From: Sulfurospirillum sp.
GTDB taxonomy: Bacteria; Campylobacterota; Campylobacteria; Campylobacterales; Sulfurospirillaceae
Direction: 5' to 3'
Assembly (NCBI GenBank): GCA_026987955.1
Contig: JALSME010000130.1
Location: forward strand, 1 to 32,298
Length of the DNA stretch: 32,298 nucleotides
Both the position numbers and the translations under genes were made by a program. Positions 1 to 32,298 of the stretch are shown here, in pieces (positions within the stretch are counted from its first letter, which is position 1; each line of letters starts with the position of its first letter). The notes beneath the pieces are model-generated. The model did no database searches. It had not been told where the DNA came from and was given only the letters and a program-made list of their open reading frames with translations.

Positions 1-11
1 AGGAAAACTAT

Positions 12-461
12 ATGACAAATAGAGAAATTAAAGATTTAATGAGATTTTTTGATGGAAGTGACATCACAAAATTAAAAATTAAAAATGGTGATTTTTTAAT
101 AGAGTTACAAAAAGGTTTAGAGGGAAATACTGTCGTATCAGCACCTGCTCCCGCAGCAGCACCAGTTGCAGTTGCATCTTCAGTTGAAACTGCAGCAACT
201 CCTGTGGTAGAAGAAGTTAGTGGGGATAGTATCAAATCACCAATGGTAGGGACATTTTACACAGCACCTGCTCCAGGAGCTGAACCTTTTGTAAAGGTTG
301 GAACAGTTGTAAAAAAAGGTCAAGCAGTTGCAATTATTGAAGCAATGAAAATTATGAATGAGATTGAAGCTGAATTTGATTGTAGAATAAAAGAGATTCT
401 TCTTAGTGATGGTCAGCCAGTTGAATTCGATATGCCACTGTTTGTGGTTGAGAAAGTTTAA
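12..461 (+). CDS. accB: Biotin carboxyl carrier protein of acetyl-CoA carboxylase
   Basis: Carries biotin between the carboxylase and carboxyltransferase steps that make malonyl-CoA for fatty acid synthesis. The 149-residue protein has the usual layout: an N-terminal helical segment, an Ala/Pro/Val-rich flexible linker (about residues 40-70), and a C-terminal biotinyl domain. The biotinylation motif EAMKIMNE is visible, with the modified lysine at residue 113. The start is preceded by an AGGAAA ribosome binding site at the very edge of the window. accC follows after 2 bases, so the two are co-transcribed. The domain layout and motif make this assignment secure. Confidence 0.97.
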   Translation: MTNREIKDLMRFFDGSDITKLKIKNGDFLIELQKGLEGNTVVSAPAPAAAPVAVASSVETAATPVVEEVSGDSIKSPMVGTFYTAPAPGAEPFVKVGTVVKKGQAVAIIEAMKIMNEIEAEFDCRIKEILLSDGQPVEFDMPLFVVEKV

Positions 462-463
462 CA

Positions 464-1798
464 ATGGCGATTATTGAAAAGATTCTTGTTGCAAACAGAG
501 GAGAGATAGCTCTTCGTGCGATAAGAACCATAAAAGAGATGGGGAAAAAAGCGATTGCTGTTTACTCAAAAGCAGATAAAGATGCTCTTTATTTGAAGTA
601 TGCAGATGCTAGTATCTGTATTGGAGAAGCGGCTTCTAGCGGAAGTTATCTTAACATACCAGCTATCATAAGTGCAGCAGAGATTAGTGGCTGTGATGCA
701 ATTTTTCCAGGGTATGGCTTTTTAAGTGAAAACCAGAGCTTTGTAGAGATTTGCGGACACCATAATATAAAATTTATTGGACCTTCTGTTGATGCTATGA
801 TTTTGATGAGCGATAAATCAAAAGCTAAAGAGGTTATGAAAAAAGCTGGAGTTCCTGTTATAGAGGGAAGTGAAGGTGCCCTTAGTGATGTTGCAGAAGC
901 TGTTGAAATGGCAAAGCAGATTGGCTACCCAGTAATTGTAAAAGCGAGTGCAGGCGGTGGCGGTCGTGGTATGCGTGTTGTTGAGAGAGAAGAGGATTTA
1001 GAAGTTGCTTATCTTTCTGCTGAGAGTGAGTCGTTGACAGCTTTTGGAGATGGAACACTCTATATGGAAAAGTATATCAAAGATCCTCGCCACATTGAAG
1101 TTCAAGTTATTGGGGATTCTCATGGTAATGCTATTCATATAGGCGAAAGAGATTGCTCTTTACAGCGTCGCCATCAAAAGCTCATTGAGGAGTCTCCGGC
1201 TGTTGTTCTTGATGAGAAAACAAGAGCTAAGCTTCATGAAGTTGCAGTAAAAGCGGTGAAGTATTTGAACTACGAAAATGCAGGAACTTTTGAGTTTTTA
1301 CTAGATGCAGATAAAAATTTCTACTTTATGGAAATGAACACAAGACTTCAAGTTGAGCACTGTGTTAGTGAGATGGTAAGTGGCATTGATATAATTGAGC
1401 TTATGATAAGAGTGGCAGAGGGTGAAGAGCTTCCAGCACAAGACACTATAGTCCTAAAAGGACACTCAATCGAGTGTAGGATTACAGCAGAAGACTCTGT
1501 TAAGTTTATTCCAAGCCCAGGAAAAATTACAAAGTATGTAGCTCCAGGTGGCCGTAATGTAAGAGTTGACTCTCATATGTATCAAGGGTATAGCGTTCCT
1601 CCTACTTATGACTCAATGATTGGTAAACTTATAGTTTGGGCAGAAGATAGAGACAAGGCAATTGCTAAGATGAAACAAGCTCTTGGAGAGTATCAGATTG
1701 AGGGGATTAAGACAGTTATCGATTTTCACTCAAAAATGATGGACAATCAAGATTTTATTAGCAATAATTTTGATACAAACTATCTCTCAAAGTATTAA
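464..1798 (+). CDS. accC: Acetyl-CoA carboxylase, biotin carboxylase subunit
   Basis: ATP-dependent carboxylation of the biotin carried by AccB, the first half-reaction of acetyl-CoA carboxylase. The 444 residues match the family length. The N-terminal domain opens with ILVANRGEIALR. The ATP-grasp core has the Gly-rich loop KASAGGGGRGMRVV (about residues 162-175) and the active-site stretch EMNTRLQVEH (about 287-296). The C-terminal domain contains the IECRI motif. It starts 2 bases after accB and is followed by a strong hairpin terminator at 1815-1845. The carboxyltransferase subunits are not in the window. Confidence 0.97.
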   Translation: MAIIEKILVANRGEIALRAIRTIKEMGKKAIAVYSKADKDALYLKYADASICIGEAASSGSYLNIPAIISAAEISGCDAIFPGYGFLSENQSFVEICGHHNIKFIGPSVDAMILMSDKSKAKEVMKKAGVPVIEGSEGALSDVAEAVEMAKQIGYPVIVKASAGGGGRGMRVVEREEDLEVAYLSAESESLTAFGDGTLYMEKYIKDPRHIEVQVIGDSHGNAIHIGERDCSLQRRHQKLIEESPAVVLDEKTRAKLHEVAVKAVKYLNYENAGTFEFLLDADKNFYFMEMNTRLQVEHCVSEMVSGIDIIELMIRVAEGEELPAQDTIVLKGHSIECRITAEDSVKFIPSPGKITKYVAPGGRNVRVDSHMYQGYSVPPTYDSMIGKLIVWAEDRDKAIAKMKQALGEYQIEGIKTVIDFHSKMMDNQDFISNNFDTNYLSKY

Positions 1799-1814
1799 AT
1801 TATAGAACTTTAGT

Positions 1815-1845
1815 TAAGTGCCTGACAATAAATGTCAGGCACTTA
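1815..1845. terminator. Bidirectional hairpin terminator between accC and the SurA-like gene
   Basis: Perfect 13-bp stem (TAAGTGCCTGACA with its complement) around a 5-base ATAAA loop, between two convergent genes. Short T-rich or A-rich tails lie on both sides, so it can serve both strands. Confidence 0.85.
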
Positions 1846-1865
1846 TTAGACTATAGGTACCCACA

Positions 1866-2708
1866 TTATGAAGGTGGTCTTACTACTACAATTGAGGCAG
1901 AAGACTTAAGTTTTTCAAAGTAATCTTTGATTGCCTTTTGCTCTTTTTGTTGCGAGAGAACTCTATATATGTTTGGTTTTGCCTTTTCAAAAGGTATGGT
2001 TTGAAAGTCTCCTTTACTTTTTACAAACAACATAGTACTTCCCTCTTTGTTATTTATTATTTGAGTAAATGTTCCATCTTTAGTTCTGTTTAGTAGAGCA
2101 TTAAGATTTCTATCTAACTCTTTTGCATATAGTGTTTTAGATTGAATCTTAACCCCTTTTGGTTGGAGCATAGGATTTTTTTGTATTGCTACTAGATCAT
2201 TGGGATTTTGTGCTGTATATATGTTTACATCAAAACTACCTGCAAGTTTGAACTCTTCTTGGTTATCATCATAGAATTTTTTTAGTTCGCTCTCTTCAAT
2301 ACCTTTTATTTTATCTCTATATATAGTTTGATACAGTTTATCTGTTTTGATTTTGTTCTTTAACTCTTTTTTATAATCGGTAATTTTTATATCTTTGCTT
2401 TTGAGCATGTTTAAAAATTCATATTGGCTCATATTGTTTTTACTTGCTAAGTTGTCAATATAGTTATCTACCTCAAATATATCTGCTGTTATTCCTAGTT
2501 TTTTTATTTGTGATTGCTCAAGTTTTTGTCTGACTAGAATCTCAAGAGACTCTTTTTTTGATACTTTATACTTTTGTGAGTATTTGTAGACCTCATAGAG
2601 AGTTATAGGCTCATCGTTTATAATGACAGAAACACCGGTTATAATACCTGAAAATCCTAGTGTTGCGAAGATGGATGCTCCAACTAAAATTCGTTGAATA
2701 ATTTTCAA
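1866..2708 (-). CDS. Periplasmic SurA-like chaperone with degenerate PPIase region
   Basis: A 280-residue exported protein. Residues 1-30 form a Lys/Arg-started hydrophobic segment that looks like a signal peptide or membrane anchor. Then comes a SurA-N-like helical domain (VSVIINDEPITLYEVYKYSQ, then repeated charged helices) with the typical 'xxIxDxxITxYE' entry. A shorter C-terminal part (about 150-280) looks like a decayed parvulin domain: its end (FVKSKGDFQTIPFEKAKPNI) resembles the parvulin tail, but I do not see an intact catalytic core. The probable role is outer-membrane protein folding. The position between accC and gltX resembles Cj1289 in Campylobacter jejuni (recalled, not searched). 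It is transcribed divergently from gltX. Confidence 0.75.
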   Translation of the reverse strand: MKIIQRILVGASIFATLGFSGIITGVSVIINDEPITLYEVYKYSQKYKVSKKESLEILVRQKLEQSQIKKLGITADIFEVDNYIDNLASKNNMSQYEFLNMLKSKDIKITDYKKELKNKIKTDKLYQTIYRDKIKGIEESELKKFYDDNQEEFKLAGSFDVNIYTAQNPNDLVAIQKNPMLQPKGVKIQSKTLYAKELDRNLNALLNRTKDGTFTQIINNKEGSTMLFVKSKGDFQTIPFEKAKPNIYRVLSQQKEQKAIKDYFEKLKSSASIVVVRPPS

Positions 2709-2809
2709 TAATAATCCTTTTGTAAGTAAAAATAGCTTACAATGATAACATTATTTTTAAAAAACTAAATTAAAATATGCTAAATTAACTCAATAAGAAA
2801 AAAAATTTC

Positions 2810-2852
2810 TATAATTTCTATACAAGAGTAACAATTTGACACAATTTAAGGA
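2810..2852 (+). promoter_or_regulatory. Putative gltX promoter and ribosome binding site
   Basis: A TATAAT hexamer at 2810-2815 lies in a very AT-rich stretch, followed by an AAGGA Shine-Dalgarno at 2848-2852, 6 bases before the gltX ATG. Epsilon-class sigma70 promoters often lack a clear -35, and none is evident here. Confidence 0.5.
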
Positions 2853-2858
2853 CATTTT

Positions 2859-4247
2859 ATGCTTGTAACTCGTTTTGCACCATCACCAACAGGATACTTA
2901 CATATAGGGGGACTCAGAACCGCACTCTACAGCTACCTTTGGGCAAAGAAAAATAGCGGAAAGTTTTTACTACGCATTGAAGATACTGATCTTAAAAGAA
3001 ACTCAAAAGAGGCAGCACTTGCTATCGAAGAGGCTTTTAGATGGACAGGACTGAGTCATGATGGAGATATTACTTATCAATCAGAAAGATTTGATATATA
3101 TAAAAAATATATTAAGCAGCTTTTAGATGAAGGAAAAGCTTACTATTGTTATATGAGTCAAGACGAGAGAGATGCACTCTACGAGAAGCAAAAAGCAAAT
3201 AAAGAGCGAACTAAGTATGATGGAAGGTATAGAGATTTCCAAGGAGAAGTTCCAAGCGACATTGAACCAGTAGTTCGCATAAAGGCACCTTTAGAGGGAG
3301 AGATTAGTTTTAAAGATGGGGTTAAGGGTGAAGTTAAGTTTGATGTAAAAGATGCTTTAGATGATTTTGTAATAGCAAGAGCAGACGGCACACCGCTATA
3401 TAATTTTGTTGTAGCAGTTGATGATGCACTTATGGGAGTTACAGAGGTAATCCGCGGGGATGATCATCTTTCCAATACGCCAAAGCAGATAGTTGTTTAT
3501 GATGCTTTGGGATTTAAAATTCCTAAGTTCTATCATGTTCCTATGATACTTAATCCAAGTGGTAAGAAACTTTCGAAAAGAGATGGTGCAATGGATGTTA
3601 TGGAGTACAAAAAAGAGGGTATCTTGCCTGAAGCACTTTTAAACTTTTTGGTTCGTTTAGGTTGGAGCCATGGTGATCAAGAAATCTTTAGTATGAGTGA
3701 AATGCTAGAGCTTTTTGATCCAAATGAGATTAATAAATCAGCATCAGCATACAATGCAGAAAAACTATCTTGGATTAATGCACACTATATCAAAAATCTA
3801 CCTACAGAGAGATTAGTAGAAGTATTAAAAGAGTATGAACTAGATTTGAGTAGGTTTGAAAAAAAAGAGCAGCTTATAGATTTATTAAGAGATAGAGCGA
3901 AAGATATAAATGAATTAAAGTCTATGGTTAATTCTATTATAATTGAGCCAAATGAATATGATCAGAAAGCAGTAGAGAAGTTTTTAAAAGATGATGCCTT
4001 AGAAATTTTGGAGGCATTTAATAAAGAGTTAAAATCAAAAGGTGAAGTAACTCTACCTGAAGATTTTAAAGAGGTTGCAAATAACTTTTTAGAAAAAAGA
4101 GGCTTAAAGCTAAAACACTTAGCACAGCCTATAAGAATTGCAATTGTCGGTAGTGCGGTTAGCCCATCGGTGTTTGATGTACTTAGCATTGTAGGTTACA
4201 AAGATGTTGTTAAAAGAATTGACAACTTAATTAGCAGAGGAGAATAG
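2859..4247 (+). CDS. gltX: Glutamyl-tRNA synthetase
   Basis: Charges tRNA with glutamate. The 462 residues match the class I family. The HIGH-type motif TGYLHIGG is near residue 12 and the KMSKS-type motif KKLSKRDGA near residue 240. The C-terminal helical anticodon-binding region follows. Campylobacterota commonly carry two gltX paralogues, one of which charges tRNA-Gln for later amidation; the sequence alone does not tell me which paralogue this is. Malic enzyme follows after one base, so the two share an mRNA. Confidence 0.96.
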   Translation: MLVTRFAPSPTGYLHIGGLRTALYSYLWAKKNSGKFLLRIEDTDLKRNSKEAALAIEEAFRWTGLSHDGDITYQSERFDIYKKYIKQLLDEGKAYYCYMSQDERDALYEKQKANKERTKYDGRYRDFQGEVPSDIEPVVRIKAPLEGEISFKDGVKGEVKFDVKDALDDFVIARADGTPLYNFVVAVDDALMGVTEVIRGDDHLSNTPKQIVVYDALGFKIPKFYHVPMILNPSGKKLSKRDGAMDVMEYKKEGILPEALLNFLVRLGWSHGDQEIFSMSEMLELFDPNEINKSASAYNAEKLSWINAHYIKNLPTERLVEVLKEYELDLSRFEKKEQLIDLLRDRAKDINELKSMVNSIIIEPNEYDQKAVEKFLKDDALEILEAFNKELKSKGEVTLPEDFKEVANNFLEKRGLKLKHLAQPIRIAIVGSAVSPSVFDVLSIVGYKDVVKRIDNLISRGE

Positions 4248-4248
4248 A

Positions 4249-5529
4249 GTGGCAAAGAGTATTAAGGTTACAAAAGAGGAATCATTAGAGTACCATATTG
4301 GTGGTAAGATAGGAATTGAAATTACAAAACCATGCGACACAGCAAGAGATCTTTCAATGGCATACACTCCAGGTGTCGCATATCCTTGCCGTGACATAGA
4401 GGCTGATCCTGAATTGGCATATAAGTATACAAACAAGAGTAATTTAGTAGCGGTTATTACGGATAGTACAGCAGTTCTTGGGTTGGGAGATATTGGTGCA
4501 GTTGCAGGTAAGCCAGTTATGGAGGGCAAATCTGTACTTTTTAAAGCATTTGCAAATGTAGATGCATTTGATATTGAGCTTGACGAGAAGGACCCACAGA
4601 AGATTATAGATATCTGTAGAGCTATGGCACCAACATTTGGTGGAATTAATCTTGAAGATATTAAAGCTCCAAAATGTTTTGAAATTGAGGAAAAACTTCA
4701 AGCTTTAGTAGATATCCCAGTTATGCACGATGACCAACATGGAACTGCTATGATAACTACAGCAGGGCTTATCAATGCACTTGAGATAAGTGGAAAAGAC
4801 ATAAAAAAGATGAAAATTGTTGTTTCAGGAGCGGGAGCAGCAGGAATTGCATGTGCAAAGATGTATAGACTATTGGGTGCAAATCATATTGTAATGCTTG
4901 ACTCAAAAGGTGTGATTCACTCTAAGAGAGACGATTTGAACAAATACAAAGCACAATTTGCAATTGAGACGGATGACAGAACTCTAGACGATGCAATGAA
5001 GGGTGCCGATATGTTTTTAGGGCTTTCTGCTCCAAATATAGTAAGTAAAGAAATGATAAAAAGCATGAACACAGAACCAATTATATTTGCCCTCTCAAAT
5101 CCAGTTCCAGAGGTTCTACCAGAGCTTGTAAAAGAAGTTAGGGATGATGTAATGATGGGAACAGGAAGAAGTGACTATCCTAATCAAGTTAACAATGTTC
5201 TTGGCTTCCCATTTATCTTTAGAGGAGCTTTAGATGTAAGAGCAACTAAAGTAACAGAAGGTATGAAAATGGCAGCTGCAAGAGCACTAGCAGAACTTGC
5301 AAAAAAAGATGTTCCAAGTTATGTTAAAGAGGCATATGGTGGAGAAGACTTGAAATTTGGTTATGATTATATAATTCCAAAGCCATTTGATCGAAGAGTT
5401 CTTCCTGAAGTAAGCACAGCAGTGGCTCGTGCAGCAATCGAAGATGGTGTTGCAAGAGTAAGTGAGAGTTTTGATATAGATGCATATTACTCAAAGTTAT
5501 CTTGGCAGATAGAGACTGAAAGAAAGTAA
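4249..5529 (+). CDS. maeB: NAD(P)-dependent malic enzyme
   Basis: Oxidative decarboxylation of malate to pyruvate. The 426 residues correspond to the short bacterial form without the phosphotransacetylase-like C-terminal domain. Visible features are the N-terminal AYTPGVA motif, the malic signature DDQHGTA (about residue 163), and the Rossmann-type loop VVSGAGAAGIACAKM (about 189-203). The ORF opens with GTG one base after the gltX stop, and the end of gltX supplies the AGAGGAG ribosome binding site, implying translational coupling. A strong terminator hairpin follows. Confidence 0.95.
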   Translation: MAKSIKVTKEESLEYHIGGKIGIEITKPCDTARDLSMAYTPGVAYPCRDIEADPELAYKYTNKSNLVAVITDSTAVLGLGDIGAVAGKPVMEGKSVLFKAFANVDAFDIELDEKDPQKIIDICRAMAPTFGGINLEDIKAPKCFEIEEKLQALVDIPVMHDDQHGTAMITTAGLINALEISGKDIKKMKIVVSGAGAAGIACAKMYRLLGANHIVMLDSKGVIHSKRDDLNKYKAQFAIETDDRTLDDAMKGADMFLGLSAPNIVSKEMIKSMNTEPIIFALSNPVPEVLPELVKEVRDDVMMGTGRSDYPNQVNNVLGFPFIFRGALDVRATKVTEGMKMAAARALAELAKKDVPSYVKEAYGGEDLKFGYDYIIPKPFDRRVLPEVSTAVARAAIEDGVARVSESFDIDAYYSKLSWQIETERK

Positions 5530-5535
5530 TACAAC

Positions 5536-5568
5536 AAATATCAAGCAAGTTCTACTTGCTTGATATTT
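5536..5568 (+). terminator. Hairpin terminator after malic enzyme
   Basis: Perfect 14-bp stem (AAATATCAAGCAAG and its complement) with loop TTCTA, followed by a T-rich stretch. It separates the gltX-maeB unit from adk. Confidence 0.85.
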
Positions 5569-5608
5569 CTAAATTTTATCTCTTATCTCTTATTAAATAC
5601 AATTTTTA

Positions 5609-5644
5609 TATACTTACTCCAAATAAACTAAGGAGAGTACTCTC
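5609..5644 (+). promoter_or_regulatory. adk promoter and palindrome-covered ribosome binding site
   Basis: A TATACT -10-like hexamer lies at 5609-5614. The Shine-Dalgarno AAGGAG (5630-5635) runs into a perfect 12-bp palindrome GAGAGTACTCTC (5633-5644) that ends directly at the adk ATG. Folding would partly hide the ribosome binding site. Confidence 0.45.
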
Positions 5645-6286
5645 ATGAATTTAATGGTATTTGGAGCACCTGGTGCAGGAAAAGGCACTCAGGCAAAGTT
5701 TCTAATCGAAAAATATGGTATTCCGCAGATTTCAACAGGAGATATACTAAGAGCTGCAATTGCAGATAAGACTGCAATGGGAATGGAAGCAAAAAAGTTT
5801 ATGGATGAGGGCAAGCTTGTTCCTGATTCTACAATTATAGGAATCATAAAAGATAGACTAGCTCAAGATGACTGTAAAAATGGTTTTATTCTTGACGGAT
5901 TTCCTAGAACTCTTCCTCAAGCAGAAGCTTTGAGAGATCTAATGAATGATATGAATATATCACTAGATAAGGTAATATCACTAAATGTTCCAGATTCACT
6001 TATAGTCGGTAGAATTACAGGCAGACGGGTATGTCCTGATTGTGGAGCATCTTTTCATGTAGAGTTTAACCCTAGTAAAGTTGAAGATATTTGTGACTAC
6101 TGTGGTGGAAAGCTTATGGTTAGAAAAGATGACAATGCCGAGACTGTTAAGAGCAGACTTGGAGCATATCACGAGCAAACAGCACCACTGATAGCTTTTT
6201 ACAAAGATATGGGTGTTATGGTTGAACTTGATGGCACTAAAGATGTAGGTGAAGTAACAAAAGATATGTTTAAGGCGATTGGATAA
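5645..6286 (+). CDS. adk: Adenylate kinase, zinc-binding LID type
   Basis: Interconverts ATP + AMP and 2 ADP. The 213 residues include the P-loop GAPGAGKGTQ (residues 7-16), the AMP-site GDILRA, and the DGFPRT motif. The LID domain carries two CxxC pairs (CPDCG and CDYCG, about residues 131-155), the four-cysteine zinc site of long-form adenylate kinases. The stop codon overlaps the upp ATG by one base (TAATG), so the two are translationally coupled. Confidence 0.97.
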   Translation: MNLMVFGAPGAGKGTQAKFLIEKYGIPQISTGDILRAAIADKTAMGMEAKKFMDEGKLVPDSTIIGIIKDRLAQDDCKNGFILDGFPRTLPQAEALRDLMNDMNISLDKVISLNVPDSLIVGRITGRRVCPDCGASFHVEFNPSKVEDICDYCGGKLMVRKDDNAETVKSRLGAYHEQTAPLIAFYKDMGVMVELDGTKDVGEVTKDMFKAIG

Positions 6287-6909
6287 TGAAAAATATCAAT
6301 ATAATCAACCACCCTCTAATAGAGCATAAGCTAACTATACTTAGGGATGAAAATACAGATCCATTTCACTTTAGACTCTTAGTAGATGAGATTTCATATC
6401 TCATGCTTTTTGAAGCAACAAGAGACTTGCCATTAAGAGATACAACAGTAACAACTCCAGTGGCAACTGCAAGTGCTAAAAAACTAGATACGAAACTTAT
6501 GATTTGTCCTATTTTAAGAGCTGCTCTTGGTATGCTAGATGGAATTTTTAAGCTTATTCCAGATGCAAGCGTTGGATTTCTAGGCTTTCAAAGAAATGAA
6601 GAGACGCTTGAGCCTGAGTTTTACTATGCTAAACTTCCTGAAGATCACAAAGAAAGAACAGCTATCATCATAGATCCTATGTTTGCAACAGGTGGAACTG
6701 CTATCGATGCTGTAAATTTTCTTAAAGAGAAGGGCGTAAAAGATATAAGATTTCTTGCTATAGTTGCAGCACCTGAAGGAATTGAGAAATTTTCAAAAAT
6801 TCATCCAGATGTATCTGTTTATATTGCAGCTATAGATGAAAAGTTAAACGAAAATGGATATATAGTTCCAGGTCTTGGCGATGCAGGGGATAGAGTTTTT
6901 AATACTTGA
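6286..6909 (+). CDS. upp: Uracil phosphoribosyltransferase
   Basis: Pyrimidine salvage: uracil + PRPP gives UMP. The 207 residues match the family. The PRPP-binding loop is visible in IIDPMFATGGTAIDAV (about residues 126-141), and the C-terminus GLGDAGDRVFNT is the standard uracil-binding end. It starts within the adk stop codon. Downstream is the duplicated repeat/terminator region, then convergent gdhA. Confidence 0.96.
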   Translation: MKNINIINHPLIEHKLTILRDENTDPFHFRLLVDEISYLMLFEATRDLPLRDTTVTTPVATASAKKLDTKLMICPILRAALGMLDGIFKLIPDASVGFLGFQRNEETLEPEFYYAKLPEDHKERTAIIIDPMFATGGTAIDAVNFLKEKGVKDIRFLAIVAAPEGIEKFSKIHPDVSVYIAAIDEKLNENGYIVPGLGDAGDRVFNT

Positions 6910-6918
6910 GAACCGTAA

Positions 6919-6944
6919 AAAAACAGCAATTTCTTGCTGTTTTT
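6919..6944. terminator. Terminator hairpin, copy 1
   Basis: AAAAACAGCAA pairs with TTGCTGTTTTT around a TTTC loop. The A-rich and T-rich flanks make it usable on both strands, ending upp transcripts on the plus strand. Confidence 0.8.
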
Positions 6945-6998
6945 AGGTTCGGAACCAAAGGTGATATGCACTTGTGCATCACCGTAGGCTAATAGTAA

Positions 6999-7024
6999 AA
7001 AAACAGCAATTTCTTGCTGTTTTT
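6999..7024. terminator. Terminator hairpin, copy 2
   Basis: Exact duplicate of the 6919-6944 hairpin 80 bp downstream. On the minus strand this is the hairpin nearest the gdhA stop codon. Confidence 0.75.
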
Positions 7025-7080
7025 AGGTTCGGAACCAAAGGTGATATACGCTTGTGTATCACCATAGGTTTTTTAAATTT

Positions 7081-8442
7081 TTAAACAGCACCCTGATCAA
7101 TCATAGAATCAGCTACTTTTTTGAATCCAGCTATATTTGCACCAACCATCAGGTTTCCTTCAAAGCCAAACTCTTTTGAAGTATCGTATGAAAGGTCAAA
7201 TATGTTTTTCATAATTGATCTAAGTTGAGAATCAACTTCGGCAAATGACCATTTTTGCATACTTGCATTTTGACTCATCTCTAGTTGAGAAGTGGCAACA
7301 CCACCAGCATTGGCAGCTTTTGCAGGTCCGTACATAATGCCGTTAGCAAGCATATACTCAATTGCTTCTGGAGTTGTAGGCATATTTGCACCTTCACATA
7401 CTAATTTACATCCATTTTTATGTAAGTTTTTCATATCTTCTAGGTTTAGCTCATTTTGAGTTGCACTAGGGAATGCAATATCACAAGGAACTCCCCAAAC
7501 TGCATTTGTTCCTTCTGGGTAACTATGAACAGGAAGATAAGTTGCATCAGTATGTAGTTTTGCATACTCCTCAAGAGATTGTCTGTTAGCCTCTTTTATA
7601 AGTTTCAAGCTATCTAAGTCGATACCATTTTTATCATAAATCATACCACGAGAGTCACTACATGTTACAGGCTTAGCACCCATATCATATAGCTTTTGGA
7701 TTGTATAAATTGCAACATTTCCACTTCCTGATACTGTAGCAATTTTACCTTCTAAATCATCATCCTGCTTGTTTAGTACATTGCCAGCGAAGTAAACTGA
7801 ACCAAAACCTGTTGCTTCAGTTCTTGCTAGACTTCCACCCCAGTTAACACCTTTTCCTGTTAGTATTCCTTCAAAGTTACCAGTAAGTCTTTTGTACTCA
7901 CCAAACATGTAACCAATCTCACGGCCACCAACACCAATATCTCCAGCAGGAACATCTCTAGTTTCACCAATATGCTTTGAAAGCTCAATCATAAATGACT
8001 GACAAAACCTCATGATTTCTCCATCACTTTTACCTTTAGGGTCAAAGTTAGATCCACCTTTACCGCCACCAATAGAGAGACCAGTTAGTGAGTTTTTGAA
8101 AATTTGCTCAAAACCAAGAAACTTGATAATTCCTAGGTTTACACTTGGATGAAATCTAAGTCCACCTTTATATGGTCCGATTGCTGAGTTAAACTGAACT
8201 CTATAGCCTATATTTGTTTGAATTTTACCAGAATCATCCATCCATACAACACGAAACAAGATTTGTCTCTCAGGTATTACAATTCTCTCCAATATGTTTT
8301 GCTCATCATATTTAGGCTCAGCCTTTAAAAGTGGCTCTAAGCTCATGAGAACTTCTTCAACTGCTTGATAAAATTCAGTTTGACCTGGAGTGCTTTGCAT
8401 TGTTGTTTTCATTACTTTGTCAATATAATTTTGAACTGACAT
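7081..8442 (-). CDS. gdhA: Glutamate dehydrogenase, hexameric type
   Basis: Reductive amination of 2-oxoglutarate with ammonia; the 450-residue NADP-type enzymes are usually assimilatory. The 453 residues include the substrate-binding stretch PYKGGLRFHPSVN (about residues 90-102), the catalytic-lysine region SIGGGKGGSNFDPKG (about 122-136), and a C-terminal Rossmann domain with VSGSGNVAIY. A Shine-Dalgarno AAAGGA precedes the ATG. It begins 14 bases after the mqnA stop on the same strand, so it can be co-transcribed with mqnA. Confidence 0.96.
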   Translation of the reverse strand: MSVQNYIDKVMKTTMQSTPGQTEFYQAVEEVLMSLEPLLKAEPKYDEQNILERIVIPERQILFRVVWMDDSGKIQTNIGYRVQFNSAIGPYKGGLRFHPSVNLGIIKFLGFEQIFKNSLTGLSIGGGKGGSNFDPKGKSDGEIMRFCQSFMIELSKHIGETRDVPAGDIGVGGREIGYMFGEYKRLTGNFEGILTGKGVNWGGSLARTEATGFGSVYFAGNVLNKQDDDLEGKIATVSGSGNVAIYTIQKLYDMGAKPVTCSDSRGMIYDKNGIDLDSLKLIKEANRQSLEEYAKLHTDATYLPVHSYPEGTNAVWGVPCDIAFPSATQNELNLEDMKNLHKNGCKLVCEGANMPTTPEAIEYMLANGIMYGPAKAANAGGVATSQLEMSQNASMQKWSFAEVDSQLRSIMKNIFDLSYDTSKEFGFEGNLMVGANIAGFKKVADSMIDQGAV

Positions 8443-8456
8443 AAATTTTCCTTTGT

Positions 8457-9143
8457 TTACACATTTGTGTGTTTTTGTTTTTTCCCGAGAAGATTGCTTT
8501 TTTTTAAAAAAAGCTTTAATCCTCTCCTCTCTTTTGGACCTATTTCATAACTTATCAAAGAAAGATACTTCAAAATCTCTTTTGGAGGTATGTTTCGTTC
8601 ATAGGCATATTTTTTTAAAATATATTGCGGTATTTTAGTATGATTGTTTTTAAAGCTATCTGAGATTTTTTTATAAGTATAAAAATGTCTATTTACACTA
8701 AGCCTAGCAAAAACAAATGGAAGTTTGTAGTTTTCATGCCAAACCTTTGCAAGATCTGTATAGTTGTTGGGGTTCTCTAGATATAGTTTTAAAGCACTAT
8801 CTCCAATATGAACTTCACCATCAATATTTAAAACTCTTGCAAGGACATTTGAAGTAGCTGAGTGAGGATCCTGTGTGCTTTTACTGTTTTTTTTAACTAA
8901 AACACTTGTAACATGTTTTTTTGCTACAATTCCTAACGGTAGTGTTTTTATAGACTTGCGATTTGACTCAATACTAGAGATAAATGCACCATCAACTCTT
9001 CTATATTTAAACTCTCTATTTATCTTAGAAGGAAATGATTTTTTATATTCACAAGATTTTTTTAGTGCGTTGTTTAGAGATGATCTTTTTAAAAATAGGT
9101 GAAAAGGGAGTAGATTTATATAATCAATTTTACCAAAAATCAT
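8457..9143 (-). CDS. mqnA: Chorismate dehydratase MqnA-like (futalosine menaquinone pathway)
   Basis: MqnA converts chorismate to 3-enolpyruvylbenzoate, the first step of futalosine-type menaquinone synthesis, the route used by Campylobacterota. The protein opens MIFGKIDYINLLPFHLFL, the typical start of this periplasmic-binding-fold family, followed by the FKYRRVDGAFISSIES and HIGDSALKLYLE blocks. I chose the ATG at 9143 (228 aa). A TTG at 9164 is also in frame, but it directly abuts a TATAAT hexamer (9170-9165) and would have no leader. gdhA follows closely on the same strand. Confidence 0.85.
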   Translation of the reverse strand: MIFGKIDYINLLPFHLFLKRSSLNNALKKSCEYKKSFPSKINREFKYRRVDGAFISSIESNRKSIKTLPLGIVAKKHVTSVLVKKNSKSTQDPHSATSNVLARVLNIDGEVHIGDSALKLYLENPNNYTDLAKVWHENYKLPFVFARLSVNRHFYTYKKISDSFKNNHTKIPQYILKKYAYERNIPPKEILKYLSLISYEIGPKERRGLKLFLKKSNLLGKKQKHTNV

Positions 9144-9164
9144 GCATACACTTTTTTTAGGCAA

Positions 9165-9211
9165 ATTATATCATATAGTTAGACTATTTTGGTATAATCA
9201 TAAAAAAAAGG
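9165..9211. promoter_or_regulatory. Divergent promoters for mqnA (minus) and the aldolase-moa operon (plus)
   Basis: TATAAT reads on the minus strand at 9170-9165, 21 bases before the mqnA ATG. TATAAT reads on the plus strand at 9193-9198, followed by AAAGG at 9207-9211 and the ATG at 9221. The two -10 boxes are only 22 bp apart, so expression of the two units may interfere. Confidence 0.6.
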
Positions 9212-9220
9212 TAAATTGCG

Positions 9221-10240
9221 ATGCAACAATTTGGAAGTGACAACTATTCTGGTATCTGCCCAGAAGTATTAAATGCCTTAATTGAGTCAAATTCAGGTTC
9301 AGCAGTAGCATATGGAAATGATGAATATACTCACAAAATCTCAGAAAAAATAAGAGAGATTTTTGAGTGCGATTGCGAAGTTTTTTTTGTTTTCAATGGA
9401 ACAGCAGCAAACTCATTGAGTTTAGCATCACTATGTCAGTCTTATCATAGTGTTATTTGTCATGAAGTTGCTCATATTGAGACAGATGAGTGTGGTGCAC
9501 CAGAGTTTGCATCAAATGGCTCAAAACTACTTCTTGCAAGTGGGGAAAATGGAAAATTAAACCCGACAAGTATTGAAGAGTTGGCAACAAAAAGAACAGA
9601 TATACACTATCCAAAGCCAAAAGTTGTTAGTATAACACAGTCAAACGAAGTAGGTGTTGTTTACAGTGTTAAAGAGATTAAGGCTATTAAAAAAGTTGCC
9701 GATAAGTTTAACTTAAAAATTCATATGGATGGAGCAAGATTTGCAAATGCCCTTGTAACTTTGGGATGCACTCCTGCACAGATGACTTGGAAAGCGGGTG
9801 TAGATGTACTTAGCTTTGGTGGCACAAAAAATGGTATGGCATTTGGTGAAGCAGTTGTATTTTTCAAAAAAGAGTTAGCGGAAGATTTTGAGTATAGAGT
9901 AAAACAAGCGGGGCAACTTGCTTCAAAAATGAGATTTATCTCAGCACAATGGCTCGGACTTTTAGAAAATGATGTTTGGCTAAAAAATGCTCAAAATGCA
10001 AATGAAATGGCAACTTACTTTGCAAAAGGAGTTGAAAATATAGATGGAGTTCATCTTATGTTTCCAGTTGATGCCAATGAGGTTTTTATAAAGTTAATTC
10101 CAGAAATAGAAGTTGAACTTAAGAGAAAAGGATGGATTTTTCATGCTTTTATTGGAGGTTCAAATAGATTTGTGTTCTCTTGGGATTCAACCAAGAGACG
10201 AGTAGATGAGTTAATAAAAGATATAAAGGAGATAGTATAA
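9221..10240 (+). CDS. Low-specificity threonine aldolase-like PLP enzyme
   Basis: Fold-type I PLP enzyme of the beta-eliminating lyase/threonine aldolase family, cleaving beta-hydroxy amino acids such as L-allo-threonine to glycine and an aldehyde. The 339 residues include HMDGARFANAL (aspartate that contacts the PLP ring nitrogen, about residues 168-178) and LSFGGTKNGM, whose lysine (about 203) should bind PLP. It begins the operon that continues with moaD, overlapping its start by one base. The link to molybdopterin genes looks like shared transcription rather than shared chemistry. Confidence 0.88.
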   Translation: MQQFGSDNYSGICPEVLNALIESNSGSAVAYGNDEYTHKISEKIREIFECDCEVFFVFNGTAANSLSLASLCQSYHSVICHEVAHIETDECGAPEFASNGSKLLLASGENGKLNPTSIEELATKRTDIHYPKPKVVSITQSNEVGVVYSVKEIKAIKKVADKFNLKIHMDGARFANALVTLGCTPAQMTWKAGVDVLSFGGTKNGMAFGEAVVFFKKELAEDFEYRVKQAGQLASKMRFISAQWLGLLENDVWLKNAQNANEMATYFAKGVENIDGVHLMFPVDANEVFIKLIPEIEVELKRKGWIFHAFIGGSNRFVFSWDSTKRRVDELIKDIKEIV

Positions 10241-10461
10241 TGATAAAAGTAGAGTTTTTAGGACCACTTAACAGAGAGCCAATAGAGGTAGATATAGAAA
10301 GCTTGAGTGATTTAAAAGAGATGTTTAAAGACGATAAAGAGTTGCAAGAGTGGCTCGAGATTTGTGCAGTTGCAGTCAATGACGCTTTAGTTTGCTCACT
10401 TGATACTAAAGTAAAAGATGGCGACAAAATATCACTTCTACCACCAGTCTGTGGAGGCTGA
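10240..10461 (+). CDS. moaD: Molybdopterin synthase small subunit MoaD
   Basis: Ubiquitin-like sulfur carrier that donates sulfur, as a C-terminal thiocarboxylate, to precursor Z in molybdopterin synthesis. The 73-residue protein ends in LPPVCGG; the terminal Gly-Gly is the diagnostic adenylation/thiolation site. It overlaps the upstream aldolase gene by one base and is followed by moaE after 3 bases, so the two synthase subunits are made together. Confidence 0.93.
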   Translation: MIKVEFLGPLNREPIEVDIESLSDLKEMFKDDKELQEWLEICAVAVNDALVCSLDTKVKDGDKISLLPPVCGG

Positions 10462-10464
10462 TAA

Positions 10465-10905
10465 ATGAGTCTAGAGTTGCACGATGGACCTCTACATGTA
10501 GAGGAGATAACAAATCGATGGTTTAATGAGATGAGAGATAAAAACTATGGTGCATATATACCTTTTATTGGAATTGTAAGAGATGAAGATGGTATAAGTG
10601 GACTTAGTTTTGATATATATGAACCTATATTAAATAGCTGGTTTGATACATGGCAGAAAAAAGCTCAAAAAGAGGGAGCATATCTTTTAATGGCTCACTC
10701 TAAAGGAGATGTTCCAAATCATACAAGCTCATATATATCAGCAGTTGTTAGTCCTCAAAGAAAAGTAGCTTTGAAGTTTATCAATGACTTTGTAGAAGAT
10801 TTTAAGGCATCGGCTCCTATATGGAAATATGATTTGGTTGATGGTAGAAGAGTTTATGCAAAAAGCAGAAGTACAGCCTTAAAAGGTGCAGGATTGTTAA
10901 AATGA
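10465..10905 (+). CDS. moaE: Molybdopterin synthase catalytic subunit MoaE
   Basis: Large subunit of molybdopterin synthase, inserting two sulfurs into cyclic pyranopterin monophosphate. The 146 residues show the family pattern: the early FIGIVRD block, the AVVSPQRKVA stretch (about residues 91-100), and the catalytic-lysine region SAPIWKYDLVDGRRVYAKSR (about 115-134). Sequence around residues 70-85 (HSKGDVPNHTSSY) departs from the common 'HRxGxLxxGE' pattern, as in other epsilon-class forms. It overlaps moeA by 4 bases (ATGA). Confidence 0.92.
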   Translation: MSLELHDGPLHVEEITNRWFNEMRDKNYGAYIPFIGIVRDEDGISGLSFDIYEPILNSWFDTWQKKAQKEGAYLLMAHSKGDVPNHTSSYISAVVSPQRKVALKFINDFVEDFKASAPIWKYDLVDGRRVYAKSRSTALKGAGLLK

Positions 10906-12116
10906 AAATGAAGTTTAAAGATTATGATGAAACAATAGAGGATTTAGTTAGATCTATGGGTGGTGTTGAAACATTAATCAAAAATGTTTTTTTAACAGAT
11001 GCTCAAGGTATGGTTTTAGCAGAAGATGTGGTTGCAAATGAGAACTCTCCAGTGTATGTAACTTCGTCAATGGATGGTTATGCAGTTAGATTTGATGACC
11101 AAGAAATGGGAGTTTTAAAACTTTGTGATTTTGTTCCTGCTGGAAGTGAAGCAAAAACAGTTGTTACAAAAGGAACTTGTATAAAGACTTTTACAGGATC
11201 ACTTATGAGTGAAGGAAGTGATACTTTAATCCCTATAGAAAATGTAGAAGTTCATAATGATCATGTCAAGATAATAACACCTGTAAGCAAAGGATTTGCA
11301 GTTCGACCTGTAGGAGAAAATTACTTTAAAGGTGAAGTACTGATTAGTAAGGGGACTAAAATAGGTTTCGCAGAGATTGGTGTTATGGCAGAGCTTGGTT
11401 ATGTTCAAGTTCCTGTATATTCTAAGCCAAAAGTTGGGATTTTAGCAACAGGGAGCGAGATTTTAGACTTAGGTGAGCCAAAAACAAGTGATGCCCAAAT
11501 AAGAAGTTCTAATCATGTAACACTTGAGGCAATTGTAAAGGCGAATGGAGCAGATGTTAGTAGACTTGGAATTGCGAAGGATGATAAAGAGATAATCAAG
11601 TATAAAATAACTGAGGCTTTAAAACATAATGATATAGTTATTACAACAGGTGGTGTAAGTGTTGGAGATTATGATTTTGTAAAAGACATCATAAGAGGAA
11701 TGGAGCCTGAGTATATTGTTGATGGAGCGAGTGTAAAGCCTGGACGACACATAAAGATAGTAAAAGTAGGAAGTAAGTATATATTTGCACTTCCTGGCTT
11801 CCCGTATAGTAGTGCAGTTATGTGTTTTTTATATGTTTTGCCTCTTTTAAAGTCTATGCAAGGTTTGAAGAAAAGTAGTGACTATATAGAAGCTGAGATA
11901 GAAGAAGATTATAAAAAGAGATCGGCATTTACAGAGTTTACAGCGTGTAATCTAGTATTAAGAAATGGAAGATTTTTTGTTAATCTAGATGGAAAAAAGA
12001 TGGGTAGTAGTGCAATATTGACTAATATGTTAGATCAAAGCGCACTTTTGAGAATTGAGCAATCGGTAAAATTGATACAAAAAGGTGAAAAGGTAAAAGT
12101 TTTACCTATGATATAG
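10902..12116 (+). CDS. moeA: Molybdopterin molybdenumtransferase MoeA
   Basis: Inserts molybdenum into adenylated molybdopterin. The 404 residues have the MoeA order: an N-terminal domain with SSMDGYAVR (about residues 55-63) and GTCIKTFTGS, the MoCF-binding domain with TTGGVSVGDYDFVKD (about 248-262), and ALPGFPYSSAV (about 300-310). The C-terminal beta-barrel domain follows. The start overlaps moaE. Molybdate transport and the other cofactor genes are not nearby. Confidence 0.95.
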   Translation: MKMKFKDYDETIEDLVRSMGGVETLIKNVFLTDAQGMVLAEDVVANENSPVYVTSSMDGYAVRFDDQEMGVLKLCDFVPAGSEAKTVVTKGTCIKTFTGSLMSEGSDTLIPIENVEVHNDHVKIITPVSKGFAVRPVGENYFKGEVLISKGTKIGFAEIGVMAELGYVQVPVYSKPKVGILATGSEILDLGEPKTSDAQIRSSNHVTLEAIVKANGADVSRLGIAKDDKEIIKYKITEALKHNDIVITTGGVSVGDYDFVKDIIRGMEPEYIVDGASVKPGRHIKIVKVGSKYIFALPGFPYSSAVMCFLYVLPLLKSMQGLKKSSDYIEAEIEEDYKKRSAFTEFTACNLVLRNGRFFVNLDGKKMGSSAILTNMLDQSALLRIEQSVKLIQKGEKVKVLPMI

Positions 12117-12122
12117 GAGTAT

Positions 12123-12944
12123 TTGATGGAGCAAGAGTTACAAAGTGTAAGTAAGTTTTATGATGTTGTAATAGAGTTTATTACAAATTATAGTTTTCAA
12201 ATTTTGGGAGCTTTAATTATCTTTACTATTGGTATATTTGTATCAAAGTATGTGTATAAAATACTTGATAATATATTAAAGACCAAGATAGATGAGACAC
12301 TGAGTGGTTTTGTTGCCAATTTTGTTAGGATACTTATAATTGTTATGATGGGAGTTTTAGCTCTTGGAAAACTTGGTATTTCTATAGGGCCTTTTGTTGC
12401 AGCTTTAGGTGCACTATCATTGACTGCTGGTTTAGCTCTTCAAGGGAGCGTAGCAAATTTTGCTGCAGGCGTTGTTCTTGTTGCAACTAAACCTTTTAAA
12501 ATAGGCGATACAATCACGGTTCATGATGTTTATGGTGAAGTTGAAGATATAAAATTAGCATATACAGTATTGAGAAATGAAGATCAAGAGCAGATTACAA
12601 TACCAAATAAATACATGATAGGCGATATTTTAGTAAACTCTTTTGAGCGACGCATTGTGGAGGGAAGCGTTGGTATAGCATATGATAGCGACGCACAAAA
12701 TGCGATAGATGTTATTAAAAAAGTAATCTCATCTTGTAGTGAGATTTCAGACGAACAAGAGCCAATCATAGGTATTGAAAAATTTGCAGAGAGTTCAATC
12801 GATATAGGCTATCGTTACTGGGTGCCAACAAAGAGTTTTTTTAAGACCCAATATGATGTAAATCTAAAAATTTTTGAAGCCTTAAGAGAAGCTGATATAG
12901 CTATACCATTTCCTCAAAGGGAAGTTACTATTATTAGTAAGTAA
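12123..12944 (+). CDS. Small-conductance mechanosensitive channel, MscS family
   Basis: A 273-residue inner-membrane channel that releases solutes on hypo-osmotic shock. There are three hydrophobic segments (about residues 22-42, 63-85 and 88-118). The third is the Gly/Ala-rich pore helix, seen as ALGALSLTAGLALQGSVANFAAG, cut here to the recognisable core GLALQGSVANFAAG. The cytoplasmic beta domain starts with FKIGDTITVHDVYGEVEDI. It begins 6 bases after moeA and is the last gene of the operon. Its 3' end overlaps the convergent YqaA-like gene by 11 bases. Confidence 0.93.
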   Translation: MMEQELQSVSKFYDVVIEFITNYSFQILGALIIFTIGIFVSKYVYKILDNILKTKIDETLSGFVANFVRILIIVMMGVLALGKLGISIGPFVAALGALSLTAGLALQGSVANFAAGVVLVATKPFKIGDTITVHDVYGEVEDIKLAYTVLRNEDQEQITIPNKYMIGDILVNSFERRIVEGSVGIAYDSDAQNAIDVIKKVISSCSEISDEQEPIIGIEKFAESSIDIGYRYWVPTKSFFKTQYDVNLKIFEALREADIAIPFPQREVTIISK

Positions 12945-13374
12945 TTTTAGCGTTTATAAAAAAAGTATCATATATGTAAAGCAAAAAAGCATAACGAGCA
13001 AGTTTAGAGATAAAAACTAAAATTAAAAACTTCCAAAAGTTGTAACGCAAGACTCCAGCTACGAAAGTGATGGGATCACCTATGAGAGGAGTCCATGCAA
13101 GAAGAAGTGCAAATACTCCAAACTTATCAAAATATTTTTTTGATTTCTCAATATACAGAGGGTTTATGTAGTTTTTTTTAGAAGCCCAGTTAGTACCATA
13201 TTTACCTAAAAAGTAGTTTACAACTGAGCCAAGAGTATTTCCCGTAGTTGCAAATGTAAGAAGTAAAAAAGTATTAAGACCTTCTGATTTGTAGTAAAGA
13301 AGTAGTGCCTCACTTCCTAAAGGAAGCAGTGTAGCTGCTCCTAATGAAGTGAAAAAAAGGATTAGATAAGAGAT
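12934..13374 (-). CDS. YqaA/DedA-like membrane protein lacking a normal start codon
   Basis: An open minus-strand frame of about 146 codons that fills the apparent gap between mscS and the MFS gene. It encodes a clear SNARE-associated/DedA-like (YqaA) protein: LGAATLLPLGSEALLL near the N-terminus, TTGNTLGSVVNYFLGKYG, then LLLAWTPLIGDPITFVAGVL, with three to four membrane segments. There is no ATG, GTG or TTG before codon ~112. The only good site is ATC at 13374-13372, 9 bases after an AGAGGA ribosome binding site, where homologues would have their initiator Met. It overlaps the end of the MFS gene by 13 bases. It may use a rare start, be coupled to the MFS gene, or be silenced by an ATG-to-ATC change. 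Confidence 0.75.
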   Translation of the reverse strand: MSYLILFFTSLGAATLLPLGSEALLLYYKSEGLNTFLLLTFATTGNTLGSVVNYFLGKYGTNWASKKNYINPLYIEKSKKYFDKFGVFALLLAWTPLIGDPITFVAGVLRYNFWKFLILVFISKLARYAFLLYIYDTFFINAKITY

Positions 13375-14675
13375 AGGATCTTTTCCTCTTTAATGATATT
13401 TGAATTGTATTTAACTATAAGAAGTTTTTCATTTTCATTTTTGTACCACTCAATTATTCCTGTTGTTGTGTTTAAATTACTAAGTTTGTCTTCATTAAAC
13501 TTACCGTAGTCTAAGTATATGTTTTTAGAAAATATTGGGTTTTCAAGAGTAAATATCATAAAAGCCCAAGCTATACAAGTAATTAAAACAGTAATAGCAA
13601 TATACTCTATGCCATACCATTTTAAGATATGTCCACCCCATAAAGCACCTGTAAAAGTTCCAAGGTAACCAAAAGAGTTAAAAATTCCAAGTGCAGTTCC
13701 CTTTTGATGAATTTTAGCATATTTACTTGCAAGTGATTGTAGCAGTGGCTCATGTATGTTAAAACCAATAAAAAATACAATAACACCAACTATAAAACCA
13801 AAAGAGCTTGAAGCATAGCCCATAATCGCATAAGAAAGACCAAAAAGTAAGATACCAATCATCAGAACAAGTTTTGGTTTCTTCTTTTTTTCTCCCATAA
13901 CAGCAGAAAAACCCATGGCAAAGATACCAAATATCATTGCAGGAACATATACATGCCAAAGCTCTGTTTTTTCGTAGTTAAACTCTCTTACCATCAGGAT
14001 TGGTATGATTAAAAATGCCAAGGTCATCATACCTTTTTGAAGCATGTTTGTTATGTTCATTTTCATTAGGTTTTTATCTTTCAAGATTAGAAGGATCTCT
14101 CTTTTGTCATTTTTATAGTCATGAATAATTTTTGGGGGAGTTTGAACCTTTGTATGAAGAACTAAGATAGCTAATAATGCACAAAAAGCAGTGATAAAAA
14201 ATAGCATATCTAATCCCCAATAACCTGCTATTAGCGGTCCAGCTACCATAGAGATTGCAAAAGTTACAGCGATACTACCACCCATCATAGCCATGGCTTT
14301 TGCTCTCACTTCTTCTTTGATGAGGTCACTTATCATAGCAGTTGCAACAGCACCAATAGCACCAGCACCTTGAAGAAGTCTACCAAGAATCAACATCCAG
14401 ATATCATCTGCATTTGCAGCTACGAGTGAACCAACCATAAATATAATAAGACCAATAGTCAAAGTAGTTTTCCTACCAATTTTATCTGATAGTATTCCAA
14501 ATGGAACTTGCAGTAGCATCTGAGTCAGTGCATATCCTCCAATAGCAATACCAATTAGAAGTTCATTTGAACCATCTAATTTCAAAGCATATATTGACAA
14601 TACAGGAAGAACAATAAAAAGCCCTAAAAATCTTAAAGATATGATAAGATTTAGAGGCATAATAGTTTTTAGCAT
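13362..14675 (-). CDS. Major facilitator superfamily multidrug-type transporter
   Basis: A 437-residue inner-membrane exporter with about 12 hydrophobic segments, a central cytoplasmic loop around residues 180-200, and a hydrophilic C-terminal tail of about 55 residues. The MFS signature between helices 2 and 3 reads GILSDKIGRKTTL, and helix 5 has the GPLIAGYWG pattern of drug/proton antiporters. Substrate is unknown; arabinose-efflux/YajR-like annotations are common for such sequences. It is divergent from the phosphagen kinase and precedes the YqaA-like gene on the same strand. Confidence 0.88.
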   Translation of the reverse strand: MLKTIMPLNLIISLRFLGLFIVLPVLSIYALKLDGSNELLIGIAIGGYALTQMLLQVPFGILSDKIGRKTTLTIGLIIFMVGSLVAANADDIWMLILGRLLQGAGAIGAVATAMISDLIKEEVRAKAMAMMGGSIAVTFAISMVAGPLIAGYWGLDMLFFITAFCALLAILVLHTKVQTPPKIIHDYKNDKREILLILKDKNLMKMNITNMLQKGMMTLAFLIIPILMVREFNYEKTELWHVYVPAMIFGIFAMGFSAVMGEKKKKPKLVLMIGILLFGLSYAIMGYASSSFGFIVGVIVFFIGFNIHEPLLQSLASKYAKIHQKGTALGIFNSFGYLGTFTGALWGGHILKWYGIEYIAITVLITCIAWAFMIFTLENPIFSKNIYLDYGKFNEDKLSNLNTTTGIIEWYKNENEKLLIVKYNSNIIKEEKILSLI

Positions 14676-14728
14676 AAAATTTTCCTAAAGTTTAAATAAG
14701 AGCAATTTTACCCTAATTAAACTTTAGA

Positions 14729-14746
14729 TATAATATAAGAAAGGAC
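14729..14746 (+). promoter_or_regulatory. Putative promoter and RBS of the phosphagen kinase gene
   Basis: TATAAT at 14729-14734 and AAGGAC at 14741-14746, 5 bases before the ATG at 14752. The leader would be very short (about 10 bases). Confidence 0.5.
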
Positions 14747-14751
14747 AAAAA

Positions 14752-15735
14752 ATGCAGTCACTAATGAAAAAATATTTAACAGATGAGGTTTATGGTGAAT
14801 TAAAAAATTTGAAGACAAAAAGTGGATATACCATAGATATGGCAATAAATTCTGGTCTTAAAAATCCAGATAGTTCAATCGGTATATATGCTGGTGATGT
14901 GGAGTCTTATGAGCTTTTTAAAAGCATATTTGATCCTATCATACAAGAGTACCATGGAGAATATGAAGCACATAAAACAGCTCTACATGTAGAGGGGCTA
15001 AAGGGCGGCAATATAGAAGATGATCGTATAGTATCTACTAGAATTAGGGTTGGAAGAAATTTAACTGACTTCCCACTTGGAACTAATGTCTCAAAAAGTC
15101 AAAGGCTTGAAGTTGAAAATAAGATAAAAGATGCACTAGATAATCTTACATGTCAAGGTAAGTATTACTCTTTGGAAAGTATGAGCGAAAATGATAGAGC
15201 CAAGTTAATTAAGGACCATTTTTTATTTAAAGAGGGCGATAGATTTTTAGAGGAAGCAGGGCTAAATCGTGATTGGCCAAGCGGTAGAGGAATTTATCAC
15301 AATGAAGATAAGACTTTTTTAGTTTGGGTCAATGAAGAGGATCAACTTCGCATCATAAGTATGCAGCAAGGCGGTAATATCAAAGAAGTTTTTACTAGGC
15401 TGGTTTTGTATATAAATGAGCTTGAGAAGTATTTGGAATTTGCATATTCAAATAAGCTTGGTTTTATTACAAGTTGTCCAACAAATTTAGGAACTGCGAT
15501 GAGAGCAAGTGTGCATGTAAAGCTTCCAAACCTCGCAAAAGATATGTCTAAATTTGAAAAAATTTGTAACGAATACCACTTGCAAATAAGAGGTATTCAT
15601 GGTGAACACTCAAAAAGTGAGGAGGGTATTTTTGACATTAGCAATAAAAGAAGACTTGGGGTTAGTGAGATAGAGTGTGTTCAAGATATGGTCAATGGAG
15701 TTAACATACTTCTAAAAGAAGATGGTGAGTACTAA
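14752..15735 (+). CDS. ATP:guanido phosphotransferase (arginine-kinase-like phosphagen kinase)
   Basis: Phosphagen kinases move phosphate reversibly between ATP and a guanidino compound, buffering ATP. Common in animals, they are sporadic in bacteria. The 327 residues cover the all-helical N-terminal domain with the guanidine-specificity stretch SSIGIYAGDVESY (41-53), STRIRVGRNL (95-104), catalytic-Glu region NEEDQLRIISMQ (Glu196; most relatives have His at the Gln), reactive-Cys motif CPTNLGTAMRAS (Cys242), and the ATP-binding flexible loop RGIHGEHSKSEEGIFDISNK. All core blocks are present, so this is a full-length enzyme and not the protein-arginine kinase McsB. Arginine is the most likely substrate by inference. 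Confidence 0.92.
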   Translation: MQSLMKKYLTDEVYGELKNLKTKSGYTIDMAINSGLKNPDSSIGIYAGDVESYELFKSIFDPIIQEYHGEYEAHKTALHVEGLKGGNIEDDRIVSTRIRVGRNLTDFPLGTNVSKSQRLEVENKIKDALDNLTCQGKYYSLESMSENDRAKLIKDHFLFKEGDRFLEEAGLNRDWPSGRGIYHNEDKTFLVWVNEEDQLRIISMQQGGNIKEVFTRLVLYINELEKYLEFAYSNKLGFITSCPTNLGTAMRASVHVKLPNLAKDMSKFEKICNEYHLQIRGIHGEHSKSEEGIFDISNKRRLGVSEIECVQDMVNGVNILLKEDGEY

Positions 15736-15761
15736 GCTACTAGTACCTCATCACCCATAGA

Positions 15762-15786
15762 TTTAAGGTAGATAGTCTACCTTAAA
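15762..15786. terminator. Bidirectional hairpin terminator
   Basis: An 11-bp stem TTTAAGGTAGA with its complement around a TAG loop, between the phosphagen kinase gene and the convergent DUF411 gene whose stop is at 15789. The ends are A/T-rich on both strands. Confidence 0.75.
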
Positions 15787-15788
15787 GT

Positions 15789-16220
15789 TTAATGTCTCTC
15801 ATAAATAAATGTAGAACCATCTGTTCTAATTGCTATGATATTGTAAGGCATTTTTTTGTTACCCATCTCCATACCAGGACTGCCAACTACCATACCTGGA
15901 ACCGTTAAGGCTCTTATATCTTTTGGCTTTTCTGTTAATAGTCTTTTTATAGCGGAGTAGTTTACATGACCTTCAATCGCATAGCCATCTATAAGTGCAG
16001 TGTGACAAGATGCATATTGGGCAGAAATGCCATTTGCTCTTTTTAGAGTGTCAAAGTTTTTTCTTACAACAGTCTGTATGTTGAAGCCTTCTGCTTTCAT
16101 CTGTGCTATCCAGTTGGTACAGCATCCGCAGTATGGGTTTTTGTAAACAACCATATCTGTTGCGATTTGTGCGTAACTAAACGAGAATGCCATTGCTACA
16201 ATTAGTAGTATTTTTTTCAT
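15789..16220 (-). CDS. DUF411 periplasmic metal-binding protein
   Basis: A 143-residue protein with a cleavable signal peptide (MKKILLIVAMAFSFSYAQ). The mature part has the DUF411 pattern: VYKNPYCGCCTNWIAQM with a CxCC cysteine cluster, an ASCHTA motif, EGHV, and GMVVGSPGMEMG with several methionines. Family members occur in copper and heavy-metal resistance loci and are thought to bind metal in the periplasm. Its ATG overlaps the stop of the upstream cytochrome gene (ATGA). Expression should follow the operator/promoter at 16520-16550. Confidence 0.85.
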   Translation of the reverse strand: MKKILLIVAMAFSFSYAQIATDMVVYKNPYCGCCTNWIAQMKAEGFNIQTVVRKNFDTLKRANGISAQYASCHTALIDGYAIEGHVNYSAIKRLLTEKPKDIRALTVPGMVVGSPGMEMGNKKMPYNIIAIRTDGSTFIYERH

Positions 16221-16513
16221 TTCAATTCCTTTATGTGTTTTGCTAATGTTGGTATTAGGTTATCTGGTATATTTTGCATCTGCATTTTCATGATAGCTCC
16301 ATAACCATAGTTGTCAAGTTCACCTTTTTTGTATGCAGTGAGTATAGCCACTAAATCACTCTCATCTAGTTTTTTGATACTAGGAACTTTTTGGGCATAT
16401 GTTTTTTCAGCCTTAAGTCCATGACAAAACTTGCAAGAGTGATAAAGAGAAGGTCCTTCACCCTTTGCCCAGAGTGATAGTGTTAATAATACAATTGTTA
16501 GTAAAGTTTTCAT
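16217..16513 (-). CDS. Small periplasmic cytochrome c
   Basis: A 98-residue class I-like cytochrome: signal peptide (MKTLLTIVLLTLSLWAKG), then haem site CKFCH at about residues 27-31, and a Met-containing stretch KMQMQN near residue 75-80 that could supply the distal ligand. It is translationally coupled to the DUF411 gene. There is no Shine-Dalgarno; the ATG lies 6 bases from a TACAAT hexamer, so the mRNA may be leaderless. It probably carries electrons in the periplasm for the metal-handling proteins or a terminal oxidase. Confidence 0.85.
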   Translation of the reverse strand: MKTLLTIVLLTLSLWAKGEGPSLYHSCKFCHGLKAEKTYAQKVPSIKKLDESDLVAILTAYKKGELDNYGYGAIMKMQMQNIPDNLIPTLAKHIKELK

Positions 16514-16519
16514 GAGTGT

Positions 16520-16550
16520 ATTGTAGTTTTTTAGTGTGGAGTTAGTGTGG
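16520..16550 (-). promoter_or_regulatory. Promoter with 11-bp-period direct repeat (operator), cytochrome-DUF411 unit
   Basis: On the plus strand TTAGTGTGG occurs at 16531-16539 and again at 16542-16550, an exact direct repeat with 11-bp period. On the minus strand this reads CCACACTAA twice, then a TACAAT -10 at 16525-16520. The last ACACT is 7 bp from the -10 box, the same geometry as the sites at 19904-19935 and 26039-26070. It overlaps the end of the kinase gene at 16542. OmpR-family regulators typically bind such repeats. Confidence 0.6.
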
Positions 16551-17679
16551 AAAGATAAGTTTAAATGTTGTACCTTTGTTGATTTGAGATTTTAGATCTA
16601 TGTCTAGCGCATATTTTTTACATATAGAGTAGACGATACTAAGCCCTATACCAAAGCCTCCAACTGATTTTGTTGCTCTGTAGTATCTCTCAAAAATACG
16701 CTCTAAACTCTCTTTTTCTATGCCTATACCATTGTCTTTTACAGTAAGAGTGTGGTTTTTGAGAGTTATGTTTATAATGCCATTTCGCTTTGTGTATTTT
16801 ATGGCATTTGAGATGAGATTGTTTGTAATTCTTATGAAATCTTCTTTGTCAATCTTAAAATATGTATTTTCAATGTCATAGCTCATCGTTATCTTTTTTT
16901 TCTCAGAAAACTTTATATGATATGTGAGTTCTTCTTTTAAGATTTCAGATATATCTAGTAGCTTAACATCTTCTATCTTCTCATTTTTAAGCGTTATATA
17001 TGTAAGGTCTTTATATAGGTTTGAAATCTTTTTTGCACTAAGCTTGATGTACTCTCTATTTTTTTCATTAAAAAAATCATCAGAATTTACGCAGAGTAAA
17101 ATTGCTGAAAGTGGTGTGTTTAGCTCATGGGTGGTATCTTTTATGAACCTATTTAGCTTTTCTCTTTGCGTTTGAATTGGGTATATGAAAAGCTTTGCAA
17201 GAAGGTAGCCGATAGCTGTTATAATCAGATATATAAATATAGTTCCATATATGATATTTTGTTTAAGATTATGAAGTGTTTTATCTAAAGAATTCTCTTT
17301 AATAACAACATAAGAAACTGCAAGATGTCCCGTTGTTCCTTTGTCTATGTAAAATATGGAGCTATTTTTTTTGAAGATTCTTTTTGAAAAATCTATATTT
17401 TCACCGAACTCTACATGGATTGGTTTTTTGTCTTTATCAAATAGTGCATATTTGAAATGTTTGTCTATTTTTAAACCCTGTAAGTTCAAGTTTAGGCCTT
17501 TCATATGAGCTTGAATGATTTTGTGAGAGATATTACTTGCTATTATCTCCATTTTGGAGATTGTTAGCTCTTCAAGCTGTTTTGAGCTTGAGCTATAAAA
17601 AAGCCATGAAATAATCCCAATAAGAAGCAAAGATGACCCAAGGTATAGACCTAAAAAGCCATAAAAGGTTTTTTTTCAT
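16542..17679 (-). CDS. Sensor histidine kinase, natural start out of frame at an A8 tract
   Basis: Membrane sensor kinase of the two-component pair with the regulator just upstream. The open frame starts only at TTG 17630 (362 aa), within the first membrane helix. The natural ATG (17679-17677), 2 bases after the regulator's stop, is followed by eight As that put it out of frame. With seven As it would read MKKTFYGFLGLYLGSS and join the frame at 17630, completing the helix. Next come a periplasmic sensor domain, a second helix (residues ~127-147 of the short form), the H-box TTHELNTPLSAI (His168, short form), NLISNAIKYTKR, DNGIGI and GGFGIGLSI. Whether it is a sequence error, phase variation or a real mutation cannot be told here. 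Confidence 0.85.
17669..17679 (-). repeat. A8 homopolymer directly after the kinase start codon
   Basis: Eight T on the plus strand (17669-17676) next to CAT at 17677-17679. Removing one A restores the kinase reading frame from the ATG through to the annotated domains. It is a candidate slippage site. Confidence 0.8.
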
Positions 17680-17681
17680 CT

Positions 17682-18338
17682 TTAGTTAAAACGATACCCA
17701 ACTCCTTTAATGGTAGTAATTATCTCATCTTCCAAAAGCTTTCTTAGATTTTTTATATATGTTCTTATAGTTGAGTCTGTAGGGATATCTTCATATGACC
17801 ATATGTTGTTTCCTATCTCTTCTATAGATATAATACGGTCCTTATTTTTTAAGAAGTATTCAAGTATTTCCCTCTCTTTTTTTGAGAGATGGTGTACTGT
17901 ACCCTTTACATGTAGAGCTATTGTGTCGAAGTTGTACGATATATCTTTGGAGATATATTCTATGTGTGATGAGTCAATCTTGTATAGCCTTTTTATGTTA
18001 TCAATGCGTAAGTTTAACTCTTCAAACTCAAAAGGTTTTTTTATGTAATCATCACAACCGCTAAGAAACCCCTCTTTTAAGTCTTCTGTTTCATTTAGAG
18101 ATGTAAGAAAAATTGCAGGAGTATTTATGTCATTTTTTCTTAGATTTTTTAGTAGTTCAAAACCACTTATATTTGGTACATTGACATCAAGTAGAAGTAG
18201 GTCAAATTTTGATTTATATAGTTCACTTTCTGCTTCTTCTCCATCAAATGTAGATACAACTTCATATCCATTTTTATGCAAAAAAGATTCGATTAGCTCA
18301 TTTAAAATTTCGTCGTCTTCAAGTAGTAATATTTTCAT
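17682..18338 (-). CDS. OmpR-family response regulator
   Basis: A two-domain regulator. The receiver has the acidic pair EDD (residues 7-9), the phospho-acceptor Asp51 (LLLLDVNVP), a conserved Thr/Ser (FLTS), and the lysine of YIKKPF. A C-terminal winged-helix DNA-binding domain follows (HLSKKEREILEYFLKN ... DSTIRTYIKNLRKLL ... IKGVGYRF). I chose ATG 18338 (MKILLLEDD); a GTG at 18353 is in frame but lies upstream of the family start. It precedes the sensor kinase and likely controls the metal/redox genes nearby; the direct-repeat boxes at three promoters are plausible targets. The family and architecture are clear, the targets are inferred. Confidence 0.92.
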   Translation of the reverse strand: MKILLLEDDEILNELIESFLHKNGYEVVSTFDGEEAESELYKSKFDLLLLDVNVPNISGFELLKNLRKNDINTPAIFLTSLNETEDLKEGFLSGCDDYIKKPFEFEELNLRIDNIKRLYKIDSSHIEYISKDISYNFDTIALHVKGTVHHLSKKEREILEYFLKNKDRIISIEEIGNNIWSYEDIPTDSTIRTYIKNLRKLLEDEIITTIKGVGYRFN

Positions 18339-18344
18339 GTGAGT

Positions 18345-18350
18345 ATTGTA
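18345..18350 (-). promoter_or_regulatory. Putative -10 box of the response regulator gene
   Basis: TACAAT on the minus strand ends 6 bases before the ATG at 18338, with no Shine-Dalgarno in between. This is the same arrangement as at the cytochrome gene (16520-16525) and suggests a leaderless mRNA. Confidence 0.45.
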
Positions 18351-18365
18351 CACAATTATTCCATA

Positions 18366-18423
18366 TTAAACAGATACTGTCCCATACTATAAATTTAAAG
18401 TGAGACAAGTATCATCTGTTTAA
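18366..18423. repeat. Long imperfect inverted repeat upstream of the response regulator
   Basis: The left arm, TTAAACAGATACTGTC (18366-18381), pairs with the right arm, GACAAGTATCATCTGTTTAA (18404-18423), with small bulges and a ~22-base loop. It sits between the stop of the Spy-like gene (18441) and the regulator start. It could be a terminator for the upstream gene or an autoregulatory operator. Confidence 0.55.
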
Positions 18424-18440
18424 AGTGTTATTGAGTAAGA

Positions 18441-18866
18441 TTAGTTAACTATATCAAGCTGCTTCTTAGTCAATATTTTTTTAGTATCGTATATACATTT
18501 GAGGTGAACCATAGTAGCTTGTGCTCTTAAAAGAGCAAGTTTTTTTACATCTTCTTTTGAAGATTCAGGAGTTGCTCCACTTTTACTTGCTTCTACTATT
18601 TTGTTTTCTAATTTGACAATTTGTTTTCCAAGTGCTTTAGCATTACTAATAGTATATTTTCGTACTTTAAGTAGCTTCTCTTTTTGCATTTTTGTAAGGG
18701 CTAGGTCTTCATCATCCCAAAGTATCTTTATATCCATTGTCAAATGAGGAAGTTTTCCTTGAATAAGAAATGGCTTTGCTTTTTTAGTCGGTCCGTTTGC
18801 ATTTAAAGTTGTTAGACCAAGTGAGGCGATTAGAACAGTTGCAGTTAGTAGTGATAGTATTTTCAT
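18441..18866 (-). CDS. Spy/CpxP-like periplasmic protein
   Basis: A 141-residue exported protein: signal peptide (MKILSLLTATVLIASLGLTTLNA), then a mostly helical charged domain. It has the pattern LTKMQKEKLLKVRKYTI (about 56-72), a version of the LTxxQ element of Spy/CpxP chaperone-like proteins, and a second LTKKQLDIVN at the end. One cysteine lies near residue 125. Such proteins bind metal or misfolded protein in the periplasm and often sit next to envelope-stress two-component systems, as here. Shine-Dalgarno AAGGAT precedes the ATG. Confidence 0.7.
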   Translation of the reverse strand: MKILSLLTATVLIASLGLTTLNANGPTKKAKPFLIQGKLPHLTMDIKILWDDEDLALTKMQKEKLLKVRKYTISNAKALGKQIVKLENKIVEASKSGATPESSKEDVKKLALLRAQATMVHLKCIYDTKKILTKKQLDIVN

Positions 18867-18939
18867 TTTTAAATCCTTATATTTTTATATGTAGTATACA
18901 GTTTTTTTATTGAAAATAAGATAAGTTTTTATTATGACG

Positions 18940-19296
18940 TCATTTTTTATTGTGCATCATTCTTCCCATCATACCTTTTTTAGATATAGATTCAAGCCAT
19001 GCAATAATAGTATCTAATTCTTTATCTGAGAGATTTTTGTATGAGGGCATTGTAGTGTTTGAAAACATTGGGTATTTGCCTTGACTTCCATTTTTGATGC
19101 TATTTTTAATGTCTTTGTTAGATGTTCCAAACCAGCCTGAGTTCATTTTTGTTATCATGGAAAACGGAGGTGCGGATTTCATGCCTCTTATGCTGTGACA
19201 TTTCATGCAGTTGTTTTCTTTTAAAATAGTTTCAGCAGATTTGGCAAAAAGCGAAGAGCTTGTGATAAGTATACAGCTTAAAACTATTTTTTTCAT
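18940..19296 (-). CDS. Small periplasmic cytochrome c
   Basis: Mono-haem class I-like cytochrome, 118 residues from ATG 19296. It has a signal peptide (MKKIVLSCILITSSSLFAKS), haem site CMKCHSIRG (about residues 29-37), and TTMPSYKNLSDKELDTIIAWL, whose Met is the likely distal haem ligand and which ends in the standard C-terminal helix. An in-frame TTG at 19320 lies inside the upstream terminator hairpin; the GAGGG just before 19296 supports the ATG. It lies in the metal/redox cluster upstream of the Spy-like gene. Confidence 0.85.
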   Translation of the reverse strand: MKKIVLSCILITSSSLFAKSAETILKENNCMKCHSIRGMKSAPPFSMITKMNSGWFGTSNKDIKNSIKNGSQGKYPMFSNTTMPSYKNLSDKELDTIIAWLESISKKGMMGRMMHNKK

Positions 19297-19310
19297 TTTA
19301 CCCTCATTTA

Positions 19311-19344
19311 TATAGGTCAAAGAGATAAGTCTCTTTGACCTATA
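19311..19344. terminator. Hairpin terminator after the Met-rich Spy-like gene
   Basis: A perfect 15-bp stem (TATAGGTCAAAGAGA and its complement) with loop TAAG, 6 bases beyond the stop at 19350 on the minus strand. It would stop or attenuate read-through into the cytochrome gene. Confidence 0.8.
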
Positions 19345-19349
19345 TTATA

Positions 19350-19856
19350 TTATTTTGTTGCTAATTTTTGTTTTAACTGAGTTATCTGCTCTTTAGTTAA
19401 GATTTTAAAAGCTTTTTCCATGTTGTCTGCTTTAATATTTAGCATCTTTTCATGTTTTTTATTCATGTGTTCTTTGAAAGATGATTTATCGAAGCTATCG
19501 CCTTTGATAAATTTCCCCATATCTCTTCCCATTTTTCCAGCATGCATAAGCTTTTTCATCTCTAGTCTCATCTCATCTTTTAAAATTGAAAGTTGAAATC
19601 TTTGTTCACTTGTTAAGTTCAGTTGAGAGAACATTTGCATGCCGCCTCCCATCATACCACCTTGCATGCCCATTCCTCTACCTTGCATACCCATGCCTTG
19701 TTGTCCACCCATCATCATACCACTTTGCATATTTCCTTTGTTTTGCATATTGCCTTGCTGACCTTGCATCATGTTTTGGTTTTGCATACCTTGTGCAACT
19801 GCACCTACTGTTAAAGCTCCTGTTAAAACTGCTGCTACTAAAATTCCCTTTTTCAT
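19350..19856 (-). CDS. Methionine-rich Spy/CpxP-like periplasmic protein
   Basis: 168 residues: signal peptide (about 1-22), a low-complexity Met/Gln/Gly region (about 23-75; repeated MQN, MMGG, GMQG units), then a helical domain with two LTxxQ-type motifs (LTSEQ near 81, LTKEQ near 155). Met-rich stretches of this kind often bind Cu(I) or Ag(I), so a periplasmic copper sponge or chaperone is likely but inferred. The gene has its own promoter with the 11-bp direct-repeat operator (19904-19935) and a terminator (19311-19344), so it is probably a single, highly induced unit. Confidence 0.75.
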   Translation of the reverse strand: MKKGILVAAVLTGALTVGAVAQGMQNQNMMQGQQGNMQNKGNMQSGMMMGGQQGMGMQGRGMGMQGGMMGGGMQMFSQLNLTSEQRFQLSILKDEMRLEMKKLMHAGKMGRDMGKFIKGDSFDKSSFKEHMNKKHEKMLNIKADNMEKAFKILTKEQITQLKQKLATK

Positions 19857-19903
19857 CTTGTTTTCCTTTTTAGTTCTTTCGAACTCTGTTTTTTGATAAT
19901 GTA

Positions 19904-19935
19904 ATTTTACGATAAGAGTGTTAGTTATGTGTTAG
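19904..19935 (-). promoter_or_regulatory. Promoter with 11-bp-period direct repeat (operator), Met-rich protein
   Basis: GTGTTAG occurs on the plus strand at 19918-19924 and 19929-19935, period 11. On the minus strand CTAACAC twice, then 7 bp after ACACT a TAAAAT -10 at 19909-19904. The repeats take the place of the -35 element, as for an activator. Nearly the same sequence occurs at 26039-26070. Confidence 0.65.
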
Positions 19936-19954
19936 AGTATATATAGACAAAAAG

Positions 19955-20026
19955 AAATAATTATTATATGCAAATAATTATTATTTAAGAATAGTTATAC
20001 TATACTTTTATAAACAATACAAAGGA
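19955..20026 (+). promoter_or_regulatory. katA control region with Fur/PerR-like box
   Basis: AAATAATTATTAT occurs twice (19955-19967 and 19972-19984), spaced 17 bp. The ATAATTAT cores resemble Fur/PerR boxes, which control katA in Campylobacter. Downstream are TATACT (20001-20006) and the ribosome binding site AAAGGA (20021-20026), 5 bases before the ATG. Confidence 0.5.
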
Positions 20027-20031
20027 ACAAC

Positions 20032-21459
20032 ATGAAAGTACTTACAACTACATCGGGAGAGCCAGTAGGAAATAACCAAGATGCACTTACAGCAGGAGAA
20101 AGAGGTCCATTGCTAATGCAAGATTACTACTTGTTAGAAAAACTAGCTCATCAAAACAGAGAGAGAATTCCTGAGAGAACAATGCACGCTAAAGGTTCTG
20201 GTGCTCATGGAACTTTGACCATTACTAATGATATGACAAAATATACAAAAGCAGATATATTTAGTGAAATTGGCAAAAAAACACCCCTGTTTCTTAGGTT
20301 CTCAACAGTAGCTGGTGAGAGGGGAGCAGCAGATGCAGAGAGAGATGTGAGGGGTTTTGCTATAAAGTTTTATACTCAAGAGGGAAATTGGGACTTAGTT
20401 GGAAACAATACTCCAATCTTCTTTGTAGCAGATCCTTATAAGTTTCCAGATTTTGCACACACTCAAAAGAGAGATCCAAGAACAAATATGAGAAATCCTG
20501 TCGCTATGTGGGATTTTTGGTCACTAACTCCTGAGAGTTTACACCAAATAACAATACTTTTTTCTGATAGAGGGTTACCTTATAGTTATAGACACATGCA
20601 TGGCTTTGGGTCTCATACCTACTCATTTATAAATGAAGAAAACAAAAGAACTTGGGTTAAGTTTCATTTTAAAACTCAACAAGGCATTAAAAATATGACC
20701 AATGAAGAGGCTTCTAAGGTTATAGCAAAAGATAGAGAGAGTTCTCAAAAAGATTTGTATGACTCAATAGAAAATAATAATTTTCCTAGATGGGATTTAA
20801 AGATTCAAGTTATGAGTGAAGATGAGGCTAAAAAGCACAGAGACAATCCATTTGATTTGACAAAAGTTTGGTCGCAAAAAGACTATCCTCTTATAGATGT
20901 CGGTGTTTTAGAACTCAATAGAAACCCAAATAACTATTTTAATGAGGTAGAACAAGCATCTTTTTCTCCATCAAATACGGTTCCAGGGATTGGTTTGTCT
21001 CCTGATAAAATGCTATTAGCAAGAGGATTTGCATATCCTGATGCTCAAAGATATAGAGTAGGAACACACTATGAAGCACTACCAATCAATAGGCCTCTAA
21101 ATGAAGTAAATACCTATCATAAAGATGGAGCAATGAATTTTGAAGATATAGATAAAAGAGCAAATCTTACATATGAGCCAAATAGTTTTGGTGGACCAAA
21201 AGAGAATTCAAGGTATATGGAACCAGCTTTTGAGCTTGAAGGAGATGCCTATAGATATGATAGAAATATCAACAATGATCACTTTTATCAAGCAAGAGAC
21301 CTATTTAATCTTATGGATAAAAATCAAAAACAGCAACTTTTTTCAAATATAGCTGAAGCAATGCAAGGAGTGCCTGAGGAGATAATCCAAAAGCAACTAT
21401 CTTTGTTTGGACAAATTTCAGATGAGTATGCAAACGGTGTTAAAGAGGTTCTGCAATAA
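20032..21459 (+). CDS. katA: Catalase, monofunctional haem type
   Basis: Breaks down hydrogen peroxide. The 475 residues match the small-subunit (clade 3) catalases. Visible features are the distal His52 ([12 protein letters not shown]), the distal Asn125 ([11 protein letters not shown]), the conserved block [19 protein letters not shown], and the proximal haem ligand Tyr335 in [14 protein letters not shown]. No signal peptide is seen, so it is cytoplasmic. The ankyrin gene begins immediately at the stop codon. The AT-rich direct repeat upstream suggests PerR/Fur control. Confidence 0.97.
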
Positions 21460-21939
21460 ATGGAAATTTCACAAGAGGAAGAACAAAGATATGCAGAACT
21501 TCAAGAGATAGCATTAGATTTTGCTAGAGAGGGAAGTAGAACAGAGCTTGAAAATATGATAAGACATGGACTGAGTGTAAATCTGTCAACCCATAAAGAT
21601 GACTCACTACTAATGTTAGCAACTTACAATGGGCATTATGAGACATCTAAAATGTTGATTTCAAATGGTTCTGATTTAGACAGAGTAAATATGAGGGGAC
21701 AAACTCCTCTTGAGGGAGTATGTTTCAAGGGCAATTTAAAAATCGTTCAACTTCTTGTTGAGAGTGGAGCTAAGATAACAGATAGTGCAATGGTTTATGC
21801 AGCCATTTTTGGCAATAAAGAGATTTTGGATTATCTGAAAAAAAATGCTCAATCAAAATCTAAAGAGAAAATTTTAGGTATAAGTATGAGTTTTATAGCT
21901 TCATTTGTGAAAAAAATAAGGTCCATAGTTAGACGTTGA
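21460..21939 (+). CDS. Ankyrin-repeat protein paired with catalase
   Basis: A 159-residue cytoplasmic protein with three to four ankyrin repeats, visible as DSLLMLATYNGHYETSKMLI, RGQTPLEGVCFKGNLKIVQL and a shorter third unit, then a basic C-terminal helix (FVKKIRSIVRR). The ATG abuts the katA stop, so the two are translationally coupled. In Campylobacter jejuni the equivalent katA neighbour (Cj1386) is reported to be needed for full haem loading of KatA; the same role is likely here by position and size. Fold is clear, function is inferred. Confidence 0.88.
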   Translation: MEISQEEEQRYAELQEIALDFAREGSRTELENMIRHGLSVNLSTHKDDSLLMLATYNGHYETSKMLISNGSDLDRVNMRGQTPLEGVCFKGNLKIVQLLVESGAKITDSAMVYAAIFGNKEILDYLKKNAQSKSKEKILGISMSFIASFVKKIRSIVRR

Positions 21940-21943
21940 TTTT

Positions 21944-21970
21944 ATATTAGGAGCTTTAAGCTCCTAATAT
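21944..21970. terminator. Bidirectional terminator between the ankyrin gene and copA
   Basis: Stem of about 13 bp (ATATTAGGAGCTT with its complement, one-base loop in the perfect palindrome) between convergent genes, with T/A-rich flanks. Confidence 0.8.
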
Positions 21971-21973
21971 ATT

Positions 21974-24244
21974 TTATAGAGAGATTTTTTTAAGTCTTAG
22001 TGAGTTTACTATGACTGAAACCGAACTAAAGCTCATAGCAGTTGCTGCTATCATTGGTGAAAGAAGTATTCCAAATACAGGAAAAAGAACACCAGCAGCG
22101 ATAGGAACCCCCAAAGCGTTATATATAAAAGCAAAAAATAGGTTCTGTTTTATGTTTTTCATAACTTCATAACTAAGATTTTTTGCCTTTAATATCCCTT
22201 TTAAATCTCCTTTTACCAAAGTTATATTGGCACTTTGCATAGCAACATCTGTACCCGTTCCCATAGCAATCCCAATGTTAGCTTGAGCTAAGGCAGGTGA
22301 GTCATTGATGCCATCTCCTGCCATAGCAACAATGAGCCCTTCAGATTGGAGCTCTTTTATTTTGTTTAGCTTGTCTTGGGGTAGGCACTCTGCTTGAAAC
22401 TCACTAAGTGTGAGCTGAGAGGCAACCGCTTTTGCTGTATTTGCATTGTCACCTGTCATCATGATGACTCTTATGCCACTTTTAACTAACTCATCTATAG
22501 CTTCATGGCTACTCTTCTTTATAGCATCAACTATAGATATATAGCCTAAAGCTTCATTATCAATCGCCACATATGAGACAGTTTTGCCAAGTTTTTGCTC
22601 TTTTATAATCTCATTTTTTAACTCATCTGGTATGGTGACTTTTTCTTGCTTCATTAAACTAAGGTTTCCTAAGATAACCTTTCTTGAAGATATATACCCT
22701 GTAACACCTTTGCCTGCAATAGCCTCAAAATCTTTTACATCTTTAAAGTTAATATTTTTCTGTTTTGCATACTTTACTACTGCATCAGCAAGTGGATGTT
22801 CACTCTGTTGGTTTAGTGAAGCGATATCTTCTAAGATAGATTCTTCTCTATCTTGTTGCATTGCAAATATTCTATCAACTGAAGGCTTACCCTCTGTTAG
22901 AGTCCCTGTTTTATCTGTTATAAGAATATCTATCTTATTCATAGTTTCTAGTGCCTCAGCATTTTTTATCAATATTCCTGATTGTGCACCTTTGCCAACT
23001 CCTACCATAACAGACATAGGTGTTGCAAGTCCTAAAGCACAAGGACAAGCTATAATGAGAACAGCAATAGCATTTACAAAGGCAAATACATATGCAGGCT
23101 CTGGTCCAAAGGTTGCCCACAAGGCGAAGGTTCCAAGAGATATGACTACTACAATAGGCACAAAATACTTAGATATTTTATCTGCTAGTTTTTGAATAGG
23201 TGCTCTTGATCGACTTGCATCATTTACCATCTGTATGATTTGAGATAGTAAAGTATCAGCTCCAACTTTTTGAGCAATCATAACAAATGATTTGGTGCCA
23301 TTGATAGTCCCAGAACTTACTTTATCGCCTGTAGATTTATCGACCGGTATGGGCTCTCCTGTTATCATCGATTCATCGATGCTACTTTGTCCCTCCACCA
23401 CTTCTCCATCAACTGGAATTTTATCACCAGGTTTTACTCTAAGCAAGTCACCTTTTTTTATGTCATGAATAGATATAACTCTCTCTTCCCCATTTTCTAC
23501 TATAGTTGCCTCTGAAGGTGCTAGTTTTAGCAGCTCTTTTAATGCTCCACTTGTTTGGGAGTGAGCTCTAGCTTCAAGGAGTTGTCCTAGTAAAACAAGT
23601 GTCAATATAACAGCAGTTGCCTCAAAATATAGATATACCGTACCAGATTCAGTTTTAAATTGATCTGGAAAAATATCTGGAAAAAGTAGAGCAAAAACAC
23701 TAAATACAAATGCAACCCCAGTTCCAAGACCTATAAGAGTAAACATGTTAAGGTTCCAAGTTCGAACAGAGTCATAAGCTCTGACAAAAAACATCCAACA
23801 TGCATAAAAGACCACAGGAAGTGTTAGAAAAAACTGAGTTATATCCCAGCCCTCTTGAGGTAATATGCTAGTGAGTGGTTTACCTGGAATCAAATCTGCC
23901 ATAGAGATTAAAAATACAGGTACAGAAAAAGCAGTTGCAATTTTCATCTTTTTAAGCAACTCTTTGTATGTTTTATCTTCCTCATTATCTTGCGGGCTCA
24001 TAGGCACTAAATCCATACCACATATGGGACAGCTTCCAGTTTCTTCTTTTATGATTTCAGGGTGCATAGGACAGGTAAATTGAGTACTTGATGGTGTTAG
24101 CTTTGGTTGTTCTATTAAGTCCATTCCACATACTGGGCAGTTTCCTGCTTCTTTGTATGTTTTATCTCCTTCACAGTTCATAGGGCAGTGGTATGAGCCA
24201 CTGCCTTTTTCATCATTATGTTTATGTGTATGCTTGTGTTGCAT
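21974..24244 (-). CDS. copA: Copper-exporting P1B-type ATPase
   Basis: A 756-residue inner-membrane pump moving Cu(I) or similar soft metals out of the cytoplasm. The N-terminus has a His-rich start (HKHTHKHN) and two zinc-ribbon-like metal-binding modules, each ending CPVCGMDL or CPICGMDL (about residues 20-43 and 58-80), in place of the usual CxxC HMA domains. Then come the transport helices, the actuator motif TGEP (295-298), CPC in the sixth helix (400-402), phosphorylated Asp444 in DKTGT, HP (SEHPLADA), and [10 protein letters not shown]. It starts 12 bases after the multicopper oxidase stop in the same operon. Confidence 0.95.
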
Positions 24245-24256
24245 GTTATATCCTTT

Positions 24257-25738
24257 TTATGTAACCAAAAATTGTCCCATCATTCCGCCGTCTTCATGTT
24301 CTAGTATGTGGCAGTGAAACATGTATGGTACATTTTTATCACTGTTGTATTTGAATGAAACCATTATATAGACTGCTCCCATAGGGTCGACTATAACAGT
24401 ATCTTTAAAGCCTTGTTCAGACTTGTTTGGTCTTCTTCCATCAATTGCAAGAATTTTAAACTGAGTATTGTGTACATGAAAAGGGTGTGCCATAGGTGAT
24501 TGGTTTACTATCTTCCAAATCTCAAATGTATCTTTTTTTGCAACAGCATCTATCCTGCTCATGTCCATAGCTTTACCATTTATGAAAAATCTATCGCCAT
24601 TTCCACCACCTCCCATCATACTCATCATCCCCATGCTAAGAGTCATACCTCTTGCTGCTACTGCATTATTCGGATTCCATACTGGATGTTCTGATAGTTT
24701 TGATGGAATAGTTCTAGTGCTTGTAGAGGCATTTTTTGATTTTATTTTCATCAGGTCAAACTCTATGTCAGAGTTCATGCTACCCATCATCATGCCCATC
24801 ATACCCATACTTCTTGTAGCTCCTTTGAAGCTTTTTAGCACGACATCTTGAGCATTGCTTAGGTCTACTACTATCTCAATTCTCTCACCAGGGGCTAGTC
24901 TAATTTGTTTTAAATTTACAGGTGCTTCAAGAAGTCCACCATCAGTTGCTATGAGTTTAAAATCTCTATCATCACTAAATCCAAGATTGTAAAACCTTGC
25001 GTTTGAGCCATTTAAAATTCTAAATCTGGTCAGTTTTTTCTTAGCCTTAAAAGTTGGAGCAATAACTCCATTGACAAGGACATAGTTGCCATGAAATCCA
25101 GCCATGCGCTCTTGCATGGAAGTTATATATCTAAAAGAGCCATCAGAGTTGAAGTTTCTATCTTGCAAAACTATAGGTATATCATCTATCCCATACTCAC
25201 TAGGCAGATTTAAGCTACTCGATTCTTCATCGTCTATTATGAACATTCCAGCTAAGCCTTTGTAGACCTGTGTTGCTGTTTGGTGAAACATATGTGAGTG
25301 ATACCACAAAAAAGAGGCTCTGTTTTGAACTTTGAACTCTGGTTTCCATGTCGTATCTGGTTTTATAACCTGATGAGGTCCACCATCCATCTTAGCAGGC
25401 AGTTCAAAACCATGCCAGTGTAGAGTTGAGTCAAATCTAAGAGAGTTTTTTACATTTATCTGTATAAATTCACCCTTTTTTGCTCTAAGTGTCGGACCAA
25501 GAAAAGGAGCATTGATACCCAGCGTTTTAGTTTTTAATCCCTTGAAAAACTCCATTTCTCCATGTTGTAAGTTAAGGTTAAAAACTCTTTTTCCATTTGT
25601 AAATTTACCCTCATAAAGAGGAGGGAGAGAAAAATCTCTCTCCTGCTCAAACACATCATATGAGTATAAGTTTGAAGCCCCTATAAGAGTTGCACCTCCT
25701 AGGGCAGCACTAGTTAGTAAAAAGTTTCTTCTTTTCAT
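24257..25738 (-). CDS. Multicopper oxidase, CueO/CopA-like, Tat-exported
   Basis: A periplasmic oxidase (493 residues) that likely oxidises Cu(I) to the less toxic Cu(II). The N-terminus MKRRNFLLTSAALGGATL is a twin-arginine-type signal. All four copper motifs are present: HWHG, WYHSHMFHQ, HPFHVHN and HCHILEHEDGGMM. Two Met-rich loops (MGMMGMMMGSM around residue 315 and SMGMMSMMGGGG around 375) match the methionine-rich Cu(I)-binding insert of CueO. It lies between the SHOCT protein and copA in a copper-detoxification operon. Confidence 0.95.
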   Translation of the reverse strand: MKRRNFLLTSAALGGATLIGASNLYSYDVFEQERDFSLPPLYEGKFTNGKRVFNLNLQHGEMEFFKGLKTKTLGINAPFLGPTLRAKKGEFIQINVKNSLRFDSTLHWHGFELPAKMDGGPHQVIKPDTTWKPEFKVQNRASFLWYHSHMFHQTATQVYKGLAGMFIIDDEESSSLNLPSEYGIDDIPIVLQDRNFNSDGSFRYITSMQERMAGFHGNYVLVNGVIAPTFKAKKKLTRFRILNGSNARFYNLGFSDDRDFKLIATDGGLLEAPVNLKQIRLAPGERIEIVVDLSNAQDVVLKSFKGATRSMGMMGMMMGSMNSDIEFDLMKIKSKNASTSTRTIPSKLSEHPVWNPNNAVAARGMTLSMGMMSMMGGGGNGDRFFINGKAMDMSRIDAVAKKDTFEIWKIVNQSPMAHPFHVHNTQFKILAIDGRRPNKSEQGFKDTVIVDPMGAVYIMVSFKYNSDKNVPYMFHCHILEHEDGGMMGQFLVT

Positions 25739-25747
25739 GATAACTTC

Positions 25748-26008
25748 CTACTTACTTAGAGCATCTTTTTTAGCTAGATACTCCTCTTCATTTATCTCAC
25801 TATTTGCAAATCTTCTTTTTAGTATATCCAAGGCACTATCGCCTTGTGGCTGAAAAGTTTGATTGCTACTGTTTTGATTTCCTCTTGAAAAGAAATACAA
25901 CAAAACTCCTACAAATAAAATCAATCCTATAAACATAATTCCACTTCCTCCCATCATATAATTTCCCATGTCACCAAACCCTCCTATGCAGTTTCCTTGT
26001 GTTGGCAT
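25748..26008 (-). CDS. Small SHOCT-domain membrane protein
   Basis: 86 residues. A Gly/Met-rich N-terminus (NYMMGGSGIMF) leads to one transmembrane helix (about 24-41), a Gln/Ser-rich linker, and a C-terminal SHOCT-type motif (ALDILKRRFANSEINEEEYLAKKDAL). Such proteins often accompany copper operons, but their function is unknown. It is first in the SHOCT-oxidase-copA unit. The AAGGAG ribosome binding site is 6 bases before the ATG, and the direct-repeat promoter lies 31-62 bases upstream. Confidence 0.8.
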   Translation of the reverse strand: MPTQGNCIGGFGDMGNYMMGGSGIMFIGLILFVGVLLYFFSRGNQNSSNQTFQPQGDSALDILKRRFANSEINEEEYLAKKDALSK

Positions 26009-26038
26009 AATCGCTCCTTATTTTCTTTTGATATCGAA

Positions 26039-26070
26039 AGTATAGGACAAGAGTGTTAGTTAAGTATTAG
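26039..26070 (-). promoter_or_regulatory. Promoter with 11-bp-period direct repeat (operator), copper operon
   Basis: GTGTTAG (26053-26059) and GTATTAG (26064-26070) on the plus strand, period 11. On the minus strand CTAATAC then CTAACAC, and 7 bp after ACACT a TATACT -10 at 26044-26039. It shares CTAACACTCTT with the site at 19904-19935, including the spacing to the -10. Confidence 0.65.
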
Positions 26071-26086
26071 TTAATATTTTATGTAT

Positions 26087-26092
26087 TATAAT
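26087..26092 (+). promoter_or_regulatory. Putative -10 box for the DUF4143 ATPase gene
   Basis: TATAAT, 32 bases before the ATG at 26125, in AT-rich DNA. No clear Shine-Dalgarno is seen (GGTAG only). Confidence 0.35.
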
Positions 26093-26124
26093 ACGAAATA
26101 AATATATTTTATAGGTAGTATAGT

Positions 26125-27369
26125 ATGAATAATGTAATAATATCACAAAACAAGCATTGGGAAAAGTCTTATGTAGGACTGTATGATAGGGATATTTTTT
26201 CAACTCTTGTTAAAAATTTAGAGTTAAAGCATATACAGATACTTCAAGGGATAAGAAGAAGTGGGAAGTCCACACTTTTTAAACTTCTTATAAACCATCT
26301 ATGTAAACAAGTAGATGCAAAAGAAATATTATATATAAATTTTGATGATCCATTTTTTATCAAATACTCAAACGATGCAAGAAGTTTTTATGCCATCATA
26401 CAAACAGCAGAAAAACTTGTAGGTAAAAAAATAAAATACATATTTTTTGATGAAGTTCAAGTTATAGAGGGTTGGGAGAGCTATGTAAAAAGTGTTTATG
26501 ATAGTGAAAATTTTAAAAAAATATTTATTACAGGGTCAAACTCTTCTTTGCTAAATGGAGACTTAGCTACACTTTTAACAGGTAGGTATCTTTCAACCAT
26601 GATATATCCTCTTAGCTTCAAAGAAATACTAAAAATCAATAGCATAGATGACTATATGACACTAAACAAAAAGCTCCCAATGGTTCTTAATCTACTAGAT
26701 AGCATGATGAGGTATGGTTCATTTGTAGAGGTTTGGGATGTAGATGAAAGCTTTAAAAGAGATATTTTAAAAAGCTATTACGATGCTATTTTGCTTAAAG
26801 ATTGTGTTTCAAATAACCACATTCGGGATATAAAAAGTTTTAAAGAACTAAGCTTTTATAGTATCACAAATCTCACTTCACTTTACTCTTACAATTCATT
26901 GTCTAAAATAGTTGGCATAAATGATAGATCTGCAAAAGAGTATGTATCGTATTTGGAAAATTGTTATCTATTTGAAGAGCTTAAGCTTTTTTCTTTTTCT
27001 TTAAAAGAGCAGCAAAATAATAAAAAGAAACTATATTTAACAGACAATGGATTTTTAGAACTTGGATTTATTTTTTCTTCAAATTATGGAAAACTTTTAG
27101 AAAACTTGGTCTACACAGAACTAAAAAAACAGGGTTATGAAATATATTTTTATAACAAAAATTATGAGTGTGATTTTATAGCTAAAAAAGATAATAAAAA
27201 AATAGCCATACAAGTCTGCTACACTATAAATGAACACAATAAAAAAAGAGAGTTTAACGGACTACTAAAACTACCATTTGAAGTCGATGATAAAATCATC
27301 ATAACCTACAATCAAAACTTTGTGGAAGGAAATATAAAAGTAACTAGTTTCTGGGAATACTTTAGTTAA
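26125..27369 (+). CDS. AAA ATPase with DUF4143 C-terminal domain
   Basis: A 414-residue predicted ATPase of the AAA_14/DUF4143 family. Walker A is QGIRRSGKSTLFKLL (about residues 40-54), Walker B is IFFDEVQVIEGWE (about 109-121), and the sensor is FITGSNSSLL. The C-terminal part has the DUF4143 pattern: a winged-helix-like stretch (SYNSLSKIVGINDRSAKEYVSYLENCYLFEEL) shown here as the core SKIVGINDRSAKEYVSYLE, then a nuclease-fold-like end YNKNYECDFIAKKDNKKIAIQV. Function is unknown; these genes occur as mobile or accessory singletons. It stops 5 bases before the terminal inverted repeat at 27375. Confidence 0.85.
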   Translation: MNNVIISQNKHWEKSYVGLYDRDIFSTLVKNLELKHIQILQGIRRSGKSTLFKLLINHLCKQVDAKEILYINFDDPFFIKYSNDARSFYAIIQTAEKLVGKKIKYIFFDEVQVIEGWESYVKSVYDSENFKKIFITGSNSSLLNGDLATLLTGRYLSTMIYPLSFKEILKINSIDDYMTLNKKLPMVLNLLDSMMRYGSFVEVWDVDESFKRDILKSYYDAILLKDCVSNNHIRDIKSFKELSFYSITNLTSLYSYNSLSKIVGINDRSAKEYVSYLENCYLFEELKLFSFSLKEQQNNKKKLYLTDNGFLELGFIFSSNYGKLLENLVYTELKKQGYEIYFYNKNYECDFIAKKDNKKIAIQVCYTINEHNKKREFNGLLKLPFEVDDKIIITYNQNFVEGNIKVTSFWEYFS

Positions 27370-27405
27370 GAATTAAGGGCATCTCTAAAAACCCTTATAT
27401 CCTCA

Positions 27406-27506
27406 GAGTCAAAGAGAGAGGTAAGATTGTATAGAACTTTTTTTGAGTCATAGCCTTAGCTATGGCGATAAAAAATTCTGTGCAAGATTGCTTCTCTCTT
27501 TGGCTC
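27406..27506. repeat. Long hairpin 1 inside the element
   Basis: Arms of about 48 bases. The outer 39 bases have roughly 9 mismatches, mostly C/T or G/A changes that would still allow G-U pairing in RNA. The tip is CATAGC/GCTATG with a CTTA loop. Confidence 0.7.
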
Positions 27507-27513
27507 CCTGCGG

Positions 27514-27611
27514 GCATTATAGCAAACACACTACTGCTTCGTTAAAATCATTTGAAGCTACTAGTAGCTCCTTCATAATTTCGCCTTACATTAGCATATT
27601 TGCTATAATGC
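27514..27611. repeat. Long hairpin 2 inside the element
   Basis: The closing stem is 13 bp perfect (GCATTATAGCAAA with its complement). The middle is poorly paired, and the tip contains the perfect palindrome GCTACTAGTAGC. Confidence 0.65.
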
Positions 27612-27628
27612 TGAGGACATAAGGGTTT

Positions 27629-28693
27629 TTAGAGATGCCCTTTTAACTCTTTAAGATTAAGTTTAAAAGTAGTACCAATGCCTAATTCTGAGTTTACACT
27701 TATGGGTATGTGCATCTTTTTTGAAAGTTTTTTTACTATGTGAAGGCCGATGCCAAGTCCACGAGAGGTCTCTTTATAAAATCTATTGAAGATTTTTTTT
27801 GGATTTTTGATTCCACTTCCGGTGTCGCTGATTTCTAGTGTTTTATTTTTTAGTTTTATGGTTACACTGCCATCTTTCTTGTTATATTTACAAGCATTTG
27901 AGAGTATGTTGTCTATGATTCTTACAAATCCATCTTTATAGCAGTAGAGTATTTTTTCATCTATATCAGTCAAAAATGTTATGTGAGGGTAGAGGTCTTG
28001 CATGTAGTTTACTCTTTGCTCTACTATCTCTTTTAGTTCAAACTTTTCACTCTTTTTTATGTCATCTTCAAGGTACTCTTTGAGATTGTTTTGTAAGTTT
28101 AGTATAGTTTCAACTCCTCCTTCAATCCTCTCTATATTTCTGTTTTGGATTTTTCTCTTTAGTACACTTAGGTTAAGTCTTATGGTAGATATAGGAGTAT
28201 TAAAATCATGCAATATATCTTTTATAAACTCATTTGTAAGTTTAAGGTATCTTTTATAAGGGTAGAGAGCATAGAGCGAAAAAGCGATAGAAACAAAAAA
28301 GATAAGCACTAAGCTTTTGAGAAATTGCTCTAAGCTTTTTTTGAAAATCAGGTTTTTATCATAGTTTAAACTTTTGATTGGATAAGAGACTTTTACAAGA
28401 CTATTAGGCTTGTTTTTATTCTCAAAAAATACAAATATATCTTTTTTATCAGAGTAAAATTGGTTTGTGATTATATCTGTATCTTTTTTAACTATGCTTT
28501 TTTTAAATATACCTTGTTCATCTTTAAAACTTGCTATTTGCATCTGTGTAAAAATGGTGTCTTCTAGGTTGTGAAGGTCACTTTTATGAGTCTGATGAAC
28601 TAAAAACCATATGAGACTAGAGAGTGATATAAAAAACAGTAAAAAGCTTTTGACAAATGACTCAACCTCAACTCTTCTCAAGTATATACCCAC
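27629..28693 (-). CDS. Sensor histidine kinase (second two-component system)
   Basis: 354 residues: two membrane helices (about 13-33 and 123-144) around an ~85-residue periplasmic sensor, then H-box ILHDFNTPISTIRL (His162), N-box NILSNACKYNKKDG, G1 DTGSGI and G2 RGLGIGLHIV. There is no cytoplasmic sensory domain. The start overlaps the regulator gene by 26 bases. The last residues (KGHL) and the stop codon lie inside the right terminal repeat of the element at 27375-27642, so the element seems to have replaced the original C-terminus. The input signal is unknown. Confidence 0.92.
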   Translation of the reverse strand: MGIYLRRVEVESFVKSFLLFFISLSSLIWFLVHQTHKSDLHNLEDTIFTQMQIASFKDEQGIFKKSIVKKDTDIITNQFYSDKKDIFVFFENKNKPNSLVKVSYPIKSLNYDKNLIFKKSLEQFLKSLVLIFFVSIAFSLYALYPYKRYLKLTNEFIKDILHDFNTPISTIRLNLSVLKRKIQNRNIERIEGGVETILNLQNNLKEYLEDDIKKSEKFELKEIVEQRVNYMQDLYPHITFLTDIDEKILYCYKDGFVRIIDNILSNACKYNKKDGSVTIKLKNKTLEISDTGSGIKNPKKIFNRFYKETSRGLGIGLHIVKKLSKKMHIPISVNSELGIGTTFKLNLKELKGHL

Positions 28694-29300
28694 TTCCTCG
28701 TAGATTTTTAATCTTAAATCCAGTAGAATTTTTTAGCTTGTTTATGTGAAATCTCAAAGCACTATCACTTGGTTTTTCTAAACACTCATAAAGTTCATCT
28801 TTTATGATAATACGGTTTGTGTTATTGATAAAAAGCTTAAAAAGTTGAAGTTGTACACCACTAAGATAGATACTTTCCCCATTTTTTTCTATCTTCTTAT
28901 CTTTCGTAAAGTATGTTATATCTTTAAAAACTATAGTTTTATCTTCTTTTGTGAGCTTCAGATTAACTTTGACAAGTAATTCTTCAGGATAAAAAGGTTT
29001 TTTCACAAAGTCATCACCGCCTACTTCAAACCCTTTTAAAACTGTTTTTAAGTCCGTCATAGCACTAATGAAAATCGCAGGCGTTTTATCATCTACATCT
29101 CTTAAGGCCTTAAGAATATCCAGCCCATCAATATCAGGAACATTGATATCAAATATATACAAATCATATTCGTTATCGTAACTCATATCAATAGCCTCGT
29201 TGCCACCAATCACATGGTCAACCAAGTACCCACTCTCAATAAGCAAATCTTCTATGGTCTCTCCTAGTGCAATGTCATCTTCTAGTAGTAGTATTTTCAT
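28668..29300 (-). CDS. OmpR-family response regulator (second two-component system)
   Basis: 210 residues. The receiver has EDD (7-9), phospho-acceptor Asp51 (YIFDINVPD), SA at the Thr/Ser position, and Lys101 (FVKKPF). A winged-helix output domain follows, with LSGVQLQLFKLFIN, SDSALRFHINKLKN cut as SALRFHINKLKN, and NLRGSGYIL. It is upstream of and overlaps its kinase by 26 bases. The pair resembles the other two-component system in layout but the proteins are not close copies. Targets are unknown; no direct-repeat box like those at the copper promoters is seen at its own promoter. Confidence 0.92.
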   Translation of the reverse strand: MKILLLEDDIALGETIEDLLIESGYLVDHVIGGNEAIDMSYDNEYDLYIFDINVPDIDGLDILKALRDVDDKTPAIFISAMTDLKTVLKGFEVGGDDFVKKPFYPEELLVKVNLKLTKEDKTIVFKDITYFTKDKKIEKNGESIYLSGVQLQLFKLFINNTNRIIIKDELYECLEKPSDSALRFHINKLKNSTGFKIKNLRGSGYILEKS

Positions 29301-29368
29301 AAAGTAAGAGTACTGTTTTTTTACTTAAAAAAATGATAAAATAACTCTTTACATGAAAAGGGTTATCA

Positions 29369-29962
29369 TTGAAAATTATATTGGCAAGTTCAAACCAAGG
29401 AAAACTTAGAGAGCTAAAGGCATGGATGGAAGACTTTGAAGTCTATGCCTTTAGCGAAGTTATGAGTCCATTTGAGATAGTAGAAGATGGGAAAAGCTTC
29501 AAAGAAAATGCTCTTATAAAAGGAAGAGCAGTATACAAGGCACTTGACGATGAGAATGCAATTGTCATGAGTGATGATAGTGGTATAAGTGTCAATGCCT
29601 TGGAGCATACCCCAGGAATATACAGTGCAAGGTACGCTGGCGTTGGTGCAACTTCACAAGAGAATTTAGATAAACTAATACAAACTTTAAAAGAAAAAAA
29701 CATAAAAAAAACACCAGCTTACTATACAGCAGCTATAGGGATAGTATGTCAAAAGGGTGAGTTTTGTGTGCATGGCTGGATGTATGGCGATGTTATAGAT
29801 GAGAAGAGGGGAGATAGGGGGTTTGGATACGACCCTATGTTTGTACCGCTTGGATATGAAAGAACTCTAGGCGAGCTTGATGAGAGTGTGAAAAAAGAGC
29901 TGAGTCATCGCTCTCGTGCGTTGGGATTGGCAAAAATATTATTAAAAACATTGAAGGATTGA
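29369..29962 (+). CDS. rdgB: XTP/dITP diphosphatase (RdgB/HAM1)
   Basis: Removes non-canonical purine nucleotides (dITP, XTP) from the pool. The 197 residues fit the family: N-terminal [13 protein letters not shown], the [21 protein letters not shown] block shown as [10 protein letters not shown] (about 70-80), [10 protein letters not shown], and C-terminal LSHRSRALG. The start is TTG at 29369, which matches the family's N-terminus (K-I-I-L-A-S-S-N). Carboxynorspermidine synthase follows after one base. Confidence 0.95.
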
Positions 29963-29963
29963 T

Positions 29964-31178
29964 ATGAAAAAAGTACTTATTATTGGTGCAGGCGGAGTAA
30001 GTAGAGTTGCAACTAAAAAGTGTGCTATGAATAGAGATGTTTTTAGTGAGATAGTTCTTGCGAGCCGTACAAAATCTAAATGTGATTTGATAGCTAGTGA
30101 GATAAAAGAGGCTCTACATGTAGAGGTACAAACTGCACAAGTAGATGCCAACAATGTCCCTGAACTTGTAGCGTTAATAGAAGATGTAAAACCAGATTTG
30201 GTTATGAATATAGCTCTTCCTTATCAGGACTTGACTATTATGGACGCTTGTTTACAGACAAAAGTACCCTACCTGGATACTGCAAATTACGAACACCCAG
30301 ATACTGCAAAGTTTGAGTACAAAGAGCAGTGGGCAAAAGATGAAGAGTTTAAAAAAGCTGGGATTATGGCACTTTTAGGAAGTGGATTTGACCCAGGAGT
30401 TACCAATGTTTTTTGTGCCTATGCAGACCAATATCTTTTTGATGAGATAAATTATATAGATATACTTGATTGCAATGCAGGCGACCATGGGTACGCATTT
30501 GCAACGAACTTTAACCCAGAGATAAATCTAAGAGAGGTTAGTTCAAACGGTCGTTATTGGCAAGAGGGGATGTGGTATGAAACCAAACCTATGGAGATAA
30601 AGATGAAGTGGGATTACCCTGAGATTGGGGTAAAAGATAGCTACTTGCTTTACCACGAAGAGATGGAGAGTTTGGTTCAAAATATCAAAGGCTTAAAAAG
30701 AATTAGGTTTTTTATGACATTTGGAGAGAGTTACTTGACTCATATGAGGTGTCTTGAAAATGTAGGCATGTTAAGAATCGATGAGGTAGAGGTAAACGGT
30801 GTCAAAGTAGTTCCTATGGAGCTTTTAGCAAAACTTCTTCCAGACCCTGCAAGTTTGGGCGAGAGAACAGTAGGTAAGACAAACATCGGTTGTGTTATAA
30901 CTGGTACAAAAAACGGCAAACCAAAAAAAGTATATATCTACAATACTTGTGACCATCAAGAGTGCTACCGTGAAACTGGAGCACAAGCAGTAAGCTACAC
31001 CACAGGAGTTCCAGCGATGATAGGAGCTAAGATGATACTAGAAGGCAAGTGGAAAGGCGAGGGTGTTTTTAACATGGAAAACTTCGATGCAAAACCTTTC
31101 ATGGACGAGTTAAACAAGCAAGGACTTCCTTGGAAGATAATCGAAATGAAACCAGATGAGAGTTATGAGGTAAAATAA
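29964..31178 (+). CDS. Carboxynorspermidine synthase (saccharopine dehydrogenase family)
   Basis: NADPH-dependent condensation step of the alternative spermidine/norspermidine route common in Campylobacterota. The 404 residues begin with a Rossmann loop VLIIGAGGVSRVATKKCA (about 4-21). Conserved stretches are LPYQDLTIMDACL, YLDTANYE, GSGFDPGVTNVFCAYA, and the C-terminal HQECYRETGAQAVSYTTGVP. Lysine-pathway saccharopine dehydrogenase is the family alternative, but the sequence pattern and the lineage favour the polyamine enzyme. The partner decarboxylase is not in the window. Confidence 0.9.
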   Translation: MKKVLIIGAGGVSRVATKKCAMNRDVFSEIVLASRTKSKCDLIASEIKEALHVEVQTAQVDANNVPELVALIEDVKPDLVMNIALPYQDLTIMDACLQTKVPYLDTANYEHPDTAKFEYKEQWAKDEEFKKAGIMALLGSGFDPGVTNVFCAYADQYLFDEINYIDILDCNAGDHGYAFATNFNPEINLREVSSNGRYWQEGMWYETKPMEIKMKWDYPEIGVKDSYLLYHEEMESLVQNIKGLKRIRFFMTFGESYLTHMRCLENVGMLRIDEVEVNGVKVVPMELLAKLLPDPASLGERTVGKTNIGCVITGTKNGKPKKVYIYNTCDHQECYRETGAQAVSYTTGVPAMIGAKMILEGKWKGEGVFNMENFDAKPFMDELNKQGLPWKIIEMKPDESYEVK

Positions 31179-31179
31179 T

Positions 31180-32172
31180 TTGGAACTTATAAATAAGAAT
31201 TTTTATAACGAAATAAAGAAGCTTTTAGACGATGCAAGACATCGAGTTTACCAGACTATAAATACCACTATGACTCATACTTACTATGAGATAGGAAGAA
31301 GAGTTGTAGAGGAAGAACAAAAAGGGAAGAGTAGGGCAGCATATGGAAAATCTCTTTTAAAAAATCTTTCTTTAGAGCTTACAAAAGAGTTTGGCAAGGG
31401 GTTTTCTGTTGATAACCTAGAAAATATGAGAAAATTTTATATTGTTTACTCAAAATCAGAGGCAGTGTCTCGGAAATTTGAACTTGGTTGGTCACATTAT
31501 CTTTTTTTAGCAAGATTAAAAAATGATGCTGAGAGAAGTTTTTATGAAATTGAAGCCATACAAAATAGTTGGAGTTTGAGAGAGCTAAAAAGACAGTTCA
31601 ATAGTGGTCTTTACGAGAGACTAGGGTTAAGTAGAGAAAAAATAGAAGTTAAAGAGTTAAGTAAAAAAGGACAAGTAGTTCAATCTGCATCTGATATGGT
31701 AAAAGACCCGTATGTTTTAGAGTTTATCGGGCTTGATGAAAAATCGTACTATAGCGAGAGTGATCTGGAGCAGAAACTAATAGATAAACTAGAACATTTT
31801 TTACTTGAACTTGGAAAAGGGTTTACCTTTGTAAGTCGCCAAAAAAGAGTCACAATAGATGAAAAGCATTTTAGGGTTGATTTGGTATTTTATAATCGTC
31901 TGTTGAAGTCATTTGTGGTGATTGACTTGAAAATTGGGGAGTTAAAGCATCAAGATATCGGACAGATGATGATGTATGTAAACTATTTTGATAGATATGA
32001 AAAAACTGAGGATGAAAATCCTACAGTAGGAATTATTCTTTGTAAAGACAAGAGTGAAACACTTGTGAAGCTTACTTTACCAAAAGAAAATAATCAAATA
32101 TATGCAAGTAAATACCTTACAGTTTTGCCTAACAAAGAGGAGTTTAAAAAACTTCTTGATGGTAATGAATGA
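31180..32172 (+). CDS. DUF1016/YhcG-family PD-(D/E)XK nuclease-like protein
   Basis: 330 residues. The N-terminal DUF1016 helical domain (ARHRVYQTINTTMTHTYYEI, then YGKSLLKNLSLELTKEFGKG) is followed by a C-terminal nuclease-fold domain. The D and DLK catalytic-type residues are in FRVDLVFYNRLLKSFVVIDLK, seen in part as RVDLVFYNR and VIDLKIGEL. Start TTG at 31180 is one base after the upstream stop. The function is unknown; relatives often sit with restriction-modification or other defence genes, but none is visible in this window. It ends overlapping the next ATG (TGATG). Confidence 0.88.
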   Translation: MELINKNFYNEIKKLLDDARHRVYQTINTTMTHTYYEIGRRVVEEEQKGKSRAAYGKSLLKNLSLELTKEFGKGFSVDNLENMRKFYIVYSKSEAVSRKFELGWSHYLFLARLKNDAERSFYEIEAIQNSWSLRELKRQFNSGLYERLGLSREKIEVKELSKKGQVVQSASDMVKDPYVLEFIGLDEKSYYSESDLEQKLIDKLEHFLLELGKGFTFVSRQKRVTIDEKHFRVDLVFYNRLLKSFVVIDLKIGELKHQDIGQMMMYVNYFDRYEKTEDENPTVGIILCKDKSETLVKLTLPKENNQIYASKYLTVLPNKEEFKKLLDGNE

Positions 32173-32298
32173 TGAATATACTTATAACAGGCTGTTCAAC
32201 AGGCATAGGGTATTTTTGTGCAAAAGCACTTCGTGAAGAGGGGTATAGAGTTTTAGCTACTTGCAGGTATGAAAAAGATGTTAAAAGATTGCAAGAAG
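32172..32298 (+). CDS. Short-chain dehydrogenase/reductase, 3' truncated by window end
   Basis: Only the first 42 codons are present. They read MNILITGCSTGIGYFCAKAL, the Rossmann nucleotide-binding loop TGxxxGIG of the SDR family, then a beta-alpha turn to LATCRYEKDV. The ATG overlaps the stop of the DUF1016 gene by one base, so they may be co-translated. Substrate cannot be judged from this part. Confidence 0.85.
   Translation, partial: MNILITGCSTGIGYFCAKALREEGYRVLATCRYEKDVKRLQE

Follow-up and report, generated by a model that had tools for sequence, protein, structure and literature searches.

Bacterial MITEs have mostly been described as simple stem-loops (PMC10969869, PMC2229807). Those mobilised by insertion sequences (ISs) are short and devoid of ORFs, carry terminal inverted repeats that match the ends of an IS, are bordered by target duplications and occur as multiple, highly base-paired intergenic copies (PMC10969869). 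The element reported here, found in a 32,298-nucleotide stretch of Sulfurospirillum sp. DNA (the whole of which is called the window below), shares all these traits, but differs in that a single interior is combined with ends that are unrelated and with more than one IS partner, its stems covary and its loop motifs are nearly invariant.

The nearest structural relative named in these two reviews is the CIR element of Caulobacter, also known from Brucella, which likewise has two long inverted-repeat arms, a linker and a short conserved exposed motif. CIR structures are set there against repeats closed by pairing of their 5' and 3' ends (PMC2229807), whereas the present elements have, in addition to the arms, a 30-bp terminal stem with IS5 ends, and their motifs are internal loops; on informal reading, no GANTC motif such as the one exposed in CIR was noticed in them. 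As for the Correia/NEMIS elements of Neisseria, they have terminal repeats, target duplications and a location near genes in common with our elements, and an effect on neighbouring mRNAs through RNase III has been proposed for them; they are, however, described as stem-loops rather than a branched fold, and that source mentions no set of loops conserved between families whose ends differ (PMC2229807).

IS5-family elements of two types, represented by L275 and L251, have the same terminal 16-21 bp as the MITEs, and the L275 type also has the same duplication length; they possess a transposase and lack the arms, while the MITE shows the reverse. REP elements are conserved mismatched hairpins in intergenic DNA, and in this they resemble the present elements. 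REPs measure 20-40 bp, and a GTAG or CGTC tag is found on most of them (PMC3733652); compared with the REP/RAYT (TnpA-REP) system, the present elements are about 265 bp long, with DDE-type ends and duplications, and thus depart from REPs in size, ends and duplications. No description of this repeat class in Campylobacterota was found in the searched open literature, in which subscription journals are scarcely covered.

Boundaries, fold and setting of the window copy

Alignment to other copies and to the partner IS gave 27377-27640 as the best boundaries of the MITE, i.e. 264 bp with GGGC...GCCC ends. The sequence-only reading had delimited a 268-bp element; the element itself stands, and its ends were moved inwards, and the outer AA/TT are part of the AT-rich target. 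The features of this copy are given below, (+) denoting for the element the strand that carries the conserved loop motifs in 5'-3' direction.

27373..27376, no strand: left flank TTAA, presumed target-site copy (from the sequence and the 4-bp duplication at family level)
27377..27640, + strand: MITE, 264 bp, GGGC...GCCC (from repeats, copies, duplications and comparison of IS ends)
27377..27405, + strand: left terminal inverted repeat, 5' strand of stem P1, its outer 16-18 bp corresponding to IS5-family ends
27406..27506, + strand: arm 1, hairpin of about 101 nt, type 1 (from hairpin search and covariation)
27423..27428, + strand: conserved AAGATT, lower internal loop of arm 1, 5' side (central GA)
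27444..27446, + strand: TGA, apical internal loop of arm 1, 5' side
27467..27469, + strand: GAT, apical internal loop of arm 1, 3' side
27484..27489, + strand: conserved AAGATT, followed by GC, lower internal loop of arm 1, 3' side; tandem GA/GA mismatch
27507..27513, + strand: linker mini-hairpin CCC-N-GGG, present in 45/46 non-redundant elements
27514..27611, + strand: arm 2, hairpin of about 98 nt, type 2
27537..27543, + strand: CTTCGTT, conserved internal loop of arm 2, 5' side
27583..27586, + strand: GCCT, conserved internal loop of arm 2, 3' side
27612..27640, + strand: right terminal inverted repeat, 3' strand of stem P1
27629..28693, - strand: sensor histidine kinase gene, its last codons and stop within the right terminal repeat (insertion of the element at the 3' end)

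The terminal arms (27375-27406 and 27611-27642) show complementarity at all but one of their positions (31/32), and the two internal hairpins are paired at 78% (27406-27442/27470-27506) and 83% (27514-27536/27589-27611), respectively. Folded as RNA, the segment reaches -130.4 kcal/mol vs. -61.0 +/- 4.6 for its shuffles (z = -15.3), a stability far above chance expectation. Both the terminal repeats and the two long hairpins noted at the outset were thus confirmed by sequence comparison and by this fold. Concerning the three-way junction proposed at the same time, its two hairpin branches hold, but the linker CCC-TGC-GGG (27507-27513) is able to form a small hairpin, so that the junction is better called four-way. 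No ORF of at least 90 aa and no transposase fragment were found inside the element, in agreement with the initial reading.

The window copy sits between convergent genes, 7 bp past an ATPase gene. On its other side, positions 27629-27640 provide the final codons (GHL) and the stop of the histidine kinase gene; since these come from the right terminal repeat, the C terminus of the kinase was altered by the insertion. An exact 4-bp duplication is absent at this copy, with TTAA on the left (27373-27376) and TTTT on the right (27641-27644). Its orthologous site was not found, the kinase relatives being only 35-40% identical and unusable for an empty-site test. Further upstream in the window (19350-25738) lies a series of genes which, as read from their translations, are metal/oxidative-stress-like and include a multicopper oxidase, a heavy-metal P-type ATPase, a catalase-like protein and a Met-rich protein.

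Copies, target duplications and partner transposases

The host genome (G000), a fragmented draft, holds six full copies, the window copy included, which are 91-95% identical. It also holds five truncated copies, several of them at contig ends, one copy of ~160 bp (L007) and about a dozen solo units, 17-18 bp long and bordered by TTAA-like sequence. In another genome of the genus (G002), the same ends are found on 51-bp and 35-bp forms and on full elements with quite different arms. Families were delimited by inspecting their ends. Among 18 elements of family A, 4-bp flanking direct repeats were observed in nine, vs. 1.5 expected, and flanking repeats of exactly 3 or 5 bp in none. For a family-A-type element of G021, the counterpart site in G012 is empty, at TTGA. 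The lack of a gene, the multiple copies, the target duplications and the empty site for a closely related element give good support to the identification of the 264-bp repeat as a MITE. Plasmid and phage records gave no match.

Several derived forms were also observed. Solo units (L034-L058 and L087-L115) are 17-18-bp ends flanked by TTAA-like sequence, and there are end-to-end mini forms of 35, 48 and 51 bp (L098, L102, L118 and L125). Both are as expected from near-precise palindrome loss, and the short forms are probably products of slippage between the CCCTT within one end and the CCCTT at the other. One chimera (L010, contig C105 of the host genome, about 1300-1605) combines the left end, arm 2 and linker of family B with the arm-1 core and right end of family A, its halves being joined within arm 1, where the junction bears a small additional hairpin; recombination between MITE families has left a direct trace here. 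Two pairs of orthologous intergenic regions are occupied by different element families (L012 in G000 and L195 in G025; L198 in G027 and L125 in G002), which suggests common insertion-prone sites.

Regarding the source of mobility, a decayed IS in G010 (L241) has GGGCACCTCTAAAAA ends and a TTAT duplication, and its proteins match NF033581, the IS5-family model of NCBIfam, as well as Pfam DUF772/DDE_Tnp_1. A search with the L241-type transposase in 299 genomes of the order yielded relatives in nine genomes, and an open transposase frame between matching ends was found in four (G297, G044, G043 and G098). The intact ISs are L274, L275, L277 and L279. At the IS level, the 4-bp duplications are TTAT (L241), ATAT (L274), TTAA (L275) and TAAA (L279). 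The MITE and the L275-type IS have only their outer 16-18 bp in common, the partner ISs having no two-arm interior and the MITE no transposase remnant; the MITE is therefore not an internal deletion of the IS. Neither DDE_Tnp_1 nor DDE_3 transposases were detected in the fragmented draft of the host or in G002, and the former gave no match to PF01609, PF13358 or the L241 type. An IS630/mariner partner was rejected, PF13358 being present in just 3 of the 44 genomes of the family and absent from the host. As a whole, the window MITE would be mobilised in trans by an IS5-family transposase, as judged from shared ends and duplications. The MITE reading suggested at the start, with its proposed search for further copies, is well supported by copies in the host and more in its relatives, by duplications, by an empty site for a closely related element and by an IS5-family partner, found elsewhere in the order, whose ends are the same.

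A second family, with AGACTT-type ends (AGACTTCTTGCATAACC), shows 3-bp ANT duplications, exact in 10 of 18 cases vs. 5.4 expected, and has 18-21 exact terminal bases in common with another IS5-type element, located in G015. Since two different IS5-type elements match MITEs with the same interior, at least two different transposases have been used, and the interior has outlived transposase changes. In families D and H, 2-bp TA duplications are suggestive only, symmetric ends being indistinguishable from duplications.

Architecture, covariation and distribution

One common architecture is found in at least eight MITE families whose ends are unrelated, the elements with other ends coming from lower-scoring matches in the same genomes. 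Besides those already cited, ends of further families include CTGACCTTACGCACTA, GCCATCCAAGAACAAAC, AGTGCCTGACCACAATAA, TTACTCCACCAACTAAA, AGACTTATTGCGATATAAG, AACTAACCAAATACCCA and AAGTACCTAACCATAAAG, among others. The plan is, in order, terminal stem P1 (24-34 bp), arm 1 (95-102 nt), the CCC-N-GGG mini-hairpin (7-11 nt) and arm 2 (92-100 nt), for a total of 250-271 nt, typically ~265-270. Families C and H have type 2 in both arms. The superfamily is defined by its conserved fold and not by its sequence, nearly all of which, ends included, has been replaced.

Some variants of the plan were also seen. L284 (G281, 1470-1761) is a 292-bp element with an extra small hairpin in arm 2, the flanking fold being kept. 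In genus g3, single-hairpin elements of ~165 bp with AGACTT-type ends (L068, L070, L077, L144, L228, L230 and L236) retain only the arm-1 apex motif, and some of them lie at orthologous sites in two species (L228/L236 and L144/L222).

Covariation across copies, proposed at the start as a check, turned out to be strong. In arm 1, 28 of 43 pairs changed on both sides among 17 sequences, and no shuffle reached the observed values. With 130 distinct rows, a change on both sides is seen at least once in 41 of 42 pairs, and 92% of the cells pair, although the 17-sequence count is the cleaner of the two, the 130-row alignment being model-fitted and including some reverse-strand matches. The covariation score of the latter is 0.639 vs. 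0.211 when shuffled and at most 0.150 when slid, the slid controls bringing the paired cells down to 41-51%.

Concerning the loops, AGAT and AGATTGC face each other in the lower loop of arm 1, and in 23 elements that are <80% identical each position of this loop is conserved at 87-100%, while outer stem positions of arm 1 are weakly conserved in the same elements. Arm 2 has CTTCGTT and GCCT as nearly invariant motifs (alignment A2); of 46 non-redundant elements, 38 contain this motif pair with a fixed spacing, vs. 25 of 920 shuffles. The CCC-N-GGG linker is present in 45 of these 46.

The arm-1 model has matches in 31 of the 44 genomes of the family, with up to 43 in one genome, and in 95 of the 399 genomes of the order (Campylobacterales), representing 27 of 87 genera, these counts being approximate as the lower-scoring matches include some reverse-strand and single-hairpin elements. 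Of 23 loci read from other families of the order, about 20 contain full or nearly full two-arm elements. In a phylum-wide draw, every arm-1 match fell within the same order, and none was obtained on 124 kb of control DNA that included the partner IS.

Competing explanations and the level at which the fold acts

The best explanation, to which we give a probability of about 0.5, is that of a trans-mobilised MITE belonging to a superfamily defined by its fold, with the fold acting as DNA. An IS5-family DDE transposase would recognise the GGGYAYCTCTAAAAACC ends, move the MITE in trans and generate the 4-bp AT-rich duplications. Once single-stranded or extruded, the element would pair its two ends, and the arms would display short, strand-specific mismatched motifs to a host or mobile-element protein; this recognition may aid excision, capture by any transposase present, or survival of the palindrome. 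A bolder version can be put forward only tentatively: the heritable unit of the superfamily may be the folded DNA shape itself, a cloverleaf read by a putative protein when single-stranded or extruded, which would swap transposase ends and parasitise successive IS5-type elements across the order. Since AAGATT is repeated directly on one strand, the loops might alternatively be protein sites in duplex DNA.

Alternatively, the elements may be ordinary MITEs, with selected ends and a passive interior whose stems are kept by quasipalindrome repair and whose loops are shared via descent and recombination. This agrees with the chimera L010, in which a family-B left half and a family-A right half meet through the common arm-1 core, with the deletion series of 264, ~160-180, 51, 48, 35 and 18 bp, which suggests palindrome slippage, and with P1 and arm 2 showing no RNA-type wobble excess. 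Template-switch palindrome repair can explain the complementarity of the stems but not the conserved loops, which are far better conserved than the surrounding stems across families and genera; unselected loops should drift or be repaired into pairs, and the total and arm lengths are, moreover, nearly constant. We therefore regard a passive interior as unlikely, though it is the foremost competitor.

Somewhat less probable again is a structured RNA, i.e. a transcribed cloverleaf with tandem G.A loops serving as a small RNA or as a processing or regulatory site in neighbouring transcripts. The fold is indeed very stable, its covariation is strong and tandem GA internal loops are of a kind common in RNA. 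G.T vs. A.C pairs were counted on the motif strand of 45 non-redundant elements: 25 vs. 44 in the terminal stem P1, 5 vs. 6 in the outer stem of arm 2, and 11 vs. 3 (p = 0.06) in the outer stem of arm 1, where the lean would fit RNA. The G-U pairing that the sequence-only reading had taken as a hint of RNA-level pairing was therefore not upheld in two of the three stems. The elements are intergenic in 91 of 93 cases and, with respect to co-oriented neighbour genes, 18 have the same orientation and 19 the opposite one, i.e. no preference. The random gene orientation and the missing wobble excess in two of three stems argue against a cis-acting mRNA element and are compatible with a DNA role or a separate transcript; a DNA-level role is favoured, with modest confidence.

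No Rfam family came near its cut-off: only weak plant and animal microRNA matches were obtained, and these hairpins were rejected as chance, their scores being far under the cut-offs. The different ends turned out to have no promoter in common, P1 being TATA-enriched in its inner part but at variable positions and without TATAAT; a promoter-like site in arm 2, from a single-site scan, is not a general feature. Strands in complete genomes, viewed informally and without placing the origins, showed no clear replication-strand bias.

A decayed or internally deleted IS5-family element, which the element's IS5-type ends might evoke, is very improbable and was rejected along with the earlier decayed-IS alternative, since the match is limited to the outer 16-21 bp, the interior has no similarity to the IS and no transposase remnant, and the two-arm interior is missing from the IS.

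The usual description of MITEs is turned around in these elements: a MITE is commonly defined through ends in common with one transposase, its interior being treated as filler, whereas here the interior fold is constant and the ends change, across many genera. This makes testable the existence of a selected internal structure in bacterial MITEs, of a protein that would read it and of transposase switching, and the covariance model offers a way to annotate this repeat class.
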